DNA of 64,000 bases from Thioalkalivibrio sp. XN279 (GTDB taxonomy: Bacteria; Pseudomonadota; Gammaproteobacteria; Steroidobacterales; XN24). Location of the stretch: positions 1 to 64,000 of the forward strand of contig NZ_JAANBD010000015.1 of the NCBI RefSeq assembly GCF_011089885.1. Direction: 5' to 3'. The notes beneath the pieces are model-generated. The model had not been told where the DNA came from. It worked only from the letters and a program-made list of their open reading frames with translations, and ran no database searches. Position 1 is the stretch's first letter, and the number at the start of each line of letters is the position of its first letter. A program made the translations under genes and the position numbers. Positions 1 through 64,000 of this stretch are shown here, one piece after another.

Positions 1-195
1 CGCCGCCGCCGCAACCTCGCCGGGGCCTTCGTCGCCGGCCAGGGCGCCGGCGGGCTGCGCCTCGCGATCGTGGATGACGTCTTCACCACCGGGTCCACGG
101 CCGAGGGCCTGGCGCATGCGTTGCTCGACGCCGGCGCCGGCGGGATCGAGGTATGGACCGTGGCGCGCGGGGGCACCGCTCAGGCGGGCGCGTAG
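1..195 (+). CDS. comF: ComF family phosphoribosyltransferase, C-terminal part
   Basis: Frame 1 is open from the first base to a TAG at 193-195, so the 5' part lies outside the window. The 64 visible residues contain [10 protein letters not shown], the PRPP-binding loop of type I phosphoribosyltransferases, followed by the short C-terminal helix and strand of ComF/GntX proteins. Family members are about 230-250 residues and are linked to DNA uptake or phosphonate-related metabolism; the exact reaction is not established. The gene overlaps the 3' end of the convergent ubiA by 16 bp. ComF next to ubiquinone or biotin genes is common in gammaproteobacteria. Family assignment is good; the symbol follows the family name. 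Confidence 0.85.
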
Positions 196-1082
196 ATGTA
201 ATGCAGCAGGATGCCGACGAAGACCACCATGCCGTAGTGGTGGTTGTTGAGGAAGGCGCGGAAACAGAGCTCGGGACGGCGGTCGCGGATGAGGCGCTGT
301 TGCCACAGCGACAGCGCCGCGGCGATGGCCAGCGCGCCCAGGTACCAGGCGCCGAGGCCGGCCTGGCGACCGATCAGCCACAAGGCCAGCAACAGGAGCA
401 GCTGCAGCACGCCGATGAGCAGCCGGTCCGCGGCGCCGAACAGGATGGCGGTGGAGCGCACGCCGAGCTTGAGGTCGTCCTCGCGGTCCACCATGGCGTA
501 CATGGTGTCGTACACCACGGCCCAGATGACGACGGCGATGAACATCAGCCAGGCGAGCTGCGGGACGGTACCGGTCTGTGCGGCAAAGGCCATCGGCACC
601 GACCAGCCGAAGGAGGCGCCCAGCCAGATCTGCGGCAGGTGGGTGAAACGCTTGAGGAAGGGGTAGGCCACCGTGAGCACGGCCCCGGCCAGTGCCAGCA
701 GCACGGTGAGCCGGTTCAGCGTCAGCACCAGGCCGAAGGCCACGGCGCCGAGCGCCGCCGCGAGCAACAGCGCTTCCAGCGGGGAGACCGCGCCGCGCGC
801 CAGCGGACGATCGCGCGTGCGCTCGACATGGGGGTCGATGCCGCGGTCCGCGAAGTCGTTCATGACGCAGCCCGCCGAGCGCATCAGCACGACGCCGGCG
901 ACAAACACCAGCAGCACGTGCGGGTCGGGGCGCCCCTGGCCGGCGATCCACAGCGCCCACAGCGTCGGCCACAGCAGCAGCAGCGTGCCGATGGGCCGAT
1001 CCAGCCGCATCAGCAGGGCATATTCCCGCAGCTGCGAGCCGAGGCGGCGCGGCAGGGCGCCCTGGCCTAGCGGTTCCTGCAT
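180..1082 (-). CDS. ubiA: 4-hydroxybenzoate octaprenyltransferase UbiA
   Basis: A 300-residue integral membrane prenyltransferase that attaches the polyprenyl tail to 4-hydroxybenzoate, the second committed step of ubiquinone synthesis. Both Asp-rich diphosphate/Mg sites are present: NDFADRGID around residue 75 and YAMVDREDD around residue 195. They are separated by several hydrophobic helices. The frame stays open upstream to 1253, but the ATG at 1080-1082 starts a protein of family length beginning MQEPLGQ, with the usual [20 protein letters not shown] first helix. It overlaps the ubiC stop by 16 bp, so the two genes form a ubiC-ubiA operon, presumably translationally coupled. The chorismate lyase partner upstream makes the assignment secure. 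Confidence 0.96.
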
Positions 1083-1648
1083 CGGGTCAGGCCGGGGAGG
1101 AAGATCTCGTAGATCAGCAGCGGCCCGGCCGCCAGGCTGAAGCGTGAGCGCCGCGCCCAGATGGACGCCGGGCGGATGTCGCTGTCCTGCAGCGCCGGCA
1201 TGAACAGCGGGTGGTTCGGGCTGACGCGCGCGAACTCGAACGCCGAGCGGCAAATGCCGTCGCGCTCCAGCAGCGCGTCCCCCAGGGGGCGGTCACCCAG
1301 GGCCTCGAGCCACGGCGTGCCGGCCAGCGTCGCCGACGGTATCAGCGTGGTCGCGCACACGCACAGGCTCTCGCCGCAAAACATGCGCACGCGCCGCGCG
1401 CGCGCTGACTCTCCCGCGAGCAGCCCGCGCGCGTCCTCAGGTATGGGCTCGCCGGCCTCGCCCAAGAGCTCGAGGCGGAATCCCTGCGGGCAGGCGGCAC
1501 GCAGGCGCGAGGTCAGGGATCCCGGGTCGCGCATCCAGTCGCGCAGCCCGGCGTCCTCCGGCAGGGCCCCGCGAGCGCGCGCCGGCAGCCAGGCCAGGGG
1601 CTCGGCGAGGTTGTCGGGCCGCGCGGTAACAGGACTCTCGCTGCTCAT
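1067..1648 (-). CDS. ubiC: Chorismate lyase UbiC
   Basis: A 193-residue cytoplasmic enzyme that removes pyruvate from chorismate to give 4-hydroxybenzoate, the substrate of UbiA encoded just downstream. The C-terminal block [11 protein letters not shown]...[10 protein letters not shown] matches the UbiC signature; the Glu in YEIFLP corresponds to the catalytic Glu of the E. coli enzyme. The protein is about 28 residues longer than E. coli UbiC because of an N-terminal extension. The start is the ATG at 1646-1648. A TATAAT box 30 bp upstream (minus strand) probably drives the ubiCA pair. Confidence 0.95.
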
Positions 1649-1678
1649 GGGGCGGGGTGTCGCAGGGAACGGAAGAAC

Positions 1679-1706
1679 ATTATAGATGCCTTCTGCGATT
1701 CGTCAG
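1679..1706 (-). promoter_or_regulatory. Predicted sigma-70 promoter of ubiCA
   Basis: On the minus strand CTGACG (1706-1701) is followed after 16 bp by a perfect TATAAT (1684-1679). It lies upstream of the ubiC ATG and overlaps the recG stop codon. Transcription would start near 1672. This is a match by eye only. Confidence 0.55.
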
Positions 1707-3772
1707 ACCTGGCCGTAACGCGTGGCCGCGCCGATCCACCTTCGCTCCAGGCCGGCCACCGTTTCCGGGTGGCGCTGCAACAGGGCGTCCGCGAGCTCTC
1801 GCACCTGGGGCATGAGCGCGGCGTCGCGCGCCAGGTCGGCCACCTTGAGCGCCAGCAGCCCGGTCTGGCGCACGCCGAGCACTTCGCCGGGCCCGCGCAA
1901 CTCGAGGTCGGTGCGGGCGATGCGGAAGCCGTCGTTGGTCTCGCGCATCGCCGCCAGGCGCGTGGTCGCGGCGGGCGACAGCGGGGGCTTGTAGAGCAGC
2001 ACGCAGGAGGAGTCGTCCGAGCCCCGGCCGACGCGGCCGCGCAACTGGTGCAGCTGGGCCAGCCCCATGCGCTCCGCGTTCTCGATGATCATCAGGCTGG
2101 CGCGCGGCACGTCGACGCCGACCTCGATCACGGTGGTGGCCACGAGCAGCTGGATCTCGCCGGCCTTGAAGGCGCGCATGACCTGCTCCTTACCCGCCGG
2201 CTTCATGCGGCCATGCACCAGCCCGATGGCCAGCTCGGGCAGCGTCTCCGCGAGCAGCGTCGCCGTGTCCTCCGCCGCCTGCGCCTGCAACTGGTCCGAC
2301 TCCTCCACCAGCGGGCAGACCCAGTACGCCTGGCGCCCGGCGGCGCACGCCTCGCGGATCCGGGTGATGACCTCGGCGCGACGGGATTCCGGCATGGCCA
2401 CCGTCCGCACCTCGCCGCGTCCCGGCGGCAACTCGTCGATCACCGAGGTGTCGAGGTCGGCGTAGGTCGCCATGGCGAGGGTGCGCGGGATGGGGGTGGC
2501 CGTCATCACCAGCTGGTGCGGGCGGCGGCCGGCGCGCGTCCCCTTGTCGGTCAGCGCCAGGCGCTGGTGCACGCCGAAGCGGTGTTGCTCGTCGATCACC
2601 GCCAGCGCCAGGCGCGCGAACTCGACGCCTTCCTGGAACAGGGCATGCGTCCCCACCGCGACGGCCGCCTCCCCCGAAGCGATGCGCGCGCAGGCGTCGC
2701 GCCGCTGTGCCGCCGGCAGCGAACCGGACAGCCAGGCCACGTCGACTCCGAGCGGTTCGAGCCAGGCGCGGAAATTGGTGTAATGCTGCTCGGCCAGCAA
2801 TTCCGTGGGCGCCATGATGGCGGCCTGCGCGCCCGAGGCGACCGCCTGCAGGGCCGCGACCGCAGCCACCACGGTCTTGCCGCTGCCGACGTCGCCCTGC
2901 ACCAGCCGCATCATGGGTTCGCGCGCCGCCAGGTCGCGGCGCACCTCCGCGACCACGCGGCGCTGGGCGCCGGTGAGCGTGAACGGCAGGCTGTCGATGA
3001 AGCGCTCGACCAGCGGCCCGCCGGGCAAAGGCCAGGCCGGCTTGCGGCGCGCCTGGTGGCGCAGCGCGCGCATCGCCAGCTGGTGCGCCAGCAGCTCCTC
3101 CAGCGCGAGTCGCCGTCGCGCCGGGTGGCTGCCGCCCTCGAGCGCGGCGAGATCCGCGTCGGGCGGCGGGTGATGCAGCAGGCGCAGGGCGTCGTCCAGC
3201 GACGGCAGGCCGCGGCCGGCCAGCGCGCCCGGCGGCAACAGCTCGGGCAGGGAATCGCCGAGCGCCCGCATGGCCATGCGCACGAGCTGGCGGAGGCGCG
3301 CCTGCGTCAGGCCCTCGGTGCCCGGGTACACCGGCGTCAGGGCCTCGTCCTCCGTGCCGCCGGGACCGTCGGCGCGCTGGTACTCCGGGTGCACGATCTC
3401 CAGTCCGCGCTGGCCCGCGCGTACCTCGCCGAAGCAGCGCAGTCGCGTGCCCCGGGCCAGCGACTCCTGCTGGCGCGCGTTGAAGTGGAAAAAGCGCAGC
3501 GTCAGCATGCCGGTGGTATCGCCGAAGGCGACCACGAGCATGGGGCGGCGCCGGCGCACGACTTCGGTCAGCAGCACCTCGCCCTCGATCACGGCGCGCT
3601 GGCCGGGGCGCAGCGCCCCGATCGGGAGCACGCGGGTGCGGTCCTCGTAACGCGCCGGCAGCAGCAGTACCAGGTCCTGCACCGTGCGGACGCCGAGCTT
3701 CTCCAGCCGGGCCGCCAGTGCGGGACCGACGCCGCTCAGCCGCGTGACCGGGTCCTCGGGCGCGACGGGCAC
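1703..3772 (-). CDS. recG: ATP-dependent DNA helicase RecG
   Basis: A 689-residue superfamily 2 DNA translocase that regresses stalled forks and processes Holliday junctions. The N-terminus has a helix-hairpin-like stretch (LSGVGPALAARLEKLGVRT) and the OB-fold wedge domain. The motor domains carry Walker A GDVGSGKT near residue 295, the DEQHRFG box (motif II) near 395, TATPIPRT (motif III) and QLRGRVGRG (motif VI). The length matches the family (about 690). It starts with GTG at 3770-3772, 16 bp after the ridA stop, so it is the last gene of a gmk/rpoZ-spoT-ridA-recG run. spoT-recG linkage is typical of enteric and related bacteria. Confidence 0.97.
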   Translation of the reverse strand: MPVAPEDPVTRLSGVGPALAARLEKLGVRTVQDLVLLLPARYEDRTRVLPIGALRPGQRAVIEGEVLLTEVVRRRRPMLVVAFGDTTGMLTLRFFHFNARQQESLARGTRLRCFGEVRAGQRGLEIVHPEYQRADGPGGTEDEALTPVYPGTEGLTQARLRQLVRMAMRALGDSLPELLPPGALAGRGLPSLDDALRLLHHPPPDADLAALEGGSHPARRRLALEELLAHQLAMRALRHQARRKPAWPLPGGPLVERFIDSLPFTLTGAQRRVVAEVRRDLAAREPMMRLVQGDVGSGKTVVAAVAALQAVASGAQAAIMAPTELLAEQHYTNFRAWLEPLGVDVAWLSGSLPAAQRRDACARIASGEAAVAVGTHALFQEGVEFARLALAVIDEQHRFGVHQRLALTDKGTRAGRRPHQLVMTATPIPRTLAMATYADLDTSVIDELPPGRGEVRTVAMPESRRAEVITRIREACAAGRQAYWVCPLVEESDQLQAQAAEDTATLLAETLPELAIGLVHGRMKPAGKEQVMRAFKAGEIQLLVATTVIEVGVDVPRASLMIIENAERMGLAQLHQLRGRVGRGSDDSSCVLLYKPPLSPAATTRLAAMRETNDGFRIARTDLELRGPGEVLGVRQTGLLALKVADLARDAALMPQVRELADALLQRHPETVAGLERRWIGAATRYGQV

Positions 3773-3788
3773 GCGGCTGGCGGGCGCC

Positions 3789-4175
3789 TCAGCGCCCCTT
3801 CACCAGCACGGCGTCGACCTCGACGCGGGCGCCCTTGGGCAAGGCGGCGACCTGGACCGTGGCGCGCGCCGGATAGGGCGGATCCAGGACTTCTTCCATG
3901 ACGCGGTTCACCACGGCGAAGTCGCCGAGATCGGTGAGGTACACCGTGAGCCGCACGGCCTCGCCGAGGCTCGAGCCCGCGGCAGCGGCCACGGCGGCGA
4001 GGTTGCTGAACACCTGCCGGACCTCGGCCTCGATGTCGCCCTCGACCAGCGTCATGGTGGCGGGATCGAGCGGGATCTGGCCCGAAAGCCACACGGTGCC
4101 GGCGCACTCGACGGCCTGGGAATAGGTCCCGATGGCGGCAGGGGCGCGGTCTGTAGCAATGGCATGGCGGGTCAT
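3789..4175 (-). CDS. ridA: RidA family enamine/imine deaminase
   Basis: A 128-residue YjgF/YER057c/UK114 protein that hydrolyses reactive enamine/imine intermediates released by PLP enzymes, forming a cytosolic homotrimer. The conserved Arg of the active site lies in YPARATVQVAALP near residue 103, and IGTYSQAV and WLSGQIPLDP form the other cleft walls. The ATG at 4173-4175 has a strong Shine-Dalgarno (GAAGGAG), which lies over the end of spoT only 10 bp away. The position between spoT and recG is common in gammaproteobacteria. Confidence 0.93.
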   Translation of the reverse strand: MTRHAIATDRAPAAIGTYSQAVECAGTVWLSGQIPLDPATMTLVEGDIEAEVRQVFSNLAAVAAAAGSSLGEAVRLTVYLTDLGDFAVVNRVMEEVLDPPYPARATVQVAALPKGARVEVDAVLVKGR

Positions 4176-4185
4176 GGCGTCTCCT

Positions 4186-6339
4186 TCAGGTGTTGGTGCG
4201 CGCCACCGACAGCACTTCCGGCATGGTGCGGATACTGCGCAGCACGCGCTCGAGCTGGTCCCGTCCGTCCACCTGCAGCAGGAAGATCAGCGACGAACTG
4301 TCGCCGTCGCGCTCCACCACCTGGACGTGCTCGATATTGGTTTCTGTCGAGGAAATGTTGGCGGCCACCGCGGCCAGCACGCCGAGCCGATTGTGCACCT
4401 CGGCGCGGATCTCCACCGGGAAGGTGCGGTTGAGCCGGCTTTCCCATTCCACGGCCACCCACTTGTCGGGCTGCTTGCGGAACTCGGCCAGGTTGCCGCA
4501 GTCCTCGCGGTGGATGACGATGCCGCGCCCTGCGCTGAGATAGCCGAAGATCGTGTCGCCGGGGATCGGGTGGCAGCAGCGGCCATAGGTCACGACCATG
4601 CCCTCGGTGCCGGCGATCACCAGCGGCGCGGCCTGGCCGGCGCCGACTTCACCGGAGTCGTCCGGCAGCAGGCGCCGCGCCACCAGTGCCGCCATGCGCT
4701 CCCCCAGCCCGATCTGCTCGTACAGCTCCTGCACGTTGTTGCAGCCGAGCAGCTCGAGCGTCGCCCGCATGCGTTCGTCCGGGACCTTGCGCACCGAGAG
4801 CTTGAACTCCCTGAGCGCGTTGTCCAGCAGCCGGCGCCCGAGTTCCGCGGCCTCGTGGTGCTGCAGGTTCTTGAGGAAACTGCGAATGGCGGTGCGCGCC
4901 TTGGCCGTGACCACGAAGTTCACCCACGCCGGGTTAGGCGAGGCGCCCCGCGCCGTGATGATCTGTACCGTCTGGCCGTTCTTCAGCGCCGTGCGCAAGG
5001 GTACCGGGCGACGGTCGATGCGCGCCGCCACGCAGCGGTTGCCCACGCCGGTGTGCACGGCGTAGGCGAAGTCCACGCAGGTCGAACCGCGCGGCAGGCG
5101 CACGATGTCGCCCTTGGGCGTGAAGACGTACACCTTGTCCGGGAACAGGTCGATCTTGACGCTCTCGAGGAACTCCTCGGAACTGCCGCCCTCCTCCATC
5201 TCCATCAGGCTCGACAGCCACTCGCGCGCCCGCACCTGCGGCTGGCCGGCCGCGGCGCTGCCGGTCTTGTACATCCAGTGGGCGGCGATGCCCGACTCGG
5301 CGACGCGGTCCATGTCCTCGGTGCGGATCTGTACTTCGCACGGCAGGCCGCCGGGGCCGAACAGCGTGGTGTGCAGCGACTGGTAACCGTTGACGCGCGG
5401 GATGGCGATGTAGTCCTTGAAGCGGCCCGGCATCGGCTTGTAGCACTTGTGCACGACGCCGAGGCTGCGATAACAGTCGTCCACCGAGTCGACGATGATG
5501 CGGATGCCGTAGACGTCGACGATCTCGCTCAGGGCGCGCCGCTTCTCGCGCATCTTGCGGTAGATGCTGTAGATGTGTTTCTCGCGGCCCGCCACGCGAC
5601 CCTCGATCTCGGCCTCGCGCAGGCTTTCCTGGAAACGCTTGCCGATCTTCTGCAGCACCTGCTTCTGGTTGCCCTGCGCCTTTTTCAGGGCGCGTTCCAG
5701 GACGCGGTAGCGATGCGGGTACATGCAGCGGAAACCGAGATCCTCCAGCTCCAGCCGGATGGCGTTCATGCCGAGGCGGTTGGCGATGGGGGCGTAGATT
5801 TCCAGTGTCTCGCGTGCGATGCGGCGCCGTTTTTCCGGCGGCATGATCCACAGCGTGCGCATGTTGTGCGTGCGGTCGGCGAGCTTCACCAGGATCACGC
5901 GCATGTCGCCGACCATGGCGAAGAGCATCTTGCGGAAGCTTTCGGCCTGCGCCTCGGCGCGGCTGCGGAACTCCACCTTGTCCAGCTTGCTGACGCCGTC
6001 GACCAGTTCGGCGACTTCGGCGCCGAACATGGCGGCGATGTCCGCCTTGGGAACCCCGGTGTCCTCGATGACGTCGTGCAGCAGCGCCGCCATCAGCGTC
6101 TGGGCGTCGAGCCTGAGCTCGGCGAGGATCGTGGCGACCGCTACGGGGTGAGAGATGTAGGGTTCGCCGGAGTAGCGCTGCTGGCCCTCGTGGGCCTTGG
6201 CGGCGAACTCGTAGGCCTGCATGACCTGCGCGACCTGGTCGGCCGGCAGGTACTTCTCCATCCTGCGGTTGAGCCGGTCGAGCCCAATGGAGCGCTTCCT
6301 CTTAGGCAGCCGGGCCAGGAAGGAAGCGGCGTAGTCCAC
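4186..6339 (-). CDS. spoT: Bifunctional (p)ppGpp synthetase/hydrolase SpoT
   Basis: A 717-residue stringent-response enzyme. The N-terminal HD hydrolase domain (HPVAVATILAEL, then ALLHDVIEDTG, residues 45-85) is intact, so it should degrade (p)ppGpp. The synthetase domain follows (YGIRIIVDSVDDCYRSLGVV, IAIPRVNGYQSLHTT, CEVQIRTEDMD, residues 240-350). A TGS domain (KVYVFTPKGDIVRLPRG, near 390) and a C-terminal ACT domain complete the long RSH architecture. The start is GTG at 6337-6339 behind a GGGAGGATC Shine-Dalgarno, 19 bp after the rpoZ stop. rpoZ-spoT pairing is conserved in gammaproteobacteria, where omega contributes to the ppGpp site on RNA polymerase. Confidence 0.97.
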   Translation of the reverse strand: MDYAASFLARLPKRKRSIGLDRLNRRMEKYLPADQVAQVMQAYEFAAKAHEGQQRYSGEPYISHPVAVATILAELRLDAQTLMAALLHDVIEDTGVPKADIAAMFGAEVAELVDGVSKLDKVEFRSRAEAQAESFRKMLFAMVGDMRVILVKLADRTHNMRTLWIMPPEKRRRIARETLEIYAPIANRLGMNAIRLELEDLGFRCMYPHRYRVLERALKKAQGNQKQVLQKIGKRFQESLREAEIEGRVAGREKHIYSIYRKMREKRRALSEIVDVYGIRIIVDSVDDCYRSLGVVHKCYKPMPGRFKDYIAIPRVNGYQSLHTTLFGPGGLPCEVQIRTEDMDRVAESGIAAHWMYKTGSAAAGQPQVRAREWLSSLMEMEEGGSSEEFLESVKIDLFPDKVYVFTPKGDIVRLPRGSTCVDFAYAVHTGVGNRCVAARIDRRPVPLRTALKNGQTVQIITARGASPNPAWVNFVVTAKARTAIRSFLKNLQHHEAAELGRRLLDNALREFKLSVRKVPDERMRATLELLGCNNVQELYEQIGLGERMAALVARRLLPDDSGEVGAGQAAPLVIAGTEGMVVTYGRCCHPIPGDTIFGYLSAGRGIVIHREDCGNLAEFRKQPDKWVAVEWESRLNRTFPVEIRAEVHNRLGVLAAVAANISSTETNIEHVQVVERDGDSSSLIFLLQVDGRDQLERVLRSIRTMPEVLSVARTNT

Positions 6340-6358
6340 GGGCGCGGATCCTCCCTCT

Positions 6359-6622
6359 TCAGTCTCCCAGTGGCGGGATGGGACGGTCGAAGGGCTCGGG
6401 CTCGCGCATCACGGCGGCCGGCTCGGGCTCGTCGAGGATGTCCTTGCCAATGACGCCGTCGGCGATTTCACGCAGCGCCACCACCGTGGCCTTGTCGTTC
6501 TCCCACTCCAGGCTGGAGGGGGCGCCATTGGCGAGCTGGCGGGCGCGCCGGGCGGCGATCAGGACGAGGTCGAACAGGTTGTCGACGTTCTGCATGCAGT
6601 CTTCAACGGTAATACGGGCCAT
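6359..6622 (-). CDS. rpoZ: RNA polymerase omega subunit
   Basis: An 87-residue subunit that helps fold beta' and forms one ppGpp-binding site. The N-terminus [20 protein letters not shown] and the following [11 protein letters not shown] are diagnostic. The C-terminal 30 residues are acidic and Pro-rich, variable as usual in the family. The frame is open much further upstream into gmk's shadow, but the ATG at 6620-6622 gives the family length. It lies between gmk and spoT on the same strand. Confidence 0.95.
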
Positions 6623-6642
6623 GGCGTTCTCTGCAGTCGAGG

Positions 6643-6663
6643 AAAGCCCCGGGTCTTCGGGGC
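6643..6663 (-). terminator. Weak hairpin between gmk and rpoZ
   Basis: On the minus strand GCCCCG-AAGACC-CGGGGC (6663-6646) is followed by TTT. The 6-bp stem and short T-run suggest an attenuator or weak terminator downstream of gmk rather than a full stop. This is a reading by eye. Confidence 0.35.
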
Positions 6664-6716
6664 GAGCGGTCCATAGTAACGGAATCGGCGCCGGCGCTGC
6701 CAGTACGGGCGCGCGG

Positions 6717-7343
6717 TCAGTCCAGCAGGGCGGCGATGACCGGCGCGAGCTCCGGGCGCCGGGCCCGGCTGGCTGCCCCGCGTCCTTGCACGATGTCGGC
6801 GAGGGCGTCCAGCGCGCGGCCAAAATCGTCGTTGACCACCACGTAGTCGAACTCGTCCCAGTGCGACATGTCGGCGGCCGCATCGGCGAGGCGGCGGCGG
6901 ATCACCGCCTCCGTGTCCGTACCGCGGCCGCGCAGGCGGCGCTCCAGCTCGGCGCGCGAGGGCGGCAGGATGAATATGCCCGCCGACTCCGGCATCTGCG
7001 CCCGGACCTGCCGCGCGCCCTGCCAGTCGATCTCCAGCACCACGCCGTAGCCGTCGGCCAGCAACGCCTCGACCTGGCCCCGCGCCGTGCCGTAGCAGTT
7101 GTCGAACACCTGCGCATGCTCCAGGAAAGCGCCCTCGTCGAGCATGCGCGCGAAGGTCTCGCGGCTGACGAAGTGGTAATGCTGGCCGTCCTGCTCGTCC
7201 GCACGGCGGGGCCGCGTGGTGTAGGAGACCGAGAAACGCAGCTCGGGCTGGCGCTCCATCAGCGCGCGCACCAGCGAGGTCTTGCCGGCGCCCGAGGGCG
7301 CGGCGATGACGAAGAGGCGGTTTTCGGCCGCCTCATTCGACAT
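6717..7343 (-). CDS. gmk: Guanylate kinase
   Basis: A 208-residue cytosolic kinase converting GMP (and dGMP) to GDP with ATP. Walker A is APSGAGKTS near residue 15. The GMP-binding segment has [20 protein letters not shown], and the lid contains [17 protein letters not shown]. The frame is open upstream, but the ATG at 7341-7343 ([12 protein letters not shown]) gives the normal family length and overlaps the yicC 3' end by 11 bp. The order yicC-gmk-rpoZ-spoT is the classical gammaproteobacterial arrangement. Confidence 0.97.
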
Positions 7344-8205
7344 TCTGTACCTGCTCCCGCATCTGCTCGATGAGCACCTTGAGCTCCACCGCGAGGCGCG
7401 TGGTGTGTGCGTCCACCGACTTGGAGCCGAGCGTGTTCGCCTCGCGGTTGAATTCCTGCATGAGGAAATCGAGCCGGCGGCCGTTGGCCTCGCCGGCGTC
7501 GCTGGACAGGATGCGCCGCACCTCGGCCACGTGCGCGGCGAGGCGATCCAGTTCCTCGTCCACGTCCATCTTGCCGAGCTGCAGCGCCAGTTCCTGTTCC
7601 AGGCGCTGCGGCTCGAACTCGACCTCGAGCCCCTCGAGCCGTTCCAGCAGGCGCGTGCGCAGGCCGTCGCGAATGTCGGGCAGCACGGCGCGCACCTCCT
7701 CTGCCAGCGCTGCGACGCCGGCGCAGCGTTCCGCCAGGGCCGCGGCCAGGTGTTCGCCTTCACGCCGGCGCGACGCGTCCAGCGCTTCCAGCGCCTCCGC
7801 GAGCGTCTGCGCTGCGAGCTCCGCCAGGGGTTCCATGTCGCGTTCCTGCTCGCGCACCACGCCGGGCCAGCGCAGGATGTCCATGGCGCCGGGGAGCGCC
7901 AGGTCGCCGTTGCGCTCGCGCACGCGCTGCGCCGCTTCCACGACGCGCGCTGCGAGCTCGAGATCGAGCGCAAGTTCGCGCCCCGTATCGGCGTGCCAGC
8001 CCAGGCGCAGGCTGGCGTCGATCTTGCCCCGCTTCAGCTGCGCGGCAACCTGCTGGCGGAAGCGCCCCTCGAGCGCCCGCAACTCCTCCGGCAAGCGCAA
8101 CCCGATTTCCAGGTAGCGATGGTTCACGGCGCGAAGCTCCCAGGCGATCGTGCCCCAGGGCGCGTCGCGCTCGATGCGGGAGAAGCCCGTCATGCTGCGG
8201 ATCAT
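7333..8205 (-). CDS. yicC: YicC family endoribonuclease
   Basis: A 290-residue protein with the YicC N-terminal signature MTGFSRIE and RAVNHRYLEIGLRLPEELR. The DUF1732-type C-terminus reads EFNREANTLGSKS...[17 protein letters not shown]. coli YicC (287 residues) is reported as an endoribonuclease acting on RNAs such as RyhB. I chose the ATG at 8203-8205 (MIRSMTGF); an alternative ATG four codons downstream would also fit. The gene overlaps gmk and is divergent from the phosphatase gene at 8297. Confidence 0.92.
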   Translation of the reverse strand: MIRSMTGFSRIERDAPWGTIAWELRAVNHRYLEIGLRLPEELRALEGRFRQQVAAQLKRGKIDASLRLGWHADTGRELALDLELAARVVEAAQRVRERNGDLALPGAMDILRWPGVVREQERDMEPLAELAAQTLAEALEALDASRRREGEHLAAALAERCAGVAALAEEVRAVLPDIRDGLRTRLLERLEGLEVEFEPQRLEQELALQLGKMDVDEELDRLAAHVAEVRRILSSDAGEANGRRLDFLMQEFNREANTLGSKSVDAHTTRLAVELKVLIEQMREQVQNVE

Positions 8206-8296
8206 GGCTGCATATCCATGGCGCGGTGAGCGTATACTGGCCGGCCTCGCGCCCCAGTGAGCGGGCGCGTAGTCTAGCAGAAGGCCGGGGAAGGAT

Positions 8297-9037
8297 TTGC
8301 GCTTCGAAACAGCCGAGATCAGTCTGCTCGGCGACCGCGAGGATAACCAGGATCGCGTCGCCATCCATGCTGGCGCGGGGGGTCTGCTCATGGTCGTCGC
8401 GGATGGCATGGGCGGGCACTCGGGCGGGGCCCTGGCCGCAGCGACCGCGGTGGACTCGCTGCGCGACAGCTACGCTGCGGCGGAGCCGGCTTTCGATGCG
8501 GCGAAATTCCTGCACGCGGCCATCGTGCGGGCGCACGACGCGGTGGTGGCCGTCGGCGAGGAGGTGGGCATCGGCAGCCGGCCACGCACCACCTGCGCCG
8601 TTTGCGTGGTATGCGACGGCGTCGCGACCTGGGCGCACGTCGGTGACACGCGGGTCTATTTTGCCCGCGACGGCGCGCTGGTGACCCGTACCCGCGACCA
8701 CACGGCCATCGAGGCGCTGTTGCAGGACGGCCTGATCAGCGAAGACGAGATCCCCGGCCACCCCATGCGGCACTACGTCGAGTTCTGCCTCGGCGGCGCG
8801 CCCGAACGGCCGTTGATCACCCTTTCCGAGCCGGTGGCGCTGGTTCCCGGCGACTTGTTGCTGCTGTGTTCGGACGGCCTGTGGTCGGGCGCGGGTGATG
8901 CCATGCTCGCCGCAGGCCCGCAACAGGGCACGAGCCTCGCCGACTGGCTGTCGCGCACGGCGGGCCGGGCCGTGCGCGCCTGCACACCCTACAGCGACAA
9001 CACCACGGCAGCCGCCCTGCGCGCGCTGGCGGATTAA
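8297..9037 (+). CDS. PP2C family protein serine/threonine phosphatase
   Basis: A 246-residue soluble phosphatase with the bacterial PP2C metal-binding motifs in order: GDREDNQDR (residue 12), VVADGMGGHSGG (33), THVGDTRVYF-like AHVGDTRVYFARDG (113), LCSDGLWSG (193) and SDNTTAAAL near the C-terminus. The Asp residues that hold the two Mn/Mg ions are all present. No membrane segment or second domain is seen, and no partner kinase gene is nearby. The start is TTG at 8297-8299, preceded by GGGGAAGG, because no suitable ATG lies upstream. It is divergent from yicC and 12 bp ahead of rph. This place between yicC and rph is seen in several gammaproteobacteria; the substrate is unknown. Confidence 0.9.
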   Translation: MRFETAEISLLGDREDNQDRVAIHAGAGGLLMVVADGMGGHSGGALAAATAVDSLRDSYAAAEPAFDAAKFLHAAIVRAHDAVVAVGEEVGIGSRPRTTCAVCVVCDGVATWAHVGDTRVYFARDGALVTRTRDHTAIEALLQDGLISEDEIPGHPMRHYVEFCLGGAPERPLITLSEPVALVPGDLLLLCSDGLWSGAGDAMLAAGPQQGTSLADWLSRTAGRAVRACTPYSDNTTAAALRALAD

Positions 9038-9049
9038 AGGATCGACGCC

Positions 9050-9775
9050 ATGAGCGAAATCTCCAGGCCGAGCAGCCGGCGCCCTGATGAATTGCGCCCG
9101 GTGCGCTTCCAGCGCGGCTACCAGGAGCATGCCGAAGGCTCGGTGCTGGTCGAGTTCGGTGCCACGCGCGTGCTGTGCGCGGCGAGCGTCGAAGAGCGCG
9201 TGCCGCCGTTCCTCAAGGGCAAGGGCCAGGGCTGGGTCACGGCGGAGTACGGCATGTTGCCGCGCGCCACCCACACCCGGAACCCGCGCGAGGCGGCGCG
9301 CGGACGCCAGGGCGGACGCACGCTGGAGATCCAGCGGCTGATCGGTCGCAGCCTCAGGGCGGTGCTGGACCTGCGCGCGCTTGGCGAGCGCACCATCACG
9401 CTGGACTGCGACGTCATCCAGGCCGACGGCGGCACCCGCACGGCCGCCATCACCGGCGCTTACGTGGCACTGGTAGACGCCATCGACAGCCTGCGGCGCA
9501 AGGGGCTCGGCAAGAACCCGGTGCACGGCCAGGTCGCGGCGGTCTCGGTCGGGATCTATCGCGGCATGCCCGTGCTGGACCTCGACTACGCCGAGGACGT
9601 CGAGGCCGAGACCGACATGAACGTGGTCATGAACGATGCCGGCGCTTTCGTGGAACTGCAGGGCACGGCCGAGGGCCACGCTTTCCATCGCGCCGAGCTG
9701 GACCAGCTGGTCGACCTGGCTGCGAGCGGCATCGGCGAGTTGCTGGCAATGCAGCGGGCCGCGCTGGAAGCATGA
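9050..9775 (+). CDS. rph: Ribonuclease PH
   Basis: A 241-residue phosphorolytic 3'-5' exoribonuclease that trims tRNA 3' ends, forming a hexamer. The signature [15 protein letters not shown] at the N-terminus, [15 protein letters not shown], and the phosphate-site region [20 protein letters not shown] are present. [21 protein letters not shown] is the family pattern. The last four bases overlap the rdgB start (ATGA), so translation is coupled. Length is normal. Confidence 0.97.
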
Positions 9776-10407
9776 GCGTGACCCCGCGGCGCGTCGTGCT
9801 GGCCAGCGGCAACGCCGGCAAGGCCCGCGAAATAGGCGCCCTGCTCGCCCCGGCCGGCATCGAGATCCTGTCGCAGGCGGACTTCGGCCTCGAGTCCGCC
9901 GCGGAAACCGGCCTGACGTTCATCGAGAACGCCCTGCTGAAGGCGCGCCATGCGGCGCAGGGCAGCGGGCTGCCGGCCATTGCCGACGACTCGGGCCTGG
10001 TGGTCGACGCCCTCGGTGGGGCGCCGGGCATCCATTCCGCGCGTTATGCCGGCGGGGGCGGAGATGCCGCCAACATCGCGCGGCTGCTGGCTGCGCTTGA
10101 CGGCGTACCGCCGGCGGAGCGCTCGGCCCGTTTCGTTTGCGTCGCGGTCTTCCTGCAGGGCCCCGCGGACCCGCTGCCGCTGGTGTGCCAGGGCGCCTGG
10201 GAGGGACGGATCGCGACTCGCCCGCGCGGCTCCGGCGGCTTCGGGTACGACCCGGTGTTCCTGCCGTTGGGTGACCAGCGCAGCGCCGCCGAGCTCGCGC
10301 CCGAGGAGAAGAACCGTTGCAGTCATCGCGGGCGCGCCTTCGCCGCGCTGCGGCTGCGGCTGTCCGGTTCCGCGCTAGCGGGCGACGCCGGCGCGGGTGC
10401 GTCGTAG
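9772..10407 (+). CDS. rdgB: dITP/XTP pyrophosphatase RdgB (Ham1)
   Basis: A 211-residue house-cleaning nucleotidase that hydrolyses dITP, ITP and XTP to monophosphates, keeping non-canonical purines out of DNA. The N-terminal [14 protein letters not shown] substrate loop, [38 protein letters not shown] and [10 protein letters not shown] are all family motifs. The ATG overlaps the rph stop. The C-terminus runs about 10 residues beyond the usual end and is Ala/Gly-rich. hemW follows after 2 bp, forming an rph-rdgB-hemW operon. Confidence 0.96.
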
Positions 10408-10409
10408 GC

Positions 10410-11564
10410 GTGGGGCCGCTAGAGCGCCCGCCGCTGGGCGTCTACGTGCATCTGCCCTGGTGCGTGCGCAAGTGTCCTTACTGCGACTTCAACAGCCATG
10501 AGTTGCGCGGCGAGGCCCCGTTCGCCGCCTATGTGGACGCATTGCTCGAGGATCTCGGGCAGGACCTGCCGCTGGTCGAGGGCCGGGCCGTGCAGACCGT
10601 ATTCTTCGGCGGCGGCACGCCCAGCCTCTGCCCGCCGGAACAGGTCGGGCGTTTCCTCGACGGCCTGGCGCGATGCCTGCCGGTCGCCACGGATGTCGAG
10701 GTGACGCTGGAAGCGAATCCCGGCGCTGTCGAGCGGGGCCGCTTCAGCGAGCTCGCCGCCGCCGGAGTGAACCGCATCTCGCTGGGCGTGCAGAGCTTCC
10801 AGCCCGCGCTGTTGCGGGCCATCGGCCGGATCCATGACGACCGCGAAGCGCTCGCCGCGATCGGCGAGCTCGCCGCCGCCGGCATCGACAACTTCAACAT
10901 CGACCTGATGTACGGGCTGCCCGGCCAGTCCGTGCCGGATGCGGCGGCCGACCTGCGCCGGGCCCTGGAAGCGGGGCCGGCGCACCTGTCGCTGTACCAG
11001 CTCACGCTGGAACCCGGCACGGCGTTCTTCCGCCGGCCGCCGCAGCTGCCCGACGAGGACGCATGCTGGGAAATGGAGCGGGAGGCCGCGGACCTGCTCG
11101 AGGCAGCCGGGTTCCGGCGCTACGAGGTTTCGGCCTGGGCCCGCCCGGGGGCCGCCTGCCGGCACAACCTCAATTACTGGTTGTTCGGGGACTACCTCGG
11201 CCTCGGCGCAGGGGCACACGGCAAGCTGACCCTCGCCGACGGCCGGGTGTTGCGTCGGCGCCGCCGCCGCCGGCCCGCGGGCTGGCTCGAGGGCGAGCGC
11301 CTGGAGGGTGAGGAGTGGCCGGACGCCGATGCGCTGGTGTTCGAGTTCATGCTGAATGCGCTGCGGCTGGTGGAAGGGTTCAGTCTCGAGCTGTTCGCGC
11401 AGCGCACCGGCCTGGCGGCCGGGCGGGTCGGGCCGCGGCTGGAAGCCGCCCGCTCGCAGGGCCTGGTAGAGGAGCCGACGCCCGGTTTCTGGCGCCCGAC
11501 GGCGCTCGGGCGCCGTTTCCTCAACGATCTCCAGGGCCGCTTCCTGCCCCCTGGGGAAGGCTGA
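10410..11564 (+). CDS. hemW: Radical SAM heme chaperone HemW
   Basis: A 384-residue cytosolic protein related to the coproporphyrinogen III dehydrogenase HemN but thought to act as a heme chaperone for respiratory enzymes. The radical SAM cluster motif CVRKCPYCDF (CX3CX2C) lies near residue 20. GGGTPSL, LEANPG, RISLGVQSF and the C-terminal HemN domain follow. I use the GTG at 10410, two bases after the rdgB stop; an upstream ATG at 10317 would add 31 Arg-rich residues inside rdgB and is unlikely. It is the last gene of its operon. Confidence 0.94.
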   Translation: MGPLERPPLGVYVHLPWCVRKCPYCDFNSHELRGEAPFAAYVDALLEDLGQDLPLVEGRAVQTVFFGGGTPSLCPPEQVGRFLDGLARCLPVATDVEVTLEANPGAVERGRFSELAAAGVNRISLGVQSFQPALLRAIGRIHDDREALAAIGELAAAGIDNFNIDLMYGLPGQSVPDAAADLRRALEAGPAHLSLYQLTLEPGTAFFRRPPQLPDEDACWEMEREAADLLEAAGFRRYEVSAWARPGAACRHNLNYWLFGDYLGLGAGAHGKLTLADGRVLRRRRRRRPAGWLEGERLEGEEWPDADALVFEFMLNALRLVEGFSLELFAQRTGLAAGRVGPRLEAARSQGLVEEPTPGFWRPTALGRRFLNDLQGRFLPPGEG

Positions 11565-11699
11565 CGCGACAAGTACTTATGCACATCTGCCCGCCGTGGC
11601 CCGCGGTCCCCCGCTGTCGCCAAGGCAGCGCGCGCGGCGCATGCGGCAAGCCACGATGGCTTTGATGTAAGTTGCTGTTTTTGAAGCGATGAAGCGGGG

Positions 11700-11718
11700 T
11701 TGGTCAAATTCTGACCAA
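11700..11718. promoter_or_regulatory. Palindrome TTGGTCA-N5-TGACCAA, candidate operator
   Basis: Seven-base perfect arms separated by AATTC. The symmetry and TGGTC/GACCA half-sites resemble operators of GntR/FadR-type dimeric regulators, but no promoter is evident beside it, and it is 230 bp from the predicted rpmE promoter. The regulator is unknown. Confidence 0.4.
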
Positions 11719-11779
11719 GTCGAGTCGCAGCGCAGTCGCGGCTGGGCGCAGGCGAGTCATCAAGCCGCCATACACAGAG

Positions 11780-11802
11780 TTATCCACAGCTTTTGTGGAT
11801 AA
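11780..11802. promoter_or_regulatory. Facing pair of DnaA boxes
   Basis: TTATCCACA (11780-11788) and its exact reverse complement TGTGGATAA (11794-11802) are separated by 5 bp. Both match the strongest E. coli DnaA-box consensus (R1/R4 type). The flanks are relatively AT-rich for this genome. The same palindrome could also fold as a hairpin. Confidence 0.6.
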
Positions 11803-11946
11803 GAATCAAAGGCGCAGGCGGGGAAGCGATTAGCACCGCGAACTTAAAGCCGTTCCTCATCATCGTGGTGCGACGCAACAGCGCTCCCGGCGGCGGCCGG
11901 GCCCGGCGGCGTGTGGCGGTGGCGCCGGGCGTTTCCCGGCAAAGGC

Positions 11947-11975
11947 TTGCCCGGGAGCGGCCCAGTCGCTATTAT
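11947..11975 (+). promoter_or_regulatory. Predicted rpmE promoter
   Basis: TTGCCC (11947-11952) and TATTAT (11970-11975) are separated by exactly 17 bp. Transcription would start near 11982, giving a leader of about 35 nt to the rpmE ATG at 12017. Confidence 0.6.
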
Positions 11976-12016
11976 GGCGCGCTTTTCCACTCATGCCCGT
12001 TCCCGGAAGGCCGACC

Positions 12017-12226
12017 ATGAAGCCGAACATCCATCCCGAGTACTCCGAGATCAAGGTGGTCTGCAGTTGCGGCAACACCTTCACCACGCGTTCCACGCTG
12101 GGCGAGGAGCTGCACGTGGAAGTCTGTTCGCAGTGCCATCCCTTCTACACCGGCAAGCAGAAGATCGTGGACACCGGCGGCCGCGTCGACAAGTTCCGTC
12201 GCAAGTACGGTGGCATGAGCGCCTGA
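12017..12226 (+). CDS. rpmE: 50S ribosomal protein L31
   Basis: A 69-residue ribosomal protein of the zinc-binding (C+) type. Cys16, Cys18, Cys37 and Cys40 (CSCG and CSQC) form the zinc ribbon. [18 protein letters not shown] and HPFYTGKQ are family-defining. The ATG at 12017 is chosen over an in-frame upstream ATG at 11993 because it gives the normal length and has GGAAGG ahead of it. It is a single-gene unit between its own promoter and a strong intrinsic terminator. A C+ L31 is often paired elsewhere with a zinc-independent paralogue; none is in this window. Confidence 0.97.
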
Positions 12227-12254
12227 GCGGGAAGGAACGACCGGACCAGGCTGG

Positions 12255-12281
12255 AAAGGGCGCCCTCGAGGCGCCCTTTTT
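12255..12281 (+). terminator. Intrinsic terminator of rpmE
   Basis: A perfect 10-bp stem AAAGGGCGCC (12255-12264) and GGCGCCCTTT (12270-12279), with loop CTCGA. The stem ends in its own T-run, giving five T's through 12281. It lies 29 bp after the rpmE stop. Confidence 0.85.
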
Positions 12282-12293
12282 GCATCCGCCGCC

Positions 12294-12322
12294 GGGACAT
12301 GGCCACCCCCCTGGATTATAAT
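12294..12322 (+). promoter_or_regulatory. Predicted gltA promoter
   Basis: A perfect TATAAT at 12317-12322 with GGGACA (12294-12299) 17 bp upstream. The start site would be near 12329, about 45 nt before the gltA ATG. Confidence 0.5.
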
Positions 12323-12373
12323 TTCGGGTCCACCCGCGACCCCGAATCGTCACCACGCACCAGGAAGGCCAGC

Positions 12374-13675
12374 ATGAGCGACAAGACCCTGACCATCGTC
12401 AGCGACACGGACGGAACACGGCTGGAGATGCCGGTTCGCAGCGGCACTGTCGGACCGGACGTGGTCGACATCGGCGCGCTCTACAAGCAGCTGGGCGTGT
12501 TCACGCTGGATCCCGGTTTTGTCTCCACCGCCAGCTGCGAGAGCGCGATCACCTACATCGACGGCGACGAGGGCGTGCTGCTGTATCGCGGCTACCCGGT
12601 GGACCAGCTCGCTGAGCGCAGCAGCTTCCTCGAGGTGGCGTACCTGCTGCTCAACGGCGAGCTGCCGACGCGCGGCCAGCTGGAGCACTTCACGCACATC
12701 ATCACGACGCACACGATGATCAACGAGACGCTGCTGCGTCATTTCAACGGCTTCCACCACAACGCCCACCCGATGGCGATGCTGTCCTCGGTGGTGGGCT
12801 CGATGTCAGCCTTCTACCACGACTCGACGGACATCGAGAGTGCGCGCCACCGCGAGATCTTCGCCCACCGCATCATCGCCAAGATTCCCACGATCGCGGC
12901 TGCGGCCTACAAGCACTCCGTGGGCCAGCCCTTCATGTACCCGCGCAACGACCTGGACTACTGCAGCAACCTGCTGCACATGTTCTTCGCCGTGCCCTGC
13001 GACCAGTACCGTGTCGATCCGGTCGCCGCCGAGGCGCTGGACCTGCTGTTCATCCTGCACGCGGACCACGAGCAGAACGCCAGCACCTCGACCGTGCGCC
13101 TCGCGGGGAGCTCCGGCACCAATCCCTACGCCGCCATCTCCGCCGGTATCGCCACCCTGTGGGGCCCCGCGCACGGCGGCGCCAACGAGGCGGTGCTGAA
13201 CATGCTGGAGAAGATCGGCTCGGTGGAGAACATCCCGAAGTTCATCGCCAAGGCCAAGGACAAGGACGACCCGTTCCGCCTCATGGGTTTCGGCCACCGC
13301 GTCTACAAGAATTTCGACCCGCGCGCCAAGTTGATCCGCACCATGTGCCACAAGGTGCTGAACCGTCTCGGCCATACCGACTCGCCGATGTTCGAGCTGG
13401 CGCTGCGCCTGGAAGAGATCGCGCTGGAAGATGAATACTTCATCGAGCGCAAGCTGTACCCGAACGTCGATTTCTATTCCGGCATCATCTATCGCGCGCT
13501 CGGCATCCCGACCTCGATGTTCACGGTGATGTTCGCCATCGCCCGCACCGTCGGCTGGGTCGCGCACTGGCAGGAAATGATTGTCGATCCGAAGCGGCGC
13601 ATCGGTCGCCCGCGCCAGCTCTACACCGGCGCCGGCAACCGCGACTACGTCCCGATCGAGCGTCGCGGCAGCTGA
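12374..13675 (+). CDS. gltA: Citrate synthase (type I/hexameric)
   Basis: A 433-residue TCA-cycle enzyme condensing acetyl-CoA with oxaloacetate. Active-site residues are recognisable: His in [11 protein letters not shown], His in [16 protein letters not shown] and Asp in [10 protein letters not shown]. The N-terminal extension with a beta domain and the length are those of the NADH-sensitive gram-negative type. The ATG at 12374 (MSDKTLTI) is preceded by AGGAAGG. The longer frame from 12299 would start inside the promoter and is rejected. It lies 148 bp after rpmE and ends 21 bp from the convergent gene at 13697. Confidence 0.97.
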
Positions 13676-13696
13676 CCGGCGGCGGACGCTGCCGGC

Positions 13697-14305
13697 CTAC
13701 TCGTCGAGCAGGCGCTCGATCTCGTCACGCCGCGCGCGGCGCATCGGTCCCCCGGAGACCGGGCACACGGGCGGCTGGCGCAGCGCCCGCTCCGGGAACA
13801 CCACGGCCTCCACGGCGGCCCCGCCTAGGTCGAACGCGAAGCTCGGATAAAAGGCGTGCTCGCCATTGCCCAGGCGCAGGCGCCGCTCGCCTTCCTGGTA
13901 ACGGATGCCGCGCTCGAGCAGCAGGAAGGCCACCTGTTCCGGGGCCTCTGCGAACAGGTGCAGCGAGACGTCGCTGTGTGGTGTCGCGGTGCCTGCCAGC
14001 ACCGGCCCGACCAGGCGCGGGCTGAAGCGCTCGAGCAGCCGCATCGCGCGCAACGCCTCCGCGCGCAGCGCGCGCAGGTTGTGCTCGTGCCCGGCCCCCT
14101 CGAAAAGGCGCTGCTGCGCAGCCAGCGCGTCGGCGATCTCCTGGTTGGCGGGCAGGGCCTGGCGGTCGACCACGCCGAGCCGGTCGGCGGCCTTGCGTTT
14201 CGCGAGCAGGAAGTCGCGCACCCCCTGCTCCCGCATGATGCGCGCCGCTTCCTCGGCGACCCGCGCCCGTACTTCGCCTGCCCTGGATGTGGAGCGTCGC
14301 GCCAT
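13697..14305 (-). CDS. Conserved hypothetical, possible nucleotidyltransferase-like protein
   Basis: A 202-residue soluble protein that I do not recognise with certainty. It begins with a basic, Ala-rich helical segment (ARIMREQGVRDFLLAKRKAADRLG) and then a long helical stretch to residue 95. It continues with LVGPVLAGTATPHSDVSLHLFAE, whose G-T-x-x-x-SDVSLHLF layout resembles a nucleotidyltransferase core. The C-terminus carries CPVSGGPMRRARRDEI. It follows ponA on the same strand with only 8 bp between stop and start, so the two are probably co-transcribed. The ATG at 14303-14305 is chosen because the frame further upstream runs antisense-like through ponA. Function is open. Confidence 0.75.
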   Translation of the reverse strand: MARRSTSRAGEVRARVAEEAARIMREQGVRDFLLAKRKAADRLGVVDRQALPANQEIADALAAQQRLFEGAGHEHNLRALRAEALRAMRLLERFSPRLVGPVLAGTATPHSDVSLHLFAEAPEQVAFLLLERGIRYQEGERRLRLGNGEHAFYPSFAFDLGGAAVEAVVFPERALRQPPVCPVSGGPMRRARRDEIERLLDE

Positions 14306-14313
14306 CTGCGTGC

Positions 14314-16773
14314 TCAGAACAGGGGCTCGTCGTCGCGGCGGGACTCTTCCGGGTAGCGCTCTTCGCCCGGGTCCGGCGCCGTCGGCGCATTGCCCACGCG
14401 GAAGGTCTCGAATATCGCGCCGGGATCGCCGGCGCGCGCGAGACGGCCGGTGTCCGGGGAAATGCGCACGCTCACCAGTCCCGGGGGCTGTTCCAGCCGG
14501 CTCGGCGGGCTGCCCTCCAGCGCCGGCCCCATGAAGTCGATCCACATCGGCAGCGCCGTCGAGCCGCCGGTCTCGCCGCGGCCCAGTGAGCGCTCCTGGT
14601 CGAAGCCGATCCACGCCGTCGCCACCAGGTCGCCGTTGTAGCCGGCGAACCAGGTATCGCGGCCATCGTTGGTGGTGCCCGTCTTGCCGGCGAGGTCGCT
14701 GCGGCCGATGGTGCGGGCACGGGTTCCCGTGCCGCGCCGCACGACGTCCTCGAGCATGTCGCCTATGATCCATGCGTTGCGCGCTTCCACGGCGCGCGGC
14801 GGCTGTTCCAGCGCCACCGGTGCGAGCGCGTCGTCGCCCGCAGCTTCCGCTTGCCCCGCTTGCCCCGCCGGTTCAGTCGGCCCGGTCGGAACGGCTGCAT
14901 CCGCCTCTTCGAGCAGCGCCAGCTCGCAGTCCGGGCAGGCCCACAACGGCTGCGCCGTGTACAGGAGCGCCTGGTCCGGGCCGTAAATCCGGTCGATGAA
15001 ATAGGGCTCGACCCGGAACCCCCCGTTGGCGAAGGCCGCATAGCCGGCCGCGAGCTGCAGCGGCGTGACGTCGCCGCTGCCCAGCGCCAGCGTCAGGTTG
15101 CGCGGCATCGTCTCCGGAGCGAAGCCGAAGCGGCTGGCATGGTCGACGGTGAAATCGATGCCGACCTGTTCCAGCAGGCGGATGGAAACCAGGTTGCGCG
15201 ACTGGACCAGCGCCTCGCGCAGTCGCATGGGTCCGTAGAAGCGGCCGGTGTAATTCTGCGGCCGCCAGGTGTCCTCCAGCCCCGGATCGTCGTACACCAC
15301 CGGGGCATCGAGAATGACCGTGGCGGGGGTCAGGCCGCGCTCCAGCGCGGCGGAATAGATGAACGGCTTGAAGGCCGAGCCGGGCTGCCGGCGCGCCTGG
15401 GTTGCGCGGTTGAACTTGCTGAACTCGAAGTCCAGCCCGCCGGCCAGCGCGACGATGGCGCCGTCATGCGGATCCACCGCCACGACTGCGCCCTGCGCCT
15501 CGGGCACCTGGCTGAGGGCCCAGGCACCGGCTTCGGGACGCAGCAGCACGACGTCGCCCGGCGCGAGGACATCGGCGGGCGATTCCGGCGCCGGCCCGCG
15601 CCGGTCGTCGTCGATGAACGGACGCGCCCAGCGCATGCTCTCGAACGGCACGCGCACGGGGCCCGCGCCACGGAGCAGGACCTCGGCTCCTGCGTCGTCG
15701 ACGGCGAGCACCAGGCCGGCACGCAGGCCCGCCGGTTCCGGATAACCCTCGAGCAGCGCCGCAACGGACTCGGTGTCGGCCGGCACCTCGCCGAGGCGCG
15801 CGAGCGGGCCGCGATAGCCGTGGCGCTCGTCATAGCGCCGCAAGCCGGAGCGCACCGCAGCCTGGGCCAGCGGCTGCAGGCGGCTGTCGATACTCGTGAT
15901 CACCACGTAGCCGCGCGTGTAGGCCTCGGGACCGAAACGCTCCAGCATCGACTGGCGCGCCATCTCGGCAACCCACGGCGCCGTGAGTTTTACCTGGGCG
16001 CCATGGATGCGGGACACGATCGGCTCCGCCAGCGCGGCCTCCATCTCCGCGGCATCGATGACTCCCGTCTCCACCATGCGCCGCAGCACGTACGCTCGCC
16101 GCTGGCGCGCGCGTTCCGGGTTGGTGACGGGATTCTCGACCGAGGGCAGGCGGCCGATGCCCGCGATCAGCGCGATCTCGCCGGTCGTCAGGTCCCGCAC
16201 GGGCTTGCCGAAATAGACTTCAGCCGCAGCACCGACGCCGTAGGCGCGCTGGCCGAGGAAGATCTTGTTGAGGTACAGCTCGAGGATCTCTTCCTTGGAC
16301 AGGGAGCGCTCCATCTGCAGCGCGAGGAATATCTCGCGCACCTTGCGGGAGATGGTCTTCTCGCGGCTGAGGAAGAAATTGCGCGCCACCTGCATGGTGA
16401 TGGTGCCGCCGCCCTGGGCGGGCTCGCCGGTCAGCGCCACGGCCACGGTCGCGCGCACCAGGCCCTGCCAGTCCACGCCAGGATGCTCGAAGAAGCGGTC
16501 GTCCTCGGCGGCGAGGAAAGCCTGTCTCAGCTTGAGCGGGGTGTCCTCGAGCACGAGAGGGATGCGGCGCTGTTCACCGAACTCGGCCAGCAGCAGCCCG
16601 TCCCGCGAGTAGACCCGCATGGGCACCTGCAGCTGCACCTCCCGCAGTGTTTCGGGATCGGGCAGGCTCGGCGCCACATAGTAATAGGCGCCGATCACGG
16701 CCAGGGCGAGGCCGACCAGGGCCGTCGATGCGAGGGCAGCGAGGCCAAAGGCGAGGCGCAACAAGATTCTCAT
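14314..16773 (-). CDS. mrcA: Penicillin-binding protein 1A
   Basis: An 819-residue bifunctional class A PBP that polymerises and crosslinks peptidoglycan. An N-terminal membrane anchor (ALASTALVGLALAVIGAYYY) precedes the GT51 glycosyltransferase domain with EDDRFFEHPGVDW and GGGTITMQVARNFFLSREKT. An OB-like insertion follows, then the transpeptidase with SAFK (active Ser), SRN and KTGTTNDGRDTWF. The C-terminus is acidic and Pro-rich. It is divergent from pilM; ponA next to pilMNOPQ is the standard arrangement in Pseudomonas and relatives. The gene is also called ponA in that group. Confidence 0.96.
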   Translation of the reverse strand: MRILLRLAFGLAALASTALVGLALAVIGAYYYVAPSLPDPETLREVQLQVPMRVYSRDGLLLAEFGEQRRIPLVLEDTPLKLRQAFLAAEDDRFFEHPGVDWQGLVRATVAVALTGEPAQGGGTITMQVARNFFLSREKTISRKVREIFLALQMERSLSKEEILELYLNKIFLGQRAYGVGAAAEVYFGKPVRDLTTGEIALIAGIGRLPSVENPVTNPERARQRRAYVLRRMVETGVIDAAEMEAALAEPIVSRIHGAQVKLTAPWVAEMARQSMLERFGPEAYTRGYVVITSIDSRLQPLAQAAVRSGLRRYDERHGYRGPLARLGEVPADTESVAALLEGYPEPAGLRAGLVLAVDDAGAEVLLRGAGPVRVPFESMRWARPFIDDDRRGPAPESPADVLAPGDVVLLRPEAGAWALSQVPEAQGAVVAVDPHDGAIVALAGGLDFEFSKFNRATQARRQPGSAFKPFIYSAALERGLTPATVILDAPVVYDDPGLEDTWRPQNYTGRFYGPMRLREALVQSRNLVSIRLLEQVGIDFTVDHASRFGFAPETMPRNLTLALGSGDVTPLQLAAGYAAFANGGFRVEPYFIDRIYGPDQALLYTAQPLWACPDCELALLEEADAAVPTGPTEPAGQAGQAEAAGDDALAPVALEQPPRAVEARNAWIIGDMLEDVVRRGTGTRARTIGRSDLAGKTGTTNDGRDTWFAGYNGDLVATAWIGFDQERSLGRGETGGSTALPMWIDFMGPALEGSPPSRLEQPPGLVSVRISPDTGRLARAGDPGAIFETFRVGNAPTAPDPGEERYPEESRRDDEPLF

Positions 16774-17055
16774 CGGGCGAAGCGGGTGACTTGCCTTTTA
16801 TCGGGGCGGTCAGAATACTAACATCTTGTTCAAAGCGTCCTGAAAGGGCGTCGCCGCCAGGAGCACAGCGCAGGAGGCGCTGGCCGGAGCGGCATGAACT
16901 TCGCTGTGGGGGCAGCCGCTTGAGTGCAACAGACGCTCGCCAGGGACACTGCAGGCTGATGCGATCCGCGGCCCGGACAGGCGTTCGGGCATGGCGTGAA
17001 GCGGCCTTGCCCGCCGTTCCTCCGGCCCCCGCCCCATCTTATGTAATATGCGAAG

Positions 17056-17073
17056 CCGTGACTCGGATCACGG
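17056..17073. promoter_or_regulatory. CRP/Vfr-like site upstream of pilM
   Basis: CCGTGA-CTCGGA-TCACGG has perfect 6-bp arms. Aligned to the CRP consensus TGTGA-N6-TCACA, it matches 8 of 10 bases (CGTGA-N6-TCACG). It is centred about 118 bp upstream of the predicted pilM start site, so direct class II activation is unlikely. Confidence 0.4.
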
Positions 17074-17147
17074 ATTCCCGGCAGCCATGTCCGGCAATGT
17101 TCGAGGGCGCCTCGTCGCCCGGATCGCAGCCGGTAGTCCATGCGCCA

Positions 17148-17176
17148 TTGCATTACTTAATGTCGTAGTCTATCTT
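17148..17176 (+). promoter_or_regulatory. Predicted promoter of the pilMNOPQ operon
   Basis: TTGCAT (17148-17153) and TATCTT (17171-17176) are spaced by 17 bp in an AT-rich patch. The start site would be near 17183, 30 nt before the pilM GTG. Confidence 0.5.
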
Positions 17177-17212
17177 CGCCCTCCAAGCCCCGGATGCAAA
17201 AGGAAATTTAAA

Positions 17213-18274
17213 GTGCTCTTCGGGAGATCCGCCAAGCCCCTGCTGGGGTTGGACATCACGACTTCCTCAGTGAAGCTCATCGAGCTGTCGAAGTCCGGGG
17301 AAAACTACCGCGTCGAGGCATTCGCGGCCGAGGCCACGCCGATCAACGCGGTAAACGAAAAGGCGATCGTCGACGCCCAGGTGGTGGGTGACGCCGTGCG
17401 CCGCGCGGTGAAGCGCTCCGGCGCCCGCTCCCGCGACGCCGCCGTCGCCATCAGCGGCGACGCGGCCATCACCAAGACGATCCAGTTGCCGGCGAGCTTC
17501 AACGAGAACGAGCTCGAGGGCCAGGTCGCGCTGCAGGCCGACCAGTACATCCCGTTCCCCATGGAAGAAGTGAGCTACGACTTCGAGGTGATCGGTCCGA
17601 ACGAGGCCGACCCGGAGATGCTCGACATCCTGCTCGTCGCCACGCGCACGGAGAACGTGGAACAGCGCCAGGCAGCGGTCGAAGCCGCCGGGCTGAAAGC
17701 GGTCCTCGTCGATGTCGAGGCCTTCGCGGTCGAGAATGCCTGCATGCTCCTGCGCCACCAGATGCCCGAAGAGGGCATCGGCCACAACATTGCCGTGATC
17801 GACTTCGGCGCCAGCAGCACGACCTTCAGCGTCCTGCGTGACCTGAAAGTGCGTTACACGCGCGACTTCGCCTTCGGCGGACAGCAGCTCACCGAGGAGA
17901 TCATGCGCACCTACGGCCTGACGCTGGAAGAGGCCGGGCGCGCCAAGAAAGAGGGCGGGTTGCCCAGCAACTACGAGCCCGAGATCCTCGAGCCCTTCAT
18001 CGACGACATGACCCAGCAGGTCAGCCGTTCGTTGCAGTTCTTCCTCGCCTCCGGGACCAACCGCGAGCAGCCGGAGCAGATCCTGGTCTGCGGCGGCTGC
18101 GCCAACATTCCCGGCGTGGCCGATGTCATCTCCAGCCGGGTGGGCATCCCGACCCAGGTCGGCAACCCGCTGGGCATGATGAAGATTTCCTCCAAGGCCC
18201 GCTCGCAGGGCGTGATGAAGGACGCCACCGCCCTGCTCACCGCGTGCGGGTTGGCACTCAGGAGCTTTGACTGA
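17213..18274 (+). CDS. pilM: Type IV pilus assembly protein PilM
   Basis: A 353-residue actin-like cytoplasmic protein that binds the N-terminal tail of PilN and links the pilus motor to the PilNO complex. The start of the fold, LFGRSAKPLLGLDITTSSVKLIEL, is typical, and the ATPase-like motifs AVIDFGASSTTFSV (phosphate 2) and LVCGGCANIPG (adenosine) are present. I use the GTG at 17213 with AGGAAAT 6 bp upstream. Upstream in-frame codons to 17048 read through the promoter and are rejected. The stop overlaps the pilN start (TGATG). Confidence 0.95.
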   Translation: MLFGRSAKPLLGLDITTSSVKLIELSKSGENYRVEAFAAEATPINAVNEKAIVDAQVVGDAVRRAVKRSGARSRDAAVAISGDAAITKTIQLPASFNENELEGQVALQADQYIPFPMEEVSYDFEVIGPNEADPEMLDILLVATRTENVEQRQAAVEAAGLKAVLVDVEAFAVENACMLLRHQMPEEGIGHNIAVIDFGASSTTFSVLRDLKVRYTRDFAFGGQQLTEEIMRTYGLTLEEAGRAKKEGGLPSNYEPEILEPFIDDMTQQVSRSLQFFLASGTNREQPEQILVCGGCANIPGVADVISSRVGIPTQVGNPLGMMKISSKARSQGVMKDATALLTACGLALRSFD

Positions 18275-18861
18275 TGCCGCGCATTAACCTATTGCCCTGG
18301 CGCGCCGAGCTACGCAAGCAACGCCAGAAGAACTTCGCGCTCGCCTCGCTGGCCGCCGTGGTGGTGGGGGCGCTGATCATGCTGCTGGTCAACATCTACC
18401 TCCAGGGGCGGATCGATTACCAGAATGCGCGCAACCAGCGCCTGCAGCAGGAGATTGCGCGGCTCGACAACGAGATCAAGGAGATCCGCAACCTGCGCCT
18501 GCGCAAGGAGCGACTGCTGGCCCGCATGGCCGCGATCGACGACCTGCAGCGTGCGCGCCCGGAGGTGGTCTATCTCTTCGACCAGCTGGTGGCGGTGATG
18601 CCCGAGGGCGTGTTCCTGACCGAGTTCAGCCAGAACGGCCGCAACCTCAACATGCGCGGCATGGCGGAGTCCAGCACCCGCGTCTCGGCGCTAATGCGCA
18701 ACATCGCGGACTCGCCGCACCTGGGCGACCCGCGCCTGCAGGTGGTGCAGTCGGGACAGAACCAGCGCGGCACGCCCCAGGGCGCCGCCGGGCGCCGTGC
18801 GCAGTTCGGGCTGGGGGCGCGGCAGCTCAGCAGCACGGGTGACGAGGAGGTGCAACAGTGA
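18274..18861 (+). CDS. pilN: Type IV pilus assembly protein PilN
   Basis: A 195-residue inner-membrane protein. The first residues MPRINLLPWR are the conserved PilM-binding motif. A membrane helix (residues 22-44, ASLAAVVVGALIMLLVNIYL) and a coiled coil (residues 45-95) follow, then a periplasmic ferredoxin-like domain. It dimerises with PilO. Start and stop overlap the neighbours by 1 and 4 bp, so the operon is tightly coupled. The C-terminal 30 residues are Gln/Gly/Arg-rich. Confidence 0.95.
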   Translation: MPRINLLPWRAELRKQRQKNFALASLAAVVVGALIMLLVNIYLQGRIDYQNARNQRLQQEIARLDNEIKEIRNLRLRKERLLARMAAIDDLQRARPEVVYLFDQLVAVMPEGVFLTEFSQNGRNLNMRGMAESSTRVSALMRNIADSPHLGDPRLQVVQSGQNQRGTPQGAAGRRAQFGLGARQLSSTGDEEVQQ

Positions 18862-19472
18862 ACTACCTGGAGCAACTCCGCACGCTGGACATGAAGGACA
18901 TCGGCCGCTGGCCGTTGTTGTTCCGCGCGGTCGCCGTGGCCCTGATCTTCCTGGTGGTCTCCGTCGGCGGGACCTATTACTTCGTGTGGAAGAACAAGAT
19001 TCCGCAGCTCGAGCAGGTCGAGCGGCAGGAAACCGACCTGCGCGCGACTTTCGAGAGCCGCCAGCAGCTCGCCGCCAACCTCGAGGCCTACCAGGCCCAG
19101 CTGGCGGAGGTCGAGCAGACTTTCGGCGCCATGCTGCGCCAGCTGCCGGGCGAGACCGAGGTGCCCAGCCTGCTGGTCGACATTTCCCAGACCGGGCTTG
19201 CGGCCGGGCTGGAAGAGCGACTGTTCCAGCCGATGGCCGAGGTGAGCCGCGAGGCCTACAGCGAGCTGCCGATCAAGATGCAGGTGGTGGGCACGTTCCA
19301 CGAGCTGGGTAATTTCGTCAGCGGCGTGGTGGCGTTGCCGCGCATCGTCACCCTGCATGACATCCGGCTGAAGCCGGAGCAGCAGCGCGACGGCCAGGGA
19401 GGAGGACGCCTGGTGATGGATGTCACCGCGAAAACCTACCGCTATCTCGAAGACGAGGGTGGCGGGCAATGA
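18858..19472 (+). CDS. pilO: Type IV pilus assembly protein PilO
   Basis: A 204-residue bitopic inner-membrane protein and partner of PilN. One membrane helix (residues 22-42) is followed by a coiled coil (LEQVERQETDLRATFESRQQ) and the periplasmic core. PGETEVPSLLVDISQTGLAAGL and FHELGNFVSGVVALPRIVTL are PilO family motifs. It begins with GTG at 18858, overlapping the pilN stop (GTGA), behind a GAGGAGG Shine-Dalgarno. Confidence 0.95.
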   Translation: MNYLEQLRTLDMKDIGRWPLLFRAVAVALIFLVVSVGGTYYFVWKNKIPQLEQVERQETDLRATFESRQQLAANLEAYQAQLAEVEQTFGAMLRQLPGETEVPSLLVDISQTGLAAGLEERLFQPMAEVSREAYSELPIKMQVVGTFHELGNFVSGVVALPRIVTLHDIRLKPEQQRDGQGGGRLVMDVTAKTYRYLEDEGGGQ

Positions 19473-19990
19473 GCATGCGCAAGAGAACATTCCTGCTGCT
19501 GGCGGTCATCGGCGCTGCGGTGTCGCTCGCGGGCTGCTCGCGCAGCATGTCCGACCTCGACCAGTACATCGCCGAAGTCAACGCGCGCCCCGGCGGGCCG
19601 ATCGAGCCGCTGCCCGAGATCAAGACCTACGAGGTCGTCGCCTACGAGCGCGGCGACGCGCGCTCGCCCTTTGTGCCCGACCTGCCGACAGCCGGCCCGG
19701 ACGACGACGGCGTGCGGCCCGACGCGGACCGCAAGCGCGAATTCCTGGAGGGTTTCCCGCTCGACACCCTCCGCATGGTCGGCACCTTGTACCAGGACGG
19801 GCAGCTGTTCGGGCTGGTGCAGACGAGCGACCGGCTCATCCACAGGGTCGTCGTGGGCAACTATCTCGGCCAGAACGACGGCCGAATCATTTCAATCACC
19901 GATTCCTCCATCCAGCTGGTGGAGATTATCCCGGACGGCCTCGGCGGCTACACCGAGCGTGCCGCCTCCATCAGTCTGGGTGAGACATGA
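19469..19990 (+). CDS. pilP: Type IV pilus lipoprotein PilP
   Basis: A 173-residue lipoprotein connecting the inner-membrane PilNO complex to the PilQ secretin. The signal peptide ends at the lipobox SLAGC (Cys near residue 22). The HR-like beta domain contains LRMVGTLYQDGQLFGLVQT and VVVGNYLGQNDGRI, which are PilP landmarks. Start and stop each overlap the neighbours (ATGA). Confidence 0.95.
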   Translation: MSMRKRTFLLLAVIGAAVSLAGCSRSMSDLDQYIAEVNARPGGPIEPLPEIKTYEVVAYERGDARSPFVPDLPTAGPDDDGVRPDADRKREFLEGFPLDTLRMVGTLYQDGQLFGLVQTSDRLIHRVVVGNYLGQNDGRIISITDSSIQLVEIIPDGLGGYTERAASISLGET

Positions 19991-22200
19991 ATCTCGGGGA
20001 GAAGCTAGCAATGATGCGCGATCACAGGCGGAGCAACAGGATGGACACAGTCCCGGCGAGGTCGCGCCGTGCATGGTGGGCACTTGCTGCCGCGCCCTTG
20101 TTATGGCTCGGCCTTTCCGTCCAGGCGGCGGAGGGGCTGGAGCTCACGGATCTCGAGGTCAGCACGCTGCCGGGCAACCGCGTGGTGCTGACCATGGTGA
20201 CCAACGGACCGGCGCCCGAGCCGCTGTCCTTCACCATCGAGGATCCGGCCCGGATCTCGCTGGACCTCCCCGGCGTCACCCTCGGTTCGGCCGAACGCCG
20301 GCGTGAAATCAAGCGCGGCGTGCTCGACACCGTCATGCTCGCCGAGGCCCAGGGCCGCACCCGCGTGGTGCTCAACCTCGACGTGATGGTGCCGTACGAG
20401 ACCAGGGTCCAGGGCGACCGCATCATCGTCACGCTCGGCGAAGCCGGGCGCCAGGCCGTCGCCCAGGCGCCGAACAGCGTGTTCGGCCAGCCGTCGGGTG
20501 CCGCCGCCAGCCGCAGTTCCGGCGACATCACCGGCATCGATTTCCGCCGCGGCGCCGACGGCGCCGGCCGTGTCATCGTGTCCCTCAGCGACCCGACCAT
20601 GTCCGTCGACATCCGCGACGAACTGGAGCGCACGGTGGTCGAGTTCCGCAATGCCTCCTTGCCGGACTCGCTCCTGCAGAGCCTCGACGTGCTCGATTTC
20701 GCCACCCCGGTGGAGACCATCGACAGCGTCCGCTTCCCGGGCGGCGCGCGCCTCGTCATCAAGGTGGGCGGCGAGTACGAGCGCCTCGCCTACCAGGCCG
20801 AAGACCGCCTCAACATCGAGTTCCGCCCGGTCGAGAAGCAGGACCCGACCGAGTTCGGCGTGTTCGACGAGCGCAAGGAATACACCGGCCAGCGCCTGAC
20901 GCTGAACTTCCAGGACATCGAAGTGCGCGCCGTGCTGCAGCTGCTGGCCGAAGTCAGCGGCCTCAACGTGGTGGTCAGCGACTCCGTGGCCGGCAGCGTC
21001 ACGCTGCGGCTCGACAACGTGCCGTGGGACCAGGCGCTGGATATCATCCTGGCCACCAAGGGCCTGGACATGCGCCAGGTCGGCAACGTGATGCTGGTCG
21101 CGCCCGCCCCCGAGATCGCGGCGCGCGAGCGCGCGGAGCTGGCGGCGAAGCAGGACATCCAGCAACTGGCCCCGTTGCGCTCCGAGTTCCTGCAGGTGAA
21201 TTACGCCAAGGCCAGCGATCTTGCGGCTCTGCTGAGCGGCGGCCAGGGCAGCGCCAGCTCCTTGCTCTCGGAGCGCGGCAGCGTCAGTGTCGACGAGCGC
21301 ACCAACACGCTGCTGGTCTACGACACCGCAGAGCGCATCTCCGACGTGCGTCGCCTGGTGGCGGCGCTGGACATCCCGGTGCGCCAGGTGCTGATCGAGT
21401 CCCGCATCGTGGTCGCCAACGACGACTTCAGCCGCGAGCTGGGCGTGCGCATGGGCGCCACCTACGTGCGCGAAAACGGCGACGACGGCGTCATCTCGGT
21501 GACCGGCTCCGGACAGGGTAACGACACCATCGTCGGTTCGGCGAACGATAACCTGAACAACACCGGCAACGCTTTCCCGGTGACCCTGCCGACGCTGGAC
21601 AACCGCTACAACGTCAACCTGCCGGTGGGCGACGCGGCCGGCCGCATCGGCCTGGCGATCCTGGGCTCGGATTACCTGGTGGATCTCGAGCTGTCCGCGG
21701 CGCAGGCCGAGGGGCGCGGCGAGATCGTCTCCAGCCCGCGCGTCATCACGGCGAACCAGAAAGAGGCCTCGATCGAGCAGGGTGTCGAGATTCCCTTCCA
21801 GGAGTCCTCGGCCAGCGGCGCGACCGCCACCCAGTTCAAGCAGGCGGTGCTGAGCCTCACGGTGACGCCGCAGATTACGCCGGACGACCGCATCATCCTC
21901 GACCTGGAAGTGACGCAGGACACCGTCGGCGAGTTCGTGCCCAGCGGCACCGGTGGCCTGGTGCCGAGCATCGACACCCGCCGCATCATGACGCAGGTCC
22001 TCGTCAACGACGGCGAGACCGTGGTGCTCGGCGGCATCTTCGAGACCGAGCGTCGCGACGAAGAGACCAAGGTGCCGCTGCTGGGCGACATTCCCGGCCT
22101 CGGCAGGCTGTTCAAGCGCACCAACTCGGTGTCGAACAAGCGCGAACTGCTGATCTTCGTGACGCCGAAGATATTGCGTGAGGGAAGCAACATCTACTGA
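19987..22200 (+). CDS. pilQ: Type IV pilus secretin PilQ
   Basis: A 737-residue outer-membrane secretin that forms the pilus exit pore. A long basic n-region precedes a signal peptide (AWWALAAAPLLWLGLSVQAAEG). Two AMIN-type domains (residues 45-250), an STN/N0 domain (LNFQDIEVRAVLQLLAEVSG, near 310), an N1 domain and the secretin barrel follow. The barrel ends with VPLLGDIPGLGRLFK. An internal ATG at 20041 would give a shorter, more usual signal peptide and is a plausible alternative start. It is the last pil gene; aroK follows after a 75-bp gap containing a strong hairpin. Confidence 0.96.
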   Translation: MNLGEKLAMMRDHRRSNRMDTVPARSRRAWWALAAAPLLWLGLSVQAAEGLELTDLEVSTLPGNRVVLTMVTNGPAPEPLSFTIEDPARISLDLPGVTLGSAERRREIKRGVLDTVMLAEAQGRTRVVLNLDVMVPYETRVQGDRIIVTLGEAGRQAVAQAPNSVFGQPSGAAASRSSGDITGIDFRRGADGAGRVIVSLSDPTMSVDIRDELERTVVEFRNASLPDSLLQSLDVLDFATPVETIDSVRFPGGARLVIKVGGEYERLAYQAEDRLNIEFRPVEKQDPTEFGVFDERKEYTGQRLTLNFQDIEVRAVLQLLAEVSGLNVVVSDSVAGSVTLRLDNVPWDQALDIILATKGLDMRQVGNVMLVAPAPEIAARERAELAAKQDIQQLAPLRSEFLQVNYAKASDLAALLSGGQGSASSLLSERGSVSVDERTNTLLVYDTAERISDVRRLVAALDIPVRQVLIESRIVVANDDFSRELGVRMGATYVRENGDDGVISVTGSGQGNDTIVGSANDNLNNTGNAFPVTLPTLDNRYNVNLPVGDAAGRIGLAILGSDYLVDLELSAAQAEGRGEIVSSPRVITANQKEASIEQGVEIPFQESSASGATATQFKQAVLSLTVTPQITPDDRIILDLEVTQDTVGEFVPSGTGGLVPSIDTRRIMTQVLVNDGETVVLGGIFETERRDEETKVPLLGDIPGLGRLFKRTNSVSNKRELLIFVTPKILREGSNIY

Positions 22201-22219
22201 CCCCGGAGTACCCTCCGGA

Positions 22220-22257
22220 CACATGCCCGGGCCCGCGCAGGCGGACCCGGGCATGTG
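22220..22257. other. 12-bp inverted repeat between pilQ and aroK
   Basis: CACATGCCCGGG (22220-22231) pairs perfectly with CCCGGGCATGTG (22246-22257) around a 14-nt loop. There is no T-run on either strand, so it is more likely a processing or stabilising structure at the pilQ/aroK junction than a terminator. It lies 18 bp before the aroK start. Confidence 0.55.
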
Positions 22258-22275
22258 CGTTTACCGGCGACGCCC

Positions 22276-22803
22276 ATGACCATTCCGAACGTTTTCCTGG
22301 TGGGTCCGATGGGCTCTGGCAAGAGCGCCGTCGGCCGGCAGCTCGCGCGCATGCTGCGGCGGGTGTTCCACGACAGCGATGCCGAGATCGAGCAGCGCAC
22401 CGGCGTGGACATTCCCTTCATCTTCGAGAAGGAGGGTGAAGAGGGCTTCCGGCGGCGCGAGCGCGAGGTCATCGACGATCTGACGAGCCTCGACGGCATT
22501 GTGCTCGCCACCGGCGGGGGTGCGGTGCTCGACCCGGAGAACCGCGGGGTGCTGGCGTCGCGCGGCCTGGTCGTATACCTTGAGGCCTCCGTGGAGCAAC
22601 AGCTCGAGCGCACCCGGTTGTCCAGCCACCGGCCACTGCTCGAAACCCCGGATCCGGCGGAACGCCTGGCTTCCCTGATGCGGCAGAGGGAACCCCTTTA
22701 CCGCGAGCTCGCAGCCCTGGTGGTGCACACCGACGGGCGCGTGGTGCGGGAGGTGGCGCAGGAGATCCACCGCAAACTGGTGCACGAGAACAGTAGTAAC
22801 TGA
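22276..22803 (+). CDS. aroK: Shikimate kinase AroK
   Basis: A 175-residue kinase phosphorylating shikimate at the 3-OH, step five of the chorismate pathway. Walker A is GPMGSGKSAVG near residue 10. The shikimate-binding Asp is in FHDSDAEIEQRTG and the Arg in FRRREREV; TGGGAVL is the glycine-rich loop. The ATG at 22276 (MTIPNVFLVG) fits family length; a GTG seven codons upstream lies inside the hairpin. It is followed by aroB after 8 bp, as in E. coli and Pseudomonas. Confidence 0.96.
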   Translation: MTIPNVFLVGPMGSGKSAVGRQLARMLRRVFHDSDAEIEQRTGVDIPFIFEKEGEEGFRRREREVIDDLTSLDGIVLATGGGAVLDPENRGVLASRGLVVYLEASVEQQLERTRLSSHRPLLETPDPAERLASLMRQREPLYRELAALVVHTDGRVVREVAQEIHRKLVHENSSN

Positions 22804-22811
22804 GACCCGCG

Positions 22812-23891
22812 ATGCATGCCCTGAACGTGCCACTTGGAGCCAGGTCGTACCCGGTAATCATCGGCCGCAGTATTCTCAGCCGGGGCGACCTGCTGGCGCC
22901 CTACATCGACGGTCGCCAGGTGTTCATCGTCACGGATTTCAACGTGGCGCCGCTCTGGCTCAAGCCCCTGCGCAGCGCGCTCGCAGACTACGAGGTGGCG
23001 GTGCACACCTTGCCTCCCGGCGAGAGCGAGAAGAACCTCGATACCCTGGCGGTGCTGCTGGACGTGCTCGCTGAGAACCACTTCAATCGCGACGCGACCG
23101 TGCTTGCCCTCGGCGGCGGCGTGGTCGGCGACGTGGCCGGATTCACTGCTGCCTGCTGGCAGCGCGGCATCGGTTTCGTGCAGATCCCCACCACGCTGCT
23201 GGCCCAGGTGGATGCGGCGGTAGGCGGCAAGACCGCGGTGAACATTCCCGCCGGCAAGAACCTGGTCGGTGCATTCCACCAGCCGAACGCCGTGATCATC
23301 GACACGGCGACGCTGTCGACGCTGGGGCGCAAGGAGTACTGCGCCGGGCTGGGCGAGGTGGTCAAGTACGGCCTCGGCCTCGACGCCGGCCTGTTCGAGT
23401 GGCTCGAAGACAACCTCGACGCGGTCATGGATCGCGATCCCGAGACCCTTGAGCGCATTACCTACTGGTGCTGTGCCCTCAAGGCGGCGATCGTCGCCGA
23501 GGATGAACGCGAGGCGGGCCGGCGGGCCCTGCTGAATCTGGGCCATACCTTCGCCCATGCCATCGAGACCGGGATCGCCATGGGCTCCTGGCTGCACGGC
23601 GACGCCGTGGCCGTGGGCCTGGTGATGGCCACGAAGCTGGCGGCCCGGCTGGGCATGGTCGAGCCGGGGCTGGTGGAACGCGTCGAGGCATTGCTGCAGG
23701 CCGCCGAGCTGCCGACGCGCCCGCCGCCGATCGGCGCGGCGCGGATGAAGTCGCTCATGGCGCTGGACAAGAAGATCGCCGGCGGCAAGCTGCGGCTGGT
23801 GCTGCCGGATGCTCTGGGCAGCAGCCGCGTGGTCACGGACGTGCCCGACGCCGAGCTGGACGCCGTACTGGCGCTGGCAGACGGCCCGTGA
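22812..23891 (+). CDS. aroB: 3-dehydroquinate synthase AroB
   Basis: A 359-residue NAD- and Zn-dependent enzyme converting DAHP to 3-dehydroquinate. The NAD-binding and active-site run [34 protein letters not shown] and the zinc ligands in [19 protein letters not shown] and LHGDAVAVG are intact. The C-terminal four bases overlap the dgt start (GTGA). Length is normal for the family. Confidence 0.97.
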
Positions 23892-25042
23892 GCGAAGGCC
23901 TGGCGCCGTGGGCCACCTGCGAGACACACTCGCGGGGGCGGCGCCACCCCGAGCCGCCGCCGCGCTACCGCGGCGAGTACCACCGCGACCGCGACCGCAT
24001 CATCCATTCCACGGCCTTTCGCCGCCTGGTGTACAAGACCCAGGTGTTCGTCAACCACGAGGGCGACCTCTACCGCACGCGGCTCACGCATTCGCTGGAG
24101 GTGGCGCAGATCGCCCGCACCGTGGCGGGGGCGCTCGGGCTGAACACGTATCTCACCGAGGCCATCTGCCTGGCGCACGACCTGGGCCACACGCCCTTCG
24201 GCCACGCCGGCCAGGAGGCGCTGAACCGCTGCATGGCCGACTACGGCGGCTTCGAACACAACCTGCAGTCGCTGCGCGTGGTGGACGAACTGGAGGAAAA
24301 GTACGCCGAGTTTCCCGGGCTCAACCTGATGTTCGAGACCCGCGAAGGTATCCTCAAGCATTGCTCGCGGCGCAACGCCCGCGACCTGGGCGAGCTGGGC
24401 CGGCGCTTCCTCGAGGGCTTCCAGCCCAGCCTGGAAGCCCAGCTGGCGAATGTCGCCGACGAGATCGCCTACAACAACCACGATGTCGACGACGGCCTGC
24501 GCGCGGGGTTGCTGCACACGGAGGAGCTGCGCGAGGCCGAGCTGTTCCGGGAACAGCACGACGCCGTGCGGGCAAGGTGGCCGGAACTGGCCGGGCGGCG
24601 CCTGGTGCACGAGATCGTGCGACGCATGATCGGCCGCGTGGTGGAAGACCTGGTGGAGGGTTCGCGCGCGGCGCTAGAGGCGGCAGCGCCGGATTCGGCT
24701 GCGGCCGTGCGCCATGCGGGCGCGCCGCTGATCCGCTTCACGCCCGGGATCGGCGCCGCGCACGACGCGCTGAAACGCTTCCTGCGCGCGCGCCTGTACC
24801 GCCATAACCGCGTCATCCGCATGACCACCAAGGCGCAGCGCACCGTCACCGAGCTGTTCGACGCCTTCATGGACGAGCCGCGGCTGCTGCCCGAGGACCA
24901 TGCGCGCGAGGCCGAGCGCAAGGAGGCGGCGCAGGGCAAGGCGGGCCGGGCGCGGGCGGTGGCGGACTACATCGCCGGCATGACCGACCGCTTCGCCATC
25001 GTCGAGCACCAGCGCCTGTACGATCCCGGGGCCGGTACCTGA
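23888..25042 (+). CDS. dgt: Deoxyguanosinetriphosphate triphosphohydrolase-like HD protein
   Basis: A 384-residue HD-domain dNTP triphosphohydrolase that converts dNTPs to deoxynucleosides and triphosphate. The metal site is seen in [12 protein letters not shown] (His), [14 protein letters not shown] (HD and second His) and [33 protein letters not shown] and KTQVF at the N-terminus are family motifs. It is shorter than the E. coli dGTPase (505 residues) and fits the Dgt type 2 group, whose substrate range is often broader. It starts with GTG inside the aroB stop. It sits where many relatives have a damX-like SPOR gene. Confidence 0.92.
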
Positions 25043-25146
25043 GGTTCGCCCCCGTCGGCGTCGCGGGCCGACTGCGGGCTTCACGGACGCTGGGCCCCGG
25101 CCGGTCAATGCTAGAATCGCGGGCCGATCAGACGGCCGGAACAACG

Positions 25147-25860
25147 ATGAACCACAAGAACATCCCTGCCGCGGAACGGCTCATCTTCGCCCTCGACGTC
25201 CCCGATGCCCAGCGCGCCCGCGCGCTGGTGGAGACCCTTGGCGATGCCGTCCGCTTCTACAAGATTGGCCTCGAGCTGCTCATGGCCGGAGGCTACTTCG
25301 AGCTGCTGGACTGGCTCGCGGCGCGCGACAAGCGCATTTTCGTCGACCTCAAGTTCTTCGACGTGCCGGCGACCGTCGGGCGCGCCGTGGCGCGGCTGAA
25401 CGACCGCGGCGTGACTTTCTGCACCGTGCACGGCAACCAGGGGATCATGGAAGCGGCCGCGGCAGCGAAGAAGGACGTCAAGGTGCTGGCGGTCACGGCC
25501 CTGACCAGCCTCGACCGCGGCGACCTCGAGGACATGGGCTTCCAGTGCGACGTGCCCGAGCTGGTGTTGTCGCGCGCGCGCCGCGCGCTCGAGGCCGGCT
25601 GCGACGGCGTGGTGTCTTCCGGTCTCGAGGCGGCCCGCCTGCGCGAGCACCTGGGCCCGCGCCTGATGGTCGTCACGCCGGGCATCCGCCCGGTGGAGAA
25701 CCGGCCGGTCGACGACCAGAAGCGCGTCGTCACGGTCGACCAGGCGTTCGCGCTGGGCGCGGACTACATCGTCGTGGGCAGGCCCATCCGGGACGCTGCC
25801 GATCCCCGGGCCGCGGCGGAAGCCATCCAGGCCAGCATTGCAAAGGCAACAAGCGCATGA
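25147..25860 (+). CDS. pyrF: Orotidine 5'-phosphate decarboxylase PyrF
   Basis: A 237-residue TIM-barrel enzyme making UMP from OMP. The catalytic motif is [16 protein letters not shown] (D-K-x-x-D tetrad) near residue 62. VTPGIRP and DYIVVGRPI line the phosphate site. The ATG at 25147 is used; an upstream in-frame start at 25108 would add 13 residues across the predicted TAGAAT (-10) at 25112-25117. The stop overlaps the hemE ATG (ATGA), so hemE is coupled to it. Confidence 0.96.
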
Positions 25861-26924
25861 CTGCAGAACTGAAGAACGACCGTTTCCTCCGTGCCCTGGC
25901 CCGCGAGCCGGTGGACCGCACGCCGGTGTGGATGATGCGCCAGGCGGGCCGCTACCTGCCGGAGTACCGCGCCACCCGCGCCAAGGCCGGGAGCTTCGTG
26001 GCGCTTTGCCAGAACCCCGAGCTGGCCTGCGAGGTCACGCTGCAGCCGCTGGAACGCTACCCGATGGATGCCGCGATCCTGTTCTCCGACATCCTCACCG
26101 TGCCCGACGCCATGGGCCTCGGGCTGCACTTCGAGACCGGCGAAGGGCCGCGTTTCGAGCGCACCATCCAGACCCAGGCCGACGTCGACGGGCTGGCCAG
26201 CCCCGACCCCGAGCAGGAGCTGCGCTACGTCATGGATGCCGTGCGCACCATTCGCCGCGAGCTCGGCGGGCGCGTGCCGCTGATCGGCTTCTCCGGCAGC
26301 CCCTGGACCGTGGCGACCTACATGGTCGAAGGCGGCACCAGCAAGAACTTCAGCCGCATCAAGGGCATGCTCTACGACCAGCCGGCCGTGCTGCACAGCC
26401 TGCTGGAGCGCGTCACGACCACGACGCTGGCCTACCTCAATGCCCAGGTCGCCGCCGGCGCCCAGGCCGTGATGGTGTTCGACACCTGGGGCAGCATCCT
26501 CACGCCGAAGACCTACCTCGACTTCTCGCTGGCCTACATGCAGCGCATCGTCGACGGCCTCACGCGCGAGGCGGGTGGGCGCAAGGTCCCGGTGGTGCTG
26601 TTCACCAAGGGCGGCGGACCGTGGCTGGAGATCATGGCGGAGACCGGGTGTGACGGGCTCGGCGTGGACTGGACCACGGACCTTTCCGAGGCGCGCGCCA
26701 AGGTCGGCGACAAGGTGGCGCTGCAGGGCAACCTCGACCCGGCCGTGCTCTACGCTTCGCCTGACGTCATCCGCGAGGAAGTGCGCCAGGTGCTGGAGAG
26801 CTACGGCCGCGGCCCCGGCCACGTCTTCAACCTCGGTCACGGCATTCACCCGGAGGTGAAGCCGGAACATGCCGGGGCGATGATCGAGGCGGTGGTCGAG
26901 CTCAGCCCGGCCTTCCACGACTGA
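25857..26924 (+). CDS. hemE: Uroporphyrinogen decarboxylase HemE
   Basis: A 355-residue heme-pathway enzyme that removes the four acetate carboxyls of uroporphyrinogen III. The signature [16 protein letters not shown] at residues 22-37, the Asp of [14 protein letters not shown] and [17 protein letters not shown] are present. It ends with [16 protein letters not shown]. Translation is coupled to pyrF by a 4-bp overlap. No U-run terminator follows; the first long palindromic repeat begins 41 bp downstream. Confidence 0.97.
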
Positions 26925-26964
26925 GCGGCGCTCCTGCGCACGGCGCGGGCCTTGGCCCCTGCCC

Positions 26965-27040
26965 GCGGCCGGGGCATTGCATGGTCCTTCTCACTTGGAA
27001 GTCTTATGCCGCTCGAAGGACCATGCAATACCCCGGCCGC
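26965..27040 (+). repeat. Palindromic repeat element, copy 1
   Basis: Two 26-nt arms (26965-26990 and 27015-27040) pair with one C/A mismatch around a 24-nt loop. The outer stem reads GCGGCCGGGGCAT and the inner stem TGCATGGTCCTTC. The loop begins TCACTTGGAAG and ends CTTATGCCGCTC. It is a long REP-like hairpin, paired with an inverted copy at 27268-27343. Confidence 0.85.
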
Positions 27041-27267
27041 TACGCATGGGGCGCCCGCCGCGTTGCAGGTGCAAGGCCGGGTTGTCTGCCGATGTCGGCA
27101 GGCCGGCCTCTGAGGCTGCGGCGGCAAGCCGCGCCCGACCCGGTGAGTGAGCGCGGCGACCCAGGCGTGACATCGCCGCGCTGGTCACGGGTCTGGCACG
27201 GTCCTGTCCCGTTTCCATGTGTAGCCCGGTCCGCGTGCGCCCGGGCCTATGACCTGTACCCGTCGCA

Positions 27268-27343
27268 GCGGCCGGGGCATGACAGGGTCCTGCGAGCGGC
27301 ATAAGAATTCCAAGTGAGCAGGACCCTGTCATGCCCTGGCCGC
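27268..27343 (-). repeat. Palindromic repeat element, copy 2 (inverted)
   Basis: Arms 27268-27293 and 27318-27343 pair with one mismatch. Outer stem GCGGCCGGGGCAT is identical to copy 1; inner stem is GACAGGGTCCTGC. The 24-nt loop is the reverse complement of the copy 1 loop with one substitution (23/24), so the element lies in the opposite orientation. It ends 39 bp before the stop of the next gene. Confidence 0.85.
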
Positions 27344-27382
27344 GGACAGGTCTTACACGCGAGGCGGAGCGCGGACAGGCCG

Positions 27383-28129
27383 TCAGCCGTGCGCCGGATC
27401 CCCGGGCGGCGCCCACGAGTCCACCGGTTCTTCCGCCAGGATCGACTCCATGATGGCGGTCTCGCGCGACATGATGGTGGCGATGAACTCGTCCGAGCCT
27501 TTCATGGCGCGGAAGGCGATGAAGCCGCGCTCGATGAACATGTGCAGGTCGAGCAGCCCGGCCATCTGTGCCGGGCCGTGCGCAAGCTTGACTGCGCTGT
27601 AGATGAAGGGCTTGAAGACGATGCTGTCCAGGGACTGGCCGACCTCGTGCACGATGCTGATCTGGCGCCGGCGCGCCTCGATATTGCCGCAGCGCCGGTA
27701 CGCCTCGGCGTAACTGGCGGCGTCCAGCCCGTTCTTCAGGCCCATCTCGCCCCACAGCATGGCCACCATGTCGAGGTCGAGTTCCTGGCTGATGGCGTGC
27801 AGCTCGATGCCGATGCTGATGGTCATCAGCGCCGCGCCGGGCATGACCTTGGACATGATGGGATAGACGCGCTCGACGCCCTCGTCGCGCGCCGAAAAGT
27901 CCTTGTCGCCGTAGAGGTCGTTGAGGAAGAACTCGACCGCCTTGCGGTAGCGCGAGGTCTCCAGCAGGTCGCGGTACGTGTGGCGCAGGCGCTCGGCCTG
28001 CCACGCCGCGAGGATGCGGCACTCGGGGCGCAGTCCCTGCTCGTCGTACTGGCGCAGCCGGGCCAGCCGGCTGCGTTCCAGTTGCTCGGCCAGCCGCCGC
28101 GCGCCGGCATCCCTTTGTGCGCTGCTCAT
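27383..28129 (-). CDS. FFLEELY motif family protein, function unknown
   Basis: A 248-residue soluble, largely alpha-helical protein. The segment RYRKAVEFFLNDLYGDKDFSARDEGVERV (split by the motif FFLNDLYG near residue 68) matches the FFLEELY-motif family found in Xanthomonadales, Chromatiales and relatives. No catalytic motif or membrane segment is seen. The ATG at 28127-28129 (MSSAQRD) is preferred over an in-frame start 17 codons upstream. It is divergent from the phasin gene. In the lineages where I recall this family it often neighbours fatty acid or PHA genes, but no function is known. Confidence 0.75.
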   Translation of the reverse strand: MSSAQRDAGARRLAEQLERSRLARLRQYDEQGLRPECRILAAWQAERLRHTYRDLLETSRYRKAVEFFLNDLYGDKDFSARDEGVERVYPIMSKVMPGAALMTISIGIELHAISQELDLDMVAMLWGEMGLKNGLDAASYAEAYRRCGNIEARRRQISIVHEVGQSLDSIVFKPFIYSAVKLAHGPAQMAGLLDLHMFIERGFIAFRAMKGSDEFIATIMSRETAIMESILAEEPVDSWAPPGDPAHG

Positions 28130-28201
28130 GGACCGGCATTGTAGGGCCAGGCCGGTGATTTTGCTCGCTTTGTGCCGCACGGGCCTAGACCATCGGATGC
28201 C

Positions 28202-28253
28202 TGTGACGCCGCCGCAGGCGGTGTTATGCTCGGGGTATCAAACAATCGTTTGA
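28202..28253 (+). promoter_or_regulatory. Predicted phasin promoter with PsrA-like operator
   Basis: TGTGAC (28202-28207) and TATGCT (28225-28230) are spaced by 17 bp. The perfect inverted repeat TCAAAC-AATC-GTTTGA (28238-28253) lies at the predicted start site. Its core CAAAC-N4-GTTTG matches the Pseudomonas PsrA consensus (G/C)AAAC-N2-4-GTTT(G/C). A repressor bound there would block initiation. Confidence 0.55.
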
Positions 28254-28262
28254 GGCGATCAG

Positions 28263-28766
28263 ATGGCAAAACAGAACGGTTCCGGCTCGCTCGCGGACAA
28301 CCAGCTCACCAGGCTGGTCGTCGGCTCGGCGAACCAGGTCTGGCACGTGGGCCGCGGCGCCTACACCTGGGCGGGCTCTGGCGGCGGTCGCCTGGTCGGC
28401 GGCTTGATGAACCTGGGCGGACGACTGGACCGCGAGGCCAAGAGCCGCGTCTTCGAAGCCCGCTCGAGTGCTGCGGTCACCTGGGAGCGGCTCGAGTCCG
28501 CTTTCGTGCAACGCGTGGCCCGGGCGTTGAACGCCCTGCAGATCCCGACTGCGCGCGACGTACGTGAGTTGAACCAGCGCGTGGAGTCGCTGCAAAAGGC
28601 GGTAGTCGCGCTGGAACGGCGTGCGGCAGAGGCAGCTGCGGTCGAGGCGGCAGCGTCCAGGGCCAAGCCTGCGGGGAAGGCGGCGGCCGCCGCGCGGCGT
28701 CGTGGCCCGGCGCGTAAGAAAACCGCGTCGGTAGCGCGTGCGCCGCGCAAGAAGGCCGGAAGCTGA
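28263..28766 (+). CDS. Phasin-like polyhydroxyalkanoate granule-associated protein
   Basis: A 167-residue protein with a phasin core (residues 15-125: VWHVGRGAYTWAGSGGGRLV, then amphipathic helices ending in LNQRVESLQKAVVALERRA). A basic Ala/Lys/Pro-rich tail ([20 protein letters not shown]) follows, the PhaF/PhaI-type layout in which the tail can contact nucleoid DNA. It would coat PHA granules or act as a stress-related phasin. No PHA synthase gene is in the window. The ATG at 28263 lies 10 bp after a PsrA-like palindrome. A patatin-like gene follows after 3 bp. Confidence 0.8.
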   Translation: MAKQNGSGSLADNQLTRLVVGSANQVWHVGRGAYTWAGSGGGRLVGGLMNLGGRLDREAKSRVFEARSSAAVTWERLESAFVQRVARALNALQIPTARDVRELNQRVESLQKAVVALERRAAEAAAVEAAASRAKPAGKAAAAARRRGPARKKTASVARAPRKKAGS

Positions 28767-28769
28767 CGC

Positions 28770-30020
28770 ATGCTGCAGACCCAGCGGACGCACCAGGCGG
28801 ACAAGAAGGGCGGCCCGAAGATCGGGCTGGCACTGGCTGGCGGCGGCCCGCTGGGCGGCATCTACGAGATCGGCGCGCTGCTGGCGCTGAACGAGGCCAT
28901 CGACGGGCTCGATTTCGCCGATGTCGATGTCTACGTCGGCGTGTCTGCGGGATCTTTCGTCGCCTCCACCCTGGCCAACGGCATTTCTGTCGAGGAGATG
29001 GGACGCCTGCTGGTGAGCCGGCGGGGCAAGCCGCAGCGCTTCGATCCGGCACTGTTCCTGCAGCCCAATTTCCAGGAATACATTCGCCGCGGCGCGCAGT
29101 TCCCGCGCCTGCTGGCCGAGGGCCTGTGGCAGTTTGCCCGTAACCCGCGCGCCAACGGCTTGCTGGAGTCGCTGAGCGGCGTGTCCCGGGCCATCCCCAC
29201 CGCGGTGTTCGACAACCAGCCCATCGAGAGCTTCCTCGACGACCTGTTCAGCAACCGCGGCATGACCAACGATTTCCGCCAGTTGCCGCACACGCTGCTG
29301 GTGGTGGGCGTGGACCTCGACACGGGCGAGGCGGTGCGCTTCGGCTCGCCGGGGCACGACGACGTGCCCATCTCCAAGGCCGTGCAGGCCAGCACGGCGC
29401 TGCCCGGGCTCTATCCCCCGGTGAAGATCGGGGAGCGTTATTTCGTCGACGGCGGCCTGAAGCGTACCCTGCACGCCTCGTCGGCGCTGGACGAGGGTGT
29501 CGACCTGCTGTTCTGCGTCAACCCGATCGTGCCCTACGACGCCAGCGCGGCGCCGCCGGGCGACGACAAGCGCCATGATTCGCTGGTCGAAGGCGGGCTC
29601 ACGGTCGTGCTGTCACAGACTTTCCGTGCCCTGATCCATTCGCGCATGAAGGTCGGCATGGCCAAGTACGAGACCAGCTACGTCGATCGCGACGTGGTGC
29701 TGTTCGAGCCCGACACGGGCGACTCGAAGATGTTCTTCACCAACGTGTTCAGTTACTCGAACCGGGAGATGGTCTGCCAGCACGCCTATCGCACCACGCG
29801 GCGCGACCTGTGGGCGCGTCGCCGGAAGCTCGGGCCGATCCTGAAACGCCACGGCGTGGTCATCAACGAGGCCATCCTGCAGGATCCCGACCGGCGCTTC
29901 ACCAGCGCCTTGTCGCGCCGGCCCGACCCGATGCGTCTGGGGCACTACAAGAATCCGGTCACCAACCGCCTCGACGGCCTGCTGGACCGGCTCGAGGTGC
30001 TGGTGCGCCCGAGCCACTAG
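28770..30020 (+). CDS. Patatin-like phospholipase family protein
   Basis: A 416-residue predicted lipid acyl hydrolase. The oxyanion hole GLALAGGGPLGG (residue 19), nucleophile elbow VGVSAGSF (GXSXG, Ser near residue 61) and the catalytic Asp in YFVDGGLKRT (DGG, near residue 229) form the Ser-Asp dyad. No signal peptide or membrane helix is seen, so it is probably cytosolic. It begins 3 bp after the phasin stop and presumably shares its promoter. The pairing suggests an action on granule or membrane lipids; some patatin-like proteins are PHA depolymerases, but the substrate here is unknown. Confidence 0.88.
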   Translation: MLQTQRTHQADKKGGPKIGLALAGGGPLGGIYEIGALLALNEAIDGLDFADVDVYVGVSAGSFVASTLANGISVEEMGRLLVSRRGKPQRFDPALFLQPNFQEYIRRGAQFPRLLAEGLWQFARNPRANGLLESLSGVSRAIPTAVFDNQPIESFLDDLFSNRGMTNDFRQLPHTLLVVGVDLDTGEAVRFGSPGHDDVPISKAVQASTALPGLYPPVKIGERYFVDGGLKRTLHASSALDEGVDLLFCVNPIVPYDASAAPPGDDKRHDSLVEGGLTVVLSQTFRALIHSRMKVGMAKYETSYVDRDVVLFEPDTGDSKMFFTNVFSYSNREMVCQHAYRTTRRDLWARRRKLGPILKRHGVVINEAILQDPDRRFTSALSRRPDPMRLGHYKNPVTNRLDGLLDRLEVLVRPSH

Positions 30021-30050
30021 GGCCGCAGGCGCCGTCGCCGCGGCGCGCGC

Positions 30051-31721
30051 TCAGCTCGCCTCGTCGCGCAGCTCCCGACGCAGGATCTTGCCCACGTTGG
30101 TCTTCGGCAGCTCCTTGCGGAACTCGACCTTGCGCGGGACCTTGTAGCCCGTGAGGCCTTCGCGGCAGAAGTTGATGAGCTCCTTCTCGGTCACGCTCTG
30201 CCCCTCTCGGCACACCACGAACAGCTTCACCATCTCGCCGGACTTCTCGTCCGGGATGCCGACCGCCGCGGCCTCGAGCACGGCCGGATGGGTCACTGCG
30301 ACGCCCTCGACCTCGTTCGGGTACACGTTGAAGCCGGAGACCAGGATCATGTCCTTCTTGCGGTCCTCGATGAAGATGTAGCCGCGCTCGTCCATGCGGC
30401 CCATGTCGCCGCTGCGGAACCAGCCGCCCTCCAGCATCACCTTGTCGGTCTCGTCGGGGCGATTCCAGTAGCCGGCCATGACCTGCGGCCCGCGAATGCA
30501 GATCTCGCCCACGGCGCCGATGCCGAGCTCCTTGCCGTCCTCGTCGCGGATGCTGAATTCGGTGGAGGAAATGGGCACGCCGATGGAGCCGTTGAACTCT
30601 TTCTGGGTGAGCGGGTTGATCGACGCGGCGGGCGACGTTTCAGTCAAGCCGTAGGCCTGGATCAGGGGTTTGCCTGTGACCTGCTGCCAGCGCTCCGCCA
30701 CGGCGGCCTGCACCGCCATGCCGCCGCCGAGGGTCACCCTGAGGTGGCTGAAGTCGACCTCGTCGAAGCCCGGCGTATTGAGCAGGCCGTTGAACAGCGT
30801 GTTGACCCCGGTGATGAAGGTGAACTTCTGTTTCTTCAGCTCCTTGACGAAGCCGGGCATGTCGCGCGGATTGGTGATGAGGATGTTGTTCCCCCCCATC
30901 AGCGTGAAGACGAAGAAGTTCGCCGTCAACGAGAAGATGTGATAAAGCGGCAGCGGCGTGATCACCACGGACTGCCCTTCGACCACGGTGACGCTCAGCC
31001 ACGCCCGCGCCTGCAGCAGGTTGGCGATGATGTTCCGGTGCGTGAGCATGGCGCCCTTGGCCACCCCGGTGGTGCCGCCGGTGTACTGCAGGAAGGCGAT
31101 GTCGTCGTGGCCCAGCGGCGGCGTGTCCATGGTCTGCCACTTGCCCTCCTTGAGGGCCTTGTGGAAGGGCACCGCGTCCGGGATGTCCCAGGCCGGGACC
31201 ATCTTCTTCACCTTGCGGATGACGAAGTTCACCAGGTGGCGCTTCGGCACCGGCAGCATGTCACCGATGGCCGTCACGACCACCGTCTTGATCGGCGTGT
31301 TGTGGCGCACCTTCTGCAGGGTGGCGGCGAAGTTTTCCACCAGGATGATGGCCTTGGCGCCGGAGTCCTTCAGCTGGTGCTCCAGCTCGCGCGGCGTGTA
31401 CAGCGGGTTGACGTTGGTCACCGTCAGGCCGGCGCGCAGGATGGCGGCCACCGCCACCGCGTACTGGATGACGTTCGGCATCATGATGGCGACGCAGTCG
31501 CCCTTGGCGAGGCCGGCGTTCTTCTGCAGCCAGGCGCCCAGGTAGCGCGACATCTCGTCCAGCTCGCCGAAGCTGATCGAGTGGCCCATGTTGGTGAACG
31601 CGGGCAGGCTGCTGTACTTGCTGAACGACTGCTCGAGGAACTCCCGCAGCGAGGGGAATTCGTTGACGTCGATTTCGGCGGGCACGCCCTCCGGGTATTC
31701 CTGAAGCCAGATCTTGTCCAT
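30051..31721 (-). CDS. fadD: Long-chain fatty acid:CoA ligase FadD
   Basis: A 556-residue adenylate-forming enzyme activating fatty acids to acyl-CoA for beta-oxidation. The P-loop YTGGTTGVAKGAMLTHRN (near residue 215), the linker region GWFRSGDMGRMDERGYIFIEDRKK split over the FadD signature, and the C-terminal catalytic Lys in LPKTNVGKILRREL are all present. The ATG at 31719-31721 has GGGGGAG upstream. It follows tesA on the same strand by 24 bp, so a thioesterase-ligase pair is co-transcribed. It is convergent with the patatin gene. Confidence 0.95.
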   Translation of the reverse strand: MDKIWLQEYPEGVPAEIDVNEFPSLREFLEQSFSKYSSLPAFTNMGHSISFGELDEMSRYLGAWLQKNAGLAKGDCVAIMMPNVIQYAVAVAAILRAGLTVTNVNPLYTPRELEHQLKDSGAKAIILVENFAATLQKVRHNTPIKTVVVTAIGDMLPVPKRHLVNFVIRKVKKMVPAWDIPDAVPFHKALKEGKWQTMDTPPLGHDDIAFLQYTGGTTGVAKGAMLTHRNIIANLLQARAWLSVTVVEGQSVVITPLPLYHIFSLTANFFVFTLMGGNNILITNPRDMPGFVKELKKQKFTFITGVNTLFNGLLNTPGFDEVDFSHLRVTLGGGMAVQAAVAERWQQVTGKPLIQAYGLTETSPAASINPLTQKEFNGSIGVPISSTEFSIRDEDGKELGIGAVGEICIRGPQVMAGYWNRPDETDKVMLEGGWFRSGDMGRMDERGYIFIEDRKKDMILVSGFNVYPNEVEGVAVTHPAVLEAAAVGIPDEKSGEMVKLFVVCREGQSVTEKELINFCREGLTGYKVPRKVEFRKELPKTNVGKILRRELRDEAS

Positions 31722-31745
31722 CGCTCCCCCGCGACTCCGGTGTGG

Positions 31746-32372
31746 TTATTCTTCCGAGTGCCGGATTGTACCCCCGAGCAGGCCCACAATCTCGGGCCAC
31801 ACGTTTTCCACGATGCGCGGCTGCGCGGCCGCCGTGGGGTGCAGCCCGTCGTCCTGCATCAGGGCCGGATCGAGCGCCACGCCGTCGAGGATGAAAGGCA
31901 CCAGGCCGGTGCCGTATTCTTGCGCCAGCTCGTGGTAGACCTGGTGGAACGCCTCGGTGTAGGCCGGGCCGTAATTGGGCGGGATGTGGATCCCCGCCAG
32001 CAGCACCTCGGCGCCCACATCGTGCGAAAGTTGAATCATCCTGGCCAGGTTGCGTCGAATCTCCGGGATGGGGATGGCCCGCAACCCGTCGTTCCCGCCC
32101 AGGCCGATCACGACCAGGGCGGGCGAGTTGAGCTCCAGGGCGCGCGGCAGGCGCGCCAGTCCCCCACTGGTGGTGTCGCCGCTGATGCTGGCGTTGACCA
32201 CGCGATGCGGATAGCCGGAGGCCTGCAGGCGCTCCTGTAACAGCGCCGGCCAGTTCTCGTGGATGGCCAGGCCGTAGCCAGCACTGAGGCTGTCGCCGAC
32301 AATGAGGACCGTCGGCGTTGCGGCCGCGGCCGGCGCGGCCAGGACGAACAGCAATAAAAGGATTCTGTACAT
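31746..32372 (-). CDS. tesA: TesA-type arylesterase/acyl-CoA thioesterase I
   Basis: A 208-residue periplasmic SGNH hydrolase. A signal peptide (MYRILLLLFVLAAPAAAA) is followed by GDSLSAGYG (nucleophile Ser), SGDTTSGG, GLGGNDGLR (oxyanion Asn) and DGLHP (catalytic Asp/His). E. coli TesA is a broad thioesterase, protease and lysophospholipase. The ATG at 32370-32372 overlaps the start codon of the divergent ybbA-type gene (CATG), as discussed separately; an upstream in-frame ATG at 32405 is possible. fadD lies downstream in the same operon. Confidence 0.93.
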   Translation of the reverse strand: MYRILLLLFVLAAPAAAATPTVLIVGDSLSAGYGLAIHENWPALLQERLQASGYPHRVVNASISGDTTSGGLARLPRALELNSPALVVIGLGGNDGLRAIPIPEIRRNLARMIQLSHDVGAEVLLAGIHIPPNYGPAYTEAFHQVYHELAQEYGTGLVPFILDGVALDPALMQDDGLHPTAAAQPRIVENVWPEIVGLLGGTIRHSEE

Positions 32373-33054
32373 GGAACAAGCGACCGGGCGCACGCCGGTT
32401 CTCAAGGCTCAGGGTTTGACCCGGAAGGTTAGCAGCCCCGAGGGAGAGCTGACCATCCTCGACCACGCCGAGCTGGAGATCATGCCCGGCGAGTCGGTGG
32501 CCATCCTCGGCCCGTCCGGCGCCGGCAAGTCGACCCTGCTGTCGCTGCTCGCCGGCCTCGACCTGCCCAGCGACGGCCGCGTCTGGGTCAACGGCCGCGA
32601 GCTGACGGCGCTGGACGAGGACGGTCGTGCCGCCGTGCGCGCCGAGCAGGTGGGGTTCGTATTCCAGTCCTTCCACCTGGTGCCGGCGCTGACGGCGCTG
32701 GAAAACGTCATGCTGCCGCTCGAGCTGGCCGGGCGCCGCGATGCCCGGCGCCAGGCCCGCGCCGCGCTGGAGGAGGTCGGGCTGGGCCCGCGGGTCGGCC
32801 ATTACCCGCGCCAGCTTTCGGGCGGCGAGCGCCAGCGCGTCGCCATCGCGCGGGCCTTCGTGGCGGGACCTTCGCTGCTGTTCGCGGACGAGCCCACCGG
32901 CAACCTGGACACGCGCACGGGGGGTCGCATCGCCGACCTGCTGTTCCGCCTCAACGCCGAGCACGGCACCACGCTGGTGCTGGTCACCCATGACCGGGTG
33001 CTGGCGGACCGTTGCGACCGCCAGCTGGAAATGGACGCGGGGAAACTGCTTTGA
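32371..33054 (+). CDS. ybbA: ABC transporter ATP-binding protein (YbbA type)
   Basis: A 227-residue LolD/MacB-family ATPase. Walker A GPSGAGKST, Q-loop VFQSFHLVPALTALENV, signature [15 protein letters not shown] and Walker B LLFADEPTGNLD are intact. It pairs with the large permease encoded immediately downstream (TTGA overlap). Divergent tesA next to ybbA-ybbP is the E. coli arrangement, which supports the name. The ATG at 32371 has AAAAGGA upstream. The transported substrate is unknown; related systems act on lipoproteins or periplasmic processes. Confidence 0.9.
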   Translation: MEQATGRTPVLKAQGLTRKVSSPEGELTILDHAELEIMPGESVAILGPSGAGKSTLLSLLAGLDLPSDGRVWVNGRELTALDEDGRAAVRAEQVGFVFQSFHLVPALTALENVMLPLELAGRRDARRQARAALEEVGLGPRVGHYPRQLSGGERQRVAIARAFVAGPSLLFADEPTGNLDTRTGGRIADLLFRLNAEHGTTLVLVTHDRVLADRCDRQLEMDAGKLL

Positions 33055-35522
33055 GAAGTCTCGTCTTCGGCCTCTCCCAGGTGGTGCGGGAGTTGAAGTC
33101 CGGCGAGGTGCGCGTGCTCGCCGCCGCGCTGGCGCTGGCCGTGGCGGCGATGACCGCGGTCGGTTTTTTCACCGACCGCGTCGGGCAGGGCGTGCAGGCG
33201 CGCAGCGCCGAGGTGCTCGCCGCCGACCTGGTGCTGCGTTCGAACCGGCCCATATCCGAGGCCCACGAGGCGCTGGCACGCGAGCTGGGCCTGGAGACCG
33301 CGCGCACGGCGTCCTTTCCCAGCGTGGTCGTGGCTGGCGAAGCCACCGCGCTGGCCGACATCGAAGCGGTCAGCACGGCGTATCCGTTGCGCGGCCGGCT
33401 CAAGGTGAGCGCCGCGATGGATGCCGAGTCGGTGGTGGTGGACGAGGTCCCCCCGCCTGGCGAAGCCTGGGCGGATCCGCGGCTGCTGGCGCGCCTGGAC
33501 GCCGATGCGGGCATCACGGTGCAGCTCGGGCGCACCGAGCTGCGCATCACCCGGCTGCTGGACTATCGCCCGGACCAGGGCTTCAGCTTCGCCGAGCTGG
33601 CGCCCACGCTGCTGGTCAATCTCGAGGACGTGGAGGCCACCGGCCTGGTGGCGCCCGGCAGCCGCGTGTCTTACCGGCTGTTGCTGGCCGGCGACGCCCC
33701 GGCCCTGGCCGAGTTCCGCGACCGCGTCGAGCTGGGCGTGAGCGAGCGGCTGCGTGGCATCGAGGATGCGCAGCCCGAGATCGGCAGCGCGGTGGCGCGT
33801 GCGGGCCGCTTCATCGGTCTCGCTTCCCTGGTGAGCGCCCTGATCGCGGCGCTGGCGGTGGCCATGGCGGCGCGGCGCTTTGCCAGCCGGCGCATGGACA
33901 CGGTAGCGCTGATGAAGTGCGTGGGCGCATCGCGGCGCTTCGTGCTGCAGGCGATGCTGGTGCAGCTCATGGTGGTCGGCCTCGCCGCCTCGCTGCTCGG
34001 CATCGGGCTGGGCTGGCTGGCGCAGGAAGGCCTGGTGCGCCTGCTCGCCGGCCTGGTCTCCCAGGACCTGCCGCCGCCGACCCTGGCGCCGGCCATCGGC
34101 GGCCTGGTGCTGGCGGGGCTGGTGCTGGCGGGCTTCGCCCTGGTGCCCATCATCGAGCTGTGTCGCACCCCGCCCGGCCGGGTGCTGCGGCGCGACCTCA
34201 TGCCGCCGGCGCTCGGTCCCATGGTGCTGTACGGCGCGGCGGTCGGCGGGGTCCTTGCCCTGCTGGCCTGGCAGGTGCGCGATGCGCGCCTGGTCGGCTG
34301 GCTGGCGCTGGGCACCGCCGGCGTGGTCGTGGGCCTGGCGCTCGGCGGCTGGTTGCTGGTGTGGCTGGCCGGCCGCCTGCGCGGCGGCGGCGCCGCGTGG
34401 CGCTACGGTCTCGCCAACGTGGCGCGGCGCGGGCGCGAGAGCGTGGTGCAGGTGGGCGCTTTCGGCATCGGTCTGATGGTGCTCTTGCTGCTCACCCTGG
34501 TGCGCTCCGGCCTGCTGGAGCAATGGCGCGCCACCCTGCCGGAGGATGCGCCCAACCGTTTCCTCATCAACATCCAGCCGCATGAAGCGGACGGCGTGCA
34601 GGCCTACCTCGAGGCACACTTCGGCGGGGCCGAGCTGGTGCCCCTGATCCGCGCGCGCATGACCGAAATCGAAGGCGTAGCCGTGGCGGAGCGGGAGTAT
34701 CCCTCGCCGCGCGCGCAGGGTTTCATCGATCGCGAGGCCAACCTGAGCTGGGCGGCGCAGCCCGCGCCGGACAATCGCATCGTGGCGGGCCGCTGGTGGC
34801 CGACGCGTGACGACGCCGAGGTCTCGGTGGAGGTCGACTTTGCGCGCGACCTCGGCATCAGTCTCGGCGACCTGCTCGAGTTCGACATCGCCGGCGAGCG
34901 GCTGGAAGTCAAGGTCACCAGCCTGCGCGAGGTACAGTGGGACTCCTTCAACCCGAACTTTTTCATGGTGTTCCCGCCCGGCCTGATGGAGCCCTATCCG
35001 CGCACCTACATCGCCAGCATCCACGTCGACCGGGAACAGCGCGGCGACGTGCTGGAGCTGGTACGCAGCTATCCCAGCGTGACCGTCATCGACCTCGAGG
35101 CGGCCATCGCCCAGGTGCGGGACGTCATGGACCAGGCCTCGCTGGCGGTGCAGTACGTGTTCCTGTTCGCCCTCGGCGCCGGCGTGCTGGTGATGCTCGC
35201 CGTGATCCAGTCGACCCGCGAGGAACGGCTGTACGAGAGCGCCATGCTGCGCACCCTCGGCGCGCGCCGCCGCGTCGTGCTCGCGGGCGTGGCGGTCGAG
35301 TTCGCGGCCCTCGGGCTGATCTCCGGCGTGCTGGCGGCGGCCGGCGCCACTGCCGTGGCGTGGCTGCTGGCCGAGCGTGTCTTCAATCTCTCCTTCACGC
35401 CCGACCCGACGGTATGGCTGGCCGGCCTGCTCGCCGGCGTGTTCGTGGTCGGCGGCACCGGCGTCCTCGCCACCCGGACCGTGGTGACCCACCCGCCCGC
35501 GAACGTGCTGCGGGGCTACTGA
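33051..35522 (+). CDS. ybbP: ABC transporter permease (YbbP type, FtsX-like)
   Basis: An 823-residue permease with a membrane helix near residues 17-38 and a first FtsX-type core near residues 255-400. A further membrane block lies near 420-500, followed by a large periplasmic domain and a second FtsX core (residues 700-815, LASLRTLG-like MLRTLGARRRVVLAGVAVEF). The start is TTG at 33051, inside the ybbA stop (TTGA), which implies translational coupling; no ATG fits. The stop abuts the oxyR stop with no gap (TGATCA). Substrate is unknown. Confidence 0.88.
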   Translation: MRSLVFGLSQVVRELKSGEVRVLAAALALAVAAMTAVGFFTDRVGQGVQARSAEVLAADLVLRSNRPISEAHEALARELGLETARTASFPSVVVAGEATALADIEAVSTAYPLRGRLKVSAAMDAESVVVDEVPPPGEAWADPRLLARLDADAGITVQLGRTELRITRLLDYRPDQGFSFAELAPTLLVNLEDVEATGLVAPGSRVSYRLLLAGDAPALAEFRDRVELGVSERLRGIEDAQPEIGSAVARAGRFIGLASLVSALIAALAVAMAARRFASRRMDTVALMKCVGASRRFVLQAMLVQLMVVGLAASLLGIGLGWLAQEGLVRLLAGLVSQDLPPPTLAPAIGGLVLAGLVLAGFALVPIIELCRTPPGRVLRRDLMPPALGPMVLYGAAVGGVLALLAWQVRDARLVGWLALGTAGVVVGLALGGWLLVWLAGRLRGGGAAWRYGLANVARRGRESVVQVGAFGIGLMVLLLLTLVRSGLLEQWRATLPEDAPNRFLINIQPHEADGVQAYLEAHFGGAELVPLIRARMTEIEGVAVAEREYPSPRAQGFIDREANLSWAAQPAPDNRIVAGRWWPTRDDAEVSVEVDFARDLGISLGDLLEFDIAGERLEVKVTSLREVQWDSFNPNFFMVFPPGLMEPYPRTYIASIHVDREQRGDVLELVRSYPSVTVIDLEAAIAQVRDVMDQASLAVQYVFLFALGAGVLVMLAVIQSTREERLYESAMLRTLGARRRVVLAGVAVEFAALGLISGVLAAAGATAVAWLLAERVFNLSFTPDPTVWLAGLLAGVFVVGGTGVLATRTVVTHPPANVLRGY

Positions 35523-36443
35523 TCAGAGCGCCGCGACCTCCCGCATCAGTCCCTCGATGGCACTGCACAGGTGGGTGATGGTCTCTTCGCGCGCACAGCC
35601 GGGGCGCCAGGCGGCGGCGATAGTGCGCGACGGCTCCGGGTCCTGCAGGCGGCGCAGCGTGAGTCCCGGCGTGCCGATGCCGTAAGGCTCGGCCGCCAGG
35701 TTCGGTAACAAGGTGATGCCGATGCCGGAGGCCACCATCTGGCGCAGCGTCTCCAGGCTGGTGGCGCGGAAGTCGGGCGCTTCGCGCACGCGCGCCAGGC
35801 TGCAGGCCGCCAGCGCCTGGTCGCGCAGGCAATGCCCGTCCTCGAGCAGCAACAGGGTTTCTCCGTCCAGGTCGTCGAGGCTGAGCCGCTTGCGCCTGGC
35901 CAGCGCATGCCCGTCCGGCAACGCGACCTGGAACCGCTCCGCATAGAGTGTGCGCGTGACAAGCCGTTCGGCCGGCAGCGGCAGCGCCAGGATCGCCATG
36001 TCCAGCTCCCCGTCCTTGAGCAGCTCGACGAGGCGCTGTGTCTGGTGCTCGAGCAACAGCAGCTTCAAGCGGGGGAAGCGGGCGCGCAGCGGCGCGGCGA
36101 TGTGCGGCAGCAGGTAGGGACCGACGGTCGGGATCAGCCCGACACGCAACTCGCCGCACAGCGGGTCCTGGACGGTGCGGGCCATTTCCTCGATGTCGCG
36201 CGCGTCGGCGATGATGCGCCGCGCGCGTTCGACAATGCGCTCGCCGACTTCAGTGAGGCGCACGGACTGGCCGCGCTCCACCAGCTGCACGCCGAGCTGC
36301 TCCTCCATCTTCTTGACCTGCGCGCTCAGGGTCGGCTGGCTGACGAAGCACAGCTCCGCGGCCTTGCCGAAATGGCGTGTTTCGGCGAGGGCGACGAGGT
36401 AGCCGAGGGCGCGCAGGCTGAGGTGGAGATTAATAGACTTCAT
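35523..36443 (-). CDS. oxyR: LysR-family peroxide sensor OxyR
   Basis: A 306-residue regulator. The N-terminal winged helix reads LGYLVALAETRHFGKAAELCFVSQPTLS (split as ALAETRHFGKAAE and SQPTLSAQVKKME). The effector domain contains LEDGHCLRDQALAAC near residue 200, with two Cys separated by 8 residues exactly as Cys199/Cys208 of E. coli OxyR. It should therefore sense hydrogen peroxide by disulfide formation and activate antioxidant genes. An OxyR-type half-site overlaps its own start codon. It is convergent with ybbP and downstream of phrB. Confidence 0.95.
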   Translation of the reverse strand: MKSINLHLSLRALGYLVALAETRHFGKAAELCFVSQPTLSAQVKKMEEQLGVQLVERGQSVRLTEVGERIVERARRIIADARDIEEMARTVQDPLCGELRVGLIPTVGPYLLPHIAAPLRARFPRLKLLLLEHQTQRLVELLKDGELDMAILALPLPAERLVTRTLYAERFQVALPDGHALARRKRLSLDDLDGETLLLLEDGHCLRDQALAACSLARVREAPDFRATSLETLRQMVASGIGITLLPNLAAEPYGIGTPGLTLRRLQDPEPSRTIAAAWRPGCAREETITHLCSAIEGLMREVAAL

Positions 36444-36447
36444 CTAT
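36433..36447. promoter_or_regulatory. OxyR-like half-site over the oxyR start codon
   Basis: ATAG-ACTTCAT-CTAT (36433-36447) fits ATAG-N7-CTAT, the core of the OxyR recognition element. Seven bases further, ATAA at 36455-36458 could be part of the second, weaker half. The oxyR start codon (36441-36443) lies inside, so bound OxyR would block its own expression. Confidence 0.5.
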
Positions 36448-36526
36448 CGACAAGATAAAGTCAATTTGCGAGCTGAAACAAGCCCCGCAGCAAGCGTCCG
36501 GCGCAGGCCCAGGGACCAGCGCTGTT

Positions 36527-37930
36527 TCAGCTGCTGTCCTTCAGTGCCTGCAGGGCCGCCAGCGCTTCTGCGCGGCTTTGCTTGAGATCGACGATCGGCG
36601 CCGGGTAATCCTGCGGCGGCGCTTCCCAGGGCCGGTGCACCGTCTCGGCCGGCAGGTCGCGCAACTCCGGCACCCACCGCTTCACGTAACGCCCCTCGGG
36701 ATCGAACTTTTCGCCCTGGGCGACGGGGTTGAAGATGCGGAAGTACGGCGCCGCGTCGGCGCCCGAGCCCGCGGTCCACTGCCAGCCCATGGTGTTGTTC
36801 GCCAGGTCGGCGTCGACCAGGGTGTCCCAGAACCAGCGTGCGCCTTTCTGCCAGGGCGCGCGGATGTTCTTCACCAGCAGCGAAGCGGCGATCATGCGCA
36901 CGCGGTTGTGCATCCAGCCGGTAGCCCAGAGCTGGCGCATCCCGGCGTCGACGATGGGGATCCCGGTACGGCCGCGCTGCCATGCGTCCAGTGCCGCGTC
37001 GTGGTCCTCGCGCCAGGGGAACCTCGCGTATTTCGGATACATCGGCTCGGTGGGCGTGTGCGGGAAGTGGTACAGCACGTGGTGCGCGAACTCGCGCCAG
37101 CCGAGCTCACGCAGCCAGGTGTCGATGCCTTTTTCCGACAGCTCGCTGCGTCGTGCCGCGGCGGCGGTCCAGGCCTGGCGCGGGGACACCTCGCCGAAGT
37201 GCAGGTGCGGGGAGAGGGCGGAGGTGCCGTCGCAATCCGGCCGGTCACGCTGCGCGGCGTAGTCCCCGAGGTCCTGCTCGCACCAGCGCTCCAGGCGTGC
37301 CAGGGCGCCGTCCTCGCCGGGCGTCCACATCCCCTCGAGGCCTTCATGCCAGCGGATGCGTGGCATGAGTTCCAGCGCGTCCAGCCGGGCGCCTGCGGGC
37401 AGGTCCGGCGGCGCCGGGATGCGCTCCGGCGCCGCGACGGGCCTGGCCGGCTCCGGCAGGCTCCGCGCCGCCTTCCAGAATGGCGTGAACACGCGGTAGG
37501 GATCGCCCTTGCCGGTCTCGAGCTCCCACGGCTCGTACAGCAGGGCGGCCTTGCAGCTGTGCGCCTCCACGCCCAGCGCGCGCAGGCGCTGCTTGATGCG
37601 GCTGTCGCGCTCCACCAGTGCGGGTTCGTACAGCCGGTTCCAGAACACGCCCGTGGCGCGCGTTTCCTGCACCAGCGTGGTGAGCGCGTCCTCTGCCGGC
37701 CCGCGCAGCAGAATGAGGCGGCTGCCGCGGGCGCGCAGCGACGCGTCCAGCGCGGCGAGGCTGTGATGCAGCCACCAGCGCCCGGCGCCGCCCGGCGCCC
37801 ATTCGCCCTCGTCCTGCGGGGACCAGGTGTAGACGGGCAGCACCGCCTCCGCCGCGTCGAGGGCCGCCAGCAGGGCCGGATTATCGGCCAGGCGCAGGTC
37901 GCGCCGGAACCAGTGGATCGCGAGTTTCAA
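36527..37930 (-). CDS. phrB: Deoxyribodipyrimidine photolyase
   Basis: A 467-residue class I photolyase that repairs cyclobutane pyrimidine dimers with blue light. The N-terminal Rossmann antenna domain starts HWFRRDLRLADNPAL. The FAD-binding C-terminal domain has GRTGIPIVDAGMRQLWATGWMHNR split over residues 360-385 and NNTMGWQWTAGSGADAAPYF near 410. Trp residues of the electron-transfer chain appear in the expected segments. The start is TTG at 37928-37930, overlapping the stop of the upstream dehydrogenase (TTGA). Length matches the family. Confidence 0.94.
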   Translation of the reverse strand: MKLAIHWFRRDLRLADNPALLAALDAAEAVLPVYTWSPQDEGEWAPGGAGRWWLHHSLAALDASLRARGSRLILLRGPAEDALTTLVQETRATGVFWNRLYEPALVERDSRIKQRLRALGVEAHSCKAALLYEPWELETGKGDPYRVFTPFWKAARSLPEPARPVAAPERIPAPPDLPAGARLDALELMPRIRWHEGLEGMWTPGEDGALARLERWCEQDLGDYAAQRDRPDCDGTSALSPHLHFGEVSPRQAWTAAAARRSELSEKGIDTWLRELGWREFAHHVLYHFPHTPTEPMYPKYARFPWREDHDAALDAWQRGRTGIPIVDAGMRQLWATGWMHNRVRMIAASLLVKNIRAPWQKGARWFWDTLVDADLANNTMGWQWTAGSGADAAPYFRIFNPVAQGEKFDPEGRYVKRWVPELRDLPAETVHRPWEAPPQDYPAPIVDLKQSRAEALAALQALKDSS

Positions 37931-38910
37931 ATCACCCGGCCGCGCCGGCCGCCTTCCAGGAATGACTGGATGTTGGCGGCGATTTCGTCCAGCGCCCGCT
38001 GGCGGGATTCACGCGCGGCCCAGGCCACGTGCGGCGTGATGATGAGGTTCGGGATCTCGGGGTCGAGCAGCGGGTCGCCGTCCACCGGCGGTTCCTGCGG
38101 CAACACGTCGATGCCGGCGCCCCCGATGCGGCCGGCGCGCAGCGCCTCCGCGAGCGCGGCCGAGTCGACCAGGGCGCCGCGTGCGGTGTTGATGAGCAGC
38201 GCGTCCGGCTTCATCCGTGCCAACGCTGGCGCGTCGATCAGCCCGCGCGTGGCCTCGGTCAGGGGGCAGTGCAGGGAGAGGATGTCGGCCTGTTCCAGCA
38301 CCGTCGCGAAGGGCAGGCGCCCGACCTCTGCCGGCCGGGGTCCGTCCGCCGTGCCGCCCGGGCGCTCGCTTACCAGCACCTCGAGGCCGAAGGCGGCTGC
38401 CGCGCGCGCCACGCCCCGGCCGAGCTCGCCGTAGCCGACGATGCCGAGCTTGCGGCCGGCAAGTTCCCTGATCGGGTAATCCAGCAGGCAGAACTGGGGG
38501 CTGTCGCGCCACGCGCCCTGCTGCAGCAGGCGCTGGTAGCCGGAAAGGTGATGAGTGAGGGCGAGGATGAGGGCGTAGGTGTGCTGCACCACCGAGGCGG
38601 TGCAATAGGCGGTGATGTTGCACACCCCGATGCCGCGTGCCCGGGCCGTGTCGAGGTCGACGTTGTTGACGCCGGTGGCGGCGAGGCAGACCAGCTGCAG
38701 CCGCGGCGCAGCGGCCAGCTCCGCGGCGCCGATGCGCAGCTTGTTGGTGATGAGGATCTCGGCCGCGGCGAGGCGCGCCGGCAGCTCGTCCGGCCGGGTC
38801 AGGCCGTGCAGCTCGAGATCCAGCTCCGGGCGTTGCAGGGCGCCGAGATCGAGATCGCCACGGCTGACCGTGGCGAAATCGGGGAAAACGGTCTTGATGC
38901 GTGTGCTCAT
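37927..38910 (-). CDS. D-2-hydroxyacid dehydrogenase (glycerate dehydrogenase-like)
   Basis: A 327-residue NAD-dependent dehydrogenase. The Rossmann motif is [17 protein letters not shown] near residue 150. The catalytic Arg (NTARGALVD), Glu ([10 protein letters not shown]) and His (ITPHVAWA) are present. Sequence style is closest to HprA-type glycerate/hydroxypyruvate dehydrogenases, but substrate cannot be fixed by eye. The ATG at 38908-38910 is preferred to one three codons upstream. It is divergent from the acyltransferase gene, with 65 bp between, and overlaps phrB by 4 bp. Confidence 0.9.
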
Positions 38911-38975
38911 GACGCGCAAGCCTACACGCGCCCCCGGCGCCGCGACCAGCCTGGTTGGCGCTACAATGCGCGGTC

Positions 38976-39863
38976 ATGGCGACGCTGCGCGGCATCCTGA
39001 CGCTGGTCCTGATGGGGCTCAATCTCCTCTTCTGGATCATTCCGCTCTACCTGGTGGCCCTGCTCCGCCTGCTGCCGGTCCCGCGCCTGCGCGTCGCCTG
39101 CGCCCAGGCGCTGGTGCGTATCGCGCAGAACTGGATCGCCGGCAACAACCTCATCTTTCGTCTCACCCAGGACATCCATTGGGACGTCGAGGGCGTGGAG
39201 GCGCTGCCGGCGCGCGACTGGTACCTGGTGGTCTGCAATCACCAGAGCTGGGTGGATATCCTGGCGCTGCAGGGCGTGTTCAACCGGCGCATTCCGTTCC
39301 TGAAGTTCTTCCTCAAGCAGCAGCTCATCCGGGTCCCGCTGCTCGGCTGGGCCTGGTGGGCGCTCGATTTTCCCTTCATGAAGCGACACTCGCGCGAGCA
39401 CCTGGAGCGCCATCCCGAGGCGCGCGGCCAGGACCTGGAGGCGACGCGCCGGGCCTGCGAGCATTTCCGCCACAAGCCGACCTCGGTGATGAATTTCGTC
39501 GAGGGCACCCGCTTCACGCTCGAGAAGCACGCCGCGCAGGATTCGCCCTACCGCCACCTGCTGAAGCCGCGCGCCGGCGGGATCGCCTTCGTGCTCGGCG
39601 CCATGGGCGACATCCTGCACCGGCTGCTGGACGTGACCATCGTCTATCCGGACGGCGCGCCGAGCTTCTGGGACCTCTGCTGCGGGCGCCTGCGCAAGAT
39701 CATCGTGCGGGTCCAGGTGCGCGAGATTCCCGCCTGGACGACGCAGGGCGACTACCAGGAAGACGAGGCGTTCCGCGCGCGCCTGCAGGCCTGGCTGGGC
39801 GAGATGTGGACGGCGAAAGACGCGGAGATCGAGCGCTTGCAGGCGCGGGCGGCCAGCGCATGA
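38976..39863 (+). CDS. 1-acyl-sn-glycerol-3-phosphate acyltransferase-like protein (YihG type)
   Basis: A 295-residue membrane acyltransferase. Two N-terminal hydrophobic segments (residues 5-37) precede the PlsC domain, whose HX4D box is NHQSWVDIL near residue 81. VEGTRFT near residue 165 is the second motif. It resembles YihG-like acyltransferases that place unusual acyl chains on phospholipids. A TACAAT (-10) lies at 38962-38967 with no clear -35. The last four bases overlap the next gene (ATGA). Confidence 0.88.
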
Positions 39864-40555
39864 GCGCCGCGCCCTCGCGGCCGCTCGAGGGCTACCCGGA
39901 AGTCTCGCCCGAGGAGATGCGCGCACGGGCCCGAGCTTTCTGCGAGCGCATGTCCCGGCGCCGCACCGTGCGCGACTATTCCGACCGCGCGGTGCCGCGG
40001 GCGGTGATCGAGGATTGCCTGCGCACGGCCGGCAGCGCGCCGTCCGGGGCCAACCTGCAGCCGTGGCATTTCGTGGCCGTGGGAGACCCGGTCGTGAAGC
40101 GCGAGATTCGCCTCGCGGCCGAGGCGGAGGAACGCGAGTTCTACCAGCATCGGGCTCCGGAGGACTGGCTGGCGGCGCTCGCGCCGCTCGGCACCGGTCC
40201 GGAGAAGCCGTTCCTGGAGACGGCGCCGTGGCTGATCGGCATCTTCGAGCAGCGCTGGGGCTACGACGCCGACGGCGCCAAGGTGAAGCACTATTACCCG
40301 AAGGAATCGGTCGGCATCGCCACCGGCCTGCTCATCGCCGCCCTGCACGAGGCGGGACTGGCGACGCTGACGCACACGCCGAGCCCGATGAAATTCCTCA
40401 ACCGCATCATGGGTCGTCCGCCCGAGGAGCGGCCTTTTCTGCTGCTGGTGGCGGGATACCCGGCCGCGGGTGCGCGGGTGCCGCACATCCGCCGCAAGGC
40501 GCTGGAGGACATCGCGACGTTCCTTGCGCCGGACGGGAACGAATCAGAACAATAA
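39860..40555 (+). CDS. Nitroreductase-fold flavoprotein, iodotyrosine deiodinase-like
   Basis: A 231-residue FMN-dependent protein. [14 protein letters not shown] and [13 protein letters not shown] bind FMN at the N-terminus; [20 protein letters not shown] and LLLVAGYPA complete the fold. The segment [11 protein letters not shown]...GPEKPFL holds a Glu, a Tyr four residues later and a Lys 21 residues after the Tyr. This is the spacing of the Glu-Tyr-Lys lid that grips halotyrosine in iodotyrosine deiodinases. It may therefore reduce halogenated tyrosines or phenols rather than nitro compounds. It is translationally coupled to the acyltransferase. The biological substrate is unknown. Confidence 0.85.
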
Positions 40556-40573
40556 GCGGGGAGTAACGCCGAA

Positions 40574-41941
40574 GTGGACGCAATGACCGCCTGGCTCGAC
40601 AAGGTCTCGGCCTTCGTCTGGGGCCCTTACTGTCTCATCCCGCTGTTGCTGCTGACCGGCCTGTATCTCACGGTGCTGCTGCGCGGCCTGCAGTTCCGCC
40701 AGCTGGGCCCGGCCCTGCACCAGGCACTGATCGTCCGCACCGAGAGCGGGGCGCGCGGCGACATTTCCCACTTCGCCGCGTTGATGACCGCCATGGCCGC
40801 CACTGTCGGCACCGGCAATATCGTCGGGGTGGCGACGGCGATTGCGCTGGGCGGTCCGGGCGCGCTGTTCTGGATGTGGGTCACTGGCCTCGTCGGCATG
40901 GCCACCAAGTATTCCGAGGCGCTGCTGTCGGTGAAATACCGCGTCACCAATGAGCGTGGCGAGCAGGCGGGCGGGCCGATGTACTACCTGTCCGAGGGCA
41001 TTCGCTGGAAGCCGCTGGGCCGCACCCTCGGCTGGCTGTTCGCCCTGTTCACCGCCTGCGCCGCTTTCGGCATCGGCAACATGGTGCAGTCGAACTCGGT
41101 GGCGGACGCCATCGGCGGCGCCTTCGGTATTCCTGCCTGGGTCAGCGGCGCGGTGATCGCCCTCGGGGTGGCGGCGGTCACGCTCGGCGGCATCCGCGCC
41201 ATCGGCGGCTTCACCAGCCTGTTCGTGCCGGCGATGATCGTCATCTACATGGGCGCCTGCACCATCGTGCTGGCGTTCAACTTCAGCGCTATTCCCGCCG
41301 CCTTCGCCCTGGTGTTCACCGACGCCTTCACCGGCAGTTCCGCCGCCGGCGGCTTCCTCGGTGCCACCATCGCCCAGGCCATGCGCTACGGCGTGGCGCG
41401 CGGCATCTTTTCCAACGAGTCCGGCCTGGGCTCGGCCGGCATCGCCGCGGCCTCGGCGCAGACTCGCGAGCCGGTGCGCCAGGCGCTGGTGTCCATGACC
41501 CAGACCTTCATCGACACGCTGGTGGTGTGCACCTTCACCGGCATCGCCATCATCGCCAGCGGCGCCTGGACCTCGGGCGCCAACGGCGCGGCGCTGACGC
41601 AGCTGGCCTTCGGCTCGGCGATGCCGGGCCCGGTGGGCCCGGCCGTGGTCGCCATCTGCCTGGCGCTGTTCGCCTTCTCCACCATCGTCGGCTGGAGCCA
41701 TTACGGCTCGCGCGGCATCGAGTACATCCTCGGTGTCCGCGCGATCCTGCCCTACCGCATCCTGTTCGTGCTTGCGGCCTTCGCCGGCTCCGTCTACACG
41801 CTCGACTTCGTCTGGCTGCTGTCGGACGTGATGAACGGCCTCATGGCGCTGCCCAACCTGGTGGGGCTGTTGCTCCTGTCGGGCGTGGTCGCCGTCGAGA
41901 CGCGCAGTTACTTCGCGCGCGGGCAATCGCCCATGCGGTGA
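40574..41941 (+). CDS. Alanine or glycine:cation symporter (AGCS family)
   Basis: A 455-residue integral membrane symporter with about 10-11 helices, taking up alanine or glycine with Na+ or H+. [22 protein letters not shown] (split) and the N-terminal LRGLQFRQL are AGCS signatures. [14 protein letters not shown] near residue 280 is part of the substrate/cation path. I use the GTG at 40574 because GGGGAG lies 10 bp upstream; the ATG three codons later is an alternative. The 3' end overlaps the convergent EF-hand gene by 34 bp. Confidence 0.93.
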
Positions 41942-42318
41942 TGGTGGTAGCCGCGGCCCTCGCCCCGGCCCTCGCCCCGGCCGGGACCGCGTGCCGCCAG
42001 CTCGTCGCCTTCGAGCACGCCGTTGCCGTCTGCGTCACGCTCGGCGAAGCGCGCCATGCGGCGGGCGCCGAACTCCTCCTTGTCGATCACGCCGTCGCCG
42101 TTGACGTCGAGCATCGCGAAGCGCCCTTCCTGCGGGGCCTTGAACTCTTCCAGGGTGATCTTGCCGTCGCCGTCGGCATCAATGCGCTGCATCATGCCGC
42201 GCGGGCCGTCGCCGCGCGGGCCGGGCTTGGCTGCATCGCCCGGTTCCTGGGCGAGGGCGCTGAAGGACAAGGTGGCTGCCAGCGCGAGGGCGGCTGCGGT
42301 GAGAATCGTGGTCTTCAT
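41908..42318 (-). CDS. Secreted EF-hand calcium-binding protein
   Basis: A 136-residue protein with a signal peptide ([23 protein letters not shown]) and three EF-hand loops: [26 protein letters not shown] and [13 protein letters not shown]. The C-terminus is Gly/Arg-rich with an HHH run. It should bind Ca2+ in the periplasm or outside the cell. The ATG at 42316-42318 is chosen because it opens the signal peptide. It lies 132 bp downstream of the BaeR-like gene on the same strand and may be part of that unit. Its 3' end is antisense to the symporter. Confidence 0.85.
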
Positions 42319-42358
42319 GGTGTTGCTCCTGTGTTCGGGCTGTGTCGGCGCTGTCCCG

Positions 42359-42375
42359 GTGGGGACTGTCCCCAC
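42359..42375. repeat. Perfect palindrome GTGGGGAC-T-GTCCCCAC
   Basis: A 17-bp inverted repeat with 8-bp perfect arms, between the response regulator and the EF-hand gene. No T-run follows on either strand. The GGGGAC/GTCCCC core looks like dispersed REP-type repeats of gammaproteobacteria; only one copy is seen here. Confidence 0.5.
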
Positions 42376-42450
42376 TGTCGATGACATGATCCGGCCCCGG
42401 CGTGCAGCAAGCGTGGCTGAAGCGCGGAGAAACCGTGGAGATGCGCCCGC

Positions 42451-43134
42451 TCATTCCTCGAGCCGGTAACCCACGCCGTAGACGGAGTGCAGCAGCTCGC
42501 GCTCCGGCGCCGCCTCGCCCAGCTTGCGGCGCAGGTTCTTCACGTGGCTGTCGACGGTGCGGTCGGACACCACGCGGTGGTCGGCGTAGATCCGTTCCAG
42601 CAGGGCCGCGCGCGAGAACACCCGCCCGGGGTGCGCGGCCAGTGTCTCCAGCAGGCGGAATTCCACCGGAGTCAGGTCCAGCTTGTGGCCGTCCAGCTCG
42701 GCCCGCCATGCCTGCGGCTCGATGTTCAGTCCGGCCACCGGGCCGCCTTGCACCGCTCCGCCGCCGCCCTGGCGGCGCAGCACCGCTTTCACCCGCGCCA
42801 CCACCTCGCGCGGGCTGAAGGGCTTGCAGATGTAGTCGTCGGCGCCGAGCTCGAGGCCCAGCAGGCGATCGATCTCTTCCACCCGGGCGGTCACCATGAT
42901 GATCGGCAACTGCGTGAAGCCGCGCAGCTCACGACAAATCGCGAGCCCGTCGCGCCCCGGCAGCATCAGGTCGAGCAGCAGCAACGCCGGAGGACGGGAC
43001 CGCACCTCGGGCACCACGGCATTACCGTCGCCCAGGACGCGCGCGGTGAAGCCGGCTGCCTGCAGGTACTCGGCGAGGAGCGCGGCCAGCTTGGGCTCGT
43101 CCTCGACGATTAGGATGTCCTGCGCCGAGCTCAC
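42451..43134 (-). CDS. OmpR-family response regulator (BaeR-like)
   Basis: A 227-residue response regulator. The receiver domain has the acidic pair VEDEP, phosphoacceptor Asp in LLLLDLMLPGRDG (near residue 55), Thr in MVTAR and Lys in CKPFSP. The winged-helix DNA-binding domain (LTPVEFRLLETLAAHPGRVFSR, then YGVGYRLEE) follows. It starts with GTG inside the stop of the kinase gene (GTGA). Similarity in layout to BaeR suggests envelope-stress control of exporters; the adjacent efflux genes are candidate targets. Confidence 0.92.
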   Translation of the reverse strand: MSSAQDILIVEDEPKLAALLAEYLQAAGFTARVLGDGNAVVPEVRSRPPALLLLDLMLPGRDGLAICRELRGFTQLPIIMVTARVEEIDRLLGLELGADDYICKPFSPREVVARVKAVLRRQGGGGAVQGGPVAGLNIEPQAWRAELDGHKLDLTPVEFRLLETLAAHPGRVFSRAALLERIYADHRVVSDRTVDSHVKNLRRKLGEAAPERELLHSVYGVGYRLEE

Positions 43135-44522
43135 GCCGCGCCCCGCAGCAACGGCAGTCGCACCACGATGCTGAGCCCGCCGAGACTGGAGGACGCCGCA
43201 CTGATGGTCCCGCCGTGCGCTTCCACGATGTTGCGACAGATGGCCAGCCCCAGCCCGGCCCCGCCGGAGGCGCGGTTGCGCGAGCCCTCGGCGCGGAAGA
43301 ATCGTTCGAACAGCTGCGGCAGGAGCGCTTCCGGCACCCCGGGCGCCGTGTCGCTGACCTCGATGACTGCTTGCCCGTCATCGCATCGGCAAGCCACCTC
43401 GATGCGGCCGGGGGCGTCGGTGTAGCGCAGCGCATTCTCCACCAGGTTGCCGACCAGCTGCACCAGGCGGTCCGGGTCTGCGTGCACCCGCAGCGGGGCG
43501 CCCTCGACGCCGGTGCTGGCAAGCCCCAGCCCGGCGGCGGTGCAGCGTTCCCGCAGCGGCTGCAGGGCCTCCGCCACCTGCGTGCGCAGGTCGACGTCGC
43601 GGCGGCGATAGTCCAGCGCGCCGACGTCGGACAGCGACAGCTGGTACAGGTCGTCCACCAGCTTGCCGAGGGCGCGGGTCTCGGCCTGCAGGGAAGCCAG
43701 CGTGTCGGGGCCGAGCGCGCGGATGCCGTCCTCGACGGCATCCAGCTCGGCACGAATCACGGCCAGCGGCGTGCGCAGCTCGTGGGCCACGTCGGCCATC
43801 ATGCGCCGGCGCATCGCCTCGTTGCGCTGCAGGGTGCGCGCCAGCAGGTTGAAGTCGTCGGCCAGGCGGCCGAATTCGTCCGCGGCGTTCACTTCGACGC
43901 GAGTGTCGAAGTCACCGGCAGCGAGCCGGTGCGAGGCGGCGCCGATGGCCCGCGCCGGGGCCAGGAAGGCGCGTGACAACAGCGCCGCCGCCAGCGCCGC
44001 CAGCAGCACCGCCGCCAGGCTGGCCACGCCGAGGTTGCGCAGCTGCGCGCGCTGGAAGCGCAGGTCGGTCGCCTCGGTCGGTCGTCGCGCAGGCGTTCGC
44101 GCCACCCAGCCGACGGTTTGCCCGTTCACCACCACGGCATGCCGGATGATCTCGCCGTCGCCTGGCACCGCACGACCCGCGATCAGCCGGTCATTCGCGT
44201 CGTAGAGCGCCGCGCGCGGCAAGCCGTGGCGGTGGCGGTGCAGCGCTTCAGGTGCCTCGTTGCCGGCGGGGCGCGGCTGCCCGCGCAGGATCGCGCGCCA
44301 CCGTCGCTCCTCACCCGCCAGCGCCGACCAGTCCCCGCGCTGGGCATAAATCCCGGCCAGCGTCTCGACCAGCGCCTCCGCCCGGCGTGCCTCGGCCGCC
44401 TCGATGTAACGGCGGAAGTCGCGCTGGAAGCCCCACTGGCCCGCGGCCGCCATGACCACGGCGACCAGCACGCTGGTGGCCAGCACGCCGAGGAACAGCT
44501 TGGTGGTGATGGTCAGGCGCAT
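43131..44522 (-). CDS. Sensor histidine kinase (BaeS-like)
   Basis: A 463-residue membrane kinase. Membrane segments near residues 8-28 and 157-180 enclose a periplasmic sensor of about 130 residues that contains YAQRGDWSALAGEERRW, as in BaeS. A HAMP domain is followed by the H-box MADVAHELRTPLAVI (His near 247). The HATPase domain has N-box LVENALRYT and GGAGLGLAICRNIVEAHGG-type G boxes. It is coupled to the response regulator by overlap. Signals are unknown. Confidence 0.92.
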   Translation of the reverse strand: MRLTITTKLFLGVLATSVLVAVVMAAAGQWGFQRDFRRYIEAAEARRAEALVETLAGIYAQRGDWSALAGEERRWRAILRGQPRPAGNEAPEALHRHRHGLPRAALYDANDRLIAGRAVPGDGEIIRHAVVVNGQTVGWVARTPARRPTEATDLRFQRAQLRNLGVASLAAVLLAALAAALLSRAFLAPARAIGAASHRLAAGDFDTRVEVNAADEFGRLADDFNLLARTLQRNEAMRRRMMADVAHELRTPLAVIRAELDAVEDGIRALGPDTLASLQAETRALGKLVDDLYQLSLSDVGALDYRRRDVDLRTQVAEALQPLRERCTAAGLGLASTGVEGAPLRVHADPDRLVQLVGNLVENALRYTDAPGRIEVACRCDDGQAVIEVSDTAPGVPEALLPQLFERFFRAEGSRNRASGGAGLGLAICRNIVEAHGGTISAASSSLGGLSIVVRLPLLRGAA

Positions 44523-44616
44523 GCTGGGCCGGGCGGGATGTTCCGAGGTCGGGTACCTGCCCCGAGGATAAGCCCAAAATGTGGAGGACCGGCGCAGGCG
44601 CTGCCTGCACGACCGC

Positions 44617-44859
44617 TCAGCGGCGCTTGCGGGCCTTGCCCGGCGCGGGCGGCGTGTCGTCCTCGACGCTCCACTGCTCGCGATGCGCGCGCGCCGCTTC
44701 GCTGTTCACGCCGGCGTGGCGGTTCGACAGCAGCAGCGAGCCCGGGTCGCAGACGCGCGCGCGGATCAGGCCGAGGTCGCGCGCGGCATCGAACAGGCTG
44801 GGATACCAGGACTCCCAGTTCGGCAGCAGTTGTTCCACCTGTTCACGCAGCGACGCCAT
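44617..44859 (-). CDS. Small hypothetical protein
   Basis: An 80-residue protein beginning MASLREQVEQLLPNWESWY and containing DAARDLGLIRARVCDPGSLL and a polar, basic C-terminus (APGKARKRR). It has no signal peptide or known motif that I can name. The residue composition differs from the surrounding shadow frames, which supports a real gene. It lies 94 bp upstream of the kinase gene on the same strand and is divergent from the ABC exporter operon. Confidence 0.55.
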   Translation of the reverse strand: MASLREQVEQLLPNWESWYPSLFDAARDLGLIRARVCDPGSLLLSNRHAGVNSEAARAHREQWSVEDDTPPAPGKARKRR

Positions 44860-44982
44860 GGCGCGACGTTAGCCGAGCCGGCGTGACCGGCGCAATCGCG
44901 ACAAGTGCTGCAAGCACGGCGATTTCGCTGCCTGCGCCAAACCCGCATCGGCAAACATGTGGGCCGGGGCTATGCTGCGGGC

Positions 44983-45693
44983 ATGGAAAAAGAGGTGGTG
45001 TTTCGCGCCCGCAAGCTGCGCAAGGTCTACCCCATGGGGGAGGTCGAGGTGGTGGCCCTGCGCGAGGTGGACCTGGATCTTTATCGCGGCGAGTTCGTGG
45101 TGCTGCTGGGGCCTTCGGGCAGCGGCAAGTCGACGCTGCTGAACATCCTCGGCGGGCTCGACAGCGCCACCGCAGGCGAGGTGTGGTACAGCGGTCATGA
45201 TCTAACTGCGGCGAACGAACGCGAACTGACCGAGTTTCGTCGCGATCATGTCGGCTTCGTGTTCCAATTCTACAACCTCATCCCGAGCCTCACCGCGCGC
45301 GAGAACGTGGCCGCGGTGACCGAGATCGCCAGCGAGCCGATGCAGCCGGAGGCGGCGCTGGAACTGGTGGGCATGGGCAAGCGCCTGGACCATTTCCCGG
45401 CCCAGCTCTCCGGCGGCGAGCAGCAGCGTGTCGCCATCGCCCGCGCTATCGCCAAGAACCCCGCGGTGCTGCTGTGTGACGAGCCGACCGGCGCACTCGA
45501 CTCGGCCACCGGCATCGTGGTGCTCGAGGCGCTGGAGCGCGCCAACCGCGAGCTCGGCACCACCACGGTGGTGATCACCCACAACATGGTGATTGCGCAG
45601 ATGGCCGACCGCGTCATCCACATGGCGGACGGGCAGATCGCCGGCAGCGAGACCAACGCCGTGCGCAAGCCGCCCAGCGAGCTGCACTGGTGA
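44983..45693 (+). CDS. ABC transporter ATP-binding protein (MacB/LolD type)
   Basis: A 236-residue ATPase with Walker [11 protein letters not shown]-loop [17 protein letters not shown], signature [15 protein letters not shown] and Walker [12 protein letters not shown]. This is the first gene of a four-gene run: ATPase, FtsX-type permease, HlyD-type adaptor, B12/radical SAM protein. The ATG at 44983 is preceded by a TATGCT only 6 bp upstream, so the mRNA could be nearly leaderless; no strong Shine-Dalgarno is seen. The longer frame from 44905 lacks family similarity. Confidence 0.93.
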
Positions 45694-48059
45694 TGCGCGC
45701 CCTCGACCGCAAGCTGTTTCGCGACCTGTGGCACATGCGCGGCATGGTCTTCGCCATCTCCCTGGTGGTGCTGGGCGGCGTAGCCACCTTCGTCATGTCG
45801 CTGGTCACCTACGAGTCCCTGCTGGTGACCCAGCAGCGCTATTACGTCGACCAGCGTTTTGCTGAGGTGTTCGCCAACCTGGTGCGTGCACCGGAGTCGG
45901 TGGCTGAGCAGCTGGCGCCGCTGCCGGGCGTGAACCAGGTCGAGACGCGCGTGGTGGCGCCGGTCAATCTCGAGGTCAGTGGCTTCGGCGACCCGATCAC
46001 TGGCCGGATCGTTTCGCTGCCGGAGTTCGGCGAGCCGAAGCTGAACAAGCCCCTGGTGCGGCGCGGACGGCTGCCCCAGCCCGGGGCCGAGACCGAGGTG
46101 GCGGTGAGCGAGGACTTTGCCAATGCGCACGGCCTCGAGCCGGGCGACCGCCTCGCCGCGGTGATCCGCGGCCGCCGCCAGCATGTCGACATCGTCGGCA
46201 TCGCGCTGTCGCCGGAATACATGTACGCCATCGCGCCCGGCGCGATGTTCCCGGATTTCAAGCGCTACGGCATCCTGTGGATGAACCGCAAGGCGCTGGC
46301 CACGGCCTTCGACATGGACGGCGCCTTCAACGACGTGAGCTTCTCGCTGCAGCGCGGGGCGGTGGCGCAGGACGTCATCGATCGCGTCGACCTGGTGCTG
46401 GCGCGCTACGGTGGGCTCGGCGCCTATGCCCGCGAGGACCAGTTCAGCCATCGCTTCATCACCGAGGAGCTGCGCGGCCTCGAGACCATGGCGACGCTGT
46501 TCCCGGTGATCTTCCTCGGCGTGGCCGCATTCCTGCTCAACGTGGTGATGGGCCGCCTGGTCGCCACCGAGCGCGAGCAGATTGCGACGCTCAAGGCCTT
46601 CGGCTACTCCAGCACCCAGGTCGGCCTGCACTACGCCAAGCTGGTGTTGTTGATCACCTCGCTCGGGCTCACCGTCGGGGTCATCCTCGGGGCGCGCTTC
46701 GCGCGCGGCCTGAGCAGCATCTACCAGGAGTTCTACAGCTTCCCCTTCCTCGATTTCCGGCTCGACCCGGTGATCGTGCTGCAGGCGGTGCTGGTGACGG
46801 TGGGCGCGGCGCTGGGAGGCACCGCCTGGGCGGTGCGGCGCGCCGCGCGCCTGCCGCCCGCCGAGGGCATGCGTGCCGAGCCGCCGCCGGCGTACCACGC
46901 CACCTTCCTCGAGCGGCTCGGCCTGCAGCAGCGGCTCGCGGAACCCTCGCGCATGATCGTGCGTCATCTCAGCCGCCAGCCCTTCAAGGCCGCCTTGTCG
47001 GTGGCAGGGATCGCCGCGGCCTGCGGCATCCTGATGATCACCAACTTCCAGCGCGACGCCATCGGCTGGATGATGGGTGTGCAGTTCGGCCTCGGCAGTC
47101 GCGAGGACCTCGCGGTGACGTTCACCGACCCGACGCCGCGCCGCGCGCTGTACTCGCTGCAGTCGCTCGACGGCGTGACCCTTGTCGAGGGCCACCGCGT
47201 GGTGGCCGCGCGACAGGTGCACGGCCATCGCAGTCACCGCGGCAGCATCGAGGGCGTCGAGCCCGGCAGCAGCCTGCACCGTGTGCTGGACGCATCGCTG
47301 CAACCGCTGCAGGTGCCGGCGGAGGGCGTGGTCCTGACCGACTACCTGGCGCAGGAGATCCTGCAGATCGAGCCGGGTGACGTGCTGCGGGTCGAAGTGC
47401 TGGAGGGGTCCCGGCCGGTGCTGGAGATCCCGGTGGTGGCGGTGGCGCAGCAGTACCTCGGGGTCAACGCCTACATGCAGCGCGAGACCCTCAACCGGCT
47501 CATGCGCGAGGGGCCGGCCATCACCGGCGCCCGGCTCGCGGTCGACCCGGAGCTGGAGCCCGCGGTCTACCACCGGCTGCGCGAGATGCCGCGCGTCGCC
47601 GGCACGGTGGTGCGCGAGAACGCCATCCGCCAGTTCGACGAGATGATGGAAGAGACCATCCTCTACTTCAGTTTCATCACCGCGCTGCTGGGCGGCTTCA
47701 TCGCTTTCGGCGTGGTCTACAACTCCATGCGCATCGCCTTGTCGGAGCGCGGGCGCGAGCTCGCCTCGCTGCGCGTGCTGGGCTTCACGCGCCTGGAGGT
47801 CGCCTACATCCTGCTGGGCGAGATCGGCCTGCTCACGCTCGCCGCGATCCCGGTCGGGTTCGCTTTCGGCTGGGCGCTGTCGGCCTACCTGGCGCTCGCC
47901 TTTTCCTCCGACCTGTACCGCATCGAGCTGGTCATTTCGCCCGGCACCTACGCGCTGGCTGCCGCGGTGGTGCTGGTATCTTTCCTGATTTCATCTGCGC
48001 TGGCCTGGCGCAAGCTGGACCGGCTGGACCTGGTCGAGGTCCTGAAGACGAGGGAGTGA
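45693..48059 (+). CDS. ABC transporter permease with two FtsX domains
   Basis: A 788-residue permease. A membrane helix near residues 17-40, a MacB-like periplasmic domain and a three-helix FtsX core (residues 270-385) are followed by another membrane helix near 430. A second periplasmic domain and a second FtsX core (residues 650-780, ELASLRVLGFTRLEVAYILL) complete it. This is the duplicated DevC/LolE-like layout. The ATG overlaps the ATPase stop (TGATG); a GTG one codon upstream is equally possible. Together with the adaptor it should form a tripartite-type exporter, but no outer-membrane channel is encoded in the same unit. Confidence 0.9.
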   Translation: MRALDRKLFRDLWHMRGMVFAISLVVLGGVATFVMSLVTYESLLVTQQRYYVDQRFAEVFANLVRAPESVAEQLAPLPGVNQVETRVVAPVNLEVSGFGDPITGRIVSLPEFGEPKLNKPLVRRGRLPQPGAETEVAVSEDFANAHGLEPGDRLAAVIRGRRQHVDIVGIALSPEYMYAIAPGAMFPDFKRYGILWMNRKALATAFDMDGAFNDVSFSLQRGAVAQDVIDRVDLVLARYGGLGAYAREDQFSHRFITEELRGLETMATLFPVIFLGVAAFLLNVVMGRLVATEREQIATLKAFGYSSTQVGLHYAKLVLLITSLGLTVGVILGARFARGLSSIYQEFYSFPFLDFRLDPVIVLQAVLVTVGAALGGTAWAVRRAARLPPAEGMRAEPPPAYHATFLERLGLQQRLAEPSRMIVRHLSRQPFKAALSVAGIAAACGILMITNFQRDAIGWMMGVQFGLGSREDLAVTFTDPTPRRALYSLQSLDGVTLVEGHRVVAARQVHGHRSHRGSIEGVEPGSSLHRVLDASLQPLQVPAEGVVLTDYLAQEILQIEPGDVLRVEVLEGSRPVLEIPVVAVAQQYLGVNAYMQRETLNRLMREGPAITGARLAVDPELEPAVYHRLREMPRVAGTVVRENAIRQFDEMMEETILYFSFITALLGGFIAFGVVYNSMRIALSERGRELASLRVLGFTRLEVAYILLGEIGLLTLAAIPVGFAFGWALSAYLALAFSSDLYRIELVISPGTYALAAAVVLVSFLISSALAWRKLDRLDLVEVLKTRE

Positions 48060-48062
48060 GGC

Positions 48063-49262
48063 ATGCTGGCCGGACGCTACAAGGGCATCGCCGTCATCGC
48101 CGTGCTTATCGCCGCGGCCATGACCTGGGCGTGGTGGCCGCGGCCGGTGCTGGTCGAATTCGCCGAGGTGGCGCAGCGACCGCTCGAAGTCGCGGTGGAG
48201 GAAGAGGGTCGCACGCGGGTCAAGGATCGCTACGTGCTTTACGCTCCGGTGGCCGGGTACCTGCGCCGCGTGACGCTGGAGCCGGGCGACGCGGTGGAGG
48301 CCGGTCAACCGGTGGCCTGGCTCGACCCCTTGCCGGCCGCAACGCTCGATCCCCGTGCCCGCGCCGAGGCCGAGGCCCGGCTCGCGGCCATGCGCGCGGC
48401 GCTGGAGCAGGCCGGCGAGATCCGCAAGCAGGCCGCCGCCGAGGCGCAGCTCGCCGAGCACGAGTTCGCGCGGCGGCAGGAATTGCTGGCGCAACAACTC
48501 ATCTCGCGCACCGAGTTCGACCAGGCGGAAAGCCGTCGTGACGCTGCGGTGGCGGCCGCCGCTGCCGCGGCGTCCGCAGTGGACGTGGCGCGCCACGAGG
48601 TCGAGGCTGCCGAGGCGGTGCTGAGTTACGCGGGCGCCATGGCCGAGGGGGAGGCGCCGGCGCCGATAGCGTTGCGCGCGCCGGTGGACGGGCGCGTCCT
48701 GAAGCGCCTGCAGGAGAGCGCGGGCGTGGTGGCTGCCGGGCAGCCGCTGGTCGAGGTGGGGGACACACGCGCGCTCGAGGTCGAAGTCGAAGTGCTGTCG
48801 CGCGACGCAGTGCGCATCGAGCCGGGTGGCCGGGTCCGGTTCGAGCGCTGGGGCGGCGGCGAGTCGCTGGAAGGCCGGGTGCGCGTGGTGGAGCCGGCCG
48901 GCTTCACCAAGATCAGCGCCCTCGGCGTCGAGGAGCAGCGGGTGCTGGTGATTGCCGACCTGCTCGACCCGCCTGCAGCCTGGCAGCGGCTCGGCGACGG
49001 CTACCGCGTGGAAGCGCGCTTCATCACCTGGGCCGAGGACGACGCCCTGACGGCGCCGGCCAGCGCGCTGTTCCGCCGCGGCGACGCCTGGGAGGCTTTC
49101 GTGGCCGAGGACGGGCGGGCGCGACGCGTGAGCGTGACCCCCGGCCACAGCAGCGGACTCATCACCGAGATCGTGTCCGGGTTGGAGTCCGGGCAGAAAG
49201 TGGTCGTGCATCCGCCCGAAGAGGTCGAAGACGGCGTGCGCGTCGCGCCGTACGAGAAGTAG
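48063..49262 (+). CDS. HlyD/MacA-type periplasmic adaptor
   Basis: A 399-residue membrane-fusion protein. One N-terminal helix (IAVIAVLIAAAMTWAWW) anchors it. A barrel-sandwich hybrid (YVLYAPVAGYLRRVTLEPGD and later PVDGRVLKRLQE) flanks an Ala/Glu-rich alpha-hairpin (residues 98-195) containing LLAQQLISRTEFDQAE. Beta-barrel and membrane-proximal domains follow. It begins 3 bp after the permease stop. It would connect the permease to an outer-membrane channel, perhaps the OprM-type protein encoded at 55431. Confidence 0.9.
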   Translation: MLAGRYKGIAVIAVLIAAAMTWAWWPRPVLVEFAEVAQRPLEVAVEEEGRTRVKDRYVLYAPVAGYLRRVTLEPGDAVEAGQPVAWLDPLPAATLDPRARAEAEARLAAMRAALEQAGEIRKQAAAEAQLAEHEFARRQELLAQQLISRTEFDQAESRRDAAVAAAAAAASAVDVARHEVEAAEAVLSYAGAMAEGEAPAPIALRAPVDGRVLKRLQESAGVVAAGQPLVEVGDTRALEVEVEVLSRDAVRIEPGGRVRFERWGGGESLEGRVRVVEPAGFTKISALGVEEQRVLVIADLLDPPAAWQRLGDGYRVEARFITWAEDDALTAPASALFRRGDAWEAFVAEDGRARRVSVTPGHSSGLITEIVSGLESGQKVVVHPPEEVEDGVRVAPYEK

Positions 49263-49269
49263 CCGCGCC

Positions 49270-51000
49270 ATGGCGAAGGCCCAGAAGCCGGTAGACCTGC
49301 TGCTGCTGCACCCCCCGAGCGTGTACGACTTCCGCGACAAGTCGATCCTGTACGGCCCGGTCAGCGACATGGTGCCGTCGTCAGTGATGTTCGAGATCTA
49401 CCCGATCGGCTTCCTGACCATGGCCGGCTACCTGAAGCAGCAGGGCATGCGGGTGCGCATCGTCAACCTCGCACTGCGCATGCTGACGGACCCGGGCTTC
49501 GACGTGCGCGAGTTCCTGGCGGCGCAGCGACCCGGGGCCATCGGGATCGACCTGCACTGGATGCCGCATTGCCACGGCGCGATCGAGATCGCGCGCCTGG
49601 CCAAAGAGGTGCACCCCGAGGTGCCGGTGATTTTCGGCGGCCTGTCCGCGACATACTTCCACGAGGAGCTGCTGCAGGAGTACCCGGACATCGATTTCGT
49701 GCTGCGCGGCGACAGCACCGAGCCGCCGCTGCACCAGCTGCTCCTGGCCCTGCGCGAGGGCGGGTCGCTCGACACCATCCCCAACCTGGTCTGGCGCGAG
49801 GATGGCAAGGTCAGGGTCAACCCGCTCAGCTTCGTGCCGCGCACGCTCGACTACATCGACGTCTACCCCGAGCTGCTGATCGAGATGGCGATCCGGTATC
49901 GCGACATCACCGGCGTCCTCCCGTTCAACGGCTGGCTGAGCAACCCCACCACCATGGTGCTGCCGCTCAAGGGCTGCGCCTTCGAGTGCATCACCTGCGG
50001 CAGCTCGAACTCGACCTGCGCCATGATGACGGGGCGCCGCAAGCCGGTGTTCCGCAGCCCGGCCAACCTGGCGTCGAACGTGGCGGCCATCGGCCGCTTC
50101 TCGCGCGGGCCGATCGTGATGCCGGGCGACCTGCTGCAGGGCGGGCGCAAGTACGCATCGGCCTGCATCGACGAAATGGCTGCCGCCGGGGTCGAGAACG
50201 AGATCTGCTTCGAGTTCTTCGACGTGCCGCCGGTCGATTTCCTGCAATACATCGATGCGCGGCTGCCGAACTGGAGTTTCGAGATCTCGCCGGAGAGCCA
50301 CGACCGCGCGGTGCGCCATGCCATGGAGGGCCAGGCGGGGTACGAGAACGAGGCCATGGAGCACATGCTGCGGGAGGCGCTCAAGCTCAACTGCCACCGC
50401 ATCGACGTGTTCTTCATGATCGGCCTGCCGCAGCAGGACCACCGCTCCGTCATGGATACGGTGGACTACTGCGAGTACCTGTTCAGCTGGGGCGATCCGA
50501 GGCTGCAGTGCTTCATCTCGCCGATGGGCCCGTTTCTCGATCCGGGCAGCCAGATCTTCGAGGCGCCGGAGCGCTTCGGCTATCGCAAACTGGCGTCCAC
50601 GGTGGAGGAGCATCGGCAGCTGCTCACGCAGCCGAGCTGGGAGCAGATCCTCAACTACGAGACCGAGTGGATGACGCGCGCGCAGCTGGTGGATGCGACC
50701 TACGATGCGGCCGAGCGGCTCAACGAGATGAAGCTGCGCTTCAAGCGCATCACGCCGCGGCAGGCCGGGGTGGTCGCGGACAGCATCGCCGAGGCCCGCC
50801 GCCTGCGGGCACGGCTTCAGTACAGCCACGGCGGCCGCATGGACCCGGCGGCCGAGGCCCAGTTGCACGGCGAGATCTCCCGCTTCAGCAACAGCACCGT
50901 GTGCGACAAGCGGGAGCTGTTCTGGCAGCGCCACATGCTGAGTTTCCGGCTGCCGGCGATCGGGCGCGTGGCCCTCGATTGCCTGCGCCGCCCGGGGTAA
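49270..51000 (+). CDS. B12-binding domain radical SAM protein
   Basis: A 576-residue protein. The N-terminal part (VDLLLLHPPSVYDF, MFEIYPIGFLTMAGYLKQQG, VPVIFGGLSATYFHEEL) is a cobalamin-binding Rossmann domain. The radical SAM domain follows with the cluster motif CAFECITCG (CX3CX2C) near residue 237. EISPESHDRAVRHAM and IDVFFMIGLPQQD are downstream family features. The reaction could be a methylation or rearrangement; the substrate is unknown. It starts 7 bp after the adaptor stop, so it appears to be the fourth gene of the exporter operon. It resembles the TIGR04190-type group, which I cannot confirm without a search. Confidence 0.85.
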   Translation: MAKAQKPVDLLLLHPPSVYDFRDKSILYGPVSDMVPSSVMFEIYPIGFLTMAGYLKQQGMRVRIVNLALRMLTDPGFDVREFLAAQRPGAIGIDLHWMPHCHGAIEIARLAKEVHPEVPVIFGGLSATYFHEELLQEYPDIDFVLRGDSTEPPLHQLLLALREGGSLDTIPNLVWREDGKVRVNPLSFVPRTLDYIDVYPELLIEMAIRYRDITGVLPFNGWLSNPTTMVLPLKGCAFECITCGSSNSTCAMMTGRRKPVFRSPANLASNVAAIGRFSRGPIVMPGDLLQGGRKYASACIDEMAAAGVENEICFEFFDVPPVDFLQYIDARLPNWSFEISPESHDRAVRHAMEGQAGYENEAMEHMLREALKLNCHRIDVFFMIGLPQQDHRSVMDTVDYCEYLFSWGDPRLQCFISPMGPFLDPGSQIFEAPERFGYRKLASTVEEHRQLLTQPSWEQILNYETEWMTRAQLVDATYDAAERLNEMKLRFKRITPRQAGVVADSIAEARRLRARLQYSHGGRMDPAAEAQLHGEISRFSNSTVCDKRELFWQRHMLSFRLPAIGRVALDCLRRPG

Positions 51001-51030
51001 ATGCTGCGCCCGTTTTGGGGTGAGCTTGCG

Positions 51031-51059
51031 TTGAGTTGCCCGGGGCGCTGGTGCATGAT
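51031..51059 (+). promoter_or_regulatory. Possible promoter of the RND efflux operon
   Basis: TTGAGT (51031-51036) and CATGAT (51054-51059) are 17 bp apart in the 74-bp gap before the adaptor gene. The -10 is imperfect. Confidence 0.35.
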
Positions 51060-51074
51060 GCCCCGGTCCAACGC

Positions 51075-52268
51075 ATGGAACCGCGCATGAATCTGCTCGC
51101 AGTGTCTTCCTCCGGGTATCGATCCGCCGTGCTGGGGCCGTCGTTGCTCGCTCTCGCCGCCATCGCACTCACCGCATGTGAACCCCAGTCATCGCCCGCT
51201 GCCCGCGGGCCGGTGCCCGTGGTGGTGCAGCAGGTCGAGACACGCACCATCCCGGTCGTTACGTCGCGCGTGGCGCAGACCGAAAGCTCCCGCCAGGTCG
51301 AGGTCGTGGCGCGCGTTTCCGGCTTCCTCGAGTCGATCAATTACCGCGAAGGCGGCATGGTCGAGGCCGGCGACGTGATGTTCGAGATGGACCGCAAGCC
51401 GTTCAAGGCCCAGCTCGACATGGCGCAGGGCGAAGTCGAGGCGTCGCTGGCGCGCCTTGCCACTGCCGAGGCGAACCTGGAGCGCACGCGGCCGCTGGCT
51501 GCCGCGGACGCCCTCAGCCAGGCCGACCTCGATCGCGCCGTGGGCGAGCAGCAGGCGGCGGAAGCTGCGGTTTACACCGCCCGCGCGCGCCTGCGCCAGG
51601 CCGAGCTGAACCTGGATTACGCCACCATTCGTTCCCCCGTCACGGGGATGGCCGGCGCTGCCGAGCAGCGCGAGGGCACGTTCCTCAATGCCCAGGGCGC
51701 CTCGGCCAACCTGGCTTACGTGGCGCAGCTCGACCCGATCTGGGTGAACTTCAGTGTCTCCCAGAACGAGGCCGCGCGCCGCGAGGCGCGCGTGCGTTCA
51801 GGCCTGTATGTGTCGCCCGAGAATGAGCGCTACACGGTCGAAGTCGTGCTGGCGGGCGGCCGGGTCTTCGCGCACGAGGGCGTGCTCGATTTTGCCGATC
51901 CCTCCTACGACCGCCGCACCGGCACTTTCACGGTCCGCGCCGTGGTGCCCAACCCGGACCTGGAGCTGCGTCCCGGGATGTTCGTCACGGCGCGGCTGAA
52001 GGGCGCGCGACGGCCGAACGCCATCGTGGTGCCGCAGCGGGCGGTGCAAAAGTCGGCCGAGGGTCATGTCGTCTGGCTCGTCAATGCACAGGGCGCGGCC
52101 GAAGTCCGGCCGGTGGTGGCGGGCGACTGGGTGGGCGAGGACTGGCTGATCGAGCAGGGGCTCAGCGGTGGCGAGACTTTGATTGTGGACGGTTTCCAGC
52201 GCCTGGCGCCGGGTTTCCCGGTGCAAGCCGTGCCGGCGCTGCCGACCGACGCCGCGGCCGGCGAGTAG
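51075..52268 (+). CDS. RND efflux periplasmic adaptor (MexA/AcrA type lipoprotein)
   Basis: A 397-residue membrane-fusion lipoprotein. The signal ends at lipobox LTAC (Cys near residue 35). Barrel-sandwich motifs VVARVSGFLESINYREGGMV and YATIRSPVTGMAGAAEQREG flank a short alpha-hairpin. The later half has the beta-barrel pattern PIWVNFSVSQNE and RPGMFVTARL. I use the ATG at 51075; another ATG at 51087 is equally good. It is the first gene of an adaptor-pump-channel operon. Confidence 0.93.
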   Translation: MEPRMNLLAVSSSGYRSAVLGPSLLALAAIALTACEPQSSPAARGPVPVVVQQVETRTIPVVTSRVAQTESSRQVEVVARVSGFLESINYREGGMVEAGDVMFEMDRKPFKAQLDMAQGEVEASLARLATAEANLERTRPLAAADALSQADLDRAVGEQQAAEAAVYTARARLRQAELNLDYATIRSPVTGMAGAAEQREGTFLNAQGASANLAYVAQLDPIWVNFSVSQNEAARREARVRSGLYVSPENERYTVEVVLAGGRVFAHEGVLDFADPSYDRRTGTFTVRAVVPNPDLELRPGMFVTARLKGARRPNAIVVPQRAVQKSAEGHVVWLVNAQGAAEVRPVVAGDWVGEDWLIEQGLSGGETLIVDGFQRLAPGFPVQAVPALPTDAAAGE

Positions 52269-52275
52269 CTCCAGC

Positions 52276-55200
52276 ATGGGCCCGGGTTTCTTCATCGATC
52301 GGCCGGTCTTTGCGTCGGTCATCTCGATCGTCATCCTGCTGGCCGGTCTTGCCGCCCTGCGCGCCACCCCGGTGGCGCAATACCCCGAGGTGGCGCCGCC
52401 GACCGTGACCGTGACCGCGGTGTACCCGGGCGCGACCGCCGAGGTCATCGCCAACACCGTTGCGGCGCCGATCGAGCAGCAGGTCAACGGCGTCGACGGC
52501 ATGATCTACATGAGCTCGACGAGCTCGTCCTCGGGCGCGATGACCCTGACCGTGACCTTCGCCCCGGGCACGGACCCCGACATCGCCCAGGTCAACACGC
52601 AGAACCGGGTGAGCCAGGCGCTGGCGCAGCTGCCGGAGGTGGTGACGCGCCAGGGCGTGAAGGTGGAGAAGAAGTCCTCCAGCTTCATGATGCTGGTCAG
52701 CTTCTATTCCGAGGACGACTCGCTCGACCCGCTGTTCCTGAAGAATTACGTCAACCTGTACGTGCTGGATGCCGTCAAGCGACTGCCGGGCGCCAACCTG
52801 GCCAGCGTGTTTCCGCCGCCGGAAGTGGCGATGCGCATCTGGCTGCAGCCCGACCGCATGGCCCAGCTCGGCGTCACCACGACCGAGGTGGCGAATGCGA
52901 TCCGCGGCCAGAACCAGGCCTTCGGCGTCGGCCAGATCGGCCAGGCGCCGGTCCCTGAGGGCACGCAACAGAACTTCCCCATCACCAGCCAGGGCATGCT
53001 GGCGACGGCCGCGGCCTTCGAGGACATCATCATTCGCACCGGCGGCCCGGGTGGCGACGCCGCCATCGTGCGCCTGCGCGACGTGGCGCGCGCCGAACTG
53101 GGGGCCCAGAGTTATTTCGTCGAGAGCAAGCTCAACGGCCGCAACGCCGCTGCACTGGTCGTCTACCAGCAGCCGGGCTCGAACGCCCTCGACACCTCCG
53201 CCCGGGTCCGCGCCACGCTCGAGGAGCTGTCCGCAAGCTTTCCGGACGGCCTCGCATACAAGGTGGTCATGGACACCAGCGAGTTCACTGCCGCTTCCAT
53301 CGAGAAGGTGATTCATACCTTCTTCGAGGCGGTGGTGCTGGTGGTGCTGGTGGTGTTCCTGTTCCTGCAGAGCCTGCGCGCAACCATCATCCCGACCCTG
53401 GCCGTGCCGATCGCCATCATCGGCGCCTACATCGGCATCTATGCGCTCGGCTTCTCCACCAACATGCTCACGCTGTTCGGCATGATCCTGGCCATCGGCC
53501 TGGTGGTGGACGACGCGATCATCGTGGTCGAGGCGGTCGAGCACAAGATGGCCACCAAGGGCATGACGCCGCGCGCGGCCGCGCACGAGGCCATGCAGGA
53601 GCTGACCGGGGCGCTGATCTCCATCGTGCTGGTGCTGGCCGCCGTCTTTCTCCCGGTCGCTTTCCTCGGTGGCATGACCGGCACGTTGTACAAGCAGTTC
53701 GCGATCACCATCGCCATCGCCATGGTGTTCTCGGGCATCGTCGCCCTGACCCTGTCGCCCGCGCTCGCGGCGCTGATCCTCAAGCCCGGCCATGGTGAGA
53801 AGAAGGGCTTCTTCCTCGCCTTCGAACGCGGCTTCGAGCGCGTCACCGACTACTACATCGCCGGCGTGCGCTGGCTGTTGCGACATCGGCTGGTCGGCGT
53901 CGGGCTGTTCCTCGTCACGCTGGTCGGCGTGGTCGGCCTGTTCCGCATCCTGCCCTCCAGCTTCGTGCCGGAGGAGGACCAGGGCTACATCTTCACGGCC
54001 GTGATGCTGCCGGACGCGGCCAGCCTGGAGCGGACCACGGCCACCAGCGATCGCGTGACCGAGGTGCTGCTGGCGCATCCGGCGATCGCCGATGCCGCGC
54101 AGATCGATGGCTTCAGCCTGCTCGACGGGCAGACTCGCAGCAACGCCTCGGCGATGTTCGTCGCCCTCGAGCCCTTCGCGGAGCGTGGCGAGAGCGGGGA
54201 CAGCGCCTTCAGCGCCATCGCCGAGCTGCAGCGCGACCTGGCAGGCGTGAAGTCCGGCCTCGCGTTCGCCGTCAACCCGCCGGCCGTCCCCGGTCTCGGC
54301 GTGACCGGCGGCTTCGATTTCTACCTGCAGGATCGCGCCGGCGGCAGCCCCGAGCAACTGGGACAGGCGGTGCAGGCCTTCGTCGCCGCGGCGCGCCAGC
54401 GCCCGGAACTGGCCGGCGTGTCGAGCACTTACTCGGCAAGCCAGCAGCAGCTCTACCTGGAGGTGGACCGGCCGCGCGCCGAGCTGCTCGGCGTGCCGGT
54501 GCAGGACGTGTACGGCACGCTGCAGGCTTACTTCGGCTCCATGTTCGTGTCGCAGTTCACCCAGTTCGGCCGCGTCTGGCAGGTCATCATGCAGGCCGAG
54601 GGCGAGTACCGTGACGACCCGGCCGATCTCGACGGCATCTACCTCACCTCCCGTGACAACGAGGTGCTGCCGCTGTCGGCGGTGGCGGAGCGCCGCTTCT
54701 CGGCGGGACCGACCCTGCTGAGCCGCTTCAACGGTTTCCCCGCCGCCAAGGTGACCGGCAGCGCCGCACCCGGGTTCAGCTCGGGCCAGGCCCTCGCCAC
54801 CATGGAGGAGGTGGCGGCCGCAGTGTTGCCGGAGGGCTACGGCTTCGCCTGGGCCGGGCAGGCCTACGAGGAAAAGCAGGCCGGCGGCACCTCCGCCATC
54901 GCTTTCGTGTTCGGCATCGTCATGGTGTTCCTGATCCTGGCGGCGCAGTACGAGAAGTGGACGCTGCCACTCGGCGTGCTGCTCGCGGTGCCGTTCGCCA
55001 TCCTCGGCGCGCTGCTGCTGACCTGGGGCCGCGGGCTGGAGAACGACGTCTACTTCCAGGTCGGGCTCGTGACACTGATCGGGCTGGCGGCGAAGAACGC
55101 CATCCTGATCACCGAGTTCGCCGTGGAGAACATGCACGCCGGCATGTCGCCGGAAGACGCCGCGGCGGAAGCCGCGCGCGCACGCCTGCGGCCGATCGTC

Positions 55201-55431
55201 ATGACCTCGCTGGCCTTCATTCTCGGCTGCGTGCCGATGGCCATCGCCACCGGTCCCGGCGCCAACAGCCTGCACGCCATCGGCACCGGCGTGATCGGCG
55301 GCATGCTGGCCTCGACGCTGATTGCCTCTTTCTTCGTGCCGCTGTTCTTCGTGCTGCTGGAGGGACGGCGCAAGCCCGCCGCGCCGGGCGCGGCGACGGA
55401 AGCCGCGACGCATGACGGAGGGGCGCACTGA
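52276..55431 (+). CDS. RND multidrug efflux pump (AcrB/MexB family)
   Basis: A 1051-residue HAE1-type inner-membrane proton antiporter, the normal family length. It starts with FFIDRPVFASVISIVILLAG, the conserved first helix. GLVVDDAIIVVEAVEH near residue 405 holds the paired Asp residues of the proton relay, and the transmembrane Lys region lies near 940. QYPEVAPPTVTVTAVYPGA is the pore-domain signature. It is coupled 7 bp after the adaptor and overlaps the channel gene by 1 bp (TGATG). Substrates are probably amphiphilic drugs or solvents, inferred from the family only. Confidence 0.96.
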   Translation: MGPGFFIDRPVFASVISIVILLAGLAALRATPVAQYPEVAPPTVTVTAVYPGATAEVIANTVAAPIEQQVNGVDGMIYMSSTSSSSGAMTLTVTFAPGTDPDIAQVNTQNRVSQALAQLPEVVTRQGVKVEKKSSSFMMLVSFYSEDDSLDPLFLKNYVNLYVLDAVKRLPGANLASVFPPPEVAMRIWLQPDRMAQLGVTTTEVANAIRGQNQAFGVGQIGQAPVPEGTQQNFPITSQGMLATAAAFEDIIIRTGGPGGDAAIVRLRDVARAELGAQSYFVESKLNGRNAAALVVYQQPGSNALDTSARVRATLEELSASFPDGLAYKVVMDTSEFTAASIEKVIHTFFEAVVLVVLVVFLFLQSLRATIIPTLAVPIAIIGAYIGIYALGFSTNMLTLFGMILAIGLVVDDAIIVVEAVEHKMATKGMTPRAAAHEAMQELTGALISIVLVLAAVFLPVAFLGGMTGTLYKQFAITIAIAMVFSGIVALTLSPALAALILKPGHGEKKGFFLAFERGFERVTDYYIAGVRWLLRHRLVGVGLFLVTLVGVVGLFRILPSSFVPEEDQGYIFTAVMLPDAASLERTTATSDRVTEVLLAHPAIADAAQIDGFSLLDGQTRSNASAMFVALEPFAERGESGDSAFSAIAELQRDLAGVKSGLAFAVNPPAVPGLGVTGGFDFYLQDRAGGSPEQLGQAVQAFVAAARQRPELAGVSSTYSASQQQLYLEVDRPRAELLGVPVQDVYGTLQAYFGSMFVSQFTQFGRVWQVIMQAEGEYRDDPADLDGIYLTSRDNEVLPLSAVAERRFSAGPTLLSRFNGFPAAKVTGSAAPGFSSGQALATMEEVAAAVLPEGYGFAWAGQAYEEKQAGGTSAIAFVFGIVMVFLILAAQYEKWTLPLGVLLAVPFAILGALLLTWGRGLENDVYFQVGLVTLIGLAAKNAILITEFAVENMHAGMSPEDAAAEAARARLRPIVMTSLAFILGCVPMAIATGPGANSLHAIGTGVIGGMLASTLIASFFVPLFFVLLEGRRKPAAPGAATEAATHDGGAH

Positions 55432-56831
55432 TGGCGCCCATGGGGCCCATGGCGCGCGGCGCGGTCACCGCTTGCCTGGCGCTGGCGCTGGGCGCCTGCG
55501 CCGTCGGGCCGGATTACGAGCGCCCGGCGCTCGACATGCCCGAGGACTGGCGCGTCATGCCCGGCGAAGCCGTCGCGCTGGCGAATGCCGAGTGGTGGAC
55601 CCAGCTTGGCGACCCGGTGCTTGACGAGCTCATCGCCACCGCGCTGGCCGGGAACCTGGACGTGCGCATCGCGGCGGCGCGGGTCGAGCGCTTCAGCGCT
55701 GCCCTGCAGGTTTCGCGCTCCGCCCTCATGCCGCAGCTGGGCTACGGCGTCGGCGCTGAGCGCAGCCGCACCAGCGAACTGTTGCTGCCCTCGGGTGCCG
55801 ATCCCTACAGCACGCAGTACCAGGCCGCGCTCAGCGCCAGCTGGCAACTGGACCTGTTCGGCCGCGTGCGACGCGAGTCGGAGGCCGCGCAGGCACGGGT
55901 GTATGCCAGCCAACAAGGGCAGCAAGGCGTGATGCTGTCGCTCACCGCCAGCGTGGCCGCGGCCTATGTCAGCTTGCGCGCGCTCGACCGCCAGCTGGAA
56001 ATCGCACGCGCGACGGCGGCAAATCACGAGGACACGCTGCGCATTTTCCGGCTGCAGCACCAGCAGGGCGTCGTCTCCCGCCTCGAGGTGGCGCAGGCCG
56101 AGTCCCAGTACGAGCAGGCCGCGGCGACCATCCCGCTGCTCGAGGGGCAGGTGGCGGCACAGGAGAACCTGTTGTCCATCCTGCTCGGCACCCCCCCGGC
56201 CCCGGTGCCGCGCGGGCTGACGTTGGCGGAGCTCGCAGTGCCCGCGGTGCCCGCGTCGCTGCCGTCCGAGCTGCTCGCGCGCCGCCCGGACGTGCTGCAG
56301 GCCGAGCAGAACCTGGTCGCGGCGAATGCCGACGTGGGAGCGGCGAAAGCCCTGTATTTCCCCGACATCTCGTTGACCGGGGCGCTGGGCCAGGTGAGCG
56401 CAGCGCTGGGCGACCTCACCGACAGCGCCGCGCGCAGCTGGAGCGCGGGCGCCGCGATCGCCGGTCCGCTGTTCACCGGCGGTGCGGTGAGTGGCCAGGT
56501 GGCGGCCGCAGAAGCGGCGCGCGAAGAGGCGCTGCTGGGATACGAGGCCACGGTGCTGGAGGCGTTGCGCGAGGTGAATGATGCGCTCGCCGGCGTGACT
56601 GCCACTGCAGGGAATTACGCGGCCCTGGAGCGGCGCGCCGATGCCTTGCGCGATTTCGCGCGGCTGGCGCGCATGCGCTTCGATGCCGGTGCGGCCAGCT
56701 ACCTGGACGTGCTGTACGCGGACAACGAGCTGTTCGCGGCCGAGCTGGCGGCGATCGCGGCGCGCCAGTCGCAGCAGGTCAACATGATCACGCTCTACCG
56801 GGCGCTCGGCGGCGGCTGGCCGGAAGGCTGA
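55431..56831 (+). CDS. Outer membrane efflux channel (OprM/NodT family lipoprotein)
   Basis: A 466-residue trimeric outer-membrane factor. A signal peptide with lipobox LGAC (Cys near residue 23) is followed by VGPDYERPALDMPEDW, typical of NodT-family proteins. Two repeated TolC-like alpha-barrel halves follow (ARRPDV-type LLARRPDVLQAEQNLVAANADVG, split). It completes the three-gene RND operon and may also serve the upstream ABC exporter, which lacks a channel gene. Confidence 0.94.
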   Translation: MAPMGPMARGAVTACLALALGACAVGPDYERPALDMPEDWRVMPGEAVALANAEWWTQLGDPVLDELIATALAGNLDVRIAAARVERFSAALQVSRSALMPQLGYGVGAERSRTSELLLPSGADPYSTQYQAALSASWQLDLFGRVRRESEAAQARVYASQQGQQGVMLSLTASVAAAYVSLRALDRQLEIARATAANHEDTLRIFRLQHQQGVVSRLEVAQAESQYEQAAATIPLLEGQVAAQENLLSILLGTPPAPVPRGLTLAELAVPAVPASLPSELLARRPDVLQAEQNLVAANADVGAAKALYFPDISLTGALGQVSAALGDLTDSAARSWSAGAAIAGPLFTGGAVSGQVAAAEAAREEALLGYEATVLEALREVNDALAGVTATAGNYAALERRADALRDFARLARMRFDAGAASYLDVLYADNELFAAELAAIAARQSQQVNMITLYRALGGGWPEG

Positions 56832-56899
56832 GCGGTCTGCGGGGGAGGGGCCGCCATGGGCCCTCGAATCCGTCGCAACGGCACCGGCGAATCCTGCAA

Positions 56900-56992
56900 T
56901 GTGACGGTCGTCACGATCAGGAAAAGTACTTAAAACAATCGTCTACGAGCTTGATCCAGGTCATGTTCCGGCCCTGGCCCGGTGGATATTAT
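56900..56992 (+). promoter_or_regulatory. CRP- and FNR-like sites with -10 box
   Basis: TGTGA-CGGTCG-TCACG (56900-56915) matches the CRP consensus at 9 of 10 bases. TTGAT-CCAG-GTCAT (56951-56964) resembles the FNR/ANR box. TATTAT (56987-56992) is a good -10 with no -35, as expected of an activated promoter. With a start near 56999 the two sites are centred at about -91.5 and -41.5. Confidence 0.5.
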
Positions 56993-57032
56993 TCTGGCCG
57001 GTTAAGCTTGATTCAGAGCCAAGGAGGCTGCC

Positions 57033-57146
57033 ATGGAAACCCGCAAGACCGCTGCCCGGACCAGGTCGTCCGCCAGCGAACAGGACGCCCGGCTGGGTCG
57101 CCGGTCCCGTCGTCGGCGCCGCCAGGCGCACGCCCGTCGCGCCTGA
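57033..57146 (+). CDS. Small Arg-rich ORF, 37 codons
   Basis: The ATG at 57033 has a perfect AAGGAGG Shine-Dalgarno (57021-57027) with 5-nt spacing. The peptide begins METRKTAARTRSSASEQ and ends in a run of Arg (RRSRRRRRQAHARRA), so it is highly basic and could bind nucleic acid or acidic surfaces. It has no homologue I can name. The upstream region carries a complete predicted activator-dependent promoter. The ORF stands alone between two convergent genes. It may also be a regulatory RNA that happens to encode a peptide. Confidence 0.5.
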   Translation: METRKTAARTRSSASEQDARLGRRSRRRRRQAHARRA

Positions 57147-57161
57147 GGACGGCAAGAGGAG

Positions 57162-57210
57162 GGGGCGAAGCGCACGCCGCGACAATCACTCGCCGCGTCG
57201 CCTTCGCCCC
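57162..57210. terminator. Hairpin between the small ORF and the symporter gene
   Basis: GGGGCGAAG (57162-57170) pairs with CTTCGCCCC (57202-57210), with additional GC-rich pairing inside. It lies between two convergent units and may end both, but has no T-run. Confidence 0.35.
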
Positions 57211-57248
57211 GCACCAGGCCCCCGCAACACCCCCCGCGTTCAAACCGC

Positions 57249-58580
57249 TCAAGCCAGTCCCCGCCGCCCCAGGATCCGCCGCGACAGGATCGCATGCGCC
57301 CGCCGTCCGAGCGGGTAGCGCCACGCCAGCACCATCATCGGTACCAGCAGCAGGCAAGGCCAGGCCACGAAGGCCAGCTTGAGGCCCAGCGCCGCCTGGG
57401 CTGACATCGCGTCCTTCGCCGTGAAGCCGAACAGCGCCGGGATTGCCAGCGCGATGGCGCCGCCCACGCCCTGGTTGAGCTTGGTTACCAGCGCCTGGAA
57501 GGAAAAGAAGATCGCCGCGCGATCCCGGCGGTTGCGCCAGATGTCGTAGTCCACGATGTCCGCCAGCAGCGACGGCAGGGCGATGGAGGACAGGCCGAGG
57601 AAAAAGCCGAAGCTGGTCATGATGGCCATCATCGGGCGCAACGACGCCGGGCCCGGTTCCAGCCAGGGGACGCACAGCAGGGTGAGGATCATGCCGCCGG
57701 CGGCCGCAGCCCAGGCGCGATGCTTGTCGACCCGGCGCATCACCTGCAGCCACAGCGGCATGCCCAAGGCCATGGCCAGCGTCATCGGCAGGGCGATGTG
57801 AGGCACCTTGTCCGGCAGGCCGAGGTACTGGCTGGTGTAGATCACGAACAGGCTGGCGACCGCGCCGGTGGCAAGGCCGAACAGCACCTGCGTGACGAGG
57901 AAGTACTGCAGCGGCGGGTTGTCGCGCAGCGCCCGCCACAGGTCGCCCGGGCGCACCGGGCGCGCCTGCACCCGGCGCGCCGGCTCGGCCACGGTGAAGC
58001 ACATCAGGACCACCGCGAGCGGGAGGCCGAGCATGATGAACAGCGCCAGCACGCGCATCACGGCCGGGCTGAACTCCGTCGTTCCGCCCACCAGCAGCAT
58101 GGGCGAGGCCATGAACAGGATGCCGCCGGCAAAGCCGAGCAGCTGGCGCCACAGCACGATCCTGGAGCGTTCGTGGTAGCCGGTAGACAGCTCGGCCGCC
58201 ATGGCCGTGTGCGGGATCTCGACCAGGGTCCAGCCGAGCGTGACCAGCAGGTACCAGGCCAGCAGGTGGCCCAGGCCGGCGTCGGCGGCAGGGTTGAACA
58301 GGAACCAGGTGCCGGCCGCGACCACGACCGCGCCGAGCACCATCCAGGGCTTGCGTGTCCCGGAGCGGTCGGACAGGTATCCGATCAGCGGGTCGGAAAT
58401 GCCGTCGAACAGCCGCGCGATGAAGGTGGCGGTGGCCAGCCCGGCCAGCGTCACCGCGCTGTACTCGAGATAAAAGTTGGGCAGGATCGCCGCGGTGGGC
58501 GACATCAGCATGGACAGCGGCAGGTTGACCAGCCCGAACAGGATCAGCAGGGGGGTCGGCAGGCGGGAATGGGGGTTCAT
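57249..58580 (-). CDS. GPH-family sugar:cation symporter (MFS)
   Basis: A 443-residue, 12-helix transporter. FIARLFDGISDPLIGYLSDRSGTRKPWM (split over the loop after helix 2) is the glycoside-pentoside-hexuronide family hallmark. DIVDYDIWRNRRDRAAIFFSF is the matching motif in the second half. It should import a glycoside or sugar acid with Na+ or H+. The ATG at 58578-58580 is preferred to one 13 codons upstream. It is divergent from an outer-membrane porin gene, which would supply the same substrate. Confidence 0.88.
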   Translation of the reverse strand: MNPHSRLPTPLLILFGLVNLPLSMLMSPTAAILPNFYLEYSAVTLAGLATATFIARLFDGISDPLIGYLSDRSGTRKPWMVLGAVVVAAGTWFLFNPAADAGLGHLLAWYLLVTLGWTLVEIPHTAMAAELSTGYHERSRIVLWRQLLGFAGGILFMASPMLLVGGTTEFSPAVMRVLALFIMLGLPLAVVLMCFTVAEPARRVQARPVRPGDLWRALRDNPPLQYFLVTQVLFGLATGAVASLFVIYTSQYLGLPDKVPHIALPMTLAMALGMPLWLQVMRRVDKHRAWAAAAGGMILTLLCVPWLEPGPASLRPMMAIMTSFGFFLGLSSIALPSLLADIVDYDIWRNRRDRAAIFFSFQALVTKLNQGVGGAIALAIPALFGFTAKDAMSAQAALGLKLAFVAWPCLLLVPMMVLAWRYPLGRRAHAILSRRILGRRGLA

Positions 58581-58663
58581 GACGACCGATTCTGCGCTCT
58601 TTCGGCCTGCGCCAGGCATCAGGAATCCGCTGCCTAAGCGCTAACAAACCTTAAGCAAAACAA

Positions 58664-58677
58664 CGGGTTGCAACCCG
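58664..58677. promoter_or_regulatory. Perfect palindrome CGGGTTGCAACCCG at the porin promoter
   Basis: A 14-bp palindrome without spacer that covers the predicted -35 TTGCAA of the porin gene. It is a candidate operator for a local repressor. A second, less perfect symmetric sequence TAAGCGCTAA (58635-58644), of LacI-operator style, lies upstream. Confidence 0.45.
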
Positions 58678-58695
58678 GATTCAAGCGACTAGACT
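58668..58695 (+). promoter_or_regulatory. Predicted porin promoter
   Basis: TTGCAA (58668-58673) and TAGACT (58690-58695) with a 16-bp spacer; start near 58702, 34 nt before the ATG. Confidence 0.45.
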
Positions 58696-58735
58696 GTGGC
58701 GGTTAAGCAACGAGTCTAGCAACTTGGGGAGAAAC

Positions 58736-59857
58736 ATGAGACATGGACGCACCTTCACCGCGGCGCTGGCCGCTTTCCTGCTCGCACTGCCCGGCACGGT
58801 TCCGGCCGAGGACGAGGGCATCGAGTTCGGCGGCGCGGTCCGGCTGAACTACGCCTGGCGCGACTACGACGACACCAACAAGGACCGCGCCGGCGACTTC
58901 GAGCTCGAGCTGTTCCGCATCAACGTCCGCGGCACCGTCGGCGAGGTCATGCTCAACGCCGAGTGGCGTCGCTACAACGACTTCCAGGCCATCCACCATG
59001 CCTGGGTCGGCTACGAGTTCGACGACAACAGGCACATGGAGCTCGGCATCACCCAGGTGCCCTTCGGCATCCTGCCTTATGCCTCGCACAGCTTCTGGTT
59101 CGGCGGCACGTACTACATGGGCTTCGAGGACGACTACGACACCGGCGTGAAGTTCGTGCACGAGGCCGGCGACTGGGACTTCCATTACGCCTTCTTCAAG
59201 AACCCCGAGTATGCAGATCACAGCCGCGCGGACCGCTATTCCTTCGACCTGGTGACGGGTGGCGACCAGCAGAATGAAGAGATCAACCAGCTCAACTTCC
59301 GCGCCGCGCGCACGCTCACCCACAGCGACACCCGCAGCACGGAGCTCGGGTTGAGTCTCGAGGCCGGCCAGATCTACAACAACGTGACCACGGACACCGG
59401 GGACCGCTGGGCCGTGGCGGCGCACATGAACGGCAACTACGGCAAGTGGAACCTGCAGCTGCAGGGCGTGGCCTACGAGTTCAACCCGGAGAACCCGGTC
59501 GGCGTGTCGGACGATTTCGTCCAGCTCGGCGCCTTCGCCTTCCCCTTCCTGATGGCGGCCAAGGGCGAGGTCTACTCGGCCAACGTGGCGCGCTCCTTCG
59601 ACCTCGACTGGGGACCGGTCACGGGTGTGACCTGCTACAACAACTTCACCTACATCGACCCGCGCGTGGACAACTCGGCCGAGTCCATGCAAAACGTCAC
59701 CGGCTGCGCCTTCTCCGCGGGCGGCCTGTACACCTACGTCGACTGGATCGCCGGCAAGAACATGTGGTTCGCCGGCGGCGACGGCATCGGCCTGGACGGC
59801 GCTTCCGCCGGCAAGTGGCGTTCCCGGCTGAACATCAACCTCGGCTACTACTTCTAG
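58736..59857 (+). CDS. Outer membrane porin
   Basis: A 373-residue beta-barrel protein. A signal peptide (GRTFTAALAAFLLALPGTVPA) precedes strands alternating aromatic and polar residues (VRLNYAWRDYDD, HMELGITQVPFGILPYASHS). The C-terminus NINLGYYF ends in Phe, the outer-membrane insertion signal. Features suggest an OprO/P or carbohydrate porin type. The ATG at 58736 follows GGGGA. The divergent symporter gene suggests that it admits a sugar. A strong intrinsic terminator for it lies inside the opposing arsS gene. Confidence 0.85.
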   Translation: MRHGRTFTAALAAFLLALPGTVPAEDEGIEFGGAVRLNYAWRDYDDTNKDRAGDFELELFRINVRGTVGEVMLNAEWRRYNDFQAIHHAWVGYEFDDNRHMELGITQVPFGILPYASHSFWFGGTYYMGFEDDYDTGVKFVHEAGDWDFHYAFFKNPEYADHSRADRYSFDLVTGGDQQNEEINQLNFRAARTLTHSDTRSTELGLSLEAGQIYNNVTTDTGDRWAVAAHMNGNYGKWNLQLQGVAYEFNPENPVGVSDDFVQLGAFAFPFLMAAKGEVYSANVARSFDLDWGPVTGVTCYNNFTYIDPRVDNSAESMQNVTGCAFSAGGLYTYVDWIAGKNMWFAGGDGIGLDGASAGKWRSRLNINLGYYF

Positions 59858-59864
59858 CCGGGTC

Positions 59865-60824
59865 TCAGCTCAGTGCTCCGCCGCAGCTGGAGCCCTGGCC
59901 GGCGGTGCAGCCATAACAATGCTCCCCCACCGCGATGCGGCGGGGGAGCTTTTTTTCGTCCAGCAGGTCGCGCAGGTGGGGACTGTCGCCTGCGTCGCCC
60001 AGCGCCATGCCCAGCATCTGGTTGAAGTCGCAGTCGTAGAGGAAGCCCTGGTAGTCCACGCTGACCAGGTTGCGGCACATGACGCTTTTCAGGTTGTCCG
60101 CCCGGTAGGCGTTTTTCAGCAACGCCATGTAATCGTGGTACTGCCCCTTGGACAGGAGGATGGCACCGAAGCGCTTGATCGGCATGTTGGTGATGGTGAA
60201 CAGGGCGTTGAACTCGATGCCGAACTCCTCTCCGAGCAGGCGCTTGTAGTCCGCTTCCAGCGCCTGCTGCGGCGGCGGCAGCGAGGCTCCGAGCGGGTTG
60301 TACACGAGGTTCATCTGCAGTCCCGTACCGGGGCGGCCGTAGCCCAGCGAGTTCAGTTCCTGCAGCGCGCTGATGGAGGCCTCGAAGACCCCGTTGCCGC
60401 GCTGCGCGTCCACGTTCTCCTTGGAGTAGCAGGGCAGCGAGGCGATGACCTCCACCCGGTGCTCCGCCAGGAAAGGGCCCACCCAGTCGTAGCCGGGCTC
60501 GCGCATGATGGTCGGGTTGAGCCGGTCCATGACGTGAATCCCGCGCTCGCGCGCCGCGGCGACCAGCCAGCGGAACTCAGGGTTCATCTCCGGCGAGCCG
60601 CCGGTCAGGTCCAGCGTGCCGACGCCATGACGTTGCGCGACTTCCAGCGCCAACTCCATGGTGGCGCGGTCCATCAGCTCCTTGCGTGTCGGCCCGGCGT
60701 TCACATGGCAGTGCACGCAGGCCAGGTTGCAGAGATAACCGAGGTTGAGCTGCAGCGTGTCGAGGCGCTCGCGCCGGATGCGGGGGAAATCCGTCTCCTG
60801 CAGCAGCGGCAGGGTGTCACGCAT
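59865..60824 (-). CDS. arsS: Radical SAM protein ArsS (arsenosugar biosynthesis)
   Basis: A 319-residue radical SAM enzyme. The cluster motif CNLACVHCHV (CX3CX2C) lies near residue 32, then TLDLTGGSPEMNPEF. The DUF3641-type C-terminus contains CYGCTAGQGSSCGG, which in some members has selenocysteine; here all positions are Cys. ArsS is associated with adding an adenosyl-derived sugar to methylated arsenic. No arsM is in this window, so the link is by family only. The ATG at 60822-60824 overlaps the desaturase-like gene by 8 bp. It converges on the porin gene and hosts its terminator. Confidence 0.88.
   Translation of the reverse strand: MRDTLPLLQETDFPRIRRERLDTLQLNLGYLCNLACVHCHVNAGPTRKELMDRATMELALEVAQRHGVGTLDLTGGSPEMNPEFRWLVAAARERGIHVMDRLNPTIMREPGYDWVGPFLAEHRVEVIASLPCYSKENVDAQRGNGVFEASISALQELNSLGYGRPGTGLQMNLVYNPLGASLPPPQQALEADYKRLLGEEFGIEFNALFTITNMPIKRFGAILLSKGQYHDYMALLKNAYRADNLKSVMCRNLVSVDYQGFLYDCDFNQMLGMALGDAGDSPHLRDLLDEKKLPRRIAVGEHCYGCTAGQGSSCGGALS
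59921..59956 (+). terminator. Intrinsic terminator of the porin gene, within arsS
   Basis: GCTCCCCCACCGC (59921-59933) pairs with GCGGCGGGGGAGC (59937-59949) with one mismatch and a GAT loop, followed by seven T's (59950-59956). It works only in the plus direction: on the minus strand the hairpin is followed by ATTGTT. It lies 63 bp after the porin stop and inside the convergent arsS coding sequence. Confidence 0.85.
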
Positions 60825-61653
60825 GGGGCTCTCCGTCGGCGGGCGCGTCCGCCCGCGCGGCACGCGGCGTCGGGCGGAAGGGGTTGAGCAACAGAGAGAC
60901 CAGTCCCTGGTCGCGGGGTTCCCGCCATTGCTCGAGCCCGATCGGCATGCGGCGCTCGTCCTCGGCCGGCTCCACGGTGTAGCTGCGGAACACGCGGTCC
61001 CATACGGAGAGGTGGAAGCCGTAGTTGCTGTCGGTCTCGACGCGGCGCGTGGAATGGTGGATGCGATGCATGGAGGGCGTGACGAACACCCAGCGCAGGC
61101 GGCGGTCCAGCGCTCGCGGCAGGGCGATGTCGGTGTGGGTGAACAGCGAGCCGAGGCTGAGCAGCACCTCGAAGGCCAGCACCGCAACCGGGTGTGGCCC
61201 GAGCAGCGAGATCAGCGCCAGCTTGAAGCCCATGGAGAGCGCGATCTCCAGCGGGTGGAAGCGCACGCCCGTGGTGACGTCGAAGGCCGTGTCGCAGTGG
61301 TGCACCCGGTGCAGCCGCCACAGCAGCGGGACGGTGTGCATGAGGCGGTGCTGCCAGTAGATGGCGACGTCCAGCAGCAGGATGGCGGCGGCGATCTCCA
61401 GCCACGCCGGCCACGCCAGCAGCCCGAACAGGCCGCCGCCGTGCACCTGCGCGGCCCAGGCCACGGCCAGCACCGGAAAGCCGACGCGCAACACGCCGGT
61501 GCTGACGGCTACCATGCCGAAATTGACCAGTTGCCGCCGTGCCGGGCGGCCGTCGCCGCGCGCGGGCCAGCGCCTCTGGGCCGCGTAGAGCAGCAGCAGC
61601 AGGCCGAAAAAAGCCCCGAAGCGGACCAGGGCTTCGTTTTGCTCGAATTCCAT
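60817..61653 (-). CDS. Sterol desaturase/fatty acid hydroxylase family protein
   Basis: A 278-residue membrane di-iron enzyme. Four to five hydrophobic segments surround the three His boxes HRLMH (near residue 103), HRVHH (near 117) and HRIHH (near 198). It could hydroxylate or desaturate a lipid or isoprenoid; the substrate is not determined by sequence. It is the first gene of a two-gene unit with arsS. The start is the ATG at 61651-61653. Confidence 0.9.
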   Translation of the reverse strand: MEFEQNEALVRFGAFFGLLLLLYAAQRRWPARGDGRPARRQLVNFGMVAVSTGVLRVGFPVLAVAWAAQVHGGGLFGLLAWPAWLEIAAAILLLDVAIYWQHRLMHTVPLLWRLHRVHHCDTAFDVTTGVRFHPLEIALSMGFKLALISLLGPHPVAVLAFEVLLSLGSLFTHTDIALPRALDRRLRWVFVTPSMHRIHHSTRRVETDSNYGFHLSVWDRVFRSYTVEPAEDERRMPIGLEQWREPRDQGLVSLLLNPFRPTPRAARADAPADGEPHA

Positions 61654-61691
61654 GCGCTACAGGGTGCCTGCCGGCGGGCTGCGCACGCAAG

Positions 61692-61719
61692 AAGGAGGCG
61701 CCCTTGCGGACGCCTCCTT
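61692..61719 (-). terminator. Hairpin downstream of the large secreted protein gene
   Basis: AAGGAGGCG (61692-61700) and CGCCTCCTT (61711-61719) form a 9-bp stem around a 10-nt loop. Minus-strand transcripts then read CTTCTTG, a weak T-rich tail. It lies between the secreted protein gene and the desaturase-like gene. Confidence 0.5.
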
Positions 61720-61768
61720 GGGTTAGCCCGTTTCACCAGGGGTCAGTCGCTTTCCCGAGCGGCTGTGG

Positions 61769-64000
61769 TTACGGCTTGACGGGCTTGGGGGGCTTGGGAG
61801 GCTTGGGGGGCTTTACGGGTTTGCCGCCACCGTTGCCCTTGCCCTTGCCCGCGGAGGGAAGCAGTTTCCCGGGGGCGCCCGGATCGACGATGTAGCCGTT
61901 CTGGGTGATGTCGACGTCGCCGATCAGGCCGTCCGTCAGCGTGAAGCTGAGGGTGTTGCCGTCCACGACCGCCGGGATGGTGAACCAGCTCGGAACCTCC
62001 GCGCCCGGGACCAGGCCGTACTTCCAGTACACCGTGTCGGGTGCCAGCTCTTCGCTGAATGTCAGCGTCACGTCGATCGAGCCGCCGGGCTTGACCTTGC
62101 TGACGGTGAACTCGAGCACGCCGTAGGGGAAGACATAGCCTTCGGGCGGAGGCTCGTATGCGTCGAGCGAGTTCCACACCGCATCGTCGATGCGCGCGTC
62201 GGAGTCAGACTCGGGCATCACGCTGAGCTTGGTCTGCACGCCGCTCTGGGTCTCGAGGTCCATGGCGTCGCCAAGGATGCGCCCGCGCCGGAACATGGCA
62301 TTGTTGCCGCTGCCATCGTCGCCGGACCACACCGTGTAGCTGGCCCGGCCGTCCGGACGCAGCTTGATCTGGGTCTCGAAATCGCCGAAATCGTCCGCGA
62401 GGCCGTTCAGCGCGTCGCCGGCCGTGATGGCCTGCGGCTCGGTGAAGGTGGCGCCGAAGTCCGGCGTCATCAGCATGTAGAGATCGACGTCGGCCGCTTC
62501 TTCATAGTGCCGCACGTTGGTCTGCATGCCGAAGGCCACGTAGAGGACGTTCGAGTCCTGGCAGTCGGTGGGGTCAACAAGGCACTTCGGGCCGTCGCCA
62601 GGGGTCGGCACGATGCGTGGTTCCTTGGCGGTGTAACCGGAGGCCGCGTCCATCATTGGCGTCAGGTCGAGCGCGTCCGTCCAGGTCGCGCCGCCGTCGG
62701 TCGAGCGCCGCACGTAGAAGCGGTACGGCTCCTGGTCGTTGAGCAGCGAGAAGGCCGCGAGGTCGGGCACGTAGCTGAAGCCGATGAGGATATTGCTGCC
62801 GCGCATGGCGCCGCGATGCGCCAGCGCGTTCTCGATGTAGTTCTCGTCGGTGTCGATGTACTCGCCCATGACGCCCGTGCCGACGGCATCAGCCACTTCA
62901 ACCACTTCGCCAAGCTCGTTGACGGTCGTGTAGGGGATGAAGCGCGTGCCGCTGAAATTCATCGCCGGGCCGTGCTGCTCCAGGTCGATGTCATACAGTG
63001 GGTCGCCGCCGGAGATGATGTGGGAGTAGCAGCCTCCAACGTGCACCTGCGGCTCGAGACGATCTGGCGTGAGGCCGCCCACGGCGCGCCGCAGCATGAC
63101 ATCCGATTCGCCGCCGCCCGTGAAGTTGCCCTGCTTGTAGATGAACAGCAGCGGCACCTCGTTGGTCTTGGCGGACTGGACCAGGAAGCGCACGCGGCGG
63201 GCGTTCTCCCACGGGTCGCTGAGGATGCAGCCATGCTCGCCGTACAGCGGCGGAGTCATGTAGTGGAAGCTGTGGTAGCGGACATACTTGCCGTCGTCCC
63301 AGCCCATCGTGCCCTTGGTTTCCTCGTAGGCGATCACCACCTGGTCGTCGACCTGGCCGATGTTCGGCCGCGAGGCGCCGACGTTGCCCTGGTCGTAGTC
63401 GCCGGCGGGATGCGTGATGAGGCTGGTGCCCGTCAACTTCTTGTTGCCGAAGATGTTCTTCGTGATGCGTGTCGGGACGCTCCACTGCCCGGCGACGAAC
63501 CTGGGCGTGCTGATCTTGCCCGTGGCGGCGTCGTACGCATCGAGGTAGGTGTACCAGATGTCCGTGCCATGGTTGACGTTCGCGCCCGAGGCGCCGGAAC
63601 CCGGCCCTTCCGCCTCGCCCAGCTTCAGGCCCAGCGGGTCTTCCTGCCAATTGAGGACGAAGCCGTACATGTTGCCGCGGTTGGCGTCCTGCTTGGCGTC
63701 ACGAATACCGGTGCTCAGCTGGTCGGTCTTGAAGACTGCGCCCTCCCACTCTGTCCGTGCCTGGAACCTCTTACTGGTGCTATCCCACACCAGGCGCGAA
63801 GCGTACTGGCAGCTGTAGGGCACCGTGATGCCAAACAACTCCGGATACACGACGAAACGCTGCTCGCCGCCCGGGCAGAACTTGCTGTTGAAGGTCACCA
63901 GGATGTGGTTGCCGACGTTGAACACGTTCGGCTTGTCCGAGTCACCGTGGTAGGGAACGGCGTTCTCGTCCAGCCCGAGGTCCGGAGTCCCCTCCGGGCC
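61769..64000 (-). CDS. Large secreted protein, partial (choice-of-anchor or sialidase-like)
   Basis: The reading frame is open to the right edge of the window, so the 5' end is missing; 743 residues are visible. It contains sialidase-like repeats (FYVRRSTDGGATWTDALDL) and an extracellular beta-rich style with many Asp/Asn. The C-terminal domain (SIDVTLTFSEELAPDTVYWKYG) resembles choice-of-anchor domains. The last 28 residues are GKGKGNGGGKPVKPPKPPKP-like low-complexity sequence. It resembles choice-of-anchor proteins with unknown function, for which I have only a family impression. It is followed by a hairpin. Confidence 0.7.
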   Translation of the reverse strand, partial: GPEGTPDLGLDENAVPYHGDSDKPNVFNVGNHILVTFNSKFCPGGEQRFVVYPELFGITVPYSCQYASRLVWDSTSKRFQARTEWEGAVFKTDQLSTGIRDAKQDANRGNMYGFVLNWQEDPLGLKLGEAEGPGSGASGANVNHGTDIWYTYLDAYDAATGKISTPRFVAGQWSVPTRITKNIFGNKKLTGTSLITHPAGDYDQGNVGASRPNIGQVDDQVVIAYEETKGTMGWDDGKYVRYHSFHYMTPPLYGEHGCILSDPWENARRVRFLVQSAKTNEVPLLFIYKQGNFTGGGESDVMLRRAVGGLTPDRLEPQVHVGGCYSHIISGGDPLYDIDLEQHGPAMNFSGTRFIPYTTVNELGEVVEVADAVGTGVMGEYIDTDENYIENALAHRGAMRGSNILIGFSYVPDLAAFSLLNDQEPYRFYVRRSTDGGATWTDALDLTPMMDAASGYTAKEPRIVPTPGDGPKCLVDPTDCQDSNVLYVAFGMQTNVRHYEEAADVDLYMLMTPDFGATFTEPQAITAGDALNGLADDFGDFETQIKLRPDGRASYTVWSGDDGSGNNAMFRRGRILGDAMDLETQSGVQTKLSVMPESDSDARIDDAVWNSLDAYEPPPEGYVFPYGVLEFTVSKVKPGGSIDVTLTFSEELAPDTVYWKYGLVPGAEVPSWFTIPAVVDGNTLSFTLTDGLIGDVDITQNGYIVDPGAPGKLLPSAGKGKGNGGGKPVKPPKPPKPPKPVKP

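Follow-up and report, generated by a model that had tools for sequence, protein, structure and literature searches.

The intergenic stretch behind an RND efflux gene pair in Thioalkalivibrio sp. XN279 raises the question of whether it holds a small gene under oxygen control and, if so, what that gene makes. FNR/ANR regulons have largely been compiled from genes that are annotated, and annotation often passes over ORFs of 35-37 codons. The small gene described here is a likely FNR target that such regulon lists could miss, with a spacing between regulator box and -10 hexamer that is kept to the base across three genera despite a changed neighbourhood. The window is the whole stretch of 64,000 nucleotides that was analysed, and all coordinates refer to it.

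The small gene and its parts

The initial annotation described an Arg-rich ORF behind CRP- and FNR-like sites, and direct reading of the sequence agreed with it on the coordinates of the CRP-like site, the FNR-like box, TATTAT, AAGGAGG and the ATG (Table 1). With the predicted start, the two box centres also fall where it had placed them. Its distance of 34 nt from the predicted start holds for the ATG and not, as it was worded, for the AAGGAGG.

Table 1. Features of the small gene and its immediate neighbours in the window.
Feature	Coordinates	Strand	Basis or remark
RND efflux pair (AcrB-type protein and outer-membrane factor), upstream neighbours	latter ending 56831		
CRP-like site TGTGACGGTCGTCACG, TGTGA-N6-TCACG, centre -91.5	56900-56915	.	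read from sequence; role uncertain
AAAACA, putatively UP-element-like	56932-56937	+	invariant columns in the six-unit alignment
FNR/ANR-like box TTGATCCAGGTCAT, centre -41.5	56951-56964	.	read from sequence and unit comparison
-10 hexamer TATTAT, 22 nt after the box	56987-56992	+	same spacing in 6/6 units
Predicted transcription start	56999	+	set by the positions of box and -10
Shine-Dalgarno AAGGAGG, 5 nt before the ATG	57021-57027	+	its GAGG invariant in the six-unit alignment
37-codon ORF METRKTAARTRSSASEQDARLGRRSRRRRRQAHARRA plus TGA, ATG at 57033	57033-57146	+	net charge +11; pI 12 by calculation, at the program's upper limit
3' hairpin without U-tract; candidate end of the transcript, or terminator acting on both convergent genes	57162-57210	+	kept in three congeners
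MFS_2 transporter, convergent downstream neighbour	57249-58619	-	

Homologous units in related genomes

Homologous units were found in six of the seven genomes of the bacterial family, distributed over three genera and three gene neighbourhoods. The first genus comprises the window's genome (G000), G001 and G002, with the unit beside efflux genes; the second comprises G005 and G006, with the unit beside a helix-hairpin-helix protein gene; and the third is represented by G004, where the unit lies between moaE-like and phaB-like genes (names by reading). The next downstream gene is convergent in all six units, being an MFS transporter in the window and, by likeness, in G001, a flavodoxin-like reductase in G002, the helix-hairpin-helix protein in G005 and G006, and the moaE-like gene (by reading) in G004. 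As judged from these sequences, the unit stays together though its surroundings change.

The units were obtained at different levels of support. Of 39 relatives searched with the DNA, 11 had matches at E up to 0.01, and the only strong ones besides the window itself were two of the same genus, G001 (1.5e-57) and G002 (1.2e-34); G001 is Thioalkalivibrio sp. XN8, a 3323-nt stretch being wholly contained in the XN8 record. Peptide searches added G005 (E 0.0675, and E 0.0022 in a second search) and G006 (E 0.023), whose homology by protein alone is weak, lying inside the range of other Arg-rich matches (down to E 5e-4), and leans on the promoter layout. The unit in G004 was detected at E 3.3e-7 with a covariance model that was built from these five units on sequence only. 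No unit turned up in the seventh genome, G003, an assembly in 210 contigs that is 92% complete; the best match there was the fnr/ompW promoter.

Wider searches covered overlapping samples of the order, drawn from one pool, and a sample of the class. Among 396 genomes of the order, 36 had a protein match at E up to 0.1 and 234 at E up to 0.5. The sequence-only covariance model R1 matched 76 of 396 genomes in an order sample of the same size and 40 of 369 genomes of the class at E up to 0.01; model R2, likewise sequence-only, matched 21 of 376 genomes of the order at E up to 5e-4, six of them known units. Among 12 covariance-model matches read in one batch, G004 was a unit and the other 11 were not, and a further nine yielded none. 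The Arg-rich protein matches read individually were G005, G006 and G148 only; the last lies at a contig end and was dropped, no unit being recognised there by eye. None of the matches read from outside the bacterial family was convincing. A peptide-profile scan of a genome-contig collection returned 589 pattern matches with none confirmed, which says little, XN8 being present there yet unreported. Relatives of the neighbouring efflux gene were surveyed at 44 loci, some of them truncated at contig ends, and there the unit occurred only in XN8 (the G001 contig). A search of plasmids gave no match. A literature search of partial coverage found no paper on this gene. By these searches the small gene is narrow in range, and its regulation and function are predicted here from its sequence. 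FNR promoters and Arg-rich mini-proteins are known in kind; their pairing and the family appear new within the searches made.

Selection on the reading frame

The comparison of ORF and promoter in related genomes that the initial annotation had proposed revealed the bias towards synonymous change for which it had called, with the box-to--10 spacing and the ORF kept in all six units. Pairwise dN/dS among the three congeners was 0.32, 0.28 and 0.30. The 22, 26 and 23 base differences between them lead to only 7, 8 and 6 amino-acid changes, respectively, vs 13.1, 15.0 and 13.4 expected, about half of chance and a level reached in 0.08%, 0.06% and 0% of 5000 random placements. The changes at first, second and third codon positions numbered 6/4/12, 7/5/14 and 7/4/12, and this third-position excess is, at the level of sequence comparison, evidence for coding. 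Between G005 and G006, pS was 0.96 and pN 0.32. The five-unit alignment has a single gap, two codons long, and the residues invariant in all five are M1, R4, K5, R20, R23, R24, R27-R30, Q31, A34 and R36; in the G004 peptide the central Arg core is kept and the end is not. The openness of the frame itself proves nothing, because frame +1 is also open in five of the six units and the ORF is covered by long antisense frames.

From the GGAGG of the Shine-Dalgarno sequence through codon 8 (57023-57056), only one base differs among the three congeners (L002 and L003 equivalents), although across the ORF as a whole 35-43% of synonymous sites differ. The near-invariant stretch might reflect an RNA-level constraint on the translation start.

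Promoter layout

In all six units exactly 22 nt separate the end of a TGA-N6-TCA box from a TANNNT hexamer, and the distance from the box to the ATG is 66-72 nt. The boxes themselves vary: on the FNR consensus, G006 carries a perfect site (TTGATCTGGATCAA, 10/10), and the window scores 8/10, G005 7/10, and G001 and G002 6/10 each. By eye, the G004 box also scores 8/10, with a poor -10 (TAGTCT), and the six-unit alignment requires a 13-nt insertion between AAAACA and the box in this genome. The same G004 box (TGTGATCTGCATCACT, L173) fits CRP at 9/10 as well as FNR (by eye), and this hybrid could possibly mark a regulator switch at one site. The leader between the -10 and the Shine-Dalgarno sequence is poorly conserved.

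In the excerpted text of PMC4886647, a TTGAT-N4-ATCAA box centred near -41.5 defines class II FNR control, and the FNR sites of E. coli ompW are placed at -81.5 and -126.5; therefore, ompW is not under class II control there. At the small gene, an FNR-type box near -41.5 was found in 6/6 units by layout, the start sites being predicted. The arrangement resembles the class II promoters of E. coli FNR and Pseudomonas Anr in its TTGAT-N4-ATCAA-type box at -41.5 with a -10 downstream, and in a genome that encodes FNR with four Cys ligands and the E-x2-SR helix. It is unlike them in the off-consensus boxes of two congeners, the conserved AAAACA upstream and the extra CRP-like site in two species. 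The proposal of an FNR-like site in class II position thus gains from the spacing and ORF kept in 6/6 units, and a class II-type FNR promoter layout before a conserved small protein gene is supported by comparison of the six sequences.

The predicted peptide and what it might bind

The gene, its reading frame, the selection on it, the promoter layout and the presence of FNR are all shown at the level of sequence. The explanation that we consider the most probable, with moderate confidence, is a class II FNR-activated, single-gene mRNA of about 210 nt for an Arg-rich helical peptide, probably binding RNA or the ribosome. At low oxygen, 4Fe-4S FNR (ANR) dimers would bind the -41.5 box and bring in RNA polymerase in the manner of class II promoters, yielding a short mRNA from about 57000 to about 57212 that would end at the hairpin. 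Translation from the AAGGAGG/ATG would give a strongly basic peptide of 35-37 residues with an invariant Arg core, most likely one helix, which may bind RNA or the ribosome during oxygen limitation.

The net charge ranges from +8 to +12 across the members, with a calculated pI of 12, the program's ceiling. AlphaFold2 on the single window sequence gave one helix over residues 3-36 with a mean pLDDT of 83 (96 for residues 21-30) and a pTM of 0.47, which is weak support because an isolated Arg-rich peptide is often modelled as a helix. The proposed RNA or ribosome binding is judged from the charge, the Arg core, the predicted helix and the presumed timing; neither a partner nor a solved structure nor a homolog hints at such a target. 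Sra/S22 and THX are small basic proteins associated with the ribosome, and the peptide is likewise short and very basic; unlike them, it has no match in Pfam, NCBIfam or PDB. Five members had no Pfam family at E up to 10 and the sixth none at E up to 1, HMMER filters dropping most matches above about 0.1. No match was obtained from NCBIfam for five members, from PHROGs for six, or from PDB sequences for the profile of five, and the NCBIfam, Pfam and PDB searches gave no relation to a known ribosomal or ribosome-associated protein.

A serious rival, unlikely in our estimate, is that the FNR-controlled peptide binds a protein, such as a sensor kinase or an enzyme, instead of RNA or the ribosome. 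According to the excerpt of PMC12501420, the small Arg-rich DUF1127 proteins YjiS and an Agrobacterium set bind PhoR, and CcaF1, another DUF1127 member, is reported to bind RNA. The DUF1127 proteins YjiS and CcaF1 share with the peptide its shortness and Arg-richness, but the peptide has no Pfam match of any kind and none of its six members matched the DUF1127 profile; no sequence relation to these proteins was found.

If the peptide of the preferred reading binds ribosomes or RNA, oxygen sensing would be linked directly to translation or RNA turnover in these bacteria. A bolder version, tentative and of modest probability in our estimate, is the following: an unnamed protein family, confined to one bacterial family within the scope of the searches, in which FNR switches on a single-helix Arg-rich peptide that coats or re-programs RNA or ribosomes without oxygen. 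If true, this would tie oxygen to translation by a route distinct both from hibernation of the RMF/HPF type and from small RNAs.

Transcript and RNA fold

The initial annotation had left open a small protein or a regulatory RNA. A small protein is favoured by the synonymous bias of the changes and by the poor conservation of the leader, while a regulatory RNA is disfavoured. A short single-gene transcript of the roughly 210 nt that it had foreseen is supported by comparison, through the box-to--10 spacing in 6/6 units and the 3' hairpin in the three congeners. This hairpin has a fold z of -3.45, with none of 200 shuffles as good, and RNAalifold on the three congeners gave 21 pairs; of these, five show a double change (three in the 3' stem, the other two in a short outer helix) and one is broken in a single case. 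By eye, compact GC hairpins followed by T-runs stand directly after the stop codon in G005 and G004, and no clear 3' hairpin was seen in G006.

The active product could also be the RNA itself, an FNR/ANR-dependent small RNA like SicX with an ORF that is incidental or secondary (a dual-function RNA), which we regard as quite improbable. SicX (PA1414) of Pseudomonas aeruginosa has the same outline, an Anr-type box and a short Anr-dependent transcript that was first annotated as a small gene; in the excerpted text of PMC10247376 it acts as RNA on ubiUVT and is reported only from P. aeruginosa. The near-invariance of the DNA from the Shine-Dalgarno sequence to codon 8, more than coding needs, also fits an RNA product, as do the 9/30 pairs with at least one double change in the five-unit RNAalifold. 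However, the net covariation term of that fold is unfavourable (+2.52), the majority of the pairs that vary in it are disrupted in one sequence or another, and selection at the present locus acts on codons. SicX, compared here by its published description and not by sequence, acts as an RNA, whereas here the ORF itself is under selection. The poor conservation of the -10-to-Shine-Dalgarno leader points the same way, and the Rfam search of 55000-59000 gave three matches, none near its gathering score and all to viral or plant miRNA families.

FNR and other candidate activators

An FNR ortholog with C-x2-C-x5-C, a fourth Cys and an E-T-x-S-R helix is encoded in 7/7 genomes of the family, and Pfam backs the CRP-family membership of the window genome's own FNR and CRP proteins, the latter at L116 (name by reading). 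A second FNR-like protein with C-x2-C-x5-C (L109, G000:C27:331512-334604) adjoins an NsrR-like Rrf2 gene, by reading.

The window's genome contains 30 TTGAT-N4-RTCA sites vs one of the backward control pattern, a control that contains a stop codon word. The 13-nt box core of the small gene recurs at exactly one other of the 30, between fnr and ompW (TTGATCCAGGTCAA). Among the 19 sites read, only this one and L125 were judged to lie directly before a gene; the rest fall within long frames or in places hard to assign. The fnr/ompW box stands 21 nt from TAGAAT on the ompW side, and L125 has no -10 at 22 nt. As far as these sequences go, the exact 22-nt spacing is a feature of the small-gene unit, repeated at neither of the two other gene-preceding sites read. 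FNR-type boxes occur in the fnr/ompW intergenic region of both G000 and G003, and the same 13-nt core is also present in the fnr locus of G004 (these loci being L124 2507-2520, L194 and L118 848-861). Judged by eye, the distance from the G003 box to TAGAGT, towards ompW, is 22 nt.

The activator at -41.5 might instead be another CRP/FNR-family protein, either CRP or the Cys-bearing FNR-like protein beside the NsrR-like gene, with a signal other than oxygen through FNR; we hold this to be rather improbable. Both proteins are encoded in the genome, the G004 box fits CRP slightly better than FNR, and the G001 and G002 boxes are poor FNR matches. Against this, the window box is the fnr/ompW box in its 13-nt core, the G006 box is a full FNR consensus, and FNR itself is found throughout the family.

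Of the oxygen and carbon control that the initial annotation had envisaged, the carbon half fared poorly. The CRP-like site (9/10) is common to the window and G001 only, in both 50 nt from the FNR box, and the whole intervening stretch is conserved too. At that place the site is degenerate in G002, and none was found in G002, G005 or G006 by scan or in G004 by eye. Carbon control is thus weak and, judged from the sequences, at most a lineage-specific possibility in two species.

Motif frequencies and the least probable explanations

None of the motifs is decisive by itself, each being at or near chance frequency, and the evidence for the small gene therefore comes from comparison. The CRP-like site at no more than one mismatch has one match in the window vs 0.76 expected, 53 of 100 shuffles containing one, and AAGGAGG has nine vs 4.3. 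The FNR consensus at no more than two mismatches has 14 matches in the window vs 4.7 expected; it is thus three times commoner than in shuffles, none of 100 of which reached 14. A general sigma-70 promoter scan found none at the small gene with 0.1 expected, a null that fits an activator-dependent promoter without a -35 and proves nothing. In combination the motifs are unusual: when the upstream 140 nt of the window's unit were shuffled by dinucleotides, only 2 of 20000 shuffles held a box, 22 nt and TANNNT, correctly placed relative to the ATG; the corresponding numbers per 20000 were 0 for G001, 0 for G002, 2 for G005, 1 for G006 and 5 for G004, figures that are descriptive, the 22-nt rule having been read off the first five units and the model that found G004 already containing the layout.

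A chance ORF behind chance motifs in GC-rich DNA, to which the single-motif frequencies, the abundance of Arg-rich matches in GC-rich genomes (the 234/396 above), the open frame +1 and the antisense frames would lend themselves, is ruled out by selection and layout, with frame, promoter spacing and hairpin all conserved, and we give it almost no credence. An Arg-codon leader peptide (attenuator) for a downstream gene, suggested by the Arg-codon run and the hairpin behind it, is ruled out by the convergent neighbour in 6/6 units, which leaves no co-directional gene downstream, and is no less far-fetched.

Other features of the window

The tRNA scan of the whole window found one tRNA-Ser (10053-10143). 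Beyond the MFS_2 transporter, a porin-like ORF (by reading; 58724-59857, plus strand), with no Pfam match at E up to 0.001, adjoins a radical SAM gene. The latter, at 59865-61187 on the minus strand, encodes a radical SAM protein with DUF3641, which we take to be an arsenosugar-type ArsS.
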